Below, one piece after another: positions 1-64,000 of a stretch of DNA of 64,000 nucleotides; position 1 is the stretch's first letter, and each line of letters opens with the position of its first letter. The position numbers and the translations under genes were made by a program. The notes under the pieces were generated by a model. That model did no database searches. It saw only the letters and a program-made list of their open reading frames with translations, and had not been told where the DNA came from. Source of the DNA: Verrucomicrobiia bacterium (GTDB lineage: Bacteria; Verrucomicrobiota; Verrucomicrobiia; Palsa-1439); NCBI GenBank assembly GCA_022072455.1, contig JAJVHY010000031.1, forward strand, positions 1 to 64,000, in the 5' to 3' direction.

Positions 1-3000
1 TGATGCTCAATGTCCCAATCCCACTCCCCGGCGCCAGCGTGCCACCCGCCAACACATTCACCGTCCCGTTGCCCCCCGCCACCCGCAGGTCACCCGCCCC
101 CGTCACCGTCCCCTGATTGGTCACCAGGAAACTGTTCTGGAAGTAATGCGTCCCCGTCACCGTGTTGAACGTCGCCGCACTGTTACCGTCGCCAATCACA
201 AAATCCTGCCCGTTGCTGTAGACGGTGCTCGCCACTTGAAGCAGACCGCTATTGAAGGTAACCCCCGAAGACGACGGTGAGTTTGTGACCAATAGTGCAG
301 TCGAAATATTGACGACGCTTGAGCCACTGATAACCATCCGGTTATTCACACCGCTGGCATTGGTCACGCCCCACACAATAGTTCCAGCTGAGAGGGTGGC
401 GTTGCTGACGACCAACTGACTATTGTTGGCTGCGCCGTTGCCTACGTTTGATCCCACAAAGATGGTTCCCGCATTTGTTACCAGTCCACCATTTTCCACG
501 AGCAACCCAGACCCGACCGATGTATTGCCGCCAATCGAGATAACACCGCCCATCAAATCCAGCATTGATGAGGCTCCGACAACTTTGCCGGTAGGTCCGC
601 CTTGCAACAACCGGATCTCGGTACTAAACAGTTTGCCGCCATTGGTGACAACGAGGGTATTCTCGCGTGTTGTCGTGGTGCCGGAGGTGGCACCAAGGTA
701 AACAGCAACATTCGTTACCACCCCACCCGCTCCGATCCAAAGAGTGTTGTTTGTGCCAAAACTATTATTGAGCCCACTCAGGAAAATCGCATTGCCGTTA
801 CCGGCGAGGATGGAATTGGCTGAACCACCAACGACCATCAATGTATTGGAACTGCCCGAACCAGTCCCGATCGTGATACTGCCAGTGGCGAATAACCGTC
901 CCCCGTTCGTGAGTAACACCGAGTTGCCATGGGCGTTGGCGCCAAACCCGATTGTCAGCGTGGCGACATTTGTGATTAGCGCACCACCGAGTACACCACG
1001 CCCATTCACGACCAAGGAATTGTTGGCGCCATTTGTTCCAACTGTCAGCCGCTGACCGCCATTGTCCCATAGTGAAATGATGCTGCCGCCCCCGCCCATG
1101 ACCAGAGTGGTATTGTTCGAACTGCCCAGTCCAACCACCACACCACCAGTGCCATTAACGAACAGCTGTCCACCGTTGGTGATCACCAAACCATTTCCTC
1201 CACTGCTGGTGTTGCCAATCGTTAACGCCCCACTCACAGAAGTCGAGGTGAGGTTCGTCAATAGCGCGGCACCGTTGATTCCGTTTCCATCCAAGATCAG
1301 TTGGTTACCGGAACCACCATTTTCACCAACAATGATGCGGTTGTTACCGGCATTGTTCCAAATACTCGTTACCCCGACCATCCCGCCACCGACAATCTTG
1401 ACATAATTGCTCGATGCCGCGTCACCAATGTAACTCAACGCCGTCGCCGTCCGAAGCACCTGACCACCGTTGGTGACGACCAAGGCGTTGAACATGCTAT
1501 TGTAAATGACACTGGCACCCTCACCAACACGCAAGGCATCGCCCAACAGAAAGCGTCCACCATTTTCGACAGTCAGCGAATTACTCAGCGCCTGGCTCGT
1601 GCTTTGGATCCGCCCAATCGTAAAGTCATCGGCATTGGTCCAAGTCGCCGAGCTACCGGTGATGAGCGCTGTCTGATTTTTATTTCCAAAACCAAAGTTA
1701 TATTGTGCACCCGTGTTCACCACCACCGTGCCATTGCTGACGGTGATGGAGTTGGTGCCGATTGCATATTGGTGCCCAAATGTGAGCGTTCCACCAATGC
1801 CGTTGACCAAAACCGTTCCGCTGAAAGTATTCGATCCTTGGAGTTCGAGATTGGCGATGCCATTTTTCGTCAGTTGACCGTTACCCGTAATGTTACCGGC
1901 CACTGTCACCTGCCCCGCACCGGCACCACGGACAGTTAGATTGGTCGCCAACACAACACTGTTGCTGATGATGAACGCCCCATTATTCTGGACAATCACG
2001 GCATTGCTCCCGACAAATGAAATCGCGCTGCCAGTCAAAGTGTTCGTGCCACTTCCGCCGTTGCTCAAGATGATCGCGTTGAGCGATCGTGCCGTGTCGT
2101 TAGTCGCCGTAAACTGTGTCAGTGTGTTGGTGCCGAATTGCAGCCGCAACTCATCAGCCGGTATCGCGCCCGGCGGGGCGGCGTTGTTGGTCCAATTGCC
2201 GGCGACGTTCCAGGCCCCGTTGCTGAAGCCCCAGACGAAGTTTGGTGTGTTCGTGTAAGAGGAGTACGCCAAATAGAGGTTGTTGCCGCCCTGAACCACT
2301 CCCCACGCGCTACCGGGTGCGTTGGAGAAGGAACTCGTGTCCACTGTGAATTTATTGCCGGCAAAGCCGCTCTGGGTGCCAAACGTGGTGAATAACACGC
2401 TGTAATCGTTGCCGGGATCGAAGTTCAATGCATTCGCCCCCAGGCTGTCCAATTTCACGATGAACTCATCGCCCGAACTGGAGTTGATAGTAAGTTCGCC
2501 GGTGACATTCAACAAATCCCAGTCAACCCCGGCGGTGCCAGCGAAGTCGGCAACCTCGAAGAGATAGGTGCCGCCACCATCCCACGTCGTCGCGTTCTCC
2601 GTCAGTGTTCCGGGACTGTTTCCGGGTGAGAAGACTGAACCATCCTTGACGATGACGCCCGTGGCGCCGGCATTGATGGTGCCCACAGCTTGGAGGGTCG
2701 AGTTATTGGTTAGGACCAAGCCGTTGGCAAAGAAGTTGACCGCATTGCTTCGGATCACCAATTTGGCGGTCGAAAGGCCATCACCAACAACGAACGCTTG
2801 GGAGTTGTTGTTGGTGATCCAACCAACGTCAAGTGTGCCTCCGTTGAACGTGATGCGGTTGTTGGTGTTGGTGGCCAGCAGAGCGTTGACGTTGGAGATG
2901 ATGCCGCTGTTGATCTGGAAGAGGTTGCCGGTGGAGTTGGCGCCGCCGACGGTGAGGTTGCCGCCGCGCAGATCCCAGCGCGTGTCCGCACCACTGACGA

Positions 3001-6000
3001 ACAGGCTGTTGTTGGTGCCGCCGACGCCGATGCTCGTGCTGCCGCTGCTGAGGATGGCGTTGGTGACGGTCATCGAATTGAGATAGCCACCGGTGCCGCC
3101 AACGTTGATTGTGCCATTGGAGGCGGTGACGGCATCGCCGAGGCCGATGAGTTGGTAGGCGTTGTTAGTCGAAGTGCGGGTACCACCCACGATAATGTTG
3201 CCGCTAACGAAACTGGCTCCGTTACTGAGGATCAACTGATTGTTGCTGGCCCCGGCAGTTGTCGAGCCGACATTGAGCACGCCCACGTTGGTCCAGACGG
3301 AGCCAACATCGGTCACAATGACTTTGCTACCAAAGTTGCCGATGGTCGCGTTGGTGGTGAGGACTGCGCCGGAGCTGCCGATGAACACTTGGTGGGAAGA
3401 GCCTAAGATGGTCATCGCGCCCCCGATGAACATTTGTCCGCCGTTGGTCACGATGACCTGGTGGCCACTGTTGACGAAAGACAGATCAAAAACATTGGAG
3501 AACGTCGAGCCGGGGTCCGTCACGATCAGTTTGCTATCGCCAGGGTTAACACCGCTGCTCAAGCCCAAGGTGGCGTAAACGCTGGCCACCGCGCCCCCAC
3601 TGGCAATCAACACTTGGTTACTCTTGCCACTTTGACCAATGGTGAGCGTCGAACTGTTGCCCAATTGAAAGACCTTGCCTCCGTTGGATACCACCAACTG
3701 ATTGTTCGCGTTGTAGAGCTGAATCTGTCCGGTATTGGTCCAGGTCGAGCCGGCGCCGGTGACGATGGCCACGTTGCCTTGGGCATCGGAACCGCTGCTG
3801 AACCGGCTCTGGCCGACGCTGACGACCGTGGCCCCATCCGTCACCAGCAGCACATTGTTGCTCGAATCGGAGCCCCCGCCGATGGTGATGCCGCTGTTGG
3901 TCCAAGTCGAACCCGCCCCGGTCACAGTCACTCGATTGCTATAGGTGCCGCCGCCGGAGCCGATCCCACCGCTGCCGCTGACAACAAGCGCGCCGTTGGA
4001 AATGATCAACTGGTGCCGTGTGCTGGCGTTGTTACCGGGCCCGACGGCAAGTGCCCCGGTCACCTGCCACGTGGAGCCGGTATCGGTGACGGTCACCATA
4101 TTTCCGGCGCCGCCGAACGGGCCCCCGATGATGCCGGTCGCACTGGAGAGCAGGCCGCCATTGGACACGAAAATCTGGTTGCCATTGGCAGCCCCTTGAG
4201 CACCAACGTGAACCCGGCTAAAGTTGGACACGATACCACCATTGATCATCAGCGAGTTGTTGACGGCTTGGATCGTGGCGTTGTTGGTGCCAACAAGCAG
4301 CATTCCCGCTCCGCCATCCCACAGCGTATCGGCTAGGACCGTGACTGTGTTCAGCGTGGCGCTGTTGCCGATGTGCAACCCGACGCTTTGGACGTTGGCG
4401 TTTGTCACGGTCATCCGGCTCACAGAGGCACCGCTGAGGCCAACGGTGATCAAGCCGTTGGAGACCGTCGTGAGGTCGCCCACGCCACCGATGTTGTAGT
4501 AGTTGCTGGTGGCGCCGGTGATGTTGCCGACAATGAGATTGCCGCTGCTAAAGGTACCGCCGCCGGTGATGACCACGCCGTTGCTCGACGTGCTGGTGCG
4601 GGCGCCGATTACGACGGTGCCGACGTTGGTGAGGGTGCCGCCGTTGATGAGGAGCAGATTGTTGACCGCGTTGGTGAAGCCAACGGTAAGATTCTGCCCG
4701 CCACCATTCCAGACGGTGTCGGCAAGGAGGGTCACCGAGTTGTTCGAGGCGCCGTTGCCGATGATGCTGGCACCGCTTGCGGTGTAGAGTTGGTTGCTGA
4801 GCGTCAGACTGTTGTTGCCCAAACCGGCCAATGTAATTGACCCGCCGACCAAGTAGATAGGGGCGGAACCCGAGTTTGGTCCTGTGGCCACCAAGATGTT
4901 GTTCGTCAGCGCATAGGACAAACCGCTTCCTAATAGCCCCAATCCGCCCACGTTCGTCACAACGCCACTGCCCGTGACGCTCAACACGTTGCCGGTCCCC
5001 ACGCCAAACTGCAACTGGTTATTCTGCAGATCCCACGTGCCGCCGTCCTTCACGATGATGTTGTTGTTCGAGGCGCCGTTGCCGAGGATCGCTGCCGCAC
5101 TGCCAACCAAAATCGCATTGGTGACGATCATTGTGTTGTACCCCCCCCCAGCGCCGCCAACGATCAGCAAACCATTGGTCGCATAGCTCAAAGCCCCCAC
5201 GCCGCCAACATTATAACTGTTGTTGCTGGCCCCCGCGGCGTTACCAACGCCCAGCAAACCACCATTGACCAACAGTCCACCGTCCGAAATCGTTAGCGTG
5301 TTGTTTCGGGAACCAGCAATTGAACCAATATTGAACGTCCCTTGGTTGCTGACCATGCCCCCCGCTTCAATGGTCAGTGAATTACCCGAGGACATGCTGC
5401 CGACAGCGGAAACGTTCGCGGCACCTTTGATGATCCATTGAGAATTGGCGCCGGTCACCAAGACCGCGTTGTTGCTGGCGTCAGCGGTGGCACCGATATA
5501 ACTGTTCTGAGATGACACTGTTCCGCCATCACGGATGATCATGAAGTTGCCTGTACCATTATTCCCAACTTGGATCCGGCTGGCGTTGGTAAACGAGGAG
5601 CCGACGCCGGTGACCACCAAGGAGTTGCTCGTGGTGCCGGTCGATCCCCCGATATTGAGGATCGCCGAGTTCCCCGAGAGGGTGACCAGTCCCCCATTGC
5701 TGATGATCAACTGATTGCCAAACCCAAGATTGCCAATGGTGCTAATGGTATTTGCCTGGTTGTACCATGCCGAGTCTGTGCCACTGACCAATACCTGATT
5801 GTTGCTGGCACTGGCATTGCTGCCAATGGTGAAGTTGGCAGTGAAGACCTTGCCGCCGTTGGTCACAATCAACTGATTTCCCGTCCCGTAGCCGCCAATC
5901 AGGGAACCCACAGGCGCGCTGTTGCTGAAAACCGAGCCAGTGCCGGAGACGATGATCTTGTTGCTCATCCCCAAACCACCCAATCGACCGATAGTGAACA

Positions 6001-6958
6001 TCGGTGCCAAGACTTGCCCACCGTCGGTGATATTCAGCACATTGCCGGTCGTTCCGCCCGTGGTGATAGTCCCGACATTCAAGGCCGACACCCAGTTTGT
6101 CTGCCCGAGCAAATCCCAGACGGCGTTCTGCACGTTCACCGTGGCATAAGAGGCATTGTTGCCAATGTTGACATGCCCACGGTAGTTAAATTCGTTCACA
6201 AATGTATTACCGTTCGTGAGGAGGGTCGAGGTGATCAGATTGGTGCCGCCGAGCATGTTCCATGTGCCGTTAATCCCGAACACTTGGTTGGAGGTAATGA
6301 CAATCCGCGACGCCACTTGATTGGCCGCGTTCGAGGTGGTCAGGTTGCCGCTGTTGAAGGTGAAGAGTGAATTCGTGGTTGTGGCGGTGTTATTCGTTAC
6401 CACCAACCGATTGGCAAAAATGCTACCGCCACCCAAAACGAGTTGCCCGAGACCGCCACTCCCATTCCCAATCAGGATCGTCCCGGTCCCAGAACCATTC
6501 GTGACCGCCAGGGTCCCGGAAGAGATCAGCGACTGGTTCGTCCGTTGCAGGGTTATCGCCGCGCCAACAACATACTGGTTCAAGACGCTCCAAACTTGCC
6601 CCTCTCCGATGGACTGGGTAACCGACATCGAAAGATTGGGAGTATTATTCGTAAAAAAGGCGCTGGAAACCAGCAACGGAGTCGCGTTGCTGAAAAAGAC
6701 GGTGTAGATGGAGGCGTTCGTGAAAACAACTGTATCAGCTCCGACCGGAACCGCAGCCGGTTGATTCCAAATGCTAGCGGTGTTTGTGTAATACCCGCTG
6801 GCAGTGGTATTGGTCCAAATATAATCCACCGCAGACGCACGGGGTGACTGGAAAACAATAAGCCCGATTACTATCACCAGTGCTGTCAGGTGGGATTTCA
6901 AGGCAGCCATAAACTGGCCGGAGTTTACAAACTGAGCATTTCTTGCCTTGCTAGTCAT
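1..6958 (-). CDS. Giant autotransporter-associated beta-strand repeat surface protein (3' end beyond window, at least 2319 aa)
   Basis: Not in ORF track because no stop lies in the window. Reverse strand ATG at 6958 gives MTSKARNAQFVNSGQFMAALKSHLTALVIVIGLIVFQSPRASAVDYIWTNTTASGYYTN; same frame checked near 4500, 2345 and 2222-2279 (NTPNFVWGFSNGAWNVAGNWTNN). Repeated LVVTNGG / IGGGS-type beta-helix units. Confidence 0.85.
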   Translation of the reverse strand, partial: MTSKARNAQFVNSGQFMAALKSHLTALVIVIGLIVFQSPRASAVDYIWTNTTASGYYTNTASIWNQPAAVPVGADTVVFTNASIYTVFFSNATPLLVSSAFFTNNTPNLSMSVTQSIGEGQVWSVLNQYVVGAAITLQRTNQSLISSGTLAVTNGSGTGTILIGNGSGGLGQLVLGGGSIFANRLVVTNNTATTTNSLFTFNSGNLTTSNAANQVASRIVITSNQVFGINGTWNMLGGTNLITSTLLTNGNTFVNEFNYRGHVNIGNNASYATVNVQNAVWDLLGQTNWVSALNVGTITTGGTTGNVLNITDGGQVLAPMFTIGRLGGLGMSNKIIVSGTGSVFSNSAPVGSLIGGYGTGNQLIVTNGGKVFTANFTIGSNASASNNQVLVSGTDSAWYNQANTISTIGNLGFGNQLIISNGGLVTLSGNSAILNIGGSTGTTSNSLVVTGVGSSFTNASRIQVGNNGTGNFMIIRDGGTVSSQNSYIGATADASNNAVLVTGANSQWIIKGAANVSAVGSMSSGNSLTIEAGGMVSNQGTFNIGSIAGSRNNTLTISDGGLLVNGGLLGVGNAAGASNNSYNVGGVGALSYATNGLLIVGGAGGGYNTMIVTNAILVGSAAAILGNGASNNNIIVKDGGTWDLQNNQLQFGVGTGNVLSVTGSGVVTNVGGLGLLGSGLSYALTNNILVATGPNSGSAPIYLVGGSITLAGLGNNSLTLSNQLYTASGASIIGNGASNNSVTLLADTVWNGGGQNLTVGFTNAVNNLLLINGGTLTNVGTVVIGARTSTSSNGVVITGGGTFSSGNLIVGNITGATSNYYNIGGVGDLTTVSNGLITVGLSGASVSRMTVTNANVQSVGLHIGNSATLNTVTVLADTLWDGGAGMLLVGTNNATIQAVNNSLMINGGIVSNFSRVHVGAQGAANGNQIFVSNGGLLSSATGIIGGPFGGAGNMVTVTDTGSTWQVTGALAVGPGNNASTRHQLIISNGALVVSGSGGIGSGGGTYSNRVTVTGAGSTWTNSGITIGGGSDSSNNVLLVTDGATVVSVGQSRFSSGSDAQGNVAIVTGAGSTWTNTGQIQLYNANNQLVVSNGGKVFQLGNSSTLTIGQSGKSNQVLIASGGAVASVYATLGLSSGVNPGDSKLIVTDPGSTFSNVFDLSFVNSGHQVIVTNGGQMFIGGAMTILGSSHQVFIGSSGAVLTTNATIGNFGSKVIVTDVGSVWTNVGVLNVGSTTAGASNNQLILSNGASFVSGNIIVGGTRTSTNNAYQLIGLGDAVTASNGTINVGGTGGYLNSMTVTNAILSSGSTSIGVGGTNNSLFVSGADTRWDLRGGNLTVGGANSTGNLFQINSGIISNVNALLATNTNNRITFNGGTLDVGWITNNNSQAFVVGDGLSTAKLVIRSNAVNFFANGLVLTNNSTLQAVGTINAGATGVIVKDGSVFSPGNSPGTLTENATTWDGGGTYLFEVADFAGTAGVDWDLLNVTGELTINSSSGDEFIVKLDSLGANALNFDPGNDYSVLFTTFGTQSGFAGNKFTVDTSSFSNAPGSAWGVVQGGNNLYLAYSSYTNTPNFVWGFSNGAWNVAGNWTNNAAPPGAIPADELRLQFGTNTLTQFTATNDTARSLNAIILSNGGSGTNTLTGSAISFVGSNAVIVQNNGAFIISNSVVLATNLTVRGAGAGQVTVAGNITGNGQLTKNGIANLELQGSNTFSGTVLVNGIGGTLTFGHQYAIGTNSITVSNGTVVVNTGAQYNFGFGNKNQTALITGSSATWTNADDFTIGRIQSTSQALSNSLTVENGGRFLLGDALRVGEGASVIYNSMFNALVVTNGGQVLRTATALSYIGDAASSNYVKIVGGGMVGVTSIWNNAGNNRIIVGENGGSGNQLILDGNGINGAALLTNLTSTSVSGALTIGNTSSGGNGLVITNGGQLFVNGTGGVVVGLGSSNNTTLVMGGGGSIISLWDNGGQRLTVGTNGANNSLVVNGRGVLGGALITNVATLTIGFGANAHGNSVLLTNGGRLFATGSITIGTGSGSSNTLMVVGGSANSILAGNGNAIFLSGLNNSFGTNNTLWIGAGGVVTNVAVYLGATSGTTTTRENTLVVTNGGKLFSTEIRLLQGGPTGKVVGASSMLDLMGGVISIGGNTSVGSGLLVENGGLVTNAGTIFVGSNVGNGAANNSQLVVSNATLSAGTIVWGVTNASGVNNRMVISGSSVVNISTALLVTNSPSSSGVTFNSGLLQVASTVYSNGQDFVIGDGNSAATFNTVTGTHYFQNSFLVTNQGTVTGAGDLRVAGGNGTVNVLAGGTLAPGSGIGTLSI

Positions 6959-7002
6959 ATTGATTGCGACACCTAGTTAGTCCGCCTCACCGAATAAACA
7001 CG

Positions 7003-7031
7003 CATTTACACTAAAAATATCAATTCGTCAA
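7003..7031 (-). promoter_or_regulatory. Putative promoter TTGACG-N17-TAAATG upstream of the giant protein gene
   Basis: Reverse complement of 7003-7031: TTGACG, 17 bp, TAAATG; -10 edge 45 bp from ATG at 6958. Confidence 0.5.
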
Positions 7032-7047
7032 TTCCTGAAAAAGTGCA

Positions 7048-10000
7048 TTATCGGTTGGGCTTCCGTAACCACTGGCTCACCCCCACCAACGCCAACAAAC
7101 CCAACCCGACCAACGCCAGCGGACCTGGCTCTGGAATAACCACAGCAATCTGATTGAGACTGTTGTAGTTGTAGTCCAAATGGTAGCCAGTCGGCAGTCC
7201 AAGCACGGTGGTGAAGATTTGATCTCCAGCCAGGTTCCCGTAGGTGACAAGGACATACGCATCGTCATCGGCACTCTCCAGTTCGCTCAAGTTCAACGTT
7301 GCACCCGACAAGGTCAACGTGCCCGCGACAACCAACTGATCGGCACCGCCGGTACTCGTGCCATCCAGTTCCGCGATGTAGGTCCCGGTCAATGAGAGAT
7401 TATTACTGAACACGAGCGTCCCGAGACTAAAGCCCGGTGAGACGTTACCACCGATGGTCATATCACCCACGACGCTGCCGTTGCCGCGCAAGTTACCAGC
7501 GACTGTCTTGCTACCGGGCCCGGCGACAAACCCGTTGCGCAAGGTCAGCGTTCCGCCGACGTGCAGGGCGGTTTGGAAATCCACGGTCGCATCCACGATG
7601 TCAGCGGCGCCGATATTCGTGAAACTGCCGGTGATCGTCGCCAGTGTATTGCTGGCGAGGAACGAACCGCCTGAGCCGATGTTGACGTTGCCATTCCGGT
7701 AGGCAGTCTGACCATTGATCATCTCCAGACGCGTGTAGTTGGTTGCGCCGAAACCTGTGTTAAAGGTGTAGCTCTGATCAACGCCGCCAACAGCGTCGAG
7801 GCGGTTGGAGGCGCCATTGAGTCGGAATGCATTGGCCCCGGCGAAGCTCATGTTTGTCAATTGCGTCCCCCGCGTACCGGCCCAGTTGCCCCAGACGTTG
7901 GCATTGGTGACCGCCCGGAAGCTGATGATGCCGGTGTCGATGGCCACGCCGGCCGCACTGACACCCGGTGCGGCGGTCGTGAACTGAAAGATGCCGCTGC
8001 GGTTGCTGATGGTGTTGCCGGCCGCATAGCCAACGGACAGTGTATTGGCTTCCAGTAAGCCGCCATCGAGGACCCGCACGCTGTTGTTGCTGGCGTTGAC
8101 GGTCGCCCCGACATTGAACGCGCCGCCGTTGAACAGACTGGCGCCGTTGCTGATAATGACCTGATTGTTCGCAGCAACGCCGGTGGTGGTGCCGACGTTG
8201 AGAATGCTGGCGTTGATCCAGATGGAGCCAGGATCAGCAATCGTGACCTGGCTCCCGCTGCCCAAATAGGCGGTCGCACTTGCAACCACGCCGGAGCTGG
8301 TGATTATCATCCGTTGAGAGCTTTTGATGTTTAGCCCGCCACCGATGACGACTTGCCCACCGTTGGAAACGATTAAGGCATGACTCACGCCGCCGTTAAA
8401 GTCGATGTCGAAACTGTTCGACCACACCGAACCCACCCCAGTCACGATACCGGTGCTGTTACCGGGACTATTGCCGCTGCTGACTCCGAATTTCGCGTAG
8501 GCGCTGACCACCATACCCGAGCTGGTGATCCAGAGGAGACTCCCGCGGTCGTTGGACCCAATCGTGAGCGTGCTGCTATTGCCCAGTTGGAAAACCTTCG
8601 CGCCATTGGACACCACCAGGTAACTTTTTGCGTTGTAGAGCCGGATTTCGCCGGTGTTGGTCAACGTGGAACCGGGATCAGTGACGACCAGCCCGTTGTT
8701 GTTCGCAGACGAGCCGCGACTGACTTCCAGCAGGCCAATACTGACGACTGTGCCGCCTTGGGAAACCAGCACTTCGTTGCTGACAGTATCACTACCGCTG
8801 CCGATGTTCAGGTTCCCGCCATTGGTCCAAGTCGAACCGCTTCCCGTGATGATTATCCGGTTGGTTTTCGTGCCTGCCCCGGTCGCGATCGCGCCACTGC
8901 CGCTGATGACCATCGCGCCGTTGGAAACGATCAACTGATGCTGGCCGCCCTGATTGCTGCCAGGACCAACCGTCAACCCTCCGGTCACTCGCCAAGTCGA
9001 GCCGGTATCGGTGACAGTTGTCGAATTAGCAAAGGCGGTAAATGGGCCACCGACGACGCCGGTCGCACTTTGAACGGTCCCGGAACTCGCAATCCACATC
9101 GAATTTTGCGTCCAATACCGACCAATCGTCAGCAACCCGCTATTAACCAGCAACCCGCCATTCGAGACGACCAAGCGATTGCCGCTAAGCGCCCCAAGCG
9201 CCCCGACGATGCCTTCGCTGAAGTTGGTCATCGTCCCACCATTGATAATGAGTAAGTTGCCGGCAGGCGCCAGCGTGGCGTTGTTGGTGCCGATGATTAA
9301 CCGACCTGCACCACCGTCCCAGACCGTGTCCGCAAGAACCGTCACGATGTTCTGCGTCGCATTGTTGCCGATGGTCAGCCCCCCGCTTTGAACCTTGGCA
9401 TTGGTCAGCGTCATCGTGTTGACTGAGCCGCCGCCAACCCCCACGGCGACCAACCCAAAATTCGTCAACTGGCCGCCAGCGACGGTCAAGACGTTTCCGT
9501 TCGCCGCGTTGTTGCCAACCGTGAGATTCTGCCCGCCACCATTCCACACGGTGTCGGCGAGGACGGTCATCATGTTGTTCGAGGCGCCATTGCCGACGAA
9601 GCTGGCGCCGCTCGCGGTGTAGAGCTGGTTGCTAAGTGTCAGGCTGTTGTTGCCCAACCCGGCCAAAGTAATTGACCCGCCGACCCATGACACGCGCGCG
9701 TTCATCACGTTGGCACCAGTGCTCGAGAGGACGTTGTTGGTCATGGTGTAAGTGAGGCCGTTGCCGAATAAGCCGAGGCCGCCGGCTTGGACAACAGAAG
9801 TAGCCGAGTTCACGCGCAACACATTGCCGGTGCCGGCACCAAAGCTCAATTGACCGAGGAGAGTCCAGATCACCCCATCTTGGACGGTAACTAGGTTATT
9901 GGACGAGCCACTGCCAATCAGGAGGCCGGCGCTTTGGACGTCGGCATTGGTGACAGTCATGGTATTGAACCCGCCACCAGCGGCCCCGACGATAGTCAAG

Positions 10001-11733
10001 CCGTTGGTGGCGTAGCTGAGCAGGCCGCCGCCACCCACATTGTAGGCGTTGCCGGCGGCGCCCACGGCATTGCCCACCGTCAACAACCCAGCCGTGACCA
10101 GCTTGCCGCCGTTGGAAATCGTCACCGAATTATTCTGCGAACCGGCCAGCGCCCCAATGCTGAGTGTCCCGGCACTGTCAACAATTCCGCCCGCATCAAT
10201 CGTCAGTGCATTGCCGGATGCTAAACTGCCGACCGCCGAAACACTCGCAGCACCTTTGATGATCCAACGCGAACTGGTCCCCCGCACCAACGCCCAGTTA
10301 TTACTCGCGGTGGCGCTGGCGCCGATCCACGTGTTCGCCGACTCAATCATCCCGCCATCGGTGATGATCAGGAAGTTGCCGGAGCCAGCGTTCCCAACGT
10401 GGATCCGACTGGTATTGGTAAAAGTCGAACCACTGCCCGTGACAAGCAGGGAGTTGCCAGAGCTGGCGGATCCAACCCCGATGTTCATGATGTCGGAACC
10501 GCCCTGCGAGGCGAGGAACCCACCATTGGAGATGATAAGTTGATTTCCAGAACCGGCTTGGCCGATTTGGTTTTGGCCAGCGGTGATCAATGCTGAGTTG
10601 TTCCCGAGCAAAACGGAATTGCTATTGCCACTGCCAGCTGCTGTATTCCCGCCCAACCGGATCACAGTGGCGAACACCGTGCCGCCATTGGTGATAACCA
10701 ATTGATTCGCGTTGGCGGCAGTGCTCGCGCCGACATTGAGGGTCGAGACATTGGTCACGATGCCGCCGTTAACGACCAGGATATTGCCGGCGGCAGCACC
10801 ATTGCCAATCGAAATCCCCTGCCCGCCAGCCTCCCAAGTCGAGGTGCTGGAGCCGCTGTTGCCTTGGACGAACGCGAGGTTGTTCGATGAACCATCCCCA
10901 ATCGTGGCCACCTGACCACGGGTAAATAACCGCCCCCCGTCGTCCACCAAGAGAGTGTTTCCACCCGAACCGGTCGTACCAACGGTCAGCGAACTCATCG
11001 AAGTCAAAGCGGCGGTGTTCGAAATCATCAGGAAATTGCCGGTGCTGTTCGCGCGACTGCCAATCTGCAGTGTGCTGGAGTTCGAGTACGTCGAACCGCT
11101 GCCACTGAGGACAAGAGTGCCGCGGCCGGTGCTGGTGGAGCCGAGTTTCGTCTGGTTCGCCAAAACGGTACCGTTCGTAACGAAGAACGCTCCGAGTCCC
11201 TGCCCGCCAACAAGTAAGTTTGCACTGGCCGGGGTGTTGGTAACGGCCAGTGTCCCGCCGGCAAGATACACGGTGGCGGTGGTGTTCAGGGCTTGAGCGA
11301 TGACAAAGGCCCCTTGAGCACTGGTGCTGGTGCCGTCGGCATTATTTGTGAGATTCCACGTGAACCCATTGAGGGCGAGAGTGACGATGCCGTCATGCCC
11401 GTTAAAAAAGTTGGTCGCCAACGTCGCGTTCGCGGTGAAGTTGACAGTGTAGGTGGTATCGTTGGTGAACACGGTGGCATCAAGCACCTGATTGCCCGGA
11501 ATGAGGGCCGGCGCCCAATTGGATTGGTCACTGTAGTTACCGGTGCTGGTGGTGTTCGTCCAGATGAGTGTCGCCGCGTGGCTCGGAAGTGCGAGAGCAA
11601 TGAGATTCAAGAGAATGATGGCGCCGAACCTCAAGAGGGCTGGGCGAGTGGCCGGCACCGTTTTCGATAAGTTCCACCAAGAACCACACGCTGTGAATAG
11701 CGGCTTTCTCATAAGCAACTGTCTCCCAACCAC
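7048..11733 (-). CDS. Autotransporter-associated beta-strand repeat protein with C-terminal PEP-CTERM anchor
   Basis: 1561 aa; N-terminal signal region; repeated beta-helix units; C-terminus VIPEPGPLALVGLGLLALVGVSQWLRKPNR. Confidence 0.9.
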   Translation of the reverse strand: MVGRQLLMRKPLFTACGSWWNLSKTVPATRPALLRFGAIILLNLIALALPSHAATLIWTNTTSTGNYSDQSNWAPALIPGNQVLDATVFTNDTTYTVNFTANATLATNFFNGHDGIVTLALNGFTWNLTNNADGTSTSAQGAFVIAQALNTTATVYLAGGTLAVTNTPASANLLVGGQGLGAFFVTNGTVLANQTKLGSTSTGRGTLVLSGSGSTYSNSSTLQIGSRANSTGNFLMISNTAALTSMSSLTVGTTGSGGNTLLVDDGGRLFTRGQVATIGDGSSNNLAFVQGNSGSSTSTWEAGGQGISIGNGAAAGNILVVNGGIVTNVSTLNVGASTAANANQLVITNGGTVFATVIRLGGNTAAGSGNSNSVLLGNNSALITAGQNQIGQAGSGNQLIISNGGFLASQGGSDIMNIGVGSASSGNSLLVTGSGSTFTNTSRIHVGNAGSGNFLIITDGGMIESANTWIGASATASNNWALVRGTSSRWIIKGAASVSAVGSLASGNALTIDAGGIVDSAGTLSIGALAGSQNNSVTISNGGKLVTAGLLTVGNAVGAAGNAYNVGGGGLLSYATNGLTIVGAAGGGFNTMTVTNADVQSAGLLIGSGSSNNLVTVQDGVIWTLLGQLSFGAGTGNVLRVNSATSVVQAGGLGLFGNGLTYTMTNNVLSSTGANVMNARVSWVGGSITLAGLGNNSLTLSNQLYTASGASFVGNGASNNMMTVLADTVWNGGGQNLTVGNNAANGNVLTVAGGQLTNFGLVAVGVGGGSVNTMTLTNAKVQSGGLTIGNNATQNIVTVLADTVWDGGAGRLIIGTNNATLAPAGNLLIINGGTMTNFSEGIVGALGALSGNRLVVSNGGLLVNSGLLTIGRYWTQNSMWIASSGTVQSATGVVGGPFTAFANSTTVTDTGSTWRVTGGLTVGPGSNQGGQHQLIVSNGAMVISGSGAIATGAGTKTNRIIITGSGSTWTNGGNLNIGSGSDTVSNEVLVSQGGTVVSIGLLEVSRGSSANNNGLVVTDPGSTLTNTGEIRLYNAKSYLVVSNGAKVFQLGNSSTLTIGSNDRGSLLWITSSGMVVSAYAKFGVSSGNSPGNSTGIVTGVGSVWSNSFDIDFNGGVSHALIVSNGGQVVIGGGLNIKSSQRMIITSSGVVASATAYLGSGSQVTIADPGSIWINASILNVGTTTGVAANNQVIISNGASLFNGGAFNVGATVNASNNSVRVLDGGLLEANTLSVGYAAGNTISNRSGIFQFTTAAPGVSAAGVAIDTGIISFRAVTNANVWGNWAGTRGTQLTNMSFAGANAFRLNGASNRLDAVGGVDQSYTFNTGFGATNYTRLEMINGQTAYRNGNVNIGSGGSFLASNTLATITGSFTNIGAADIVDATVDFQTALHVGGTLTLRNGFVAGPGSKTVAGNLRGNGSVVGDMTIGGNVSPGFSLGTLVFSNNLSLTGTYIAELDGTSTGGADQLVVAGTLTLSGATLNLSELESADDDAYVLVTYGNLAGDQIFTTVLGLPTGYHLDYNYNSLNQIAVVIPEPGPLALVGLGLLALVGVSQWLRKPNR

Positions 11734-11777
11734 AAAATCCTGCCAGACGCTCCCATGTCGAGTCGTCTGTAACAGCG

Positions 11778-11806
11778 TATTTACAGAAACCGCAGCGACT
11801 TGTCAA
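11778..11806 (-). promoter_or_regulatory. Putative promoter TTGACA-N17-TAAATA
   Basis: Reverse complement of 11778-11806; -10 edge 45 bp from ATG at 11733. Confidence 0.55.
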
Positions 11807-11815
11807 TCGTTCTAC

Positions 11816-13234
11816 TTACCAGACTCCTTGCGGAAGTTTTGCCGCAACTTCCGGTAACTGGCTCCGCGAAAAAACCGGAGTCACAATTCCGGCTTTGAGC
11901 TGTCGTTCGTAATCTTGAATGACCTTGAGCGCCACACCCGAAAGCAGCAAAATCGCCACGAGGTTGATGATCGCCATCAAGGCCTGGCTCAAGTCGCCCA
12001 AGCTCCACACGAACGGGACCGAACTTACCGCACCGAAATACACCATCGCCAATACCAGCAACCGAAAAACGCCGATCAGCAACTTGTTTCCCTTCAAGAA
12101 GTCCACATTGACCTCAGCGTAGGCGTAATTGCCGAGAACCGATGAGAAAGCAAAAAAGAAGACCGCCAAAACGAGGAAATGTTTTCCCCAGCTACCGACG
12201 TGTGTCTGCATGGCCGCTTGGACGAGAGCCACTCCGGCCAGCGGGCCGCCGGCCACAAAGTCGCCCGAGAGGAGAATCAACAAGGCGGTACAGGTACAGA
12301 CCACCATGGTATCGACAAAGACACCAAACATCTGGAGGATCCCTTGTGTTGCCGGGTGCGTGGCGGCGGCGGTGGCGGCCGCATTTGGGGCCGACCCCAT
12401 GCCGGCTTCATTCGAAAACAGGCCCCGTTTCACGCCAAGTGTCATCGCCTGCGCGAGTGAATATCCAAGAAACCCAGCCGTTGCCGGGCCGAAGCCGAAC
12501 GCACTCTTGCAAATCAGCACCAGGATGCCGGGCACTGCGCGGAAATTGGCAGCGACCGCATATAACGCCAATCCCAAGTAGAACAGCGCCATCAGCGGCA
12601 CCATGAATTCCGTCACCACCGCCACCGAGCGGATCCCTCCGAAAATTATCAGCGCCGTCAGCACCACCAGACCAATCCCCACAGTTGCCGGCGCGATGCC
12701 GTAGGCCTCGTGGAGGGCGGCCGCAATGGAATTGGCTTGGATCGCATTGAAGACAAATCCGAACGCGAGCAACAACGCGAGCGCGAAGAGTACTCCCAGC
12801 CACCGTTGCCGGAGGCCGAGTTGGATGTAGTAGGCCGGCCCGCCGCGAAATGTGGCGTCGCCGTGCGGAACTTTGAAAATTTGTGCCAAGGTGCTTTCGA
12901 CTAGGGCACTGGCCATCCCCAACAGGGCGGTCATCCACATCCAAAACACGGCCCCGGGGCCGCCCAAAGAAATCGCCATGGCCACTCCGACAATGTTACC
13001 GGTGCCGACTCGGCTCGCCATGCCGGTGGCGAAGGCTTGGAACGGCGTGATGTCCCCAGCTGCCCCATGGCGCAATCCCCGCGTCATTTCGGTCCAGCCG
13101 CGGCCGAAGAGTCGCAACTGGATCACGCCGGTGCGAATCGTGAAGAACGCCCCCGTGCCCAGCAGCAGATAGATGAGCAGTTGCCCCCACAACACGTCGT
13201 TGGCCGAGTCAATGAATGCTTGAATTTGTTCCAT
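11816..13234 (-). CDS. Alanine/glycine:cation symporter family (AGCS) protein
   Basis: MEQIQAFIDSANDVLWGQLLIYLLLGTGAFFTIRTG...SRVGTGNIVGVAMAISLGGPGAVFWMWMTALLGM; AGCS signature. Start moved inward from the ORF-track start. Confidence 0.92.
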   Translation of the reverse strand: MEQIQAFIDSANDVLWGQLLIYLLLGTGAFFTIRTGVIQLRLFGRGWTEMTRGLRHGAAGDITPFQAFATGMASRVGTGNIVGVAMAISLGGPGAVFWMWMTALLGMASALVESTLAQIFKVPHGDATFRGGPAYYIQLGLRQRWLGVLFALALLLAFGFVFNAIQANSIAAALHEAYGIAPATVGIGLVVLTALIIFGGIRSVAVVTEFMVPLMALFYLGLALYAVAANFRAVPGILVLICKSAFGFGPATAGFLGYSLAQAMTLGVKRGLFSNEAGMGSAPNAAATAAATHPATQGILQMFGVFVDTMVVCTCTALLILLSGDFVAGGPLAGVALVQAAMQTHVGSWGKHFLVLAVFFFAFSSVLGNYAYAEVNVDFLKGNKLLIGVFRLLVLAMVYFGAVSSVPFVWSLGDLSQALMAIINLVAILLLSGVALKVIQDYERQLKAGIVTPVFSRSQLPEVAAKLPQGVW

Positions 13235-13238
13235 GCTG

Positions 13239-14261
13239 TTATTCCCGCCGGTTGGCGAAGCTCTTGTCCAACAAATACTCCCTGCGCAATTCCGACACCC
13301 GATACTCGAACTCCATCCAGTCGTGCAGGCGACCTTCCGACTTTTGAATGGTCGCGCCATTCCACTCCGCCGGGTCGCCCAGCGATTTGCCAAACTCAGT
13401 TTCGCTGTCGCTCACCGGCTTGAGGGCCTTGTTATAGAACTCCAAGTCGCCCAACTTCTCGTCGCTCCAGTGGTTGACTTCCTTGCGCGCGGTGCGCTGA
13501 AAGTGGAGCCACGCGGCGCGCAGGATTCTAAGCTGAATAGCTTCCGCGACGATGCGCGTGGGCTTCTCAAACTGAACCAGACCGAAGTTGCCGGTATCGT
13601 GGACGGTCCCGCCCCAAGTCACGGGTGGTTTCCAACGAATGACCGTGAATCGCCACTGCTCCTCATTCAGCGGGAGCCGGTCGTAAAGTGCCTCCCAGGG
13701 AATAAACATGAATGTGCCAACGCCGCCCTGAATTGGCAGTGACTCGACTTTTGCGTAATTCTTGAGCGACCGATAATGGCGATGCGGCATTCCCCAATCG
13801 ATCCATTTGACGGTCTGGGCAAGTTGACCAATCATGACTTGATAATAGGGCACTTCCTTCAGCCCGGGCGTGAAGAACAATTCCAGCGAAATGTCCTTGC
13901 CCTGATCTTGGAGTTTCTGAATCTCTGGATCGTTGCTCTGAATGTAGACGTACCAACCGCGCTCGTCGTACACCATAAAGAACGCAGTGTCGGCACCCGT
14001 GGCGCTAGTCGTCGCGGCGTAGGTATCACGCAATACGGAGGCATCGAGAATCAGTCCCTTTGCAGCCTCACTGTTATAGGGAACAAAGCGCGACTCCCGC
14101 CCCTTGCCCGATTTCACCATCTCGGATTGAACCCAAGCGCTCACCCCGTAAGGCGGATTCTCCAGATACGGACACTTGTAGTTCTTCGCCGCATCCAACT
14201 CACCGGCTGTTACTCCGACCGCACCGAGAACCCCCAATAAGACAAATCGCAAAACATTCAT
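13239..14261 (-). CDS. Secreted hypothetical protein, possibly carbohydrate-binding (CBM9/DOMON-like)
   Basis: Signal peptide MNVLRFVLLGVLGAVGVTAGE; AFFMVYDERGWYVYIQSNDPEIQ...LELFFTPG pattern. Confidence 0.6.
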   Translation of the reverse strand: MNVLRFVLLGVLGAVGVTAGELDAAKNYKCPYLENPPYGVSAWVQSEMVKSGKGRESRFVPYNSEAAKGLILDASVLRDTYAATTSATGADTAFFMVYDERGWYVYIQSNDPEIQKLQDQGKDISLELFFTPGLKEVPYYQVMIGQLAQTVKWIDWGMPHRHYRSLKNYAKVESLPIQGGVGTFMFIPWEALYDRLPLNEEQWRFTVIRWKPPVTWGGTVHDTGNFGLVQFEKPTRIVAEAIQLRILRAAWLHFQRTARKEVNHWSDEKLGDLEFYNKALKPVSDSETEFGKSLGDPAEWNGATIQKSEGRLHDWMEFEYRVSELRREYLLDKSFANRRE

Positions 14262-14264
14262 CGT

Positions 14265-16031
14265 CTAGTTCTCCATCGCAGTCTGGATTTTGCTGATGTA
14301 CTCGATCATCTCCAACCGAACGGCATTCAGGTCGGCGGTCCGTTCGTCCAACAGTTCCAACCACATCAATGCTTTCTTCGCAGCAAAGACGGCCTGCCAT
14401 TTTCCACTCGCGATGGCCTGGGCGGCATCCTGTTTCAACTTGGTCGCGTAACGCCCATCATCGATCCCTTCCCGGAACCCTTCCCACGCCAGCGTATCGA
14501 TCATCCCGTTCGCCGTCGGATACACCAGGTTCATCCTCCGGAATTGGTCGCCCAGAAAATCATTCCACACGTTCGCCTTTTGCTTTTGGTAGAGAGTCGG
14601 ATGAAGCGCACTGAAGTACAGGTAGTTAAATGACCCATCGTAGTTGGCCTTGTACCGCGCCAACCCCTCCCACCGGCGAAATACGTCGGGATTCTCCGGC
14701 CCGGTATGTGGTCCGGCATAACTGGCTACCTTCGCCCCCACCGAATGCCACGTCGCAGCAATCTCCCGATCCGGCCAACCACCATGATCGGCGTAGTCAA
14801 TGCAGTAACCGGCCAGGTCAAAGTGCCGGCCCTTGGCGGTCGTCGCCCAGAGTTTGAGCCCTTTTTCCCCGACATACTCAGCCAACTCCCGCAGCACCTT
14901 GACGCGATCGGTATTCGCCTCGTCCCAAGTCGCCAGATAGATGTCGTGATGGCCCACCGCTTCGGTCAACGTCTTGACCAAGTCATCGATCCGGGACTTG
15001 AAGAGATCCATTTTGTTCTCCTCGCTCCCGCCCCAGTATGCCCAACCGCGTGAGATCAGCGGCTTCATCACGAACCCGGCTTTGGTCATCAGCTCCAACT
15101 CGCGCTTCAAATCGGCGATCGCCTTGTCGCGGTCGCGCTTGTTTACCAGTGTGAGATCCGACCGGCAGTTGAGGACATTGTGGTCGAGTAAGTTTTTATA
15201 GATGGCGACCTGTTGCTTCTCCGCCGCTTCAACCGGCATCCCCAACGCATCACACATCCCGAGAATGCCCGTCCCCATGAGTGTCACCAAATACTCCGCA
15301 TTCACGTCATAGTAAGTCCGTGGCAGGGGCAACTGGAAGGGAAGCACCTTCAGCAGAATCTCGATCTGGCCAGCGGCCTTCCCGTTGGCAATCAAATTGA
15401 TCGTGCCAACATAGTTCCCGGTCTTAACACCTTCCGGAACCTTGATGGTGACCCAGAACTGCTTATTCTCTCCCTTCGTCAATCGCACCGGTAAGAGTGT
15501 CTTACTATCCGCGACTGATTCCGTCAGGTAGTTAAAAGCCTCAGTCGCCTTCTCCTTCGGATAGCTGATCCACCGATACTCATTTCCGACGCGGAGGTAA
15601 TTCTCCCGTTTGTCATTGTCGACTTTAATCAGTGTTTCATCATTCAACAGCAGTTCTGGGACAAGCTCGCGCCGGTTGTTGTCCGCAAAATAGCTATACC
15701 ACGCCGTCCCGCCCTGGTACCAACACTTGACCACCTTGATGTCGACGTTCGACGCAGCAATCTCACCGACGCTGCTGACCAGTGCTGAGCTTTTTAACTC
15801 GAACTTCGCAACATCGACGCGGGGTGACACCACAAACGAAGCCGGCTCGAACTCACCCTGCGCCGCCACAACCCGGAGCCTGGCCCCGAGGCGCGCATCG
15901 CTCGGAAGGCGGTTCGGCAGGCGCGGGATCGAACTCAGCGCCGCCACCTCATAACAGTCGAAGTCGGCGCAAGCTCCTAGTCGGGAGGAAGCGAGCAAAA
16001 CCGCGAGCGCGAGGATCAATGGCTTCATCAT
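14265..16031 (-). CDS. DUF4091 / GH123-like secreted glycoside hydrolase-type protein
   Basis: MMKPLILALAVLLASSRLGACADFDCYEV; WEGFREGIDDGRYATKL near C-terminus typical of DUF4091; start moved inward. Confidence 0.65.
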   Translation of the reverse strand: MMKPLILALAVLLASSRLGACADFDCYEVAALSSIPRLPNRLPSDARLGARLRVVAAQGEFEPASFVVSPRVDVAKFELKSSALVSSVGEIAASNVDIKVVKCWYQGGTAWYSYFADNNRRELVPELLLNDETLIKVDNDKRENYLRVGNEYRWISYPKEKATEAFNYLTESVADSKTLLPVRLTKGENKQFWVTIKVPEGVKTGNYVGTINLIANGKAAGQIEILLKVLPFQLPLPRTYYDVNAEYLVTLMGTGILGMCDALGMPVEAAEKQQVAIYKNLLDHNVLNCRSDLTLVNKRDRDKAIADLKRELELMTKAGFVMKPLISRGWAYWGGSEENKMDLFKSRIDDLVKTLTEAVGHHDIYLATWDEANTDRVKVLRELAEYVGEKGLKLWATTAKGRHFDLAGYCIDYADHGGWPDREIAATWHSVGAKVASYAGPHTGPENPDVFRRWEGLARYKANYDGSFNYLYFSALHPTLYQKQKANVWNDFLGDQFRRMNLVYPTANGMIDTLAWEGFREGIDDGRYATKLKQDAAQAIASGKWQAVFAAKKALMWLELLDERTADLNAVRLEMIEYISKIQTAMEN

Positions 16032-17824
16032 GGCTGGACCGGTTTCTTCCGCTTCAGGCCGGGGCCGGTTTCGTTGAGCTGGCCGCTCCCGCCTTCGATT
16101 TTGACAGACACCTCTGGCCCCTCGGCTTCGTATAGGATCGAACTCTCGCTCAGCCGGCAATTCACGAGGTGTATCATCCGGGTGTCCTTGCCGGCGATGA
16201 ACTGGGCGGCGCGGATTGTGCAATTCGAGAAATTGAAATAGGTGCCGGTGATTTCGTCGACATTCAGCATTGTCTCGTTCTCCAGCTTGAGCGGCGGGGT
16301 GCTGACCGTCTGTCCCGGCTTACGAAGCAGTCCGTCAGCCACCGCTTTCGTGTCGAAGACAATCGCGAGTTTGCAGTTCTCGTAACGGTTGTCGTGAATC
16401 CGGGCGATGCCGGTGCGGGTCATGTAGATCACTTTCCCGCCGGTGAAACGGTTGTTGCGGAAGACGTAGTTGTGCGGCCGGCCCCACAACACCACCGACT
16501 TCTCGAACTCGTTGTCCTCGAAAATCAATTCACTTCCGGCGCACACGACCAAGTCGCCGTTCCGGTTTCCCCGAAACTTATTGCGGCGGAAGACCACGTC
16601 CTGCATCGCCTCCGCGCCATCCTCGAAATCTACTCCGTACGCGGGGTTCGTCCCACCGTTTTCGTCAAACCGGTTCTCCTCGATGAGCCACCGCTGGCCG
16701 CCACAATAGGCCAAGCCCAACCGCCGGTTTTGGGCCAGAATGTTGTGGTGGAAATGGACATCCGTCGGCGGCCGGAAATTCGTGATGCGGGCGATCCACT
16801 CACCCTTGGTGGCGCCGGCATGTGCCGGTTCAGCGGAGACTGCGGGCTGGTTAAACTCCAAGTGCATCCATTTTGCGCCAACAGGGATGGTGACCTTCCG
16901 GTATTGGAGGCATTTCTGTCGACTGACAAAGTTCATCTCGGCGTCGAAAAAATAGGCTTGGTAGACCCGGCCTTTGATGAAGGGATACCCCATATAGCCG
17001 GCCATATAGCCGAATTCAAACTGCCCTTCGCACGTGGTCAGGTCGTAGGGTTTGATCGTGCGAATCTTCTCCGCGTTGGCGATTTTCGTTCCCTGTTCGG
17101 TGAACGCCCCCGACTCCAAGTCCTTCGCGTACATCGAATACTTGATCCGGGCGAGCAATTCGGGCCGGGTGCGGGTCCCGCTGACGCCCGTGCTGGCGCC
17201 ATCGCCCGTCATATTGGACGCCGTCACGTGATCCACCTCCACGTTTCGCCCGCTGATAAAACGGATCCCCGTGCCCCACTCGTGCGTTCCTTTGACGGTC
17301 GTGTAGTCATGAACATCCCGGTCGCCCTTGAGTTTCCCATTTGTCAGCCGGACGTTTTCCGCCCCATCCACAATTTCCACGACCGAATAACGCATCAACC
17401 CATTCGAGTTGATCTGCAACGTCGCGCCGTTCAGATCAATAACAGTGTTCTTGTGGTCAATGACTACCGGGTTCGTTTCGCAGATGAGATAGGTGCCTTG
17501 GGGGAACACGATCCGGTCCGCCCCCACTGCTTTCGCCTCCTGCAACGCGCGATTGATGCCGGTCGCCGTCTCCACGGGCGCGGTGGCGTTGTTGCGGATG
17601 CCGAATTTCTTCAGATCAATCTTGTAGACGTGCTTGAACTTCGTCAGGTCCGCAGTTGGTTTGGGCGTTGCCGTGAGGGTGATCTCGGGAATTATCTGTT
17701 CCCCTCCGGCCTCGTCGCCGCGGAGTTGATCACCGGCGGCTTCGGCCGGCATCCAATCGAATGTTTCCGCGCGAAGCATCGTGGCGAGACCAAGAATAAT
17801 GACGACGATTTTGAGGAGGTTCAT
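16028..17824 (-). CDS. Secreted right-handed parallel beta-helix (pectate lyase superfamily-like) protein
   Basis: Signal peptide; ALQEAKAVGADRIVFPQGTYLI, NVRLTNGKLKGDRD, repeated FRRNKFRGN/FEDNEFEKS beta-helix turns. Confidence 0.75.
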   Translation of the reverse strand: MNLLKIVVIILGLATMLRAETFDWMPAEAAGDQLRGDEAGGEQIIPEITLTATPKPTADLTKFKHVYKIDLKKFGIRNNATAPVETATGINRALQEAKAVGADRIVFPQGTYLICETNPVVIDHKNTVIDLNGATLQINSNGLMRYSVVEIVDGAENVRLTNGKLKGDRDVHDYTTVKGTHEWGTGIRFISGRNVEVDHVTASNMTGDGASTGVSGTRTRPELLARIKYSMYAKDLESGAFTEQGTKIANAEKIRTIKPYDLTTCEGQFEFGYMAGYMGYPFIKGRVYQAYFFDAEMNFVSRQKCLQYRKVTIPVGAKWMHLEFNQPAVSAEPAHAGATKGEWIARITNFRPPTDVHFHHNILAQNRRLGLAYCGGQRWLIEENRFDENGGTNPAYGVDFEDGAEAMQDVVFRRNKFRGNRNGDLVVCAGSELIFEDNEFEKSVVLWGRPHNYVFRNNRFTGGKVIYMTRTGIARIHDNRYENCKLAIVFDTKAVADGLLRKPGQTVSTPPLKLENETMLNVDEITGTYFNFSNCTIRAAQFIAGKDTRMIHLVNCRLSESSILYEAEGPEVSVKIEGGSGQLNETGPGLKRKKPVQP

Positions 17825-19449
17825 GAATTCTTTCGGGTTGTGGGTCGTGAGATTACTGGCAGGACGAGGCAGGAAGGATGTTCGGCTGAGTGATGGATGG
17901 TTTGCACCGCCAACTGCATCTCGGTATCCGTCGCGAGCGGGTTGCCGGTATTCGGGTTGCGTGAATAATGCGGAAAATTGCTGCTCGATATCTGAACACG
18001 GATCCCGTGGCCGCGCTTAAATACGTACGCCGTCACATCAACGTCGATCGTCAATTCGTACACCTGGCCGGGCACGAGCAGTTCGGGCGGCTGATCCACA
18101 CCACCACGAAAACGCGCCCGCAGAATTCCGTCACAAACGTTGAATGACCGGCCGTCGGGAAATACGTCCACCAGCTTGACGGTGAAATCGGTGTCGCGGG
18201 CAGACGAGGCCGCAAACAGCGTCAGCGTCACCGGCCCCGTGACTTCGAGGTCATCCGGCAACGCCGGCAACGTGTACACCAATACATCGGGACGTTTTTC
18301 GATTTCCGTCTGCTCGCGCTGACCGCTTCGCCCCACCCCGCGCCCACCCCACGTCGGCACCGGGTTCTGCGGATCGTATGTGAACGTGTCCGGTTGGGAG
18401 GCTGCGGCTTTGTTCCAACTCAAACTGCCGGCAGGCCCTAAGTAGAGCGGCGTCCATCGGGTGCGCTGAAGCGGCCACTCGTTCTCGCACCGCCACTCGT
18501 TGTCACCCATCACAAAAATCTCGAGCCGCGGCGCGACCGGCGTTTGCCCCCGAAGCTGCGCCGTCAGGAAATCGATTTCCGCGGTCTCGGTCACGATCGC
18601 CGCGGGGCCATAATCGATGTCCCCTTCCTTGACGTTCACCCCATGCCCCCACGGGCCAACGCGGAGACAGGTGCGGGCCGACGGGAGTTCGTTGAACATT
18701 GCGAACACGCCGGTGCCGATGTTGTCGAACCACCCGTTTTGCAGAAACAACCCGGCCTGACTGCCCCCAAGCCGCCCCTGAAATGATAATGCCTGCCAAA
18801 AAACATCCCGGCCAGGATGCTCGACCACCTCTTTCCACGAGGGACTCGGCAGCGTCGCCCGGTCATCCAAATCCACGAGCGGCACCGTCGCCAGCAGTGC
18901 CTCCCAGTCGGGGGGCGTCCGCGGTTTTGCCTGCGTCGTCATTGCGATATGCCACGCCGGCATGAACGCGAGCGCCAACGCCCCGTGCGTGTAATAAATC
19001 GAGTAGATGTCGCTGGTGATCGCCGACGGGGCCGCTGCTTTGAGCGCGGGATGCCTGCTACAGACCGCCGCCAACTGGGTGGCGGCGCAATAGGAACCGC
19101 CGACCATGCCGATATTGCCATCGCACCACGGCTGGGCGGTGATCCAATCGAGCACGTCCTGCGCATCGGGAATCAGTTCCGCCCACAACGCAAATTGGCC
19201 TTCCGATTTGAACCGCCCCCGGCAATCCACCGCAACAAACGCGAACTCCCGTTTCACCCAGGCGAGACCGCCGACGCTACGTCCACTCGTCGCATCATAC
19301 GGCGACATCGACAACACCACCGGCCACGTCCGCCCTTCCGGCGGGGGCAGATAAACGTCGCCAACCAGTCCAACACCGTCGCGCATTGGGATCCGCGCCC
19401 CAAGAATAACGCGCGCCTCGCAAGCCGGCTGGTTTGTGCGCTTGCTCAT
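17821..19449 (-). CDS. CocE/NonD family hydrolase (X-Pro dipeptidyl-peptidase-like)
   Basis: IPMRDGVGLVGDVYLPP, VDCRGRFKSEGQF, DWITAQPWCDGNIGMVGGSYCAATQ. Confidence 0.85.
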   Translation of the reverse strand: MSKRTNQPACEARVILGARIPMRDGVGLVGDVYLPPPEGRTWPVVLSMSPYDATSGRSVGGLAWVKREFAFVAVDCRGRFKSEGQFALWAELIPDAQDVLDWITAQPWCDGNIGMVGGSYCAATQLAAVCSRHPALKAAAPSAITSDIYSIYYTHGALALAFMPAWHIAMTTQAKPRTPPDWEALLATVPLVDLDDRATLPSPSWKEVVEHPGRDVFWQALSFQGRLGGSQAGLFLQNGWFDNIGTGVFAMFNELPSARTCLRVGPWGHGVNVKEGDIDYGPAAIVTETAEIDFLTAQLRGQTPVAPRLEIFVMGDNEWRCENEWPLQRTRWTPLYLGPAGSLSWNKAAASQPDTFTYDPQNPVPTWGGRGVGRSGQREQTEIEKRPDVLVYTLPALPDDLEVTGPVTLTLFAASSARDTDFTVKLVDVFPDGRSFNVCDGILRARFRGGVDQPPELLVPGQVYELTIDVDVTAYVFKRGHGIRVQISSSNFPHYSRNPNTGNPLATDTEMQLAVQTIHHSAEHPSCLVLPVISRPTTRKNS

Positions 19450-21278
19450 TTCCGCGCCACCACCTGCATGACGCGCGCGTGATCAAGCCCCCAAGTCGCC
19501 AGCACCGTGATCCGCAGCGTGCGACAAGTCAGTTTTTGGCGCAGTGCCCACTGCCGCTGCCAATGCCCCGTGACCCGCGCCACCGGCTGGGCGTCGGCCT
19601 CCACCAGAAAATCCTTCACCGTTTCCGGCTGACCGGCGCCCCAGTGCATTCGCTGGAGATACTCATCGCTCATCGTCAACGTCAGATGCCGGTGCAGACC
19701 GGTATCGAAAATGATTTCCAGATCACCGATCGTGACCGGCTGCTCCCACCGCAATTCCAACCACGCCGGCAAGCTCGTGCTCATCCAACGATGACTGCCG
19801 GGCTGTTGGCGCTCGGGCGCAACGCTACGGGGGCCTTGCAGGCAGCGATTCTGACCGGAGATCACGTTTGTTGCCGGACCGTCCCGATGTTCGCTGGACG
19901 CCGTGATGCGCGCGTGGCGCGCGAGATTGTCTGACTCGTCCGGTCGCACGCCAATCAGATAGACATCTTCCCGCAACAAGCGTTGCCGGATCTCGCGCAG
20001 CGCCGCGGGCCGCCCGGCCAGTGCGGCCGGGGACAGACCGGTCGTCGCCGCATACGCCGCAGAAACGCCGACGCCTTCGCCGACGACCGCGCAAGTGGCC
20101 ATCACGCGCGTCGAAGCAAACGCGACGTGTGTCGCCGACATGTTCCGTCCGGCGAACATCAGATTCTTCAGGTCCCGCGCAACGCAACAGCGCAACGGAA
20201 TGTCGTAGAGCTGTGGCACGGGCGTCTGGACGCACGGGTGTTCATCTTTTTGGTCAACGCCTGCCGGCGGATGAATATCAATCGGCCACCCGCCATACGC
20301 GATGGCGTCGGCATAGGGTTTTGAGCCCATGACATCGCTTTCGGTCAAAATATGTTGCCCGATGAAACGCCGGCTTTCCCGCTTGCCGGGAAGCATTCCG
20401 AACCATTCCAACGCCCAGTTTTCCGCGCCGTGCGCGCCGCCGTTCTTGATGTGATCCCAGACGCCGAGCAGAATCGCCAGCAACTCGTCGCGGATGATCT
20501 CGTTGTCTTTGATCGTGTCGAGGTGCCCTCCCCACTCGATCCACCAATAACCGTACTCAAGCCCGTACTCATTGCCGGCTTGGGTGTGGTCACGGAGTTT
20601 GAAATCATCTTCGGTAAACTTCCGCGCCCACGCCGGCGCGACGAACGGCATCGGCCGGTCGTGCTTGCGGGCCATGAACATCAGGCTCGATCCGAGCGTT
20701 TTCGTATCCGCGACCGGCTGCGCCAGGGATTCACCAAATTGCTCCCGCGCTTCGCGGCCGCGGAAGAACGCCGCGCCCGCCGCCACGCCCAACCCGCCGT
20801 CCCCGGTGCAATCCACGAACACCTTTCCGGAAATCTGAAACCGGTCGGCCGTCGAAAACCGGACTGCCTCGACAGTCGTGATCGTCCCGTCAGTCACCGT
20901 CGCGCCGGTGACAGTGGTGTTCAGCAACAGCGTCAGATTGGATTCCGCCCGGCACTTCTCGTACAAAATCAGGTCCATCATTGAGGGCGACCGTTGCGCG
21001 TTGCGCACGGCGTTTTCCAACCGGATTTCCTCGATGATGCCAGTCTCGCGGGCTTCAAGAACGAGATCCTCACCGGGCCGCATCGAGTTCGCGCCGACGA
21101 TGTGCATGCGGACTTCGCTGCTGGCATTGCCGCCGAGAACCGGGCGATCCTGGCAGAGAATGACCTTTGCCCCCTGCCGGGCGGCGGCGATGGCACACGG
21201 CACCCCCGCGGGGCCGCCGCCGGCCACGAGTATGTCGCAATCCAGCTTGTGAGTTTTGCCATTGTTCATAGATCGCAT
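19446..21278 (-). CDS. FAD-dependent oxidoreductase (FAD_oxidored family)
   Basis: LDCDILVAGGGPAGVPCAIAAARQGAKVILCQDRPVLGGNASSEV dinucleotide-binding motif; FVDCTGDGGLGVAAGA. Confidence 0.85.
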   Translation of the reverse strand: MRSMNNGKTHKLDCDILVAGGGPAGVPCAIAAARQGAKVILCQDRPVLGGNASSEVRMHIVGANSMRPGEDLVLEARETGIIEEIRLENAVRNAQRSPSMMDLILYEKCRAESNLTLLLNTTVTGATVTDGTITTVEAVRFSTADRFQISGKVFVDCTGDGGLGVAAGAAFFRGREAREQFGESLAQPVADTKTLGSSLMFMARKHDRPMPFVAPAWARKFTEDDFKLRDHTQAGNEYGLEYGYWWIEWGGHLDTIKDNEIIRDELLAILLGVWDHIKNGGAHGAENWALEWFGMLPGKRESRRFIGQHILTESDVMGSKPYADAIAYGGWPIDIHPPAGVDQKDEHPCVQTPVPQLYDIPLRCCVARDLKNLMFAGRNMSATHVAFASTRVMATCAVVGEGVGVSAAYAATTGLSPAALAGRPAALREIRQRLLREDVYLIGVRPDESDNLARHARITASSEHRDGPATNVISGQNRCLQGPRSVAPERQQPGSHRWMSTSLPAWLELRWEQPVTIGDLEIIFDTGLHRHLTLTMSDEYLQRMHWGAGQPETVKDFLVEADAQPVARVTGHWQRQWALRQKLTCRTLRITVLATWGLDHARVMQVVARK

Positions 21279-21441
21279 TGAGCGGTTGGCACGTGGCTGC
21301 GCTCAGACCGGACCGGCAAACAGAGACGCGCCGCACGGGGCGGCCGGGTACACAGGTAAAGTTGCCCCACCGTCATGATCGCCCGGTATTCCCATGGGAA
21401 ACTTTCGACCAGCGGGGCGATGGATGCGGCTGGCGACATGC

Positions 21442-22143
21442 TCAGAGCGATTCGATCGCGATGGTGCCGAGATAGGCAGTCACTTGGGAACCGGTGATGA
21501 TGTAGATTTGTTTGATCTGGTGAAGTTTGGATTCGAAGGCGACTCCGGCAGCCTTGTACTCAAATGGTGTGCCGTCCGACTTTGTGCCGGTAATGGCGAT
21601 GTCGTATTTCTGCTTCGTGAAATCGACTAAAACAGAATACGTGTAGAATGAGTTCTGTTGGATCTCATTTTTCCGCAACACGATCGTGCCCCCGCGACCG
21701 AAGCCGCTGCCGTTGTACCCCAATCCGCCGGCGGCTCCTTGGTCGAAAATCAACTCACCAAAGGGCAAGGCATGAAATCCAACGCGCACCTGATTACCCG
21801 GCGGACCGCCATCCGGGAAGTTGACAGCGAGTTGGACAGTGACTTTCACCCGGTCACTCGTCGTCGGTTTGAACGTGATGTTCTTGAGGTTCGCCCCCTG
21901 CAGCAGCAAGGCCGGTTTTTCGTTGTTCCAGGGAACCGCCACGACCCGTGCACTGGCGTTGTCCGTCCGGTTCGTCACGCGGAATTCCCAACCGTCAACT
22001 CCGATGATACTTTGGTTGAGGCCGTACGGCGACGCGGCGAAGCTGGTGAAATAGTCCGCCCGGACTACCCCGCCCAAGAGGACTGACGCCACCACCACCG
22101 CCCACCCGACTCCTTGAGGATCTGGCTTCATAAAATTGGTCAC
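21442..22143 (-). CDS. Secreted hypothetical protein, paralog of the next gene
   Basis: Signal-like N-terminus; ADYFTSFAASPYGLNQSIIGVDGWEFR aligns with ADYVTTFSVPPYVLDESVVGIDGWENR of the neighbour. Confidence 0.6.
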   Translation of the reverse strand: MTNFMKPDPQGVGWAVVVASVLLGGVVRADYFTSFAASPYGLNQSIIGVDGWEFRVTNRTDNASARVVAVPWNNEKPALLLQGANLKNITFKPTTSDRVKVTVQLAVNFPDGGPPGNQVRVGFHALPFGELIFDQGAAGGLGYNGSGFGRGGTIVLRKNEIQQNSFYTYSVLVDFTKQKYDIAITGTKSDGTPFEYKAAGVAFESKLHQIKQIYIITGSQVTAYLGTIAIESL

Positions 22144-22853
22144 GGAAGGGTTTTGGCCGGGATTGGCGCCAGTGACTCGACGGAAAGCGCACCGAGATAC
22201 CCGGTCCCTACGATGAGCAGGGAATCAATTTTGGCCGCCTTGCTCTTGCTCGGTTCGAACGCCACTCCCGCCGCTGAATACCGAAATGGGGCGCCGTCCT
22301 TCTTCACTCCCGTCACCGTGATGTCATAGGTCTGCTGGCTATAATCGAGAAGGACAGTAAAGGTGTAAAAGGAATTGACGCGGATGACCTCTTTGGGAAC
22401 GACAATTGTTCCCTGCCCCTTCGTTCCGGTGCCGTCGCCTTGGTACCCCAAGCCCCCGCCGGGCCCCTGATCGAAGAAAATCTCCCCGAACGTCGCCGGC
22501 CAAAAGATGACCCGCAAGGCCTTGCCGCTCCGACCTTCGGCAAAATTCACGGCGAGTTGAACTGTGACCTTCTGCTTGTCGCCGACCTTCGCTCCGAAAT
22601 TAGTGCGCTTGAGGCTGCCTCCCCGCAACATCAACCCCGGTTTATAGTCGTTCCAGCGCAAGGCAACCACGCGCGCGGCATACGCGGCCTTGTCGTCTTT
22701 GGCAGGAAAGCGGTTTTCCCAACCATCAATGCCAACCACCGATTCGTCCAAGACATACGGAGGCACGCTGAAGGTGGTCACGTAATCAGCCCGAACGGCC
22801 GGCCCCATGCCGGCAACCGCCAGCATCGCGAAGAACAGTGATTTGCGTTTCAT
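22140..22853 (-). CDS. Secreted hypothetical protein, paralog of the preceding gene
   Basis: MKRKSLFFAMLAVAGMGPAVRADYVTTF; shared motif with neighbour; 4-bp overlap. Confidence 0.6.
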   Translation of the reverse strand: MKRKSLFFAMLAVAGMGPAVRADYVTTFSVPPYVLDESVVGIDGWENRFPAKDDKAAYAARVVALRWNDYKPGLMLRGGSLKRTNFGAKVGDKQKVTVQLAVNFAEGRSGKALRVIFWPATFGEIFFDQGPGGGLGYQGDGTGTKGQGTIVVPKEVIRVNSFYTFTVLLDYSQQTYDITVTGVKKDGAPFRYSAAGVAFEPSKSKAAKIDSLLIVGTGYLGALSVESLAPIPAKTLP

Positions 22854-22863
22854 GGCTGGCCGT

Positions 22864-24102
22864 TCACTTTTTTTCAACCACCGCCCGGGAATGGTCGCGC
22901 AGGAAATCCTTCAGGGCCACGGCGATGTCGCGACCGAATTCTTTGGCCGAATCCATGTTGACCTCACAACCGCTGGCATTGGCGTACGGAGTCTCCAAGG
23001 TGACCCCCAAAATCGTATTGGGGAGTGCTTGAGCCCACCGGGAGCTAGGGCCATCCTTCGGACTGTTGTACCCGGTGCCGATGCGCATGGTGTGCTGCTG
23101 GCTATAGATAAGAGGACCTTGTTGGTTGCGCTCCAGAAACGTGGTGAATTTGTCCAGTCGCGCTGCTTGGTCACGCGCTTCCGGCTCAAGAAAATGCACC
23201 ACCTCGTGTATGTCAGTCTTCAAAGCCGGGTTGTGCAAATCCAGAAACACCAACGGCCGGCCAGCAGCCCAAGCGGGCAGGCGCTCTTTCAATGCGGCGA
23301 CCTCCCGGTAAATCGGGGTACCAATGTAATCACGGTTGTGATCGTGGGGCGCGCGATTCTTGCCCTGATTCCCGTCCTCGACGCCGTCAGTATCCATGAA
23401 CGGCACAAAGAGGAAGTCCGCGTGCTCGCGCAGCCACCGCCCCGCCGCGTCGTCAGCCAAGGCACCTTCCAAGACACCCTCCAAAACGTAACTCGCCATC
23501 ATTTCGCAGCAATGGTGCCGGCCGGTGACCGCGATGGCATACGGCGCTTTCTTCTTCATATTGCCAACCCGCAGCAGCATCACGTCGCGGCCTTTGGGAG
23601 TCTTCGTGAGCGTGTCAATATGCAGATCAGGGCGACCCCGATGCTTGACCAGAAAACGCTCGAGATTCGCGTGAACATACGGCATCCCAACCGAAAAGCG
23701 CACGGCATTTGTCCCCGCCGGAAAAGTGTATGAGAACGCACCCTCTTTGACCGCATCGGCCCCGAGCCAATTCCACGACAAACCCTCGTCCAAACTCACA
23801 CCGGGGCCGCGTACTCCCACGTAATTTTTGTTGAACACAAATGTGAGCGTCCGCCCGCCGGCGCCTTGAACCCGAAAATACCAGTAGAACCACGGCTGCA
23901 GGGTCCCGGTCAGGTCGGGGCTTAAGTGGACGGTGTCGCCAGCAACTTTATCAACAACAATGTTACCGCCTGGGAATTTTGCGTCAATGGTGAAGGGCAT
24001 GTTGTCAGGTTTTGGATTTGGTGAATTCGCTTCGGCGAAGGGACCGTTGATTGCAGCTGCGAGTGCGATCAGCGCGCCCATGTTCATCGGGTTCAGTTTC
24101 AT
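22864..24102 (-). CDS. M14-family zinc carboxypeptidase-like protein
   Basis: YAIAVTGRHHCCEMMASYVLEGVLEGAL; FLFVPFMDTDGVEDGNQGKNRAPHDHNRDY; VFLDLHNP. Confidence 0.8.
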   Translation of the reverse strand: MKLNPMNMGALIALAAAINGPFAEANSPNPKPDNMPFTIDAKFPGGNIVVDKVAGDTVHLSPDLTGTLQPWFYWYFRVQGAGGRTLTFVFNKNYVGVRGPGVSLDEGLSWNWLGADAVKEGAFSYTFPAGTNAVRFSVGMPYVHANLERFLVKHRGRPDLHIDTLTKTPKGRDVMLLRVGNMKKKAPYAIAVTGRHHCCEMMASYVLEGVLEGALADDAAGRWLREHADFLFVPFMDTDGVEDGNQGKNRAPHDHNRDYIGTPIYREVAALKERLPAWAAGRPLVFLDLHNPALKTDIHEVVHFLEPEARDQAARLDKFTTFLERNQQGPLIYSQQHTMRIGTGYNSPKDGPSSRWAQALPNTILGVTLETPYANASGCEVNMDSAKEFGRDIAVALKDFLRDHSRAVVEKK

Positions 24103-24293
24103 AAAATGGCTAACTCAAAAAAATCATTGGCCGGTTGCTCGTCCGCAAGCGGTAATGTTCACGACATGCCGGTGTTGACAATTCCGCAGACTTCGGAGAC
24201 GGACTTCTCCCTCATCCCAGCCCGCCATCAGGCCGGCCCTGACGAGGACAAAGCAATCCGGTAAGATAGTTATCTGTCTGGAGGAGGGCCAAC

Positions 24294-25079
24294 TCATGGC
24301 AGCGGATTACCGTTGTCGAACCACCATTGCGGAACCTGCATTAACGGTATCTTCTTCCCCCACTGTCCCCAAGCCCCGAAATCACTGTCGGAAGTCGCGC
24401 CACCTACCCACGCACTTTTTCGATATTTAATCTCCGAATGTCCATCAAGAAACATAAAAGTGAGCCCATCGGTGGTTGAGCCGTGTGATCTTGGCTCCAA
24501 ATAGGCACTCGGGACAAGAGGCGGCAAGCCAAGTGCCTGATCTGGGTTTGTGAAAGCAGCCGTGCCAAGATAAATGTCGCTGAGCGTCTCCGCGATACAG
24601 ATTGTTTCTGAATGCCCAGGATATGGACGAAGACTGGTCAACCAAAAAATGCCAGGGAGCGCCTTGATGGAGACCTGCACCAGCCATTTGTGGCCGCTGT
24701 ACCCAACCGCCTTCCGCAAATGCGCCTCACGAGTCGGCTCCGCAGCACTCGGCGTCCAACCCGAAGCAACCCGCATGGCGGGACAATAGAGCGGCGCACT
24801 CAGGTAGCTGGGCACAAGGTTAGTTCCTAGTGAGTTTGGCACTCGAGAGTCGCTGTCATCAGAGTAGGCAATGAGCGCAACAAAAAGCTGACGCATGTTG
24901 TTCGCGCAACTCGCGTCATAGGCACGTTTCCTGGCCTTCTGTAACGCGGGCAATAACAAGGCCGCCAAGACGGCCACAATGGCAATCACGACCAAGAGCT
25001 CGATCAACGTAAACGCCACTCGCTTCCCAAGTCTTGCTCTGCTCGGATTCCACAAGTCCATTTTGATGATTGGTTTCAA
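24294..25079 (-). CDS. Prepilin-type N-terminal cleavage/methylation domain (pseudopilin-like) protein
   Basis: [47 protein letters not shown] tail. Confidence 0.88.
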
Positions 25080-25201
25080 TACAACAAATCATGACTTCAC
25101 ATGGAATATTCGATTAGCCCCGCTCCCGCAAACACAAGTTTGTCTTTGACCATTGATCCATGCGCAATCACCGACCCGAGTTGTTGAAGTTTGTAATATG
25201 G

Positions 25202-25230
25202 TATTTACAATAGATAATCAATTTTGTCAA
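25202..25230 (-). promoter_or_regulatory. Putative promoter TTGACA-N17-TAAATA upstream of pseudopilin gene
   Basis: Reverse complement of 25202-25230 within an AT-rich intergenic region. Confidence 0.5.
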
Positions 25231-25288
25231 CCACAACAACACCGCGCGATACCAGAGGGGAGCGCCGGCGGGGCCGTCTTCGCCGAAT

Positions 25289-26029
25289 TCAACCATGTTT
25301 TTGAAGCACACTGACGGTCCGCTGAAAAGTCTTGGCGGGGCCGTCCGCCGCAACGACCGTCACCAACAACTTCAGTTTCCGGTAATACTCAACCAGCGGG
25401 GCCGTGCTTGACTCATAAGCCTTCAACCGCACTCGGACCGCCTCCGGCCTGTCGTCTTCGCGTTGCACCAACTCGCCCGCACACGCATCGCACCGCCCGG
25501 CTTCTTTCGGCGGCCGTGCCGTCAGATGATAAATCGCACGACACTTTGCACAAGTGCGACGCCCCGCAATCCGCGCCACGATCTCTTCCATCGGCAATTC
25601 ATAACTCACCACCGCATCCAGCTTGACTCCCAACTCCTTCAACGTGCGCTCCAGCGCCTCCGCCTGCCCGACCGTACGCGGAAAACCATCAAGCAAAAAT
25701 CCCCCCCGGCATTTCAAACACCGCGAGCGTTCGCGCACCATCGCCAACACAATCGTATCCGGCACCAGATCGCCCCGCTGCATGTACGCCAAGGCCGCTG
25801 TCATAGCCGGGGTCTGTTCGCACTCGGGCACCGATTTCGCCGCCCGAAAAATATCGCCCGTGGACAAATGACAGCCCCCGTAATGCTCCTGGAGCAGCTC
25901 CGCTTGTGTGCCTTTCCCGACGCCGGGCGCACCGAGTAACACCAGCCGCCAAGCGCGGGACAAGTTCGGTGGCGCCGGATCGCAAAACACACTTTCCCCT
26001 TTTAACCAAGCCGCACGATCAGTCGTCAT
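25289..26029 (-). CDS. Adenylate kinase family protein with N-terminal extension and Cys-type LID
   Basis: LVLLGAPGVGKGTQAELLQEHYGGCHLSTGD, GGFLLDGFPRT, LID CAKC...CDAC; start MTTDRAAWLKGE chosen. Confidence 0.85.
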   Translation of the reverse strand: MTTDRAAWLKGESVFCDPAPPNLSRAWRLVLLGAPGVGKGTQAELLQEHYGGCHLSTGDIFRAAKSVPECEQTPAMTAALAYMQRGDLVPDTIVLAMVRERSRCLKCRGGFLLDGFPRTVGQAEALERTLKELGVKLDAVVSYELPMEEIVARIAGRRTCAKCRAIYHLTARPPKEAGRCDACAGELVQREDDRPEAVRVRLKAYESSTAPLVEYYRKLKLLVTVVAADGPAKTFQRTVSVLQKHG

Positions 26030-26119
26030 CGGGACGACCCTCCTAGTAGTGGGGTGAAACAACGGCAATAGACCAAAACTTGCGCCGACATGCAACGAAG
26101 AACACGCCGCCCCAGCCGG

Positions 26120-26836
26120 CTAGTACTTTGGGTTCTGACGCAACCGGTCGATGCGGTCGCGGACGTAGGCGATCAGATTCTGGCGAACGCTCGCGACAAT
26201 CTCCCGCCCCATCTCGGCGCTGGCTTTTGACGGTTGACCAATCGCCCCGCTGACATTGAAATGCCCGACCCCGAACATCGTCAAGTCCCGTTGCTGCAAG
26301 CCGGACTCCACCGTCAAATCACGCCTGTCCGCCCCGACCAAATCCGGGCGCAACGCGAGCATCACCGAAGTTTCCCACGCGCCCGCATGCACCTCATTCA
26401 CGACCGACAATGCCGGGTCACCAAACTCCCACCAGTTCGCCAAAATAATCTTGAGCGGCCGGTTCTGGGCATTGATGTCGCGGGCGGGCGGTTGCAGGCT
26501 GAAATTTCCGCCGTGCCCGTTGATAAGCACAAAGAACCGGAAGTTCTGCCGTTCCAACTGCGCGGCGAGGTCGCGCACGATTTGCATCACCGTTTCCGGT
26601 CGCAAAGATATCGAACCACGAAACGCTGAATGCTCCAGGCACGTCCCGTAATCCATCGTCGGCAACAAACCCGCGCCGAGCGCCTCCGCGACTTGCCGGG
26701 CAAAGTAACCGGCTTGAATGCAGTCCGTTAACAGCGGCAGGTGCGCACTGTGTTGCTCAAATGAACCGTACCCCATCACCGCAATGTCGGTTGAGTTCGC
26801 CTGCCAGTCGAAAGTCGTCCGGGTGCCATCAATCAT
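26120..26836 (-). CDS. Creatininase family protein
   Basis: GYGSFEQHSAHLPLLTDCIQA, VLINGHGGNFSLQP, NEVHAGAWETSVML; true start MIDGTR rather than long upstream extension. Confidence 0.85.
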   Translation of the reverse strand: MIDGTRTTFDWQANSTDIAVMGYGSFEQHSAHLPLLTDCIQAGYFARQVAEALGAGLLPTMDYGTCLEHSAFRGSISLRPETVMQIVRDLAAQLERQNFRFFVLINGHGGNFSLQPPARDINAQNRPLKIILANWWEFGDPALSVVNEVHAGAWETSVMLALRPDLVGADRRDLTVESGLQQRDLTMFGVGHFNVSGAIGQPSKASAEMGREIVASVRQNLIAYVRDRIDRLRQNPKY

Positions 26837-26915
26837 GGCGGCATTATTGCCGGTAAGTTTTCCACCGACAAGGCCGGTCTTGGAAATTCCGACAATCCGA
26901 GGCAAACTCACCGGC

Positions 26916-27968
26916 ATGGCAGCCCCTGAATTCATCGAAAAATGTCTGACGAGTCTGGCCGAGGCGACGTTCGTGCGGCTGACACTCACCCGCCCCCGCA
27001 CTCCCGGCCTGCAACGCGTCCTCGGGCGTCTCGTCCAACTCCGGGAACACCCACATCTCTCCCTTACGTTCCGGTATCCGACGCGCGACGTGACGAAAAA
27101 CATTCCCCTCGCGGAAGTCGCGACGTGGTTACGCGGCGAGTTGCCGGCGAATTTCAAGGGCGCGGTGTTGAGCACGACGAACGGCGATTGGCAATTGACG
27201 CCGAAACGCCTCATCCTGCATCCCCCAGCCAAGCGCGCCACCCCACCCCGGTCACACGACGTCGTCAAATCGCGTCTGCTGGACGAATCAGCGCAACAGT
27301 GGTTACGGCGACTCAAAGTGTCGCCCGACAAAGACCGGCAAATCAACCGGTATCTCGAGATCGTCGCCCCGCTCGCGAACGACGCGCACACCATCGTGGA
27401 CATGGGCTGCGGCAAGGGTTATCTGACGTTCGCCTTGTGGCACGTGCTCCGCGTCAAAGTTACCGGGGTGGAACAACGCACGGAATTGGTCGCGGCAGCA
27501 AACGACCTCGCACGGGAAATCGGCGCGACCGGGTTGGAGTTTGTGGCCGGCACGATCAACAGCGTGGAGTTGCCGGCGGCGGACGCGTTGATTGCATTGC
27601 ATGCGTGCAATACCGCGACTGACGACGCGCTCCGGCGCGGCGTCGCACTGGGCGCGAAGTTGATCGTCGTCGCGCCCTGCTGCCATCAGGAAGTCCGCCC
27701 GCAATTGGGAAAACCGGAGCCGTTAGCCGACGTCCTCCGCCATGGACTCATGGCCGAACGCATGGCGGAATGGGCGACCGACGGCTTGCGCGTCCTGTTT
27801 CTGGAGCGGGCGGGTTACCGGACGAAGGTGATTGAGTTTGTGGAGTCGGAACATACGCCGAAGAATTTGATGATCGTCGGCATCCGCGAACGCCCGCCGT
27901 TGGCGACGCGGGAAAACATCGAGCGGTTCAAGGCGTTTTTCGGCATCGAACGTCATGCACTCGATTGA
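26916..27968 (+). CDS. SAM-dependent methyltransferase
   Basis: HTIVDMGCGKGYLTFALWHVL...VTGVEQRTELV; IALHACNTATDDAL; VAPCCHQE. Confidence 0.8.
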   Translation: MAAPEFIEKCLTSLAEATFVRLTLTRPRTPGLQRVLGRLVQLREHPHLSLTFRYPTRDVTKNIPLAEVATWLRGELPANFKGAVLSTTNGDWQLTPKRLILHPPAKRATPPRSHDVVKSRLLDESAQQWLRRLKVSPDKDRQINRYLEIVAPLANDAHTIVDMGCGKGYLTFALWHVLRVKVTGVEQRTELVAAANDLAREIGATGLEFVAGTINSVELPAADALIALHACNTATDDALRRGVALGAKLIVVAPCCHQEVRPQLGKPEPLADVLRHGLMAERMAEWATDGLRVLFLERAGYRTKVIEFVESEHTPKNLMIVGIRERPPLATRENIERFKAFFGIERHALD

Positions 27969-28767
27969 TTGGGCGGCGCTGCAACGGTTGCGGGCCGGGT
28001 TTCTGGCCGGGGCGACGAATTACTGGCAAAGCGAAAGCGATCTCGCGAGCTACGATCAGACGTTCGCCCAACGCATCGGCTGGAAATGGGATTTTGTGCT
28101 CGCTGAATTAAAACGGCTCGGTTGGCAACCGCCGGCCGGCCCGGTTCTCGATTGGGGCTGCGGCAGCGGGATTGCCGGGCGGGCGTTTCTTGGCGAGTTC
28201 CCGGCCACGGAAATGGTCGTCTGGGATCGGTCGGAATTCGCGCTGAATTTTGCGACGCGCCGGTTGGCGGAACGGTTCCCGAATGTGTCAGTCCGCCGCG
28301 GGCGCGCCGGGACGACTTTATTGGTGAGTCACGTCATCACGGAGTTGCCGGATTTGAACGAGATTGTGAAGTTGGCGCGCGAGGCCACGGCGGTCATTTG
28401 GGTGGAACCGGGGACGTTTGCGGCGAGCCGCCGGTTGGCGGAAGTGCGCGAGAGTGTTCGCGGCCACATCGTCGCGCCGTGTCCGCACCGGGGCGAGTGT
28501 GGGTTGCTGAACTCCCGGCATTGGTGCCATTTCTTCGCGCCGTCGCCGCCGGCAATCTACCGCGATGGGGATTGGGCGCGGTTTGCGAAGATGGCCGGCG
28601 TGGATTTGCGGAGTTTACCGGTCAGCTATCTCGTGTTGGACCAGCGCCCGACGCCGCCAGTGCCGGCCACGCGGGTGATTGGCCGGCCGCGCGTCTACAA
28701 GGCGCATTCGCTGGAATTGACGTGTTCGGCGGCGGGCGTGGCTGACGTGCAAAAGAAGAACCCCTGA
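27955..28767 (+). CDS. Rsm22-like small ribosomal subunit methyltransferase family protein
   Basis: VLDWGCGSGIAGRAFLGEFP; VSHVITELPD; IVAPCPHRGECGLL. Confidence 0.7.
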   Translation: MHSIDWAALQRLRAGFLAGATNYWQSESDLASYDQTFAQRIGWKWDFVLAELKRLGWQPPAGPVLDWGCGSGIAGRAFLGEFPATEMVVWDRSEFALNFATRRLAERFPNVSVRRGRAGTTLLVSHVITELPDLNEIVKLAREATAVIWVEPGTFAASRRLAEVRESVRGHIVAPCPHRGECGLLNSRHWCHFFAPSPPAIYRDGDWARFAKMAGVDLRSLPVSYLVLDQRPTPPVPATRVIGRPRVYKAHSLELTCSAAGVADVQKKNP

Positions 28768-28791
28768 CGGCTGGCGCCGGCAGGGGTTCTT
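28756..28791. terminator. Hairpin terminator between convergent genes
   Basis: AAGAACCCCTG - 14 nt - CAGGGGTTCTT, 11-bp perfect stem; stop codon of 27955-28767 lies in the left arm. Confidence 0.75.
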
Positions 28792-28809
28792 GCGAGTTTT
28801 GCGAAGTGG

Positions 28810-29010
28810 TTACTTCACGACGACGTTGCTGGCCTTCGGGCCTTTCGGGGAGTCAACGAGATCGAATTCGACCGTTTGACCTTCTTCAAGATTCTTGAAG
28901 CCCTCGCCACCCACCGAGCTGTAGTGTACGAACACGTCAGCCCCGCCCTCTTGCTGGATGAATCCAAAACCTTTTTTCGTATCGAACCACTTCACTTTGC
29001 CTGTTGCCAT
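28810..29010 (-). CDS. Cold shock protein
   Basis: [33 protein letters not shown]. Confidence 0.95.
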
Positions 29011-29183
29011 AACTCTCTGTTGACCTTTCTTCTTTTTGAGTCCGTATGCACAAAAAACCGCTCCGAGTACTTCGAAGCGGCTGCGCACTTCCAAAGACTA
29101 CGGGCGCGATATAGTAAAATCCCTCCTCCCTTGTCAATGATGGACTTTCCCGTTGGCACTCGGTCTGCTAATCTTAATCCCGC

Positions 29184-29600
29184 ATGAAGAATCCCCACCA
29201 ATTTGACAGCTCGGAACGCCCGTCGAATTCCTATGATTTCAAGGCCGTTCTCCTCGTGGATGACGACAAGGAGTTGGCGACTTCAATGCAGTGGATTCTC
29301 GCCGACCAGAATTTCATGGTGGACGTGGCCCACGATGGCGCCGAGGCCATCCTCAAGGTCAAAGCCAACCAATACGACGTCGTGGTCTGCGACGTGATGA
29401 TGCCCAAACTCCGCGGCGACGAAGTTTATCTGGAAGCGACCGCGTTGCGTCCCAATCTGGCGGACCGGTTCATCTTCGTCACCGGCTACGCGGCCGACCC
29501 GAAGGTCAACGTCTTTCTCACCAAGACCGGCTGCAAATACCTCATCAAACCTTTTCCGATGCAGACGCTGATTGATTGCGTCCGGCAACTCCTCAGCTGA
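29184..29600 (+). CDS. Response regulator receiver domain protein
   Basis: VLLVDDDKELATSMQWIL...YDVVVCDVMMPKLRG...YLIKPFPMQTLI. Confidence 0.9.
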   Translation: MKNPHQFDSSERPSNSYDFKAVLLVDDDKELATSMQWILADQNFMVDVAHDGAEAILKVKANQYDVVVCDVMMPKLRGDEVYLEATALRPNLADRFIFVTGYAADPKVNVFLTKTGCKYLIKPFPMQTLIDCVRQLLS

Positions 29601-30840
29601 TCTTTTCGCCTGAGATCAGGTCTTTGAGCGTCTCCCGCCGTCGAATCAAATCCACCCGGCTGCCGTTGACCAGAACTTCGGCGGGCCGGGGGCGCGAATT
29701 ATAGTTCGACGCCATCGCCATGCCGTAGGCGCCGGCACTCTTCAAGACGAGCAACTCGCCCTCGCCTACGGCCGCGATCGCCCGAGCTTCGGCAAAGAAA
29801 TCACCGGATTCGCAGACAGGACCGACGATGTCGGCTTTGATCTTGCCGGTCTTCGTGGCTTTGACCGGGACGATTTCGTGGTAGCTGCTGTACAGCGCTG
29901 GGCGGATGAGATCGTTCATCGCGGCGTCGGTAATCACGAAGGTTTTGACCGGCGTTTTCTTGACGTAAATCACACGGGTGACAAGCACCCCGCCATTGCC
30001 GACAATAAACCGGCCAGGTTCAAGCAGCACGCGGAGGCCGACATTCTTCACCAACGGCAGGACGGCGGCCGCAAACTGTTGCGGCGTGGGCGGAGTCTGA
30101 TCCTTGTAGCGGATGCCAATACCGCCGCCGAGATCCACGGTCTTGAGCGTGGCCGGGGCCAACTGGCGGACTTCCTCGACCAAACCCAACAACTTCCGGG
30201 ACGCGAGCACATACGGTTGCGTCTTCACGATCTGCGAACCGATGTGCATTTGGACACCACGAATCTCGACGCCGGCCAACCGGCTGGCTTCGCGGTAAAC
30301 CCCCAAGGCCCGCTTGATGGAAATGCCGAACTTGCTCTCTTCCTTGCCGGTCGAGATGTAATGATGCGTTTCGGGATCCACGCCGGGATTAACACGCACG
30401 GCAATGGGCGCGCGCTTCTTCAGCCGGCGCGCCACGCAGTCGAGCTGCCGGAGCTCGGCTTCGCTTTCAACATTGAAAATGTAAATCCCCAGCTTGAGGG
30501 CGTATTCGATTTCTTCGACGGTCTTGCCGACACCGGAGAAGACGCACTTGCCGGGCTCGCCGCCGGCTCGCACCACCCGGTAGAGCTCGCCCGCGCTGAC
30601 GATGTCGAAGCCGGCACCAGCTTTCGCGAGCTCGCCGATGATGGCGAGGTTGCTGTTGGCTTTGACGGCGTAACAGACCAAATGATCGATCTGCCGGAAC
30701 GCACGGTCGAGCCCCGCGAATTGGCCCACAATGTGGTTGCGGCTGTACACGTACAGCGGGGTGCCGAACTTCGCCGCGAGTTTGCGGAGCGGGACGCGTT
30801 CACAGAACAGTTCACCCTGATGATATTCAAATGCATTCAT
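29593..30840 (-). CDS. lysA: Diaminopimelate decarboxylase
   Basis: FGTPLYVYSRNHI, CYAVKANSNLAII, GVQMHIGSQI, GGGIGIRY. Confidence 0.93.
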   Translation of the reverse strand: MNAFEYHQGELFCERVPLRKLAAKFGTPLYVYSRNHIVGQFAGLDRAFRQIDHLVCYAVKANSNLAIIGELAKAGAGFDIVSAGELYRVVRAGGEPGKCVFSGVGKTVEEIEYALKLGIYIFNVESEAELRQLDCVARRLKKRAPIAVRVNPGVDPETHHYISTGKEESKFGISIKRALGVYREASRLAGVEIRGVQMHIGSQIVKTQPYVLASRKLLGLVEEVRQLAPATLKTVDLGGGIGIRYKDQTPPTPQQFAAAVLPLVKNVGLRVLLEPGRFIVGNGGVLVTRVIYVKKTPVKTFVITDAAMNDLIRPALYSSYHEIVPVKATKTGKIKADIVGPVCESGDFFAEARAIAAVGEGELLVLKSAGAYGMAMASNYNSRPRPAEVLVNGSRVDLIRRRETLKDLISGEKIS

Positions 30841-30863
30841 GGAAGGCTGCGGATACTACCAAA

Positions 30864-31658
30864 CTACAGCCATTGTGCAATCCGATCGGCAATCGCCGCC
30901 CCGCAGGCATCCTTGAGGATCCGCCGAGTCCGTTCCTTCGCCGCGGCGCGGTCGTACTGGGCGACGTACTTTTCGACCTGCCAGCGGGAGTCGTCGAAGA
31001 CCAGATACTCCGGCTGCCGCTGACTGGACTTGGGGAAACCGACGGAGCCGGTGCCGAACAAACCCGAGTGATTCGACTCCATGACCACCGGCGCCACATC
31101 CCGCCCCGGCCCGACATGCGCTTCCATCGGCATGAGCAATACATTGTGATTGTCGAAGAGGTCGGCGCGTTGGGCGTGGGTATGACCGTAAAACGCCACG
31201 CGGCCGCCTTTGCCGGCTAACGTGTAAAGTTCGTGAATCGCGTTATGCGGCGTCCGATGGTACAGCCCCGAACTCGGCTCGGCGATGGAATCGTGCGTCA
31301 AATAAATCTTGTCATTGACCTCGGTGATCAACTCCGCGTCGGCCACGAACCGTTTGGCCCACGGTTCGCCATCGAGCAGCCGGCGCGTCCACCGCAGCGT
31401 CGCCGCGGCTTCATCGTTGTACAACGCGAGATTGACTTCGCCGCGCACCGCCAACTCGTGATTTCCCGCCACCCACGCCAGCAACCCCCGCTGATGCAGC
31501 GCCAGCAACCGATCAATGCATTCAATCGGCTCCGGGCCGTACCCCACCATGTCGCCAACGAAAAAGTAGCCGTCAATTTCGCGCGTCTGCGCGTCCGCCA
31601 ACACCGCGTCGAGGGCGGCCAGATTCCCGTGGACGTCGCCGAAGACGAGGTACCGCAT
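30864..31658 (-). CDS. Metallophosphoesterase family protein
   Basis: FGDVHGNLAALDAVL, FVGDMVGYGPEP, WVAGNHE, YGHTHAQR. Confidence 0.9.
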   Translation of the reverse strand: MRYLVFGDVHGNLAALDAVLADAQTREIDGYFFVGDMVGYGPEPIECIDRLLALHQRGLLAWVAGNHELAVRGEVNLALYNDEAAATLRWTRRLLDGEPWAKRFVADAELITEVNDKIYLTHDSIAEPSSGLYHRTPHNAIHELYTLAGKGGRVAFYGHTHAQRADLFDNHNVLLMPMEAHVGPGRDVAPVVMESNHSGLFGTGSVGFPKSSQRQPEYLVFDDSRWQVEKYVAQYDRAAAKERTRRILKDACGAAIADRIAQWL

Positions 31659-32467
31659 CAGCGTCCCTTCCGCGCCGCCACTAGTGCCGCTCCAACCACC
31701 ACCACCGTCTGCCCAAGTTTCGGCGGCACGATCCGGTAGTTGTTCGCAAAGACCGGGAAAACCAGCCGTTTGACTGTCTGGCGCAGCGGCCGAAAAAATT
31801 TCTCGCCCGCCGTGGCAACCCCGCCGCCGACAATCACAATATCAGGATTTACAATGGCAATCGTATTCGCAAGAGCGAAGCCAAGATACCGGGCGGCTTG
31901 CGGGACGGTGCTCACCCCGCGTTCGATGGCCAAGCCGGACGCGAGCGCTTCGAGCCGGCGAGTGCCGATCACGGTATGCCCGATTTCCGCCGCACCGAAC
32001 CGGCCATTATCAACTTTGCCGTCAATCACGAATCCCCCACCAATGCCGGTGCCGACGGTCACATAAAACACCCGCCGCAAACCTTTGCCGGCGCCGAGCG
32101 TTGCTTCCGCCAAGGCCGAACAATTCTGGTCGTTCTCCACATATGTCGGCAAACCGAATTGCCGGTGAAACCAGCTTTGAAGTGGATAACCATCCCAACC
32201 GGCAATCTGATGCGACTTGATCGTGCGCTGACGTTCAAGGTCGTACGGGCCGCCAAAGCCGACGCCGATGGCGCGCACCCGGTATCGCACCACCAGCGGC
32301 GGAATCAGTTCGGTAAATTGCTGTAGAATGCCGGTCGCCCCTTTTTTCCGGTCGACCGTCCGTCGTTCCAAAGCGTGAACCTTGCCCCGCCGGTCGCAAA
32401 CACCGACCTGCAGTTTTGTCCCGCCGATTTCGCAGCCGAGAAACATCACTTCAACAATCTCTTCCAC
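31658..32467 (-). CDS. ROK family protein
   Basis: GCEIGGTKLQVG, VTVGTGIGGGFVIDG, DIVIVGGGVATAG. Confidence 0.88.
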   Translation of the reverse strand: MEEIVEVMFLGCEIGGTKLQVGVCDRRGKVHALERRTVDRKKGATGILQQFTELIPPLVVRYRVRAIGVGFGGPYDLERQRTIKSHQIAGWDGYPLQSWFHRQFGLPTYVENDQNCSALAEATLGAGKGLRRVFYVTVGTGIGGGFVIDGKVDNGRFGAAEIGHTVIGTRRLEALASGLAIERGVSTVPQAARYLGFALANTIAIVNPDIVIVGGGVATAGEKFFRPLRQTVKRLVFPVFANNYRIVPPKLGQTVVVVGAALVAARKGR

Positions 32468-33810
32468 AGTGCGATTTGGGCAGCGACGTTCTTCGGCGAC
32501 GGCGCACCGATGATTTTGCGCATCGCCAGTGCCCGGTGCACGTCAAACACCTTCGCCGCCGCCCGGCCAAACTTCCGACCGGCCAGTTTCGGCAACTGCT
32601 GCCCGGTCTTTTCCGCTTCGGCCACGAGGGCACCGACGAGGTGGTGGGCTTCGCGGAATGGCGTGCCTTTCAGTACGAGGTAGTCCACCAAGTCGGTCGC
32701 CAACAACAACGGGTCACTCGCCGCGGCTTCGCAGCGTGTCCGGTTGACCTTGATGTCGCCCAGCATGGCCGCGACAACTTCCAACGTGTTGAGCAACGTG
32801 TCGGCAGAATCGAACAGCGGCTCTTTGTCTTCCTGCATGTCGCGATTGTACGTCAGCGGCAAGCCTTTCAGCATCGTGAGGACGGAGACGAGGTTGCCGT
32901 AAAGCCGGCCGGTCTTGCCGCGGGTCAGCTCACAAATATCGGGATTCTTTTTCTGCGGCATCAACGATGAGCCGGTCGTGAACGCATCGCCAATTGTGAC
33001 AAAACCAAATTCCGCACTCGACCACAGGATCAAATCCTCCGCCAACCGGGAAAGATGCACGCCGGTCGCGGCGGCTGAAAACAGAAATTCGAGGAGAAAA
33101 TCCCGGTCACTCACGGCGGCCATCGAGTTTTGCGTCACGCCGGCAAATCCCAACTGCTTCGCCACGAACTCCCGCCGCAACGGCAACGTGCTCCCGGCAA
33201 TCGCGCCGGAGCCGAGCGGACATTCCTGCATTTCGATTCCGAAGACCTCGAACCGCCACGCGTCACGCGCGAACATTTCGACGTAGGCCAGCAAGTGATG
33301 CGCGAACAGGACCGGCTGGGCGCGTTGCAGATGTGTGTAGCCCGGCAACACGACGGTCGCATTCTTTTCCGCGAGCTTCACCAGTGCCCGCTGCAAGTCG
33401 AGCAGCCGGGCGACACACAGCACCGTTGCGTCACGTGTCCACAATCGAATATCGGTGGCGACCTGATCGTTCCGGCTGCGGGCGGTGTGAAGTTTCTTGC
33501 CGGCGGCGCCGATCTTTTTGATGAGCGCGGTTTCGATGTTCATGTGCACATCTTCGAGGTCGGCGTCCCAGTGGAACTTGCCGGCTTCGATTTCGCGCTC
33601 GATGAGTTTGAGGCCGCGGGTGATTTTGGCGAGTTCGACTTTGGTGAGGAGACCGACTTTGGCGAGGCCTTGCGCGTGCGCGATGGAACCGGCAATGTCG
33701 TGTTTGTAGAGCCGCCAATCGAAGCTGACGCTCTCGGTGAATTTCTTGACGGCCTCGGCAGGGCCGGCGCTGAACCGTCCGCCCCACGTGCGTTGCGACA
33801 CTTTTTTCAT
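32446..33810 (-). CDS. argH: Argininosuccinate lyase
   Basis: MKKVSQRTWGGRFS, ARSRNDQVATD, GSSLMPQKKNPD; start moved inward. Confidence 0.95.
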   Translation of the reverse strand: MKKVSQRTWGGRFSAGPAEAVKKFTESVSFDWRLYKHDIAGSIAHAQGLAKVGLLTKVELAKITRGLKLIEREIEAGKFHWDADLEDVHMNIETALIKKIGAAGKKLHTARSRNDQVATDIRLWTRDATVLCVARLLDLQRALVKLAEKNATVVLPGYTHLQRAQPVLFAHHLLAYVEMFARDAWRFEVFGIEMQECPLGSGAIAGSTLPLRREFVAKQLGFAGVTQNSMAAVSDRDFLLEFLFSAAATGVHLSRLAEDLILWSSAEFGFVTIGDAFTTGSSLMPQKKNPDICELTRGKTGRLYGNLVSVLTMLKGLPLTYNRDMQEDKEPLFDSADTLLNTLEVVAAMLGDIKVNRTRCEAAASDPLLLATDLVDYLVLKGTPFREAHHLVGALVAEAEKTGQQLPKLAGRKFGRAAAKVFDVHRALAMRKIIGAPSPKNVAAQIALWKRLLK

Positions 33811-33872
33811 AAGGCGCGATTGTGGGGAAACGGTTGCGGGAATCAAGCTCTTACCGGCTTGTCGGTCGCCAA

Positions 33873-34586
33873 CTACCGGCCTTTCAGAGCGCGGGTGAGT
33901 TCTGGGAGGCTGGTGTACCGATCGAAGCCGGCGGGTGGTTGGAAGAGTTCGATATCGGGCGGGGTGCGCTGGAGGTTGCGAAAGCGGATGGTGAAGACCG
34001 TGGCTTCCGTCTCGAACTGGAGTTGGACGGGGAAGTTGTCCAACTCGGTCGCTTCCCAGACGCGCACGTCGTATTCGTCGCCCAGTTTGTTGATGACGTG
34101 AACCCGATATTCGGTGCATGGCTGGTCACCGACGATGGTGTCGCGGAGTTTGGTCTTGGTGATTTCCAGCACTTCTTTGGTGTGCTCGCGCCAAGTCAGG
34201 ACGGTTTCCACGTAGGCGCGCAGACGGGGGTAGACGACATAGGCGCGTTTGAGTTCCGGCAGTTTGATGGTGATGGCCGAATCGAAATCGGGATCGCGGC
34301 TCTCCAGATAGTCGCAGGCTTTCAAGCCGCGGAGTTGCGTCAGATCAACGATGGTGCGGAGTTGGCCGGCCAGAAAGGTGTAATCAACGTCCACGACAAA
34401 GTCGTTGTTGGCGTTGGTGCTGAACCCGCTGATTTCGGCGGTGGCGGTAAAGCCCACGCCGGGGCCGAGGAGTGTCCCGAGGAGGTTGAGCGGATCAACC
34501 GGCATCGAGCCGGGGCCACTCCCTTGCGCCCCGACGGTGAGGCAGCCGGCCATGAACAAGCTCAGCCAGATGCCCCGGCGTTTCAT
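33873..34586 (-). CDS. Secreted DUF4412-like protein
   Basis: Signal/lipoprotein-like N-terminus; similar C-terminal pattern to the adjacent gene. Confidence 0.6.
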   Translation of the reverse strand: MKRRGIWLSLFMAGCLTVGAQGSGPGSMPVDPLNLLGTLLGPGVGFTATAEISGFSTNANNDFVVDVDYTFLAGQLRTIVDLTQLRGLKACDYLESRDPDFDSAITIKLPELKRAYVVYPRLRAYVETVLTWREHTKEVLEITKTKLRDTIVGDQPCTEYRVHVINKLGDEYDVRVWEATELDNFPVQLQFETEATVFTIRFRNLQRTPPDIELFQPPAGFDRYTSLPELTRALKGR

Positions 34587-35308
34587 CGCCCCATGCTATT
34601 CATCATTTTCTGCATGGACTGCATCATCATCTCTTGGACATTGGCGTACTTGGTGTAGTCCGCCGGCAACTCGAACAGCGCAGCGGCGGGCTTGGCGAGT
34701 TTGACGTCCTGGAAGGTGGTGGTAACGGTGCCGTCACTGGTTTCGACAGCGGACTGGAGGGGAAAGTCTTTCAGGTCAGTGGCGGTCCAGACGAGCATTT
34801 CAGTAACTTTGCCGGCGGCGTCGGTGATGACGACTTTGGATTTGACGCAGGGGTGCCCGGCAATTGTTTCCTTGCCGAGTTCGGTGCGTTCGATTTTGGG
34901 CGAGGCATCGGTGGATTTGGTCGCGACGGTTTTGGGCGCTTCGCAATAGGCGGTCATGCCGGGATAGATGATGTAGGTGGCGTCTTTGTCGGGCCGGTGC
35001 AACGTCACCATTTTACCCAAGCCCATCTCAGCCATTTGGTCGCTTCCTTTGCCGGCGCCTTTGACCTTGGTCATGTCAATTTCGATGCGCATCTTGCCGG
35101 CGAGGAAGGCGTACTGCATTTCGCCGGCCTGGGTTTCCTTGCCGCGCCGGTTCTTGACCATCATGACGGCGGTGGCGGTAAACGCGTCGTTTTTGCCGAA
35201 GAGTTGGGCGAGCAATTCGCTCGTGTCGGTCTTGCTGCCACCGCCGCCCCAGAAGGCGTGTGCGGTGAAGGGAAGGATCAGCGCCAGAATTAAGCCGGTG
35301 ATTTTCAT
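34583..35308 (-). CDS. Secreted DUF4412-like protein
   Basis: MKITGLILALILPFTAHAFWGGG; DLKDFPLQSAVETSDGTVTTTFQDVKLAKPAAALFELPADY. Confidence 0.65.
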   Translation of the reverse strand: MKITGLILALILPFTAHAFWGGGGSKTDTSELLAQLFGKNDAFTATAVMMVKNRRGKETQAGEMQYAFLAGKMRIEIDMTKVKGAGKGSDQMAEMGLGKMVTLHRPDKDATYIIYPGMTAYCEAPKTVATKSTDASPKIERTELGKETIAGHPCVKSKVVITDAAGKVTEMLVWTATDLKDFPLQSAVETSDGTVTTTFQDVKLAKPAAALFELPADYTKYANVQEMMMQSMQKMMNSMGR

Positions 35309-35387
35309 GCGGAATTTCTAGCAAACCGGCGGGCAGACTCCAATTAAAACTTCACGGCCAGCCAGCCGCTCTGTTAAAGGTGCCGGC

Positions 35388-36038
35388 ATGCAACGGACGA
35401 TTCGTGGAGTGATGTTTGACTTGGATGGAACGCTGGCGGATTCGCTTGCCGATTTGGCGAATGCGACGAACAGCGCGTTGACGGCGCTGGGTTGTCCGCC
35501 CCACCCGCGCGAGAAATACCGGGTGCTGGTGGGCGACGGGGCGCGCGTGCTTTGTGAACGGGCGGTGCCGGCAGAGCGGCCGGATCTGGTGGAGGAGACG
35601 TTGCGCCGGATGCGGGCGCATTACGATGCGCATTGTTTCGACGAGACGCGACTTTATGATGGGATCCCGGAATTGGTGAGCGAACTGCACCGGCGGGGTT
35701 ACCGGTTGGCGGTGCTTTCGAACAAGCCGGACGTTTTCACAAAACGGATGATCGCCCACTATTTCCAGCCGAATCCATTCGACGCCGTGGCCGGCCAACA
35801 GCCGAACGTACCCCTAAAACCGGATCCGAGCGGAGCGCGAGCCATCGCCGGGCAACTGGGAATACCGGCGGGTGAGTGGCTTTATTTGGGAGACACGAAC
35901 ACTGACATGCTGACAGCCAAAGCGGCCGGGATGATCGCGGTCGGCGTGCTGTGGGGATTTCGCGACCGCGCAGAACTGGTCGGGAGCGGCGCCGAAGAAA
36001 TCGTCGCCGCTCCCGCCGAGGTGTTGAAACTACTGTAG
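35388..36038 (+). CDS. gph: HAD family phosphoglycolate phosphatase-like
   Basis: GVMFDLDGTLADSLADLANATN, LAVLSNKPD, YLGDTNTDMLTAKAAGM. Confidence 0.88.
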   Translation: MQRTIRGVMFDLDGTLADSLADLANATNSALTALGCPPHPREKYRVLVGDGARVLCERAVPAERPDLVEETLRRMRAHYDAHCFDETRLYDGIPELVSELHRRGYRLAVLSNKPDVFTKRMIAHYFQPNPFDAVAGQQPNVPLKPDPSGARAIAGQLGIPAGEWLYLGDTNTDMLTAKAAGMIAVGVLWGFRDRAELVGSGAEEIVAAPAEVLKLL

Positions 36039-36086
36039 GAGCGACATTCTTGTCGCGACCGGTCGGGGCATGAATGCCCCTCCTAC
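36035..36086. repeat. REPIN-like element A (GTAG hairpin...hairpin CTAC)
   Basis: GTAGGA GCGAC-ATTCTT-GTCGC GACCGGTC GGGGCAT-GA-ATGCCCC TCCTAC; gph stop TAG lies in GTAG. Confidence 0.75.
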
Positions 36087-36087
36087 A

Positions 36088-36438
36088 TTAATACCGGCTC
36101 TCGCGACGCCCGCCACGGCCGCCGCCGCCGCCACCGCCAAAGTCGCGACGCCCACCGCCGCCGCCACCGAAGTCACCGCGGGGGCGCTCTTCGCGCGGGC
36201 GGGCTTCATTGACGGTCAAGGCGCGGCCACCGAAATCCTTGCCGTTAAACATTTCAATCGCCTTGTTGGCTTCGTCTTGCGAGCCCATCTCGACAAACGC
36301 GAAACCGCGCGATTTATTGGTGAACTTGTCCACCATCAACTCACACTTCACAACGTTGCCGGCTGTCTTGAACAGGTCCAGCAAATCGCCTTCGGTGGAG
36401 TTGAATGACAAGTTTCCGACGAATAACCTCGTACCCAT
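36088..36438 (-). CDS. RRM-domain RNA-binding protein with Gly/Arg-rich tail
   Basis: TRLFVGNLSFNSTEGDLLDLF, RGFAFVEM, GGGGGGRRDFGGGGGGGRGGRRESRY. Confidence 0.92.
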   Translation of the reverse strand: MGTRLFVGNLSFNSTEGDLLDLFKTAGNVVKCELMVDKFTNKSRGFAFVEMGSQDEANKAIEMFNGKDFGGRALTVNEARPREERPRGDFGGGGGGRRDFGGGGGGGRGGRRESRY

Positions 36439-36654
36439 GGGGACTATCTCCTAGAGCTGCGGTGGGAGGTAACACTGGAGGCGTCCGCGTCGTGCGGACA
36501 GAGGATTGGGCCAAGCAACAGGGCCAGACGTACAATCAACTCACTTAACTCTCTTCGGGTCTCTTCCATCTGCAAGCGGCGGTAATGTAGGGAAATTGGC
36601 GCAAATGGCAATACTAATCTTGAAGCAACGCCGCCGGTGTGACACAACAGCCGC

Positions 36655-37827
36655 ATGAAACTCACCCCGCTTTTCCTCCTGCTCACGGCCCTCACGGCTC
36701 AAGCCGAAGTCATCAAGATCGTCTCCAGCCTCCCGCGCACCGGCAGCGCCAACGCGCAGACCTCCACCATGGTCAACGGCATCAAGATGGCCATCGACGA
36801 AGTCGGCGGCAAAGTCGCCGGCTTCGATATCGTTTATGAAGACTGGGACGACGCCTCGCCCGAACGCGGCCAATGGGATCCCGCCCTCGAAGCCGCCAAC
36901 GCCCAAAAAGCCGTCAAAAACCCCGACATCATGGCCTACATCGGCACCTACAACTCCGGTGCCGCCAAGATCGCCATGCCCATCCTCAACCACGCCAGCC
37001 TCGTCATGATCAGCCCCGCCAACACCTACCCCGGCCTCACCAAACCCGGCACAGGCGAAGCCAACGAACCCGCCGTCTACCGCCCCACCGGCAAGGTGAA
37101 CTATTTCCGGGTGGTTCCAGCGGATGATATTCAGGGCGAAGTGGCGGCGACGTTCGCCAAGGAAACCGGTTTCAAAAAAGTTTTCATCCTCCACGACCGC
37201 GAACTCTACGGCAAAGGCGTGGCCGACGTCTTCCGCCGCGTCGCCACCAAACTCGGACTACCCATTGCCGGCTACGAAGGCATTGACATCAAAGCCGCGA
37301 ATTTCCGGTCGCTAGTGACAAAAATCAAAAGTACCGGCGCCGACCTCGTCTACTTTGGCGGCACCACCCAGAGTGGCGCCGGTCAACTCGCCAAAGACCT
37401 CGTGGCCGGCGGCGCCAAAGTCAAACTCATGATGCCCGACGGCTGCCGGGAAAATGCCCTCATTGAAGCCGCCGGTAAAGAAAACCTCGAAGGCCGTGCC
37501 TACGTCACTTTCGGCGGCCTGCCCCCGAGCCAATTGAAAGGCAAAGGCCGGGACTTCTACGAAGCCTACAAGAAAAAGTACAACGCCGAACCCGAAGCCT
37601 ACGCCGTCTACGGCTACGAAGCTGGCAAAGTCGCCCTCGAAGGCATCCAGCGCGCCGGCAAAAAGGATCGCGAAGCCATCCGCGCTGCCGTCGCCGGGAT
37701 CACGGACTACGAAGGCGCCCTCGGCAAATGGAGCTTCGATGCCAACGGCGACACCAGTCTCAAAGTGATGATGGTCGAAGAAATCAAAAACGGCCAGTTC
37801 TCGCCGGTGAAGATCGTGGGGCAGTGA
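36655..37827 (+). CDS. Branched-chain amino acid ABC transporter substrate-binding protein
   Basis: Signal peptide; periplasmic binding protein fold, EVGGKVAGFDIVYEDWDDASPERG, ISPANTYPGLTK. Confidence 0.88.
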   Translation: MKLTPLFLLLTALTAQAEVIKIVSSLPRTGSANAQTSTMVNGIKMAIDEVGGKVAGFDIVYEDWDDASPERGQWDPALEAANAQKAVKNPDIMAYIGTYNSGAAKIAMPILNHASLVMISPANTYPGLTKPGTGEANEPAVYRPTGKVNYFRVVPADDIQGEVAATFAKETGFKKVFILHDRELYGKGVADVFRRVATKLGLPIAGYEGIDIKAANFRSLVTKIKSTGADLVYFGGTTQSGAGQLAKDLVAGGAKVKLMMPDGCRENALIEAAGKENLEGRAYVTFGGLPPSQLKGKGRDFYEAYKKKYNAEPEAYAVYGYEAGKVALEGIQRAGKKDREAIRAAVAGITDYEGALGKWSFDANGDTSLKVMMVEEIKNGQFSPVKIVGQ

Positions 37828-37840
37828 TGCCACCGCTGTT

Positions 37841-37905
37841 GTAGCGGCGGTCTAGGACCGTCGCCGTCGTTGTTTCCGATTGCGGCGCTCACAGGGCGCC
37901 GCTAC
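37841..37905. repeat. REPIN-like element B
   Basis: GTAGCGGCGGTC-TAG-GACCGTCGCC...GCGGCGC-TCACAGG-GCGCCGCTAC between substrate-binding and permease genes. Confidence 0.75.
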
Positions 37906-37915
37906 AGTGCCGCCC

Positions 37916-38857
37916 ATGTCGGGCTGGGAGGTTTTCCTTCAACAACTCATTATCGGGCTGTCCAACGGCATGATCATCGCCTTGATCGCGTTGGGCTACA
38001 CGATGGTCTACGGCATCGTCGAACTCATCAACTTCGCCCACGGTGACCTCTTCATGCTCGGTTCGTTTCTCGCCTTGACCATCGTCGGCCTTTGTACCGC
38101 CCTGCCGGTCTTTGTGGTTGTGCTCCTGCTACTCACACTGACCCCGCTCTTTTCCGGTGGCCTCAACTGGCTGGTGGACCGGCTCGCCTACCGGCACCTC
38201 CGCCACTCCATCCGCCTCGCGCCACTCGTCTCCGCCATCGGCGTCTCGTTCGTCTTCCTCAACGTCGGCCTGCTTTGGGGTGGCGTGCCGATGGATGTCT
38301 TCGGCCTCGGCAAAGCCGCCGCCGCGCCGAAAGACTTCCCCGTGCTCGTTTCCAATGACAACCTCCTCGGCGACGCCACCGTGCAGTTCACGGCGAAGGA
38401 CGCGTTGGTGTTCGTCGTCACGATCCCGTTGATGATCGGCCTGACGTGGTTCGTGAAACGCACCCGCACCGGCAAAGCCATGCGAGCCGTCGCCCAAGAC
38501 CAGACGGCGGCCGAACTGATGGGCATCAATGTCGACCGTGTCGTCGGCCAGACATTCCTCATCGGCGGCGGACTGGCCGGCGTCGCGAGCGTCGTGTTCG
38601 CGCTTTACAACAACACGATCTATTTCCAAATGGGCTACCGGGCCGGCATGGACGCGTTCACGGCGGCAGTCCTTGGCGGCATCGGCAGCTTGCCGGGTGC
38701 AGTCCTCGGCGGACTCTGCATCGGACTCGCCCGCGCGTTCTCCGATCAATACATCGCCACCGGTTGGACGAACGTGATCGTCTTCACGATTCTCGTCCTC
38801 GTCCTCGTTTTCCGTCCGGCTGGCATCCTCGGCTCGAAACACAGGGAGAAAGTATGA
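37916..38857 (+). CDS. livH: Branched-chain amino acid ABC transporter permease (LivH-type)
   Basis: IIGLSNGMIIALIALGYTMVYGIVELINFAHGDLFMLGSF; start moved inward to MSGWEVF. Confidence 0.9.
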   Translation: MSGWEVFLQQLIIGLSNGMIIALIALGYTMVYGIVELINFAHGDLFMLGSFLALTIVGLCTALPVFVVVLLLLTLTPLFSGGLNWLVDRLAYRHLRHSIRLAPLVSAIGVSFVFLNVGLLWGGVPMDVFGLGKAAAAPKDFPVLVSNDNLLGDATVQFTAKDALVFVVTIPLMIGLTWFVKRTRTGKAMRAVAQDQTAAELMGINVDRVVGQTFLIGGGLAGVASVVFALYNNTIYFQMGYRAGMDAFTAAVLGGIGSLPGAVLGGLCIGLARAFSDQYIATGWTNVIVFTILVLVLVFRPAGILGSKHREKV

Positions 38858-39840
38858 GCAAGCTCAAATTCCATTGGGCCTTTCTCCTCATCGCCGCGTT
38901 CATCCCGGCGATCTCGCCGCACTTCGCCGAATTACTCCGCCCGATTTTCGTGATGGCGATCCTCGCGCTCGGGCTCAACATCCTGACCGGCTTCACCGGC
39001 ATCCTCAACCTCGGCGTTGCCGCGTTCATGGCTGTCGGCGCGTACAGCTACGCCATCCTCACGTGCGACATCTACCCGTTCCAACTCAATTTCGGGTGTG
39101 CGACCGGCACGACCGTTCTCATCGGCCTCCTTGCCGGCCTTGCGCTCGGACTTCCGACCATCCGGCTGCGCGGCGACTACCTCGCCATTGTCACTCTCGG
39201 CTTTGGCGAAATCGTCCAGGACACACTGAAAAACCTGGATGTCATCACCAAAGGAACCCAAGGCATCAACCCACTCCCGCCCCCACCCTTCTCCGTCTAC
39301 TACCTCTTCCTCGCTTTTCTCACCCTCGTCGTCCTGCTCAACCGCAACCTCCAACGCTCGCGCATCGGCCGCACGTGGATCGCGATCCGGGAAGACGAAC
39401 TCGCCGCCTCCTGCATGGGAATCAACCCCATGAAAATGAAACTCCTCGCCTTCTCCCTCGGCGCCGCGCAATGCGCCCTGGCCGGCGCGCTCTGGGCCAG
39501 TTACCTCGGTTCGAGCGGCGAACCCGGCAACTACGATTTCCAAGTCAGCATCATCGCCCTCTGCATCGTCATCGTTGGCGGCATGGGCAACATCGCGGGA
39601 GTCTTGCTGGGCGCACTCGTCGTCATGGGTTTCAACTCCATCGTGCTCGAAACCCTCACAAACTTCCTCAAGTCTCACCAGATCATCAGCAGCAGCAACG
39701 TCTTTACCGCCCCCGGCAACTGGAAGTATCTACTCTTCGGCCTTGCCCTCATCCTCATGATGCGCTTCCGTCCCGAAGGCTTGTTGCCGTCGAAACAAAC
39801 CAAAGCCGAACTGCACCACCATGAGCCTCCTAAAAATTGA
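38854..39840 (+). CDS. livM: Branched-chain amino acid ABC transporter permease (LivM-type)
   Basis: LGLNILTGFTGILNLGVAAFMAVGAY, LRGDYLAIVTLGFGEIV; ATGA overlap with livH; start moved inward. Confidence 0.9.
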   Translation: MSKLKFHWAFLLIAAFIPAISPHFAELLRPIFVMAILALGLNILTGFTGILNLGVAAFMAVGAYSYAILTCDIYPFQLNFGCATGTTVLIGLLAGLALGLPTIRLRGDYLAIVTLGFGEIVQDTLKNLDVITKGTQGINPLPPPPFSVYYLFLAFLTLVVLLNRNLQRSRIGRTWIAIREDELAASCMGINPMKMKLLAFSLGAAQCALAGALWASYLGSSGEPGNYDFQVSIIALCIVIVGGMGNIAGVLLGALVVMGFNSIVLETLTNFLKSHQIISSSNVFTAPGNWKYLLFGLALILMMRFRPEGLLPSKQTKAELHHHEPPKN

Positions 39841-40846
39841 CCGGCTCACGATGCGGTTCGGCGGACTCGTCGCGGTCGACGCCGTCACGCTCGACATCGC
39901 GCCGAACGAAATCGTCTCGCTCATTGGCCCGAACGGCGCCGGCAAGACCACCGTCTTCAACGCCGTCACCGGCGTCTACGAACCGACCGCCGGCAAGATC
40001 ATCTTCAACGGCCACGAAACCCGCCGCGAACTCACCGGCAAGACTGCGCTCGCGTTCTCACTCGTCGGCTTCATCACTGCCGTCGTCGCTGTTATTCTCG
40101 CCAATCTCGAAACCGTCTGGGAAGCCGCCGTCACCGGCAACTACACCTACCGGCAACCGTTCCCGTGGACGAAAGCCCTCGCGTCCGCGCAAGAGACATT
40201 GACCGGTCACTGGCTCGTACCGGCACTCAGCGGGCTTTTCGTCGGGGTGACCGGCGCATGGGCCGTCTGGGAACGTTCCCGGCGCGCCCCCGAAATCGCC
40301 GCCCGCGCCGGTATCGCACGCACGTTCCAGAACATCCGGCTCTTCAACCAAATGACCGTGCTCGACAACGTCCTGCTCGGCATGGACACGCACCTCCGCA
40401 CCCGTTTTTGGGACGCCGCACTCCGGCTCCCGTTGTTCTGGCGCGAACGCAAGCACTCGACCGGCAAGGCGCTGGAGACATTGCGTTTCGTCGGACTCGA
40501 ACACGAAGCTGGTCAACTCGCCGAAAATCTCGCCTACGGCCACCAACGCCGGTTGGAGATCGCCCGCGCGTTGGCCATGAATCCGAAGATCATTCTCCTC
40601 GACGAGCCCGCTGCCGGCTTGAATCCAGCCGAAAGCAAAGCATTGATGGATCTGATCCAGCGCATCCGGCAACGCGGCATCACAGTGCTGTTGATCGAAC
40701 ACGACATGCAAGTCGTGATGAATATCTCGGACCGGGTCATCGTCCTCGATTACGGCGCCAAAATCGCGGAGGGCGACCCGGCCACGGTTCGGGCGAACCC
40801 GGCCGTCATCGAGGCCTATTTGGGGAAATCCGATGCTCGCGCTTGA
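39821..40846 (+). CDS. livG: ABC transporter ATP-binding protein (LivG-type) with internal hydrophobic insertion
   Basis: LIGPNGAGKTTVFNAVTG, ARAGIARTFQNIRLFNQMTVLDNVLLG, ILLDEPAAGLNP; additional segment between Walker A and Q-loop. Confidence 0.9.
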   Translation: MSLLKIDRLTMRFGGLVAVDAVTLDIAPNEIVSLIGPNGAGKTTVFNAVTGVYEPTAGKIIFNGHETRRELTGKTALAFSLVGFITAVVAVILANLETVWEAAVTGNYTYRQPFPWTKALASAQETLTGHWLVPALSGLFVGVTGAWAVWERSRRAPEIAARAGIARTFQNIRLFNQMTVLDNVLLGMDTHLRTRFWDAALRLPLFWRERKHSTGKALETLRFVGLEHEAGQLAENLAYGHQRRLEIARALAMNPKIILLDEPAAGLNPAESKALMDLIQRIRQRGITVLLIEHDMQVVMNISDRVIVLDYGAKIAEGDPATVRANPAVIEAYLGKSDARA

Positions 40847-41525
40847 AAATGTTCAGGCCGGGTACGGCCCGGTCAATGTCCTCCACGGCGTATCACTCCG
40901 AGTCGACGCCGGAGAAATCGTCACCGTCCTGGGCTGCAACGGGGCCGGCAAATCCACAACGCTGATGACTATCTGCGGTATCAATCCAGCCCGGCACGGC
41001 ACGATTACCTTTGCGGGACAACCAATCACTCGGTTGCCGGCGCATGAAATCGTCAGCCGTGGACTCAGTCAGGTGCCAGAAGGCCGGCGAATTTTTCCCC
41101 GCTTGACGGTGCGCGAGAATCTCGAAATGGGGGCATTTCATCAACCCGCCGGGGCCGACTTGGACCGGGCATTCACCTTGTTTCCGATTCTGAAAGAGCG
41201 CCAAACACAATTCGGCGGCACGTTGAGCGGCGGCGAACAACAGATGCTGGCGATTGCACGGGCGTTGATGGCCCGACCGAAGTTGTTGTTGCTCGACGAA
41301 CCGTCGCTCGGCCTCGCGCCGCTGATCGTCGCGAAGATTTTCGAGATCATCCGCGGGATCAACGCGGCCGGCACAACGATTTTGCTCGTCGAACAAAACG
41401 CGAATATGGCATTGCATATCGCCCATCGCGGTTACGTGCTTGAAACGGGTCGCATCGTGCTCGAAGATTCCGCGAAGAATTTAATGCACAACGAACAGGT
41501 CAAGAAAAGTTATCTCGGAGGTTAA
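40833..41525 (+). CDS. livF: ABC transporter ATP-binding protein (LivF-type)
   Basis: VLGCNGAGKSTTLMTICG, LSGGEQQMLAIARALMARPKLLLLDEPSLGLAP. Confidence 0.93.
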   Translation: MLALENVQAGYGPVNVLHGVSLRVDAGEIVTVLGCNGAGKSTTLMTICGINPARHGTITFAGQPITRLPAHEIVSRGLSQVPEGRRIFPRLTVRENLEMGAFHQPAGADLDRAFTLFPILKERQTQFGGTLSGGEQQMLAIARALMARPKLLLLDEPSLGLAPLIVAKIFEIIRGINAAGTTILLVEQNANMALHIAHRGYVLETGRIVLEDSAKNLMHNEQVKKSYLGG

Positions 41526-41882
41526 ATGCCCACAGTCGCCATCATCGGAGCGTCAGCGGACCGGAACAAATTCGGCAACAAATCGATCCACGCGCATTTG
41601 AAGGCCGGCTACGAAGTCTTCCCGGTCAATCCGAAGGAAGAGACCATCGAAGGCTTGAAGTGCTACAAGTCGATCCTCGATGTACCCGGCCATCTTGATC
41701 GCATCAGTCTCTATCTTCCGCCGCCGGTCGCCGTAAAGGTGCTCGACGATATCGCGAAGAAGGGCTGCAAGGAATTGTGGGCGAATCCCGGCGTGGAAAG
41801 CGCGGAGTTCATGACGAAGGCGCAGGCTCTCAAACTCAACGCGATCTACGCGTGCAGTTACATGGACGCGGCAGGTCGGTAG
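41526..41882 (+). CDS. CoA-binding domain protein
   Basis: VAIIGASADRNKFGNKSIHAHLKAGYEVFPVNPKEETIEGLKCYKSI. Confidence 0.9.
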   Translation: MPTVAIIGASADRNKFGNKSIHAHLKAGYEVFPVNPKEETIEGLKCYKSILDVPGHLDRISLYLPPPVAVKVLDDIAKKGCKELWANPGVESAEFMTKAQALKLNAIYACSYMDAAGR

Positions 41883-41935
41883 GGTGCGCTATTGCGCACC
41901 ATTCGTCGCCACTGGTGCGCAATAGCGCACCCTAC
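41879..41935. repeat. REPIN-like element C: perfect 23-bp inverted repeat between convergent genes
   Basis: Left arm GTAGGGTGCGCTATTGCGCACCA (41879-41901), 11-nt spacer, exact reverse complement 41913-41935; each arm is itself a hairpin GGTGCGC-TATT-GCGCACC. Confidence 0.9.
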
Positions 41936-43056
41936 ACTTTGTTCGCCTTTAACTCTGCCAGCGAGTAGTGCGTCCCGCGCCAGTCAATGCCGTCGTGGAG
42001 CAGCGTCTTCAGCGTCGCGTTCCAGATGATGTATTGGAACAGAATCGCAGTCAGCGGGAATCCAATCCAGTGCCAGCGTTTCAGGCCGTGAAACGGGGCA
42101 TTATCCATATACATCAATGCGATGACGGCGATAATGGCGAGGTTGAACAACCACACCAGGCCGGTTGTGACAAAAAGCGCGACGACCGGCCAGACGAAGA
42201 GGACGGTTTGCGCAATCGATGCGGCAACGACGACCGAGAGGTTGTATTCCACGCCGGCAAATGAATTTTTCTCCAAACCTTTCACCAACTCGCCCAATGA
42301 CGAGTACCATTCGACGGTCACCATGTCACCGGCAAGCACCATGTCTTGCCGGTAGCCCGACTTCTTAATCAGCTTGCCGAGTTTCATGTCGTCGTCGGGG
42401 CGCATCCGTAACGGTTCGTGGCCGCCAATTTTCCGGTAGACCGCCGCGCGCACGAGGTTAAACGCGCCGATACCGATGTGCCGTGAGCTTTTCGGGTCGC
42501 GTGCCTTCCATGGTTTCGCATACATCCCGAAAAATATTGTGAATGCTCCGCCGAACATGCTGAGCAACGTCCCCGGCATCGCCAGCTGCGGCGCGATGGC
42601 GAGATGGTCGAGTTGCGCCGACACGAGATGATTCACGGCGCGACTAATCGTGCTCGATTCCATGTGAATGTCGGCGTCGGTAAACAGCAGAAACTCGCCG
42701 GTCGCTTGCCCCGCCCCGGCGTGTTGCGCGTGATTCTTGCCGAGCCAGCCTGCCGGCAAGTCGCCGATGTGGACGACTTTGATACCTTCGATCCGGTCGA
42801 GGATCGCGCCGGTCGAGTCAGTGGAACGGTCGTTGACGACGATGAATTCGAGGTTCGGATAATCCTGTTTCAGGAGTGACCGCAACGCCGGCTCAATCTT
42901 GCCGGCTTCGTTGCGCGCGGCAACGATGATCGAGACCTTGCCAGCGAATTGACCGGGCGGCAGGTCGTGAAGTCGACGCAACATCCGATTGCCACGGGCA
43001 AACTCAATCGCTACCGCCAGCAGGCCGAGCAATGTCAGACCGGCGAGCCAGATCAT
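41932..43056 (-). CDS. Glycosyltransferase family 2 protein
   Basis: VSIIVAARNEAGKIEPALRSLLKQDYPNLEFIVVNDRSTDSTG, FTDADIHM. Confidence 0.9.
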   Translation of the reverse strand: MIWLAGLTLLGLLAVAIEFARGNRMLRRLHDLPPGQFAGKVSIIVAARNEAGKIEPALRSLLKQDYPNLEFIVVNDRSTDSTGAILDRIEGIKVVHIGDLPAGWLGKNHAQHAGAGQATGEFLLFTDADIHMESSTISRAVNHLVSAQLDHLAIAPQLAMPGTLLSMFGGAFTIFFGMYAKPWKARDPKSSRHIGIGAFNLVRAAVYRKIGGHEPLRMRPDDDMKLGKLIKKSGYRQDMVLAGDMVTVEWYSSLGELVKGLEKNSFAGVEYNLSVVVAASIAQTVLFVWPVVALFVTTGLVWLFNLAIIAVIALMYMDNAPFHGLKRWHWIGFPLTAILFQYIIWNATLKTLLHDGIDWRGTHYSLAELKANKV

Positions 43057-44978
43057 TCGAAAACAACCATCGCATGGCCGCGGACTTCCGGCACGACCAC
43101 ATTGACGCGATTACCACGCACGTCGAAGATCAACGCTTCCCGGCTCGGTGCGAGATAGACAAACTTCGGCCGCTTCACGAACTTCAACGAAACCGGGACG
43201 CTGTAGAGTGGAACGCTGTCTTCCACGATATCGATCGTCTTGGTGCGGTGCTCCGGACAGTAGTTGAGCAGGTGGACAATCGTTCGACGGCCCTGCTGCA
43301 TGACCGTCGCCTCAGTGCTCGTCGGGGCATCAAGTCGCAGCAAGGGCTCCGGCAGGAGCCGATCGAGAACCTCCTTGACCAGCAGCCGGTACGGATAGTT
43401 CCCGTGTGTGGCAAAGGCACTAAAGATCGGGTAGCTGATGTACCCGACGTTTTCGCAGACTGTCGCGGCCGCATACCGGGTCAACTTGTCGCCGGGTGTT
43501 TGGAAGTGTGATGAGAAATGATCCCATGTGCGCTCAAAGTAAGGTTCGACGATCCGGGAGATCGTGTGCTGGCTTGTCACCCGGACTCCGCGGTCATACA
43601 TGACATGATCACCGCCGTTGAAGCGGAAGTAGGTCGCGGTATAGGGCGACAGACCGGCCGGCTTGATGCGGAGTTCGGGGAGGAGCACTTTCATGCCGTC
43701 CGCCGACAAGCCACTCGTACCGGTGGCCAGAAGCTTGCCGCCCTGCTTGAGGTAGACGCGCAACCGTTTCGCAAGGCTCGCACTAACCGGGATTGCATCG
43801 GGCAAGATGAGCAGTTCGTAGCGAGCGAAATCACTCGCTTCGCTGACGACGTCAAATTGGTGGCGAAGCTGGGTGAGCATGCGGGTGGCGCCTTCATCCG
43901 TGCCGGTGGTCGAAGCTGGGAGTTGGAAGAGGCCGATCTGCGCAACTGACCGGGCGCCTTCGAGCCACGGCTCGCGCTCCGCCACGCGACCGTAGGCGTG
44001 GCCAATCAACTCGTAAGCGCCCTTGTCGAGAACCCCGCGCGGGTGCAACTGGTCGCCAATGGAACAGCCGGCGCCATGCGCCATCATCTGGCTCGTCTCG
44101 TACTCGAGTGCCGCGACAGGTTTCAAGCCGCCAAAATCCGCCCAACTTTTATGAAAGCGCGCCGTCATTCCCAGATACGGTTTCGGGAACGTCCGAACGT
44201 ACCGAACATTCTTCGGAAAAAACATATAACCCCAACCACCGGTCGCCAACGCTTCGATCTCGGTATGCGTCAAGAACTCAATGTCCGTCTTGAGATTATG
44301 CAGTGGCCGGCTGTTGAAGAAGACCGTCGCATCCCGACTGCTGGCCTTCACCATCTGAAAAAACCGCCGCATGTAGTCCACCGCGATCTGTTTGGAATGC
44401 GCGTCGCGGTCCGCCTCGGATTCGGGATTCAAGCCCACGCGCCGCAGGCTGGCGATGAAATACTTCGTCGTCGAAGGCTGATCCCAACACATGTCAAAAA
44501 AGATTCCATCCACCGGCTTGAAGACTTTCAAGACTTCCGCGGTCTGCTCGGCTAGGAAATCCTGATACGGCGATGCCATGTCCATGATTTGCCAACCCGG
44601 TTGAAAAACGCCGTCCGCCCCTTTGACCTGGGCACTACTGGCCTTGCGGGCGACCCACTCGGGATGCGTATTGGCGGCGTACTCGTCGCATTGAACGCTG
44701 ATGTAAATCGGCGCGCGAATGCCAACCGCATGCAACGCGTCCACTTGCCGCCGGAGCAGATCGAGCCCGCGCTTTAAGCCGGGATGCCGTTCCGGCCGCT
44801 TCGTGTTGTAGTACAAATGCCCATGGTGACACTTGGCAAACACCGTGACACTGTTGACGTGCGCGCGCAGCATCGTCTGGGCAAACTGACGCGCATCGAA
44901 ATCGCGCCCAACATCCGGCACGGCCGGACCAGTGTGAAAGTCGAGATGGATTTGGCGGGACAGCAGGGATAATTTCAT
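43053..44978 (-). CDS. Glycoside hydrolase-like protein (alpha-amylase/fucosidase-type TIM barrel with trimerization-like domain)
   Basis: QIHLDFHTGPAVPDVG, VDALHAVGIRAPIYISVQCDE, VDGIFFDMCWDQPST; start moved inward. Confidence 0.7.
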   Translation of the reverse strand: MKLSLLSRQIHLDFHTGPAVPDVGRDFDARQFAQTMLRAHVNSVTVFAKCHHGHLYYNTKRPERHPGLKRGLDLLRRQVDALHAVGIRAPIYISVQCDEYAANTHPEWVARKASSAQVKGADGVFQPGWQIMDMASPYQDFLAEQTAEVLKVFKPVDGIFFDMCWDQPSTTKYFIASLRRVGLNPESEADRDAHSKQIAVDYMRRFFQMVKASSRDATVFFNSRPLHNLKTDIEFLTHTEIEALATGGWGYMFFPKNVRYVRTFPKPYLGMTARFHKSWADFGGLKPVAALEYETSQMMAHGAGCSIGDQLHPRGVLDKGAYELIGHAYGRVAEREPWLEGARSVAQIGLFQLPASTTGTDEGATRMLTQLRHQFDVVSEASDFARYELLILPDAIPVSASLAKRLRVYLKQGGKLLATGTSGLSADGMKVLLPELRIKPAGLSPYTATYFRFNGGDHVMYDRGVRVTSQHTISRIVEPYFERTWDHFSSHFQTPGDKLTRYAAATVCENVGYISYPIFSAFATHGNYPYRLLVKEVLDRLLPEPLLRLDAPTSTEATVMQQGRRTIVHLLNYCPEHRTKTIDIVEDSVPLYSVPVSLKFVKRPKFVYLAPSREALIFDVRGNRVNVVVPEVRGHAMVVFE

Positions 44979-45003
44979 CAGCGGCAGTGCTAGCAGACGT
45001 TGA

Positions 45004-45642
45004 CTAATCCTGCAACCGTTCTCTCGCCTGCGCGAAAACAGCGTCGAACATCGGCTCGGTGAGCTTGCCGGTGTTGGTGTTCTGCCGGCTGGGGTGATAG
45101 GACGCAAGCACGACCGGATCAAAATCGTAAACTTGGTTGTGGGCGAAAGCCGGCAAGGGTTTGATGCCGCGAGTCTTCAAGTAGGTGTCGAAGGCAATTT
45201 TGCCAAGCGTGATGACGACGCGCGGTTTCATCTGGCTGAGTTCTTCTTGCAGATACCGGTTGCAGTTGGTGATCTCGGCCGGCAACGGTTTGTTGCCGGG
45301 GGGCGCGCAGTGGCAGGCGGCGGTGATGTAGCAGTCGAGCAGCTTCAGGCCGTCGTCACGATGTTCCCAAGTCGGTTGGTTGGCGAAGCCGGCTTTGTGC
45401 AAGGCCCGGAAGAGCCACTTACCGGAGGAGTCGCCGGTAAACATGCGGCCAGTGCGGTTGGCACCATGCGCGCCGGGCGCGAGGCCGACGATGAGGACGC
45501 GGGCTTTGGGATCGCCAAAACTCGGCACCGGTTTGCCCCAGTAGGTCCAATCGCGGAACTCGCGTTTCTTTTCGCGCGCGATGTCTTCGCGCCATTTGAC
45601 GAGACGCGGGCAAAGCCGGCAGTTAATGATGGAGGCATTCAT
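45004..45642 (-). CDS. Uracil-DNA glycosylase family protein (UdgB-like)
   Basis: NCRLCPRLVKWREDIA, PVPSFGDPKARVLIVGLAPGAHGANRTGRMFTGD, ASYHPSRQNT. Confidence 0.88.
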   Translation of the reverse strand: MNASIINCRLCPRLVKWREDIAREKKREFRDWTYWGKPVPSFGDPKARVLIVGLAPGAHGANRTGRMFTGDSSGKWLFRALHKAGFANQPTWEHRDDGLKLLDCYITAACHCAPPGNKPLPAEITNCNRYLQEELSQMKPRVVITLGKIAFDTYLKTRGIKPLPAFAHNQVYDFDPVVLASYHPSRQNTNTGKLTEPMFDAVFAQARERLQD

Positions 45643-46465
45643 AAGCAGCCATGATTTTGGCCGGGGTGTGGCAGACGAGGATGAGGTCGGCACCGGCTTG
45701 GATGGATTCGACGACAGCGGATTCAAAATCGTGGATGGCGCCCATTTCCATGTCGTCCGTGATGACGGTGCCGGTGAAACCGAGTTTTTTGCGAAGGAGG
45801 CCGGTGATGATCTTATGGGAGAGCGACGCGGGCCGGTCATCGAGCGCCGGGTAGTGCGCATGGCTGACCATGATGGCCGGGAGGTGGAGCGCGGTGAAGG
45901 GGCGGATGTCGGCTTCACTCCAGTCGGTAACGGTCGGCAGGACTTCGTGCGAATCTTGTTTCGCGCCGCCTAGGCCGGGGAAATGTTTGCCGCAGGCGCG
46001 GATGCCGGCGGCATGGAGGCCGTCGAGGAATTCGCCGGCCCAGCGGATGACTTCGGCGGGGGTTTTGCCCCAGCAACGTTCGCGCAGGGCGTTGTCGCCG
46101 TCGGTTTCGAGATCGAGGACAGGGGCGAAGGTCATATCAATGCCGTGGTCGCGGAGGGATTCGCCGAGTTGCCGGCCAAAGTCGCGGGCGCGGTTGGCTT
46201 GTTTGATTTCAGCGATACCCGGCAATTCGCCGACGATGGGGCGGAGCCGGTTGACGCGTTTGTTTTCCTGGTCAATGGCGATGAACGGGTGCGACGGCAA
46301 ATCGTGGAGTTGCCGGGTGAGTTGCCGGAGTTGGTCGGATGAATCAATGTTGCGCGAGAAGAGGATGATGCCGGCAGGACGGACGGTTTCGAGGAGGCGC
46401 CGGGTGTCGGTGTTGAGTTCGAGGCCGGTGAAGCCGACGCAGAGGTTTGCTTTTCGTTGCCGCAT
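45623..46465 (-). CDS. nagZ: Glycoside hydrolase family 3 beta-N-acetylhexosaminidase
   Basis: FIAIDQENKRVNRL, RACGKHFPGLGG, LGFTGTVITDDMEMGAI; start moved inward. Confidence 0.85.
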   Translation of the reverse strand: MRQRKANLCVGFTGLELNTDTRRLLETVRPAGIILFSRNIDSSDQLRQLTRQLHDLPSHPFIAIDQENKRVNRLRPIVGELPGIAEIKQANRARDFGRQLGESLRDHGIDMTFAPVLDLETDGDNALRERCWGKTPAEVIRWAGEFLDGLHAAGIRACGKHFPGLGGAKQDSHEVLPTVTDWSEADIRPFTALHLPAIMVSHAHYPALDDRPASLSHKIITGLLRKKLGFTGTVITDDMEMGAIHDFESAVVESIQAGADLILVCHTPAKIMAAYECLHH

Positions 46466-46496
46466 TAGGCACATTCTAAACATCGGGAGGAAATTT

Positions 46497-46901
46497 GTGA
46501 AGCAGTTGCGCGAATTGACCATTATGACGCCGAACAAGCCCGGCAAGTTGTCGCAGGTGTTGCGCGCGTTGGCGGCGGCGAAAGTGAACCTGCAGGCGAT
46601 TGATTCATCGTCGGGGTATGACTTGAATCTGGTGCGGTTAATCACGTCGGATGCGGCGGAGACGCGCCGGGCGTTGGAGAAACTCGATTATCAGGTGACG
46701 GAGGCGGCGGTATTGGCGGTGTCCATTCTCGACCAGCCGGGGCAGCTCGCGAAAATCACCGGCGCATTTGGGAAGGCGAAGGTCAATATTGATTATATGT
46801 ACGCGACGGCGGCGGGGCCGGGCGCGGAGGCGTTGGTCGTTTTCCATTTGTCGGACAGCGCGGCCGGGGAGAAGGCGTTGCGCGCAGCAGGGTGGCAATA
46901 A
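46497..46901 (+). CDS. ACT domain-containing protein
   Basis: GTG start after GGGAGGA; MTPNKPGKLSQVLRALAAAKVNLQAIDSS, ILDQPGQLAKITGAFGKAKVNIDYMY (two ACT repeats). Confidence 0.85.
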   Translation: MKQLRELTIMTPNKPGKLSQVLRALAAAKVNLQAIDSSSGYDLNLVRLITSDAAETRRALEKLDYQVTEAAVLAVSILDQPGQLAKITGAFGKAKVNIDYMYATAAGPGAEALVVFHLSDSAAGEKALRAAGWQ

Positions 46902-46904
46902 ATC

Positions 46905-47786
46905 ATGAAAATCAAGATACCGGATGAGTTGAAATCAGAGGTGCCGCAGACGTTCTGGGGAAAGATTTTGACGGCCACCCCGATCATCATGACGGTGGTG
47001 GCCACAGCGTTGGCCGGGCTGGCGTCGAGTGAGATGACGCGGGCACAGTACAGCCGGTCGTTGGCGGCCCAGTTGCAATCAAAAGCCGGTGATCAGTGGG
47101 GATTTTTTCAGGCAAAACGTCTGCGCGGGGCGATGCAGCGAAGCACGCTGGATTTGTTGCAGAGCACGACCGAGGTGAAGGCTCTGGATGTCACGACCTT
47201 GCCCCAGTTCATCGAGCCGGTCACAGTCGCCGCGCTCGAATCAGGTCAAGTGCCAGACATCGGCCCGGCCCCGGTGCTGGCGGAACCGGTCAAAGCGGCG
47301 TTGGAAGCAGTGGTATCAGCCCGGCCGGATGGCGAGGTGGCACAGATTGTCCTGGCAGTGAAAGACGAGGTGTTGCACGACGCGGTCCGGGCGGCAAAAG
47401 ATCGCGCGGCCGAACTGGATCAGGCAACGCAGCCGGTCAATCAAGCGTTGGAGAAACTGGAAACCGCATTGGCCGGACAACCGGCGGCACGCGGATTTAT
47501 CGTGGCGCGGCTCCGGTATACGGCGGCACGGTATGATGCGGAAGCGCGACTGAATCAGGCGGTAGCACACCTGTACGAATTGCAGGTGCGGAAGAGCAAC
47601 TTGATCGCTGAGCGGCACCACCAACGCAGTCAGCGGTTTTTTTATGGCATGCTCGGCGCGCAAGCAGCGGTGATTATTTCGACGTTTGCCATCGCGACCC
47701 GGAAACGCAATTTGTTGTGGTCGCTGGCCGCAGCGGCCGGGACAGGCGCAATCTCGTTTGCGATTTACGTTTATTTATTTGTGTAA
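46905..47786 (+). CDS. DUF4337-like membrane protein
   Basis: N-terminal TM TPIIMTVVATALAGLAS, SKAGDQWGFFQAKRLRG, two C-terminal TMs. Confidence 0.6.
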   Translation: MKIKIPDELKSEVPQTFWGKILTATPIIMTVVATALAGLASSEMTRAQYSRSLAAQLQSKAGDQWGFFQAKRLRGAMQRSTLDLLQSTTEVKALDVTTLPQFIEPVTVAALESGQVPDIGPAPVLAEPVKAALEAVVSARPDGEVAQIVLAVKDEVLHDAVRAAKDRAAELDQATQPVNQALEKLETALAGQPAARGFIVARLRYTAARYDAEARLNQAVAHLYELQVRKSNLIAERHHQRSQRFFYGMLGAQAAVIISTFAIATRKRNLLWSLAAAAGTGAISFAIYVYLFV

Positions 47787-47841
47787 TCGGCCATTTTTCG
47801 CGTTTTTTCTGGCATACGACCTGCGCCATAGCTTGGGGAAG

Positions 47842-48843
47842 ATGTGTCTCAAACGTGTCATATTATTGGCAATTGCTGTCGCCGTAGGTCACGGGGTCGG
47901 TCCGCTCGGGCTGGCGCAGGGCGAAATTGCGATCGGGATGCCGCGCCAAAAGGTGCTCGAAACACTTGGCGAGCCCATCGGGAAACTTCGCGAAGGCAGT
48001 CAGGAGTTGCTCGTCTATAAAACGATGGAAGTCCGTGTCCTCAGCAATCGCGTCGTGCATGTCAATCATCTCAACGAGACGTTGCTTCCGACCAGCCCGG
48101 CACCGATACCGAAATCAGCCCCACCCCCGCCACCAGCCGGAGTCGCCAGTCCAGCAGCCGTGGCAGACGCGGTGCCGACTGAAACTCCGCCCGAGCCGGT
48201 GGTCAGAGTTCCGGCACCGGCGTTCGCCCAATTATTCGCCGGCCAAGCCGAAAAATATCGGGGCATCCAATTCACAACCGGCCGGAAGGTTTTCCTCATC
48301 GTCGGTCTCATCTTCGGTCTTGCCGGTTTCGCTGTGGCGCTGGGCGCGTCCATATGGTTTCTGATCCGGGCGTTTCTGGTCCACGTTGGGTGGGGCTTGG
48401 CCTGCCTGTTTTTGCCGCTGGCGCAACTTGTTTTTCTCTGTTGCCATTGGCGCGAGGGCCGCAAGCCTTTCTTCGTGAGTCTGGCCGGCTTGGCGGGCGC
48501 GATGGTGGGAATCGCGGTGGCGCTGGGCTTGGGCGTGATGCCGGCAGTGGCGGGTGCGAAGTCGCCATCGGCTGCGGGAATCCCGGCTGGCTCGCTGGCC
48601 AACGAGATTTTAATCCGCGATGCGCTGCCAACAGCCCTGCTCTTTGCCGGCGGATTGGGCTGCGCAGCTCCCCAGGGGATTCAACGCGTTGAAGTGCTTC
48701 GCCAACCTGAAGGACCAAGCAATGGCATGCGCTGGGAAGAACGCTGGTTCATCAGTGGCTGCGGGAAGGAATTGCCCGTCGACCTCGTCTTTCAAGAAGA
48801 CGGTCGCGGCGGCGCATCCTTCGAAGTTCGCGCTCCGAAATAA
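47842..48843 (+). CDS. Hypothetical membrane protein with N-terminal SmpA/OmlA-like segment and Pro-rich linker
   Basis: GEIAIGMPRQKVLETLGEPIGKLREGSQELLVYKTMEVRVLSNRVVHV, Pro/Ala linker, TM segments; start moved inward. Confidence 0.6.
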   Translation: MCLKRVILLAIAVAVGHGVGPLGLAQGEIAIGMPRQKVLETLGEPIGKLREGSQELLVYKTMEVRVLSNRVVHVNHLNETLLPTSPAPIPKSAPPPPPAGVASPAAVADAVPTETPPEPVVRVPAPAFAQLFAGQAEKYRGIQFTTGRKVFLIVGLIFGLAGFAVALGASIWFLIRAFLVHVGWGLACLFLPLAQLVFLCCHWREGRKPFFVSLAGLAGAMVGIAVALGLGVMPAVAGAKSPSAAGIPAGSLANEILIRDALPTALLFAGGLGCAAPQGIQRVEVLRQPEGPSNGMRWEERWFISGCGKELPVDLVFQEDGRGGASFEVRAPK

Positions 48844-48868
48844 CTAGCCCAGCCCGGTTTAGCCCGGT

Positions 48869-49210
48869 CTATCGGCGCCCGAAGCTGACGTTGGGCGCCG
48901 GCGCAGGATGATCTGAGCAGGCGGCATTGGTGGGGACATCCACTGCGGTATTGCTGGGTTTGACGTAACCGTTTTTGATGAGCCACGCTTCGACTTCGTC
49001 GCCGCTGACGTCGGCCACAATCTTGCCGTCAATGTCGAGGGTCGGCTGGAGCGGCTGGCCGCTCTTTTGGATCATCTCTTGATAGTCGTCGGCGTTGTTG
49101 ATGATGTCGCGGTCTTCGTAGGCGAGGTTGTACTTCTTGAGCACAGCCCGAACGCCGTTGCTCCAGCCGCACGAAGGTTTCATGTACGCAATAATTTTGG
49201 GTTGGTTCAT
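48869..49210 (-). CDS. Glutaredoxin-like protein (single-Cys CGWS active site)
   Basis: MNQPKIIAYMKPSCGWSNGVRAVLKKYNLAYEDRDI. Confidence 0.8.
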   Translation of the reverse strand: MNQPKIIAYMKPSCGWSNGVRAVLKKYNLAYEDRDIINNADDYQEMIQKSGQPLQPTLDIDGKIVADVSGDEVEAWLIKNGYVKPSNTAVDVPTNAACSDHPAPAPNVSFGRR

Positions 49211-49272
49211 AGTTGTCTCACGCTCCACGTTTCTTATGCTCCAAGGTGGACACGAATGCAAGGGACTCGCGA

Positions 49273-50844
49273 TTACAGCTTCGCGATTTTGACATCCAAG
49301 ATGTCTTGATCCTTGCGGATTTCGGCCAACACAGCTTCGGTCGGCGCGCTGTCGAGGTTGAGGACAGTCAGCGCCTTGCCGCCGAGTTTGTCGCGTCCAA
49401 GGGACATGCCGGCAATGTTGATGCCGTGTTTGCCCATGATGGTCCCGATCCAGCCGACGATCCCGGGGCGGTCGGTGTTGGTCATCAGGAACACGACGCC
49501 GGTCGGAATGGCTTCGACGGGCATGTCGTTGATCCGCACGATGCGCGGGTTGTTGAGCGAACCATAGAATGTGCCGGCCACACTATGGCCATCAGCGCGG
49601 ACAGTGATGAGTTCGGTGTAGTCTTCCGACTCGGCCGTTTTGATTTCCTCGACACGCAAGCCGAGGTTGCCGGCGACGACGGGGGCGTTGACGTAATTGA
49701 TTTCCGCGCCCTGGGCTTTGCTGAGGAGGCCGATGAGAATCGCACGTTGAATGGGATTCGTTTCCCACTCCGCCGCTTTGCCGAGAAACTCGACGGTGAC
49801 GCGTTCGAGGCGGGCCGGGGCCAGTTGCGCGACTAACCGGCCCAGCGTTTCACCGAAGGCGAGGACTGGGCGGAGTTTCGCCAGGACTTTGGCGTCGATA
49901 CTTGGCATGTTGACGGCGTTGCGGACGGTCCCGCCGGCCAGAACGTCGGCGACTTGTTCGGCGACTTCGGTGCCGACGGATTCCTGAGCTTCAGTAGTGG
50001 AGGCCCCGAGGTGCGGCGTGAGCACGACGTTGGTGAGACCGAGTAACGGTGAGTCTTTCGGCGGCTCGCTCTCGTAGACGTCGAGAGCGGCGCCGGCAAC
50101 TTGACCGGACTTGAGTGCTTCGTGAAGATCAGCTTCCACAATCAGGCCGCCCCGGGCACAATTGATGAGCCGGACACCTTTTTTCATTTTGGCGATGGCC
50201 GCTTTGTTGATCATGCCGCGGGTTTGATCGGTCATGGGCACGTGGATGGTGATGAAGTCGGCCTGCGGATAAATCTGGTCGAGCTCGCAGACTTCGACCT
50301 GCAACGCTTTCGCGCGGCTGAGGCTGAGAAACGGATCGTACACGAGGACGCGCATGCCGAACGCGATGGCGCGGCGGGCGACTTCGCCGCCGATGCGCCC
50401 CATGCCGATGATGCCAAGCGTTTTGTTGTAGAGTTCGACACCCTCAAAGGATTTGCGATCCCATTTGCCGGCAATCATGGTGGCGTGCGCTTGGGGGATT
50501 TTCCGTGCAAGCGCCATCATCATCGAAAAGGTGTGCTCGCACGTCGAGATCGTGTTGCCGCCGGGCGTGTTCATGACAATGATGCCCCGCCGGGTGGCGG
50601 CTTCCACATCCACATTGTCCACACCAACGCCGGCGCGCCCGACGACGCGGAGTTTTTTGGCGGCGGCGATAACTTTAGCGTTCACCTTCGTCTGGCTGCG
50701 GACGATGAGCGCGTCGTAGTCACCGATGATTTGGAGGAGCGCGTCCTCTTTCAAGCCGGTGTTGACGTCCACTTGGAAGGCCGGGTTCGCGCGGAGGAGT
50801 TCGACGCCTTTGTCAGAAATGGGATCGGAGACAAGAATTTTCAT
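49273..50844 (-). CDS. serA: Phosphoglycerate dehydrogenase
   Basis: NPAFQVDVNTGLKEDALLQIIGDYDALIVRSQTKV, GRAGVGVDNVDVEAATRRGI, C-terminal ACT domain. Confidence 0.95.
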   Translation of the reverse strand: MKILVSDPISDKGVELLRANPAFQVDVNTGLKEDALLQIIGDYDALIVRSQTKVNAKVIAAAKKLRVVGRAGVGVDNVDVEAATRRGIIVMNTPGGNTISTCEHTFSMMMALARKIPQAHATMIAGKWDRKSFEGVELYNKTLGIIGMGRIGGEVARRAIAFGMRVLVYDPFLSLSRAKALQVEVCELDQIYPQADFITIHVPMTDQTRGMINKAAIAKMKKGVRLINCARGGLIVEADLHEALKSGQVAGAALDVYESEPPKDSPLLGLTNVVLTPHLGASTTEAQESVGTEVAEQVADVLAGGTVRNAVNMPSIDAKVLAKLRPVLAFGETLGRLVAQLAPARLERVTVEFLGKAAEWETNPIQRAILIGLLSKAQGAEINYVNAPVVAGNLGLRVEEIKTAESEDYTELITVRADGHSVAGTFYGSLNNPRIVRINDMPVEAIPTGVVFLMTNTDRPGIVGWIGTIMGKHGINIAGMSLGRDKLGGKALTVLNLDSAPTEAVLAEIRKDQDILDVKIAKL

Positions 50845-50903
50845 GGATTGCTTTTGGTGGACAATTTGCGATGTTCGACGGCGTTCGACAAGAACAAATC
50901 ATT

Positions 50904-51140
50904 ATGCAAATCAAACTTTATTCCCGGCAACTTTGCGGCTGGTGTCAGGATGCCAAGGCGTATCTGAAGGAACACAACCTGCCGTTTGCGGAAGTGGATG
51001 TGGGACGGGACCGCGCGGCCTACGATGAAATGATCAAACTCTCCGGCCAGTCACTCGTGCCGACCATCGTCATTGATGGCAAGGTGTTGGCGGATTTTGA
51101 CACCGGCCAGTTGGAGCAGTTTCTCGCGCAACTGAAGTAG
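50904..51140 (+). CDS. Glutaredoxin family protein (CGWC)
   Basis: MQIKLYSRQLCGWCQDAKAYLKEHNLPFAEVDV; start moved inward. Confidence 0.85.
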   Translation: MQIKLYSRQLCGWCQDAKAYLKEHNLPFAEVDVGRDRAAYDEMIKLSGQSLVPTIVIDGKVLADFDTGQLEQFLAQLK

Positions 51141-51226
51141 CGCGGCGGGCGCCGGCAAATCAGATTGACTTCTGGCTTCCTGCCGTAGAGTATTCGCGTT
51201 GGTCTATGGAGAAGATTCTGAGTATC

Positions 51227-51298
51227 CGGCGCAACGGCGCAACGGCGCAACGGCGCAACGGCGCAACGGCGCAACGGCGCAACGGCGCAACGGCGCAA
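51227..51298. repeat. Perfect 8-bp tandem repeat, 9 units of CGGCGCAA
   Basis: Directly read; 72 bp. Confidence 0.97.
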
Positions 51299-51367
51299 TC
51301 CCGACATCAGACCGGACAACGCCACGCGACTAGACGCGCGGGACTAACTCTCTCCCGGTTGCATCCA

Positions 51368-51394
51368 CGGCTGCCCATTTCGGCAGCCGTTTTT
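51368..51394 (+). terminator. Intrinsic terminator
   Basis: CGGCTGCC-CATTTC-GGCAGCCG followed by TTTTT. Confidence 0.85.
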
Positions 51395-51447
51395 GTTTTC
51401 CGCCGGCAATTCCCTTCTAAGCCGGGAATGATTTTTCTGAACCCGAC

Positions 51448-51666
51448 AGGAACATTCCCGGACCTTCCGGGAAGATTCCCGAGTCGTTGGGAAGGCTGCC
51501 GGGCCAGCCGGGAACATTCCCAAATCGTCCGGGAATGTTCGCGGACCACTGGGAAGGCTGCCAAACCGTCCGGAAACATTCCCGCTTCAACCGGGAACGT
51601 TCCTACACCGCCGGGAATGCTCCCAAACCATCCGGGAACGTTTCCGGATCATCCGGGAATGCCCCA
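51448..51666. repeat. Array of 11 degenerate palindromic boxes (GGGAANNTTCCC) spaced 20-21 bp
   Basis: Box starts 51448, 51469, 51489, 51510, 51531, 51551, 51572, 51593, 51613, 51634, 51655. Confidence 0.85.
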
Positions 51667-51744
51667 ATTAAGCCAAAAACTGTCCAAAACCACCAAAACG
51701 GGGGTTTATAACCCCTAAAACACAGTAAACGAGGAGGAAGCCAC

Positions 51745-52452
51745 ATGGCCCAGAAGAGTTATCTGCCCAAACAGGAAACCAAACTCGGGGACTTTTTGAG
51801 TAATTACGGTCAGAAGATCCCGGTCCACGGACCGACCTGCGGTTTGACCCCCGCGGAGATCGCGGACGCGCAGTTGTGGTGCGCCATCGGTCTGGCCACC
51901 ATCGGCCTGCAAGATAGCGTCGCGATGTACGCCCAAGGCATCACCCGATTCAAGAAATCCGTCTTGTGGGCCACCGAACCAGTCGCCGCGTGGCCGAACC
52001 CGTTCGCCCTGCCGGCCGGCTTGCCGGCGTCCGTCATCGCCGGCGTGGTGCCGTTGCTGACCTTGCAGATCGGCCGGCTCAAACGTCACGCCGGCTACAC
52101 CAAGCAGATCGGCGAAGAACTCGGCACCGAAGGCCCGGACGTGCCGCTCCTGGCCGCGGCCGACGCGGCGGCGCTGAAACCGGTCTTGAAGCTCCGCCTC
52201 GATACCGGCGGTCATCCGTTGGTGCTCTGGAAGAAACAAGGCCTGACCGGCCTCGAACTCCTCGTGGACCGCGGCGACGGCAAAGGATTCGTCTTCCTGG
52301 CGCTGGACACCATTCCCGACTACCTCGACACGTTTGCGTTGCCGGCCGCCGGCACCAGCGCGGTCTGGATCTACAAAGGCATCTATCACCAAGGCGACGA
52401 ACAAGTCGGCCAATGGAGCGACCCCGTCAAAATCAGCGTGATGGGTCAATAA
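51745..52452 (+). CDS. Conserved-looking hypothetical protein
   Basis: GAGGAGG ribosome-binding site upstream of ATG; MAQKSYLPKQETKLGDFLSNYGQKIPVHGPTCGLTPAEIADAQLW. Confidence 0.8.
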   Translation: MAQKSYLPKQETKLGDFLSNYGQKIPVHGPTCGLTPAEIADAQLWCAIGLATIGLQDSVAMYAQGITRFKKSVLWATEPVAAWPNPFALPAGLPASVIAGVVPLLTLQIGRLKRHAGYTKQIGEELGTEGPDVPLLAAADAAALKPVLKLRLDTGGHPLVLWKKQGLTGLELLVDRGDGKGFVFLALDTIPDYLDTFALPAAGTSAVWIYKGIYHQGDEQVGQWSDPVKISVMGQ

Positions 52453-52465
52453 CCACACCGGGTGG

Positions 52466-52485
52466 GGCCGGCGTCCGCGCCGGCC
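52466..52485. other. GC-rich stem-loop with TCCG (UNCG-type) tetraloop downstream of 51745-52452
   Basis: GGCCGGCG-TCCG-CGCCGGCC, 8-bp perfect stem; no T-tract. Confidence 0.7.
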
Positions 52486-52496
52486 TCAACTTATTA

Positions 52497-52556
52497 GTAG
52501 AACGGGCGGCTCGCCCCTTTGCCCAATCGACTCAACGGGCGGGACGCCCGTTCTAC
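52497..52556. repeat. REPIN-like element D
   Basis: GTAGAACGGGCG-GCT-CGCCC...ACGGGCG-GGA-CGCCCGTTCTAC. Confidence 0.8.
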
Positions 52557-52576
52557 TATTCAGATCACTCGATCCA

Positions 52577-53275
52577 ATGAAGAAAACCAAACATCGCAAG
52601 AAACTCCGGAGCCGGCAGACCCGGGCCCGGTTGTTCAACGCGCGGGCAACCCCGGTCATTCTCCCGCCCGGCCCGACGGTGGACGCCTACCGGATCGCCG
52701 GCTATGTGGACGGCCTCATTGGTGCGACGCCGGAGAGCGATCTGCTCAAGCCGCATTTTGACTCTGGCCTCACATGGACTGACGGGAACAATCCCCAGCC
52801 CGGCGACTGGCTCTGGGGTGCCGGCGTGCGCGGCGGCCTCCCGTGGGACGGCACCTTCTACCGGGACCTGACCCGGTATGCCGCGAGCGGTGCGCTCTTC
52901 TGGAGCGCCTACCTGAAGCCCGGTTCTGGGCCCGGCATCCAGAACGGTTTCTGGTTCAATTTCGGTTCCGGCTGGAGTCATCTCGCCAACGACGATTTTT
53001 CCCAGCTCCTCACCGGCGCCTCGCAGCGGTTGTTTTGGGATGCCGGTGTAGTGGCGCCCGTCCCGGGCGCATCTGGCCCAGCCGGAGCCGCCGGGACGGC
53101 GGCCGCTACACCCGGCCACTGGAAGCTGGTGATCGAAGCCACCATGTTTGTCACGAACGCCGTGGTGAATGTCTGGACCGGTGCGAAGCCCTTCAGCCCC
53201 GACCCGACCGGTCAATACACGAGAATGACCGGCTGCGACCCGACCACGACGTTGACCGTGGAGGTCCACTCATGA
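52577..53275 (+). CDS. Hypothetical protein containing a REPIN-encoded Ala/Gly/Pro-rich linker
   Basis: MKKTKHRKKLRSRQTRARLFNARATPVILPPGPTVDAYRIAGYVDGLIG; linker DAGVVAPVPGASGPAGAAGTAAATPG. Confidence 0.7.
   Translation: MKKTKHRKKLRSRQTRARLFNARATPVILPPGPTVDAYRIAGYVDGLIGATPESDLLKPHFDSGLTWTDGNNPQPGDWLWGAGVRGGLPWDGTFYRDLTRYAASGALFWSAYLKPGSGPGIQNGFWFNFGSGWSHLANDDFSQLLTGASQRLFWDAGVVAPVPGASGPAGAAGTAAATPGHWKLVIEATMFVTNAVVNVWTGAKPFSPDPTGQYTRMTGCDPTTTLTVEVHS
53048..53109. repeat. REPIN-like element E, inside CDS 52577-53275
   Basis: GTAGTG GCGCCC-GTCCC-GGGCGC ... GCCGCC-GGGAC-GGCGGC CGCTAC. Confidence 0.75.
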
Positions 53276-53300
53276 CCGGCATTATTCGCCTCCGTCTTGG

Positions 53301-53327
53301 TGTCATCCTGAGCCTGTCGAAGGATCT
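53301..53327 (+). repeat. Interspersed repeat copy 1 (TGTCATCCTGAGCCTGTCGAAGGATCT)
   Basis: Near-identical inverted copy at 54424-54448. Confidence 0.7.
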
Positions 53328-53438
53328 CGGAATGCCGTGCTTGATTTTGGCTGGCAAGAGGCGACAATCCCCGGCAAGGGAGATTGGTTACGCGGCGATT
53401 TCGCCGGATGAACATACGCCCGGAGATAAGGAGAAAAT

Positions 53439-54326
53439 ATGCGCTGCCTAGTTAGAAACCAATTCACGGCTTTCGCAGTTTTGTTTGGCGTCTGGTTCTC
53501 CTGGCTCGGTGCGTGCGAAGGGGACACGAACAACCTCCAACAGGCCTTGCCATCGTTCTTTCAACGAAGCCAACTTCAGTCGGGCATTCTTGAGTATTCG
53601 CGCTTTCTTTCGAACTCCGCCAATGGTGAAGACAAGGAGAATGTGCGGGTGCTACTGGTCTTTGATGGAGATCGCTATTTTGAAAGGGCACAGTTTTCGC
53701 AGCCGCCTGACCAACCGAAGATGCCAAAGTATAAGATCTTCAACGGAATGATCACGATTGAGGGGCTTGGACCACCGGCTCAGGATTGGCGAATCTATCA
53801 GCAGCCGAAAGCACAGTCGGATTCAATCACGCGAATAACCTATGTTCAGGATGAGCCTTTGTTCATGCTCGATCTCATCCTATTCGGCCTTGGCAAAGAC
53901 GGAGTTCCGTTCTCAACAGCGGAGATAGCTTCAACGGAGACGGCGGGAGAAACTTCGCGGTTATCGTTCGTAAGCCGCGATAAGAAGATCAAAGCAACTT
54001 GGTGGTGGCGCCAGGAGAAGGGCAGAAGTGTGCCATGGAAGTTTCGCGCGACCGGAGGTGACGATCAACTCCAAATCGAATACCGGTACGCGGACTGGAA
54101 GCAGTACGCGGGGGATTTTTGGTTTCCCACGGTAACGATGGTTCAGAGACCTGAGAGTGAGAAGAAGGGAAAAGCTTTCGAAGAAAAGTATGTCGTCCAG
54201 AAGTTTCAACCGAACGTGCGGATTCACAGCCGATGGTTTCTTCCACAGTTTCCTGAGAATGCACGAATTCGTGACGAGTCACTGTCGCCATCTTTGACAG
54301 ATGGGCCCTTGGAACTCGGTAAGTGA
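53439..54326 (+). CDS. Secreted hypothetical protein
   Basis: Signal-like MRCLVRNQFTAFAVLFGVWFSWLGACEG; 295 aa. Confidence 0.65.
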   Translation: MRCLVRNQFTAFAVLFGVWFSWLGACEGDTNNLQQALPSFFQRSQLQSGILEYSRFLSNSANGEDKENVRVLLVFDGDRYFERAQFSQPPDQPKMPKYKIFNGMITIEGLGPPAQDWRIYQQPKAQSDSITRITYVQDEPLFMLDLILFGLGKDGVPFSTAEIASTETAGETSRLSFVSRDKKIKATWWWRQEKGRSVPWKFRATGGDDQLQIEYRYADWKQYAGDFWFPTVTMVQRPESEKKGKAFEEKYVVQKFQPNVRIHSRWFLPQFPENARIRDESLSPSLTDGPLELGK

Positions 54327-54423
54327 GAGCCGCTGAATGCCGAGCCATGCTCACCCCCCGGCGCGGGCAGGAGGAGACGGACGACAGAATTACCGGACGA
54401 AAGCTCACGCGAAGGCGCGGAGA

Positions 54424-54448
54424 GATTCTTCGACAGGTCAGGATGACA
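54424..54448 (-). repeat. Interspersed repeat copy 2, inverted relative to copy 1
   Basis: Reverse complement TGTCATCCTGACCTGTCGAAGAATC vs TGTCATCCTGAGCCTGTCGAAGGATC. Confidence 0.7.
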
Positions 54449-54522
54449 GGGGCACCGGAATGAGAGGATGAACACAACCACGTCAATTCCGGCAAAACGG
54501 AGAAAGCACACGGAGCTAGGTT

Positions 54523-54966
54523 CTAACCTGTTAACCATTCGCGGCATGACCACGCAATCGCGTGGGTCGTAATGCACGCGCAGATGCCGGCCAGCAAATC
54601 GTCCACGACAATCCCCCACCCGCCGGGCAGTTTTTGGGATTGCCGGATGGGGAACGGTTTCCAGATGTCAAAGAGCCGGAAGGCAGCGAACCCGATCAGG
54701 ATGTGCCACCAGACCGGCGCGATCCCGGCGAGGGCAATCGGCATCCCCACGATTTCATCGATGACGACGCAGGATGGATCGGAATGGTTCAGTTGTTTCG
54801 CGGCGGCGCCGGCAATCCAGACGGCGACCAGAATGAGGATGGCGTGGTACGGCAGGTAGTCTTTCATCAGCCACCACAGACCGACGCCGAGAATTGAACC
54901 GAAGGTGCCGGGCGCTTTCGGGAGGTAACCGATGCCAAAGCCGGTCGCAAGGAACTTAACCATCAT
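54523..54966 (-). CDS. pgpA: Phosphatidylglycerophosphatase A
   Basis: ATGFGIGYLPKAPGTFGSILG, VVIDEIVGMPIAL, GWGIVVDDLLAG. Confidence 0.92.
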   Translation of the reverse strand: MMVKFLATGFGIGYLPKAPGTFGSILGVGLWWLMKDYLPYHAILILVAVWIAGAAAKQLNHSDPSCVVIDEIVGMPIALAGIAPVWWHILIGFAAFRLFDIWKPFPIRQSQKLPGGWGIVVDDLLAGICACITTHAIAWSCREWLTG

Positions 54967-55567
54967 TAAAAATTTCCCGGTTGCGCCAGAAGTACCCGAA
55001 ACCCGACCAAACGGTAAGCACCACCGTCACGAGCATCATGCCGAAAACCAAGCGGCTGAAGTTGATGTCAAAATTCGTTCCCCAGAGCGCCCAATCGTCG
55101 CGCGCCGCCAAGCCGACGAGGACGATGATGATGGTGGTCATCTGCGAGATGGTTTTATGTTTGCCGAGTTGTTCGGCGTGGAGAACCAATTGTTTCGTGC
55201 CGGCCACCAAGCGCAAGCCGGTCACGAGGAAGTCCCGCGCCACAATGATCAACACCATCCAGCCCTGCACCAACGCTTGCCCTTTGTAGTTTTGCTGTTC
55301 GATGAAACAGATGAAAGCGGCTGTTGTCAGCACCTTGTCCGCGACGGGATCCAATAACGCCCCGAAATTCGTAACCAGTTTATCGCGCCGCGCGAGCCAG
55401 CCGTCGAGCCAATCGGTCAGGGCCGCGAGAACGAAGACCGCCAACGCCAGCGTTTTACCGTAGGGAAAATGCGCCATGACAGCGCCCTCCCGCGGCAAGA
55501 GCATCGCCGCGACAAAGACGCCGGTCAGCCCAATGCGAGCAAGCGTCAGGCGATTCGGCAAATTCAT
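54956..55567 (-). CDS. pgsA: CDP-diacylglycerol--glycerol-3-phosphate 3-phosphatidyltransferase
   Basis: MNLPNRLTLARIGLTGVFV, LTDWLDGWLARRDKLVTNFGALLDPVADKVL CDP-alcohol phosphatidyltransferase motif. Confidence 0.93.
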   Translation of the reverse strand: MNLPNRLTLARIGLTGVFVAAMLLPREGAVMAHFPYGKTLALAVFVLAALTDWLDGWLARRDKLVTNFGALLDPVADKVLTTAAFICFIEQQNYKGQALVQGWMVLIIVARDFLVTGLRLVAGTKQLVLHAEQLGKHKTISQMTTIIIVLVGLAARDDWALWGTNFDINFSRLVFGMMLVTVVLTVWSGFGYFWRNREIFNDG

Positions 55568-55617
55568 GCGCGGATAGTAAGCACACTGCGGCGAAGGTGC
55601 AATCGCTGACTAAGAGC

Positions 55618-55647
55618 TTGACCAGTTTGCGAAAGTTCCCCTATAGT
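55618..55647 (+). promoter_or_regulatory. Putative promoter TTGACC-N18-TATAGT
   Basis: Upstream of nusA. Confidence 0.5.
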
Positions 55648-55675
55648 TGCGCTGTAGATTTTGGCAGGAGCGATC

Positions 55676-55700
55676 AAGTGGGTCACCAACCCACTTTTTT
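55676..55700 (+). terminator. Intrinsic terminator/attenuator in the nusA leader
   Basis: AAGTGGGT-CACCA-ACCCACTT followed by T run, 20 bp before nusA ATG. Confidence 0.8.
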
Positions 55701-55720
55701 GTTCCCTTTGATGACAATTT

Positions 55721-56992
55721 ATGAACGGCGAACTCATAGCAGTCTTGGAATATTTGCAACGGGAGAAAGGCATTGATAAGGAAGTCCTTATCGTGGCTGT
55801 CGAACAGGCGTTGTTGCAGGCTTCCAAAAAATCGGTCGGCCCGGCGAAGGATTTGCGCATCGAAATTGACCGCAAATCAGGCGCCATCCGGGCCATCGCC
55901 CAACAAACGGTCGTCGAAACCGTTGTCAACAAACTCGACGAAATCAGCTTGGCCGACGCCCGCAAGAAAGTGCCAAACGCGCAATTGGGCGAAAGCGTCG
56001 AGATCGAAGTCACCCCCGCCAATTTTGGGCGCATCGCCGCCCAGACTGCCAAGCAGGCAATGCTCCAGAAGATCCGGCAAGTCGAAAAAGACATGGTGTT
56101 CGAGGAGTTCAAAGGCCGGGCTGGCGACATCATTTCCGGAACGGTCCGTCGGTTTGAGCGCAGCGATGTGTTGATTGACCTCGGCCGCATCGAGGCCATC
56201 ATGCCGAGCCGCGAACGCGTCCCGACTGAGGAATACCAACCGGGCGACCGCATTCGCGCCTACATTCTGAGCGTGGACAACGCCGGGCATGGGGCGGAGA
56301 TCATCCTCTCACGCAGTCATCCTGATTTTGTGAAAAAACTTTTCGAGTTGGAAGTCACTGAGATTGCCGACAAGACCGTCGAAATCAAAGGCATTGCCCG
56401 CGAAGCCGGCTTCCGCAGCAAACTCGCCGTCTGGTCGCGCGACGAAAAAGTCGACCCCGTCGGCGCGTGCGTCGGCATGAAAGGCATGCGCGTCAAAAAC
56501 ATCGTCCGCGAATTGAGCGGTGAGAAAATTGACATCATCCGCTGGGATCCGAACGTCCGGCAATTCGTTGCCAACGCGCTCGCCCCGGCCAAGCTCAAGA
56601 ACCTAGTGATTGACGAAGCCCGGCATTCCGTCAAAATCATTGTGGATTCCGACCAACTCTCCCTGGCCATTGGCAAGAAAGGCCAGAATGCCCGGCTGAC
56701 CTCCAAACTGACTGGCTGGAGCATTGACATTGAGAAGGAAGAAACCGCCGAACTCGGCTTCGAAGCCAAAGTGGCGCGCGCCGTCAAGGAAATCGCCGCT
56801 ATTCCCGGCATTGAGCGCGAAGTGGCCGAGAAGCTGGTCAAACTCGGCTTCCATTCCTTGGAAGGATTGCTCGGGGCTGACGAGACCGATCTCTCCGAAA
56901 CACTAGGCGAAGAATCAGCCAAAGCAGTTTGCCAAGCTGTGGCGACCGAACAAGAACGCCGGGAGAAAACCGCTGAAGAGCCAACCGCATGA
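55721..56992 (+). CDS. nusA: Transcription termination/antitermination protein NusA
   Basis: S1 and KH-domain motifs: DVLIDLGRIEAIMPSRERVPTEEYQPGDRIRAYI, DPVGACVGMKGMRVKNIVRELSGEKIDII. Confidence 0.96.
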   Translation: MNGELIAVLEYLQREKGIDKEVLIVAVEQALLQASKKSVGPAKDLRIEIDRKSGAIRAIAQQTVVETVVNKLDEISLADARKKVPNAQLGESVEIEVTPANFGRIAAQTAKQAMLQKIRQVEKDMVFEEFKGRAGDIISGTVRRFERSDVLIDLGRIEAIMPSRERVPTEEYQPGDRIRAYILSVDNAGHGAEIILSRSHPDFVKKLFELEVTEIADKTVEIKGIAREAGFRSKLAVWSRDEKVDPVGACVGMKGMRVKNIVRELSGEKIDIIRWDPNVRQFVANALAPAKLKNLVIDEARHSVKIIVDSDQLSLAIGKKGQNARLTSKLTGWSIDIEKEETAELGFEAKVARAVKEIAAIPGIEREVAEKLVKLGFHSLEGLLGADETDLSETLGEESAKAVCQAVATEQERREKTAEEPTA

Positions 56993-59277
56993 GCATTCGA
57001 GTCCACGATCTGGCCAAACACTGCGGTCTCACGAGCAAAGAGATGATCGAGAAGCTCAAGGCCATGAATTACCCGGTCAAGAGCGCTTCGAGTACCGTTG
57101 ACAATATCACTGCCGAAGCGATTGAAAAAGACTACGGCTACGTGACCACTGCGCCAGAAGCGCCCAAACCCGTTGAGGTCGCCGCTCCGCCGCCACCACC
57201 ACCACCAGTTGTCGTTCCGCCCCCCGCGCCACTCATAGCCAAAGCACCGGCCGCCGCGCCGGTCACCCCGCCGAAACCGGTACCAGTGACTCCCCGGCCA
57301 GTGATTACCGCTCCTTTGGCACGAACTTTCCCTGCTCCGAAACCCATCGTTCGCGCCCCGATCGCACCGCCCGCACCACCCGTCGCGCCGCCGCCGCCGC
57401 CCAAACCGGTCGTCAAAGTTGCTCTGCCAGTTCCACCACCCCGGCCGGTCGCGCCGCCAGCTGCGGTCGGGCCGCAGTTCACCGTCAATGACCGAGGCCA
57501 AAAAGTCATCACGATGAAGCCGCCAATCGTGGTTCGCGACCTCGCCCAAAAACTCGGCAAGAAACCGCACCTGTTGCTCGCTGACTTGATGGAGCTGAAT
57601 GTTTTCGCCAACCTCAATGAAACCATTGGCGAAGATGCCGGCCGAAAAATCTGTGAACGCCACGGGTACATTTTCGAGTTGGAAAAACGCGACCGCGGCG
57701 CCCATGCCATTCACACCCCCAAACCCGCCGAACCGCCACCGCCCGGCGTCAAGACGGAAGACTTGAAGCTCCGGCCACCGGTCGTCACCGTCATGGGCCA
57801 CGTTGACCACGGCAAGACCTCCTTGCTCGACGCGATTCGGAAAACTGACGTCGTCTCCCACGAGAGCGGCGGCATCACCCAACACATCGGCGCGAGCATC
57901 GTCAATTTGCCCGATGGCAAACAGATTACGTTCCTCGATACCCCCGGTCACGAAGCATTCACCAAGATGCGCGCCCGTGGCGCCAATGTCACCGACATCG
58001 CCGTCTTGGTGGTGGCCGCCGACGACGGCGTGATGCCGCAAACCCTCGAAGCTTTGAACCACGCCCGCGCCGCCAAAGTTCCAATCATCGTCGCCGTCAA
58101 CAAGTGCGACCTCCCGACGGCCAATCCCGACCGGGTGAAGAAACAACTTCAAGAACACGGCCTCAATCCCGAGTCTTGGGGGGGCGACACCATCACCGTG
58201 GACGTAGCCGCAACGACCAAAAAGAATCTCGATACCCTGCTCGAAATGATATTGCTGCAAGCCGAGATCATGGAATTGAAAGCCAGCCCCAAGGCAACTG
58301 CCAAGGGTAATGTCATTGAAGCCCAAGTCGAACCCGGCATGGGCCCAACTGCCACCGTTCTCGTCCGCCAAGGCACGCTCAAAGTCGGCGATGGCATTCT
58401 CATCGGTCCCCATTGGGGCAAGATTCGCGCGTTGATTGACGACAAAGGCAAGCGCGTCAAAGAAGCCGGCCCCTCGTTCCCGGCGAAAATCGTCGGACTT
58501 TCCGGCTGCCCAGACGCCGGCGTGGAATTTACCGTGATGAAGAACGAGAAAGAAGCGCGTGAACTGGCCGAGCAACGCCAAATCGCCGACCGGCAATTTG
58601 GCGCATTCGACGCCAAACGCGCGACGCTCGAAGACCTCATGGGCAAAGCAGTCGCGGGCGAAAAGAAAAAATTGAAGATCGTCCTGAAAGCCGATGTGCA
58701 AGGCTCACTCGAAGCGCTGACTGATTCGCTTGGCAAACTCAAGAGCAATAAAGTCGAACTCGAAATCATCCACGGCGCCGTCGGTACCCTGACCGAAAAC
58801 GATGTCCTGTTGGCCAGTGCCTCGGATGCCGTTCTGTTTGGTTTCCGCGTGAAGATTGAAGGCGGCGTTACCGACATGGCCAAGCGCGAAGGCGTTCAAA
58901 TCAAGCTCTACACGATCATTTACGAATTGATGGAGCAAGTCCAAGAAGCGATGGAAGGCCTTCTTGATCCTGACGCCAAAGAAGTCATCATCGGCCACGC
59001 CGAGATTCGAAAAATCTTCGAACTCTCCAAAGGCCCCAAAGTGGCCGGCTGCTACGTCACCGATGGTCGCATCACCCGGACCGGCCGCGTCCGGCTGCTT
59101 CGGCGGCGAGCGCCCCAATTCGAAGGCCGCATCGGCAGTCTCAAGCATTTCCAAGACGACGCGAAGGAAGTCAAAGCTGGCGCGGAATGCGGCATCCGCT
59201 TGGAGAACTACCAAGACTACCAAACCGGCGACGTCATCGAGTGTTACACAGTCGAAAAAGTGGCCGCGACGCTGTAA
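56989..59277 (+). CDS. infB: Translation initiation factor IF-2
   Basis: [40 protein letters not shown]; Pro-rich N-terminus. Confidence 0.97.
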
Positions 59278-59309
59278 GTTCGTTCCCTTGACAATCCCCG
59301 ACAGCCGGT

Positions 59310-59663
59310 ATGAGTCATCACCGAATCCAACGTGTCTCCGAACTGGTCAAACAACAGGTTGGCGAAATCCTGTTGGAAATGAACCTAGCCGGCTGCGGCT
59401 TTGTGACCGTCACCTCGACCATTGTCAGCCCCGACCTCAAGGATGGGCGAGTCTACGTCAGCGTCATCGGCACCGAAGAACAAAAAAAGCGCGCGTTGCA
59501 TACTCTCGAAGAACGCCATGGCCACATCCAACGCGAACTCGGGGCCCGCATCATCCTCAAATACACCCCACGGCTCAGATTCATCCTCGACGAAACCGAA
59601 AGTCAGGCCCAGCGCATCGAAAACCTTCTCAACGAACTCGGCCCGAGCAATCCCGATGAATGA
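59310..59663 (+). CDS. rbfA: Ribosome-binding factor A
   Basis: RIQRVSELVKQQVGEILL, VTVTSTIVSPDLKDGRVYVSVIG. Confidence 0.93.
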   Translation: MSHHRIQRVSELVKQQVGEILLEMNLAGCGFVTVTSTIVSPDLKDGRVYVSVIGTEEQKKRALHTLEERHGHIQRELGARIILKYTPRLRFILDETESQAQRIENLLNELGPSNPDE

Positions 59664-60639
59664 TTTCTCCCAACAAATCGCCCAGATCATTCGGCAGGAA
59701 AAATCCTTTCTCATCTTGACCCATTACCGGCCGGATGGCGACGCCATCGGCTCTCAACTCGCCCTCGTCCTCCTGCTGCGCGACCTCGGTAAAACTGTCG
59801 AAGCGTGGAACGACGACGACGTCCCGGCCAAATTTCATTTCCTACCCGGCGCCAAAATCATCACCCGTCCTCCGGCTACTCCCAAGGCATTTGACGTCGT
59901 CATCTCCATTGATGCCTCCAACTGGCAACGGGTCGGCACCGCCGCCGACAAAATCGCCGGCAAAAAACATTTCATCAACATTGACCACCACGTCAGCAAC
60001 GACAAATTTGCGGAGATCAACTGGATCGTTCCCGAATCACCGGCCTCCGGTCAGATTGCCTTTGACCTCATCAAACGCGGCGGCTTCAAGCTCACCCCCG
60101 CAATCGCCCAATGCCTCTTCGCCGCCATCTCCACCGATACCGGCTCATTCATGTTCGCCAATACCACCGCCGAATGCCTGCGCGTCGCCGCCGAGCTGGT
60201 TGAGACCGGCATCAACGTCGGCGAACTCTCCCGACACATCTACGAGAGCTACCCCTACGCGCGCCTCCGCATGCTCCAAATGGCCTTGGCCGACCTCAAG
60301 CTTACCGACAACAAGCGCACCGCCTATTTCTGGCTCACCAAAGACATGTTCACCAACTCCGGTGCCAAACGCGAGGACACCGAGGGCCTCATTGACTACG
60401 CCCGCGCCATCGAAGGCGTTATCGTCGCCATTCTCTTCGAGGAAACCGAAGAAGCCGGCAAAGTCCGCATCAGTCTCCGCTCCAAGCACCCCAAGGTTGA
60501 CGTCAACAGCATCGCCCGGCATTTCGGCGGTGGCGGCCACAAAGAAGCCGCCGGGGCCCGCCTCACCGGCACTACCAAGGAAGTTGAACCCCGGGTCCTC
60601 GCCGCCGTAACCGCCGCTCTTCACCACGCAGGAATTTGA
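59656..60639 (+). CDS. nrnA: DHH family phosphoesterase (NrnA-like oligoribonuclease/pAp phosphatase)
   Basis: FLILTHYRPDGDAIGSQLAL, INIDHHVSND, FGGGGHKEAAGA; start moved inward. Confidence 0.9.
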   Translation: MNDFSQQIAQIIRQEKSFLILTHYRPDGDAIGSQLALVLLLRDLGKTVEAWNDDDVPAKFHFLPGAKIITRPPATPKAFDVVISIDASNWQRVGTAADKIAGKKHFINIDHHVSNDKFAEINWIVPESPASGQIAFDLIKRGGFKLTPAIAQCLFAAISTDTGSFMFANTTAECLRVAAELVETGINVGELSRHIYESYPYARLRMLQMALADLKLTDNKRTAYFWLTKDMFTNSGAKREDTEGLIDYARAIEGVIVAILFEETEEAGKVRISLRSKHPKVDVNSIARHFGGGGHKEAAGARLTGTTKEVEPRVLAAVTAALHHAGI

Positions 60640-61358
60640 TGCATCCAGAATTGTCCCCTTTCGACGGCGTGCTCCTAATTGACAAGCCCCCGCGGCTCAC
60701 CTCGCACGATGTTGTGGACTACATCCGCCGGGAGTTCCGCTTCAAAAAAGTCGGCCACTGCGGCACCCTTGATCCAGCCGCGACCGGTCTCCTGATGATC
60801 GTCTTGGAACGCGCCACCAAACTGCAAGACCGGTTGATGTCCGACGACAAAACCTACGAAGGCACGATGGTCCTCGGTGTCACAACCGATTCACAAGATG
60901 CCGACGGCAAAATCCTGGCTGAGAAACCGGTCCCGTCATTGACTGCTGACGACCTCGAAAAAGTCTTCGCGAAATTCCGCGGCGACATCCAACAAATCCC
61001 GCCGATGGTCAGCGCGAAAAAAGTGGAAGGCGTCGCCCTCTACAAACTCGCCCGCAAAGGCCAGACCATCGCCCGCGAACCCAAGAACGTCCACATCTTC
61101 GACCTCCGCCTACTCAACCTCGTCCTGCCCCGCGTTGACCTCCGCGTCACCTGCACCAAAGGCACCTACATCCGCACCCTCTGTCACGACATGGGCGAAA
61201 CCATCGGCTGCGGCGCGCACCTCGCCGCCTTGCGCCGCACCCGCTCTGGCAAATTTGACGTCAAGGACGCCAAACCGCTCGACGAAATTCTCAAACTCAA
61301 GCGTGACCAACTCATCCCGTTGATCATTCCCGTCCTGAAACTAATTCAGCCGGCCTAA
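60639..61358 (+). CDS. truB: tRNA pseudouridine(55) synthase
   Basis: GVLLIDKPPRLTSHDVV, KKVGHCGTLDPAATGLLMI, KGTYIRTLCHDMGE. Confidence 0.95.
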   Translation: MHPELSPFDGVLLIDKPPRLTSHDVVDYIRREFRFKKVGHCGTLDPAATGLLMIVLERATKLQDRLMSDDKTYEGTMVLGVTTDSQDADGKILAEKPVPSLTADDLEKVFAKFRGDIQQIPPMVSAKKVEGVALYKLARKGQTIAREPKNVHIFDLRLLNLVLPRVDLRVTCTKGTYIRTLCHDMGETIGCGAHLAALRRTRSGKFDVKDAKPLDEILKLKRDQLIPLIIPVLKLIQPA

Positions 61359-62245
61359 TGCGCCTCCTTCGGACATTCACCGAACTTCCCCCTCAGAGCA
61401 GCTTAGCCATCGGCGTGTTCGACGGCGTCCACCTCGGCCACCAACGTGTCATCCGCGAAGCTTGTGCGGCCGGTGCTCCCGCCATCGCGCTCACCTTCGA
61501 TCCCCATCCGCGGCGCATCCTGCGGCCGGACCAAGCCCCGCTCCTGCTCACCTCCACCAAACATAAACTCACCCTCTTCCGGCAACTCGGCCTCGACGCC
61601 TGCCTCCTCATCAACTTCGACAAAACCTTCTCCGAAACGCCCGCCGAAAAATTCATCGAACAAATCGCCACCTGCCGGCAAGTCTGTGTCGGCACCCGTT
61701 TTCATTTCGGCCACGGTCGGACCGGCAACGTCGCCCTCATGGAAAAGCTCGCCCCCCGGTACGGCTTCACCGTCAAAGAAATCAAATCCGTCCTCACCCC
61801 TGACGGCGAGATGATCAGTTCCACGGCCGTCCGCCAACACATCCTGACCGGCCACCTTGACCAGGCCGCCGCCATGCTCGGCCGGCACTTCGCCATCCTC
61901 GGCACCGTCGAACACGGCGACCACCGCGGCCACGAACTCGGCTTCCCAACGGCCAACGTCAATCCACACAACGAAATCCTGCCGCCCGACGGAGTTTACG
62001 CCGTTCACGCCCACCTCGATTCAATCCGCTTACCGGCGGTCGCGAACATCGGCAATCGCCCGACCTTCGCCGGGCAGGAGCGCCGCTTGGAAGTCCACAT
62101 CCTCGATTTCGACCGCGACCTCTACGGCCGCGAGATCGAAGTCGAATTCATCCAAACACTCCGTCCCGAACGAAAGTTCGCCTCCGTGGCTGATCTCAAA
62201 GCGCAGATTGCCACCGACATTACAGCGGCGCGGCACCTCTTGTAG
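61358..62245 (+). CDS. ribF: Bifunctional riboflavin kinase/FAD synthetase
   Basis: AIGVFDGVHLGHQRVIREA, FHFGHGRTGNVALM, GHELGFPTANVNP. Confidence 0.95.
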   Translation: MRLLRTFTELPPQSSLAIGVFDGVHLGHQRVIREACAAGAPAIALTFDPHPRRILRPDQAPLLLTSTKHKLTLFRQLGLDACLLINFDKTFSETPAEKFIEQIATCRQVCVGTRFHFGHGRTGNVALMEKLAPRYGFTVKEIKSVLTPDGEMISSTAVRQHILTGHLDQAAAMLGRHFAILGTVEHGDHRGHELGFPTANVNPHNEILPPDGVYAVHAHLDSIRLPAVANIGNRPTFAGQERRLEVHILDFDRDLYGREIEVEFIQTLRPERKFASVADLKAQIATDITAARHLL

Positions 62246-62278
62246 CCGGGCCGGCTGGATTCTGCTACTCTCGCCGTC

Positions 62279-64000
62279 GTGAACCGGAAAATCGAACTCG
62301 TTGCCCCCGCCGGCAACATGGAGTGCGCCCGCGCCGCCGTCGCCAATGGCGCGAACGCGATCTATTTCGGACTCCAGCAATTCAACGCCCGGATGCGCGC
62401 GGACAATTTCACGGTCGAGAACTTGCCCGAGTTGGTGCAGTTCGTTCACGCACACGGCGTCCGGGCGTTCTGTGCGCTCAACGTGTTGATTTTCACTGAC
62501 GAGTTGCCGGCGGCGGAGCGCGAACTACTGATGCTCGACGCCGCCGGTGTTGATGCCGTCATCGTGCAAGACCTCGGCATCGCCCGCCTCGCGCAGAAAC
62601 TCGGTGTCCGCATGGACGTGCATGCCTCGACGCAAATGACGATCACGTCACCGGAGGGACTCGCATTCGCGGCACGGCTCGGCATCAAGCGCGTCGTCCT
62701 CGCTCGCGAAACTTCGTTGAAGGAACTGGCAAAGTTTGGACAATCGCCGGTCGGACTCGAAACTTTTGTGCACGGTGCGCTCTGTGTCGCCTACTCCGGT
62801 CAGTGTCTGACCAGCGAAGCACTTGGCCAGCGCAGCGCCAACCGGGGCGAATGCGCGCAGGCTTGCCGGCTGCCGTATGAGTTGATTGTGGACGGCGCGG
62901 TCCACGACCTCGGCGACCGCCGCTATCTGCTCTCCCCGCAGGATCTCGCGGCGGTAAAAGAGATACCGGAGTTGATCAAGCTTGGCGTGACCGGGTTCAA
63001 AATCGAAGGGCGTTTGAAAACTCCGGAGTACGTCGCGGCGACTTGTCAGTTTTACCGGAAAGCAATCGATGGGGTGATCGCGGATGAAACGTACAAGTTG
63101 GAAATGGCGTTCTCGCGCGGGCTGTATTCGGGTTGGTTGCACGGCGTCAATCATCAGGCACTCGTCCATGCGCGGTTCGGGACAAAGCGCGGAGCGTTCA
63201 TCGGCAAAATTACCACTGTCGGCCCCGATTTTGTCACGGTGGATGCTCCCGAAAACGTCAAACCCGGCGATGGGGTCGCGTTTGATACCGGCGGCAATCC
63301 TGACCAGGAACAAGGTGGCCGGGTCTGGCAGGTGCGTGACAAGCAGTTGTTTTTTGAACGCGGGCACATTGATTTTCAAGCGCTCAAGGTTGGCGACCGG
63401 GTGTGGAAGACGAGCGATCCGCATTTGGAGCGCGCGTTGCGCAAGTCGTATGCCGGGGAAATCCCCAAGCCGAAGCGCAAAATTGACCTGTTGGTGACCG
63501 GCGGCGCGGATGAACCGTTGATCGTTGAATCGAATGGTGTCCGCGTATTTTCCACCATCCGCTTGCAGACGGCGTACAAGCGACCAATGAGCACGCCATT
63601 ATTGCGCGACCAACTGGGCCGGTTGGGTGAAACGAATTTCGTGCTTGGCGAATTGACGAACAAACTGACCGGGCATGTGATCTTGCCGGTCAGTGAGTTG
63701 AATCGATTGCGCCGGGAATTGGTGGAAAAGCTGAACGCCTTACCGGCCGAAGCCGGCGAAGAGCGGTTGCCGCGGCAGCCGGTATTGCCGCAATTATTGC
63801 CGGAGCGAAAGCCGGCAACGACCCTGCCGCAGCTCAGCGTGCTCTGCCGAACGCTGGAACAGATTGCGGCGGCGCTGGAGGCCGGCGCCGCGACAATCTA
63901 TGTGGATTTCGAAGACCTCCGCCGGTATCCCGACGCAGTCGCGGCCGTGCGCGGCCGGGGCGAAATCTTTTTGGCAACTCCACGGATCCAAAAAGCCGGT
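62279..64000 (+). CDS. U32 family peptidase (RlhA-like), 3' end beyond window
   Basis: Not in ORF track (no stop in window). GTG start: VNRKIELVAPAGNMECARAAVANGANAIYFGLQQFNARMRADNFT; FVHGALCVAYSGQCLTSEALGQRSANRGECAQACRLPYEL; FKIEGRLKTPEYV. Confidence 0.92.
   Translation, partial: MNRKIELVAPAGNMECARAAVANGANAIYFGLQQFNARMRADNFTVENLPELVQFVHAHGVRAFCALNVLIFTDELPAAERELLMLDAAGVDAVIVQDLGIARLAQKLGVRMDVHASTQMTITSPEGLAFAARLGIKRVVLARETSLKELAKFGQSPVGLETFVHGALCVAYSGQCLTSEALGQRSANRGECAQACRLPYELIVDGAVHDLGDRRYLLSPQDLAAVKEIPELIKLGVTGFKIEGRLKTPEYVAATCQFYRKAIDGVIADETYKLEMAFSRGLYSGWLHGVNHQALVHARFGTKRGAFIGKITTVGPDFVTVDAPENVKPGDGVAFDTGGNPDQEQGGRVWQVRDKQLFFERGHIDFQALKVGDRVWKTSDPHLERALRKSYAGEIPKPKRKIDLLVTGGADEPLIVESNGVRVFSTIRLQTAYKRPMSTPLLRDQLGRLGETNFVLGELTNKLTGHVILPVSELNRLRRELVEKLNALPAEAGEERLPRQPVLPQLLPERKPATTLPQLSVLCRTLEQIAAALEAGAATIYVDFEDLRRYPDAVAAVRGRGEIFLATPRIQKAG

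Follow-up and report, generated by a model that had tools for sequence, protein, structure and literature searches.

How do two convergent genes come to end inside the tips of one perfect inverted repeat, and what is that repeat? The question arises in the window, a 64,000-nucleotide stretch of a Verrucomicrobiia bacterium contig, where a gene for a CoA-binding domain protein and a gene for a family 2 glycosyltransferase (GT2) run towards each other with one short element between them. Judged by their Pfam matches, both convergent ORFs are real genes. The features concerned are the following.

41526-41882, plus strand: CoA-binding domain protein gene, 118 aa (ORF; Pfam CoA_binding_2, E 9e-27)
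41880-41882, plus strand: TAG stop of the CoA-binding gene, within the left GTAG
41879-41935, no strand: very probable REPIN, two inverted REPs, 57 bp from outer tip to outer tip
41879-41901, plus strand: left REP, a GTAG tip and the palindrome GGTGCGC-TATT-GCGCACC, with the A at 41901 paired in the long stem
41902-41912, no strand: spacer, which differs from copy to copy
41913-41935, minus strand: right REP, an other-strand copy identical to the left REP
41932-41934, minus strand (reads 41934-41932): TAG stop of the GT2 gene, within the right GTAG
41932-43056, minus strand: GT2 gene, 374 aa (ORF; Pfam Glycos_transf_2, E 4e-21)

The first-pass annotation had described a perfect 23-bp inverted repeat whose GTAG tips supply both stop codons and whose arms are also local hairpins, and the coordinates and ORF ends agree with that description. 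The arms (41879-41901 and 41913-41935) are 23 nt long, 100% complementary and 11 nt apart, and each arm alone makes a 7-bp hairpin with TATT as its loop. The arm pattern matched the window three times, compared to 0.04 matches expected in shuffles, with one of the three being the same palindrome on the opposite strand. The RNA folds as one long 23-bp stem, with -48.9 kcal/mol and a z-score of -8.4 for the region, and no shuffle equaled it. A scan of the window against Rfam matched no family. REPINs characteristically have GTAG-type tips, each with a GC-rich palindrome behind it, and pair two inverted REPs in one hairpin, as here.

This stem and its location between convergent genes could also fit a bidirectional transcription terminator kept in place for the convergent pair, as the first-pass annotation had suggested. 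However, neither strand has a T-tract 3' of the stem and a terminator scan returned 0, which leaves that suggestion without support in the sequence, and an intrinsic terminator, in which a stem is followed by a T-tract, was rejected. The element is moreover dispersed in multiple copies and has a transposase of its own; several copies are not between convergent genes, and one is found where an HlyD-like gene starts. These features also argue against such a role, and we consider it very unlikely. BIMEs of E. coli reportedly serve as Rho-dependent attenuators and, by analogy, the element may possibly attenuate transcripts in a Rho-dependent manner.

The arm, GTAGGGTGCGCTATTGCGCACC (22 nt), is present in 28 copies in the 4.82-Mb genome at two mismatches or fewer, not counting palindrome echoes and one unrelated match. 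These copies form 13 inverted doublets, with 2 arms standing alone. The reversed pattern, used as a control on the whole genome, had 0 matches. Doublet length across the genome is 55-69 bp. The arms are on average 97.6% identical among copies, and the spacers between the 22-nt arms range from 11 to 25 nt with a mean identity of 0.51 versus 0.47 for shuffles. The family is therefore multicopy, mainly as doublets, with conserved arms and a variable spacer, as REPINs are. The arm was absent from 56 other genomes, ranging from the same genus to the same class, searched at one mismatch. MITEs such as Correia elements are likewise short, non-autonomous inverted-repeat elements; they are mobilized by DDE transposases and duplicate their target sites. 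A target-site duplication was seen at none of the 13 copies here (none is expected for the REPIN family), and we rejected a MITE of DDE transposases on that ground.

A complete doublet was found on each side of a RAYT gene at C9:197045-197620, which encodes 191 aa. Its product matched the NCBIfam profile NF047646 (REP_Tyr_transpos) with an E value of 5e-54 and 182 bits (cut-off 80) and Pfam Y1_Tnp (PF01797) with 29 bits (cut-off 23). The best solved relative is TnpA-REP (PDB 4er8; E 5.7e-35), and the sequence contains an HPEHLH-type HUH motif (PEHLH). The C9 gene thus encodes a Y1/HUH transposase that fits the REP-associated equivalog profile and is flanked by the same REPs, as expected of a cognate RAYT; its activity is predicted from homology. 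Four other Y1 transposase genes (G000:C14:80476, C30:720, C1:482198 and C4:28188, open frames of 317-379 aa) were dropped as the mobiliser because no REP copy is nearby. Given the dispersed conserved doublets and the REP-family transposase that they bracket, the element is very probably a REPIN with its RAYT. Such an element is mobile but non-autonomous, consisting of two inverted REPs with GTAG tags, and the C9 enzyme would be what spreads it in this genome. TnpA-REP is known to recognize a single-stranded hairpin with GTAG, to cut at CT or CA and to carry out strand transfer (PMC8266576). By extension, the C9 enzyme would bind the REP hairpin as single-stranded DNA through the palindrome and the GTAG, cleave at a dinucleotide close by (CT or CA; CT in the studied systems) and rejoin the strand elsewhere.

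The same system has a counterpart in other lineages. Candidatus Melainabacteria GWF2_37_15 carries the exact 22-mer, as do two Rhodobacteraceae/Paracoccaceae MAGs, and in the Melainabacteria MAG the 22-mer flanks a RAYT that shares 38% identity with the C9 RAYT (L098:1341-1976). In another genome (G104), a RAYT fragment with 56% identity adjoins a doublet beginning GTAGGTACGCTGCGCGTACC, which has GTAG tips as here and a different palindrome, and this combination fits what is expected of co-evolving REP/RAYT pairs. The Melainabacteria genome belongs to another lineage and has a GC content of 37%, and it carries the exact GC-rich 22-nt REP; the identity could stem either from horizontal spread or from a REP that is strongly conserved. 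On one Rhodobacteraceae contig (L099), a 167-aa ORF is also ended by the tip TAG.

The claim that the element supplies both stop codons is literally true in the window, and the arrangement recurs at other copies. All of the gene 3' ends that we judged to enter an element past its tip stop at the tip TAG (13/13), compared to one-third expected if the frame were free (p 6e-7, in a test devised post hoc). The ends are distributed as follows.

Window: CoA-binding gene and GT2 gene
C2: GH130-like gene
C3: GFO/IDH/MocA gene and a 198-aa ORF
C7: phosphomannose isomerase and M32 peptidase pair
C9: mutS, RAYT and URO-D gene
C19: trypsin-like gene
C21: pullulanase and GH66 pair

For this count, the ORFs near each copy were listed, Pfam matches were used to choose the strand, and gene ends were assigned on the basis of ORFs, Pfam and length, so that the choice between ORF and gene is partly a judgement. 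Four ORFs were left out: L087:3002-4105+, L091:3372-4586+ and L092:2486-3973+, which are without a Pfam match where the opposite strand has one, and L084:1731-3998+, which was dropped on judgement for its proline/arginine-rich antisense look, the opposite strand being without a Pfam match as well. Keeping the last of these would give 13/14. Further ends lie just upstream of a tip: three at -3, where a TGA directly adjoins the tip, and another three between -5 and -7. A few others are farther away. The placement of elements at gene ends is partly explained by the compactness of the genome, given that gene 3' ends in the window are a median of 42 bp from the next gene (by a rough gene model). 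At the RAYT locus (G000:C9:196974-197683; L036:1475-2184), the RAYT stop is the tip TAG of the downstream doublet, and the upstream doublet terminates mutS.

Relatives without the element indicate how little the proteins have changed. The GT2 orthologues of three genomes share the end point to the residue (HYSLPELKANKI or similar, followed by TGA), and an orthologue end at the same residue was found in 4 of 8 testable cases (GT2, GFO/IDH/MocA, M32 peptidase and isomerase). The pullulanase here is one residue shorter than its orthologues, the CoA-binding protein 1-5 residues shorter, the trypsin-like protein 7 residues shorter than its one close relative (internal gaps apart) and MutS about 5-14 residues shorter than its relatives. 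At most of these ends, the stop codon in relatives is TGA or TAA. Judged from these orthologues, insertion swaps the stop codon and the downstream DNA with little or no change in the protein. The C-terminal truncation or extension predicted by the first-pass annotation was thus not seen for GT2 and amounts to only 1-5 residues for the CoA-binding protein. Orthologues that lack the element and end at the same residue had been named there as a refutation; the GT2 ends argue against truncation, not against insertion. The multicopy nature of the REPIN, its near-identical arms beside unrelated spacers, its cognate transposase and the absence of the arm from relatives support the first-pass proposal of recent insertion or active maintenance. 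The first-pass interpretation therefore held for insertion, hardly at all for truncation and not for the terminator, and it had not recognized the element as a REP or REPIN. No empty site was found for the window copy, the gene pair not being adjacent in relatives. Relatives do keep the gene pair of the C7 copy, with its members 276-437 bp apart, unrelated DNA between them and no readable junction. This spacing indicates that the C7 site lost or gained DNA in addition to the element.

The genome itself displays dispersed doublets, a cognate transposase, placement at gene ends and a frame bias, and two explanations of the precision with which elements sit on stop codons have to be weighed. We favor selection against junk tails, in which a copy at a gene end would survive if the frame closes cleanly at the TAG with few or no residues lost, given that the other two frames would add a REP-encoded tail; a site preference of the transposase may contribute besides. 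The live rival is that the RAYT prefers targets with TAG/CTA; an amber stop would be one such target, and the palindromic CTAG shared by two convergent genes with a 4-bp overlap another. The tip TAG would then partly be the old stop, and the target would set both frame and position. The 13/13 tip stops with six more ends 3-7 nt upstream of a tip, the exact orthologue ends in half of the testable cases and the C7 copy, at which both convergent genes end exactly, are consistent with this, as is the finding that GTAG can guide the choice of the CT cut site (PMC8266576). A or T also precedes GTAG in 21/26 flanks (p 0.001, uncorrected, with 12 positions tested), but the flanks are otherwise without a fixed motif. 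The TGA and TAA stops of relatives speak against targeting, and the shortened MutS and trypsin-like proteins indicate that not all sites were native stops. Joining the flanks does not restore stops; the joined window flanks read through, with no nearby stop for either gene. We therefore regard stop-codon targeting as unlikely, and its stronger form, in which the RAYT of this lineage inserts the REPIN specifically at stop codons as an element specialized to swap stops and leave proteins unchanged, as quite doubtful.

With selection as the preferred explanation, native stops would have been replaced while the proteins stayed almost unchanged, and a strong hairpin would begin at the stop codon in each of the two mRNAs. 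Such a hairpin might stall terminating ribosomes and lower the output of both genes, making the element a 3' regulator of translation. The stem does start at the stop codon and, as cited in PMC12306157, REPs of E. coli that lie no more than 15 nt from a stop codon reportedly cause ribosome stalling and lower output. However, mobility also explains the placement, and stalling could be an effect and not the reason for the presence of the element; we consider regulation by analogy with E. coli improbable, though not remote, as the reason for its presence.

REPINs were defined by Bertels and Rainey in 2011 (PMC3116915), and Nunvar et al. described in 2010 how REPs bracket RAYT genes, very near or immediately downstream of the rayt stop (PMC2817692). 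As in the REPIN/RAYT (REPtron) systems of Pseudomonas fluorescens SBW25 and Stenotrophomonas and in E. coli TnpA-REP, the element is an inverted doublet of GTAG-tipped REPs with conserved arms and a free spacer, located near gene ends, and its RAYT is bracketed by the same REPs. Unlike in those systems, the copy number is low (13 doublets versus hundreds), the host lineage is another one, complete doublets stand on both sides of the RAYT and the RAYT stop is a tip TAG. The habit of supplying TAG was already published in 2013: in the part of Di Nocera et al. consulted here (PMC3733652), GTAG REP families have GTAG tips, form dimers and often give flanking ORFs their TAG stop. The element is a neat but ordinary example of that habit. 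That part of the paper says "often" and offers no frame statistics, whereas the present data provide 13/13 and an orthologue comparison. What this genome adds is a compact, low-copy REPIN/RAYT system with nearly universal stop-codon capture, in which selection versus target choice in REP placement can be tested on few loci.

Individual copies show further variation. One doublet, on C7 (G000:C7:37588-37650; L049:489-551), has compensated changes in both arms (GGTACGC...GCGTACC) that keep both hairpins, and possibly represents a second subfamily. A REPIN on C4 (near G000:C4:285377-285444; L088:3966-5234) lies 12 nt past the start of a possible ATG of the HlyD-like gene, in an apparent lipoprotein signal peptide (LAVLLLAGC), with one frame open throughout the element, indicating either a tolerated N-terminal insertion or a wrong start call. 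The single REP on C19 (G000:C19:97926-97947; L093:4027-4048) ends two convergent genes differently: the trypsin-like gene stops at the tip TAG, and the rRNA adenine dimethylase gene on the opposite strand stops at a TAG in the hairpin loop.

Follow-up and report, generated by a model that had tools for sequence, protein, structure and literature searches.

GTAG-type REPINs and other palindromes recurrently occupy one predicted turn of a Verrucomicrobiota protein family

The window, by which we mean the whole stretch of 64,000 nucleotides analysed here, contains a GTAG-type REPIN that lies in frame within a protein-coding gene, at the predicted turn of a beta-hairpin where most homologs carry only six codons. 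We consider it likely that this element inserted into a tolerant turn, the most probable agent being a RAYT (REP-associated tyrosine transposase), and that the same turn was filled independently in other members of the family.

Results

The window element and its host gene

The features discussed below are collected in Table 1.

Table 1. Features of the host locus in the window
Feature	Position	Strand	Description or basis
Partner gene	51745..52452	+	235 aa; tblastn against own-genome stretches
Intergenic REPIN-like palindrome	52497..52556		GTAGAACGGGCG...CGCCCGTTCTAC; between partner and host CDS
Host CDS	52577..53275	+	Open frame, ATG start, TGA stop, 232 aa
Loop segment DAG...PGH	53039..53119	+	81 bp, in place of the 18-bp turn of empty homologs; homolog comparison
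REPIN	53048..53109		Two inverted GTAG REP units and spacer; in-frame residues 158-178
REP unit 1	53048..53070	+	GTAG head and hairpin GCGCCCG-TCC-CGGGCGC; sequence, hairpin scan
REP unit 2, inverted	53087..53109	-	GTAG head and hairpin GCCGCCG-TCC-CGGCGGC; sequence, pattern search, hairpin scan

The initial annotation had proposed that a REPIN-like element is embedded in this open reading frame, and the present analysis confirms it. Each arm of the 62-bp element has the form of a REP, a GTAG head with a short perfect hairpin behind it; the full spelling is GTAG-TG-GCGCCCG-TCC-CGGGCGC for unit 1 and, on the other strand, GTAG-CG-GCCGCCG-TCC-CGGCGGC for unit 2. As in a REPIN, the two units are inverted and jointly form one larger hairpin, which coincides with an inverted repeat of the window (53045-53066 and 53091-53112, 22 nt, 86% complementary). 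The element lies wholly within an open reading frame of at least 120 aa and is in frame with it, its bases 53048-53110 encoding VVAPVPGASGPAGAAGTAAAT. As single-stranded DNA it folds with -32.3 kcal/mol, compared with -21.2 +/- 2.5 for shuffled sequences (z = -4.4), none of the 200 shuffles folding as well; for the exact window loop the z-score is -4.75. Across 860 kb of the same genome, a hairpin follows 11.2 of every 1000 GTAG occurrences, whereas the rate for seven control tetramers is 3.2-5.2 per 1000.

The window REP itself is scarce in its own genome. A pattern search allowing up to 3 mismatches returned 7 matches, the same number as the reversed control, and besides the two arms of the element the only good likenesses are at C14:83666 and C3:2774. 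The family to which the element belongs thus occupies only a few loci in this genome, where it was presumably mobile, and since it is low-copy there dispersal had to be demonstrated in relatives.

The host protein belongs to a multi-copy Verrucomicrobiota family and shares 55-67% identity with homologs across genera. A Pfam search matched no family to it, to the partner or to the next gene, and when the AlphaFold2 model was compared with PDB structures, nothing matched at E < 3. By tblastn, the partner gene lies upstream of the host-family gene in all four copies of the window's own genome. The DNA upstream of the partner gene is itself repetitive, with nine perfect copies of CGGCGCAA at 51227-51298, followed at 51449-51659 by short palindromes around GGGAACNTTCCC in a degenerate array whose periods are 21 and 62 bp. 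In many family copies (L048, L061, L065, L070 and others) the terminal TAG belongs to a REP unit directly 3' of the gene.

Empty and filled homologs

We compared 30 homologous copies, nearly all from Verrucomicrobiota genomes, scoring the interval from RLF[YWF] to WKL. In 19 of these the turn is empty, with exactly six codons (18 bp, of the type D-x-A-A-G-Q) between RLFY and WKL. Homologs that lack precisely the inserted stretch were what the initial annotation had predicted, and its proposed refutation, that all homologs carry the linker with the hairpin pair diverged away, fails on the same count. The empty set includes two paralogs from the window's own genome (C12, at 153 kb, and C28), and many paralogs are empty within genomes that also hold filled ones. 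The remaining 11 copies are filled. In 10 of them the loops measure 36, 66, 66, 66, 81, 81, 81, 84, 84 and 90 bp, lengths that are all divisible by three and keep the frame. The eleventh is interrupted by an IS110-type element: in this copy (L066, G028:C27) about 1.6 kb occupies the turn, with the IS110-type transposase gene at the edge of the REPIN. Within the aligned core there is no other insertion of comparable size, and in a protein search of relatives the alignments split at about residues 157/178. Some of the filled copies are broken, among them the one that carries the IS110-type element, another that has an internal stop, and truncated ones. A scan of named genomes found close homologs almost only in Verrucomicrobiota MAGs. 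One homolog (L053) comes from a contig of 2 kb in a 'Geobacter sp.' bin, which is probably a binning error because the other close homologs are from Verrucomicrobiota.

The position of the insert in the fold was predicted from two AlphaFold2 models, whose mean pLDDT values of 63.1 and 60.7 indicate moderate confidence. In the model of the filled protein, strands 149-155 and 181-189 lie on either side of the insert; in that of an empty paralog, strands 146-150 and 155-163 are separated by a turn of four residues. The insertion site is thus predicted to be the turn of a beta-hairpin in both.

Classes of insert and their dispersal

The inserts fall into six palindrome classes (A-F), of which four are GTAG REPINs; the remaining two are a CCTCACC palindrome and a GGGGCGAGACTC palindrome at the same place. 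Class A is the low-copy window element. Class B, the CCTCACC palindrome, fills the C3 paralog of the same genome, a gene with an internal TAA; it is single-copy in that genome and we do not claim it as a mobile repeat. Class C (GTAGGCCCGGTGCCCTCACCGGGC) occurs in G013 and G028, and its pattern matches number 11 in G013, 4 in G028 and 5 in G044. Class D (GTAGCGGCGGTCTCnGACCGCCG) belongs to G028, which holds 115 of its REP units, with zero matches to the control pattern. Class E (GGGGCGAGACTCnGTCGAGCC) is found in G028, and G044 has a half element related to it; the class gives 25 and 66 matches in these two genomes. Class F (GTAGCCGG types) fills copies of AM-2014_bin-1020 (G093), where it has 39. 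By these matches in the host genomes, several of the inserts are members of dispersed repeat families. The fold z-scores of nine loops range from -2.4 (class B) to -6.8, and the inserted peptides have no common sequence beyond what the REPs encode.

Independence of the insertions

A tree was built from the protein core with the loop left out. This tree requires 9 changes between the filled and empty states, of which at least 4 already follow from the supported branches; since several branches are weak, the precise count is not certain. The filled and empty labels show no clustering beyond chance on the loop-free tree. A comparison within G093 bears on the timing of one insert. Two copies (L049 and L054) have loops that are identical at 65 of 66 positions and flanks that are only 80-85% identical, and an empty sister (L056) is present. 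Near-identical loops in diverged flanks, with an empty sister, place the arrival or exchange of this insert after the divergence of the gene copies. Comparison with paralogs and relatives revealed no target-site duplication and no polymorphic site.

Transposases and REPINs elsewhere in these genomes

Genes for Y1 transposases are present in all five genomes tested. The window's own genome has five Y1_Tnp genes, none of them flanked by the REP family of the window element; one of the five has REPINs of another family on either side. The Y1-flanking REPINs at G000:C9 (L015, 1397-1465 and 2040-2106) are of the same family as a REPIN in the window at 41879-41935. The latter, near-perfect and with GTAGGGTGCGCTATTGCGCACC arms, separates two convergent genes (CDSs at 41526-41882, +, and 41932-43056, -), both of which end in a TAG stop supplied by one of its GTAG heads. 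Similarly, the GTAG of a REPIN-like palindrome at 36031-36090 gives the TAG stop of the CDS at 35388-36038.

REPINs also lie in other coding sequences. In G093 one is in frame inside trpE (L229, G093:C331), the gene for component I of the conserved biosynthetic enzyme anthranilate synthase; Pfam matches this protein to Anth_synt_I_N (8.1e-34) and Chorismate_bind (1.2e-60). Long open frames in G028, G052, G044 and G020 contain class D REPINs, which there encode peptides of the kind VAAVSDRR...RRSETAAT. The frames around these other coding REPINs were found mechanically, the Pfam check covering trpE. By eye, a further in-frame REPIN of G093 lies in a protein with TPR-like repeats. Two gene pairs across genomes (L150/L210 and L203/L195) carry class D REPINs at seemingly corresponding places of similar open reading frames, and same-site REPINs may therefore exist beyond the host family. 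A strict palindrome census had suggested that REPINs cluster near host-family copies in G028; we dropped this idea as an artefact of the regions fetched, because pattern searches place both REP families over most contigs.

Discussion

The comparison with homologs shows that a REPIN inserted in frame at this place and that the predicted turn has been filled recurrently in the family. The following sequence of events would account for the data. Single-strand transposition by a RAYT would bring REPINs to many places in the genome, and those that break a reading frame or a fold would be lost. The window insert would have persisted for three reasons: it offers an open frame, the net gain in length is divisible by three, and the turn can accommodate about 21 additional Ala/Gly/Pro/Val residues. 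Other REPIN families and other palindromes would have come to occupy this turn in independent events in paralogs and relatives, and one genome would have seen its insert copied between diverged paralogs. On this account the insert is presumably translated and roughly neutral. Against it weigh the few loci of the window element's REP family in its own genome, which flanks none of the Y1 transposase genes there, the moderate confidence of the models and the failure to see a target-site duplication or polymorphic site. In addition, tolerance alone offers no obvious reason for the frequency with which this one turn has been struck.

That frequency could reflect a drive at the level of DNA, in which the turn is a preferred target of RAYTs or short tracts are exchanged between paralogs by gene conversion, a reading compatible with insertion into a tolerant turn and one to which we give appreciable, if minority, weight. 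It would explain the near-identical loops in diverged paralogs, as well as the convergence of four GTAG REPIN classes and the CCTCACC and GGGGCGAGACTC palindromes on one place. The empty turns, however, vary in their codons and have no common target motif that can be read from them, and REPINs are also found in other genes and in intergenic places. In a stronger version, which we regard as rather unlikely, the six-codon turn is a preferred landing or exchange site, through target preference or REP-mediated gene conversion, and mobile repeats serve the multi-copy family as a source of new loops.

True exaptation, with the REPIN loop kept for a function such as varying an exposed loop among paralogous binding or surface proteins, strikes us as unlikely. 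Recurrent hits on one turn with loop sequences that differ among paralogs, a class C insert that is in frame in G013 and present also in G028 copies, and the copying of a loop from paralog to paralog would all be expected of it. A retained function is harder to reconcile with peptides that have nothing in common beyond the REP code, with the many empty paralogs of the same genomes and with filled copies that are IS110-interrupted, truncated or closed by an internal stop. Repeat exaptation into protein had been suggested at the outset; the in-frame insertion of a REPIN stands, and the gain of function that the term implies does not fare as well. Given the predicted turn position, the unrelated palindromes in paralogs and the decay of some filled copies, a tolerated insertion in a permissive turn fits better than a conserved new function and is the better supported of the two; a functional role for the added loop is possible and, at present, unsupported.

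If the frame were a pseudogene, or unexpressed, its in-frame state would mean little. Several family copies are indeed broken and Pfam recognises none of this protein, yet such a reading is improbable in the face of 232 open codons conserved at the identity given above across genera, a partner gene kept upstream of each copy in the genome and ten filled loops that all remain in frame. Moreover, the window copy and its own empty paralog differ at 27/16/48% of codon positions 1/2/3, a pattern suggestive of purifying selection in which the periods before and after the insertion are pooled. That the element is a chance palindrome of a GC-rich Ala/Gly/Pro linker, as high GC content and the low copy number of its REP might hint, is scarcely credible for a structure of two complete GTAG REP units that no shuffle matched in folding, that is exactly absent from homologs and whose place is taken in relatives by dispersed REPINs.

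The conversion of REPs into protein is itself a published phenomenon. Intragenic GTAG REPs have been described in open reading frames, mostly as dimers or groups that encode 20-30 residues, with most cases in Opitutus terrae (PMC3733652, BMC Genomics 2013). The same study reported GTAG REP ends that supply TAG stops; recB of two Xanthomonas species was its only case of different REPs at nearly one position. Our observations resemble these in the GTAG hairpins within reading frames, the length encoded, the TAG stops and the phylum (Verrucomicrobia), and differ in that here six palindrome classes fill one turn of one family in several genomes. With REPINs and their RAYTs (PMC3116915, PLoS Genet 2011) the window element shares the two inverted REPs in one hairpin and the presence of Y1-type transposase genes; classical REPINs are extragenic and high-copy, whereas the window element lies in coding DNA and has a family of low copy number in this genome. 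The Rickettsia palindromic elements (RPEs; PMC2229807) are likewise palindromic repeats fused in frame into protein genes, and a Gmk protein carrying one is translated and active (reviewed in PMC2229807). They are, however, 105-146 bp long, specific to Rickettsia and not of the GTAG type, and so the 62-bp element of Verrucomicrobiota is not one of them. The IS110-type element at the REPIN edge in G028:C27 recalls REPs as targets of insertion sequences (PMC1525189); the difference is that the REP target in G028:C27 sits within a coding turn. Compared with the open-access literature, what is new is that a single turn in one protein family has been colonised repeatedly. The empty genes and their filled counterparts, which bear different palindromes at one codon position, form a natural series, which could separate the limits that loop tolerance, the target preference of the transposase and selection for new loops set on the entry of repeats into proteins, and coding REPINs in Verrucomicrobiota extend to conserved enzymes such as TrpE.
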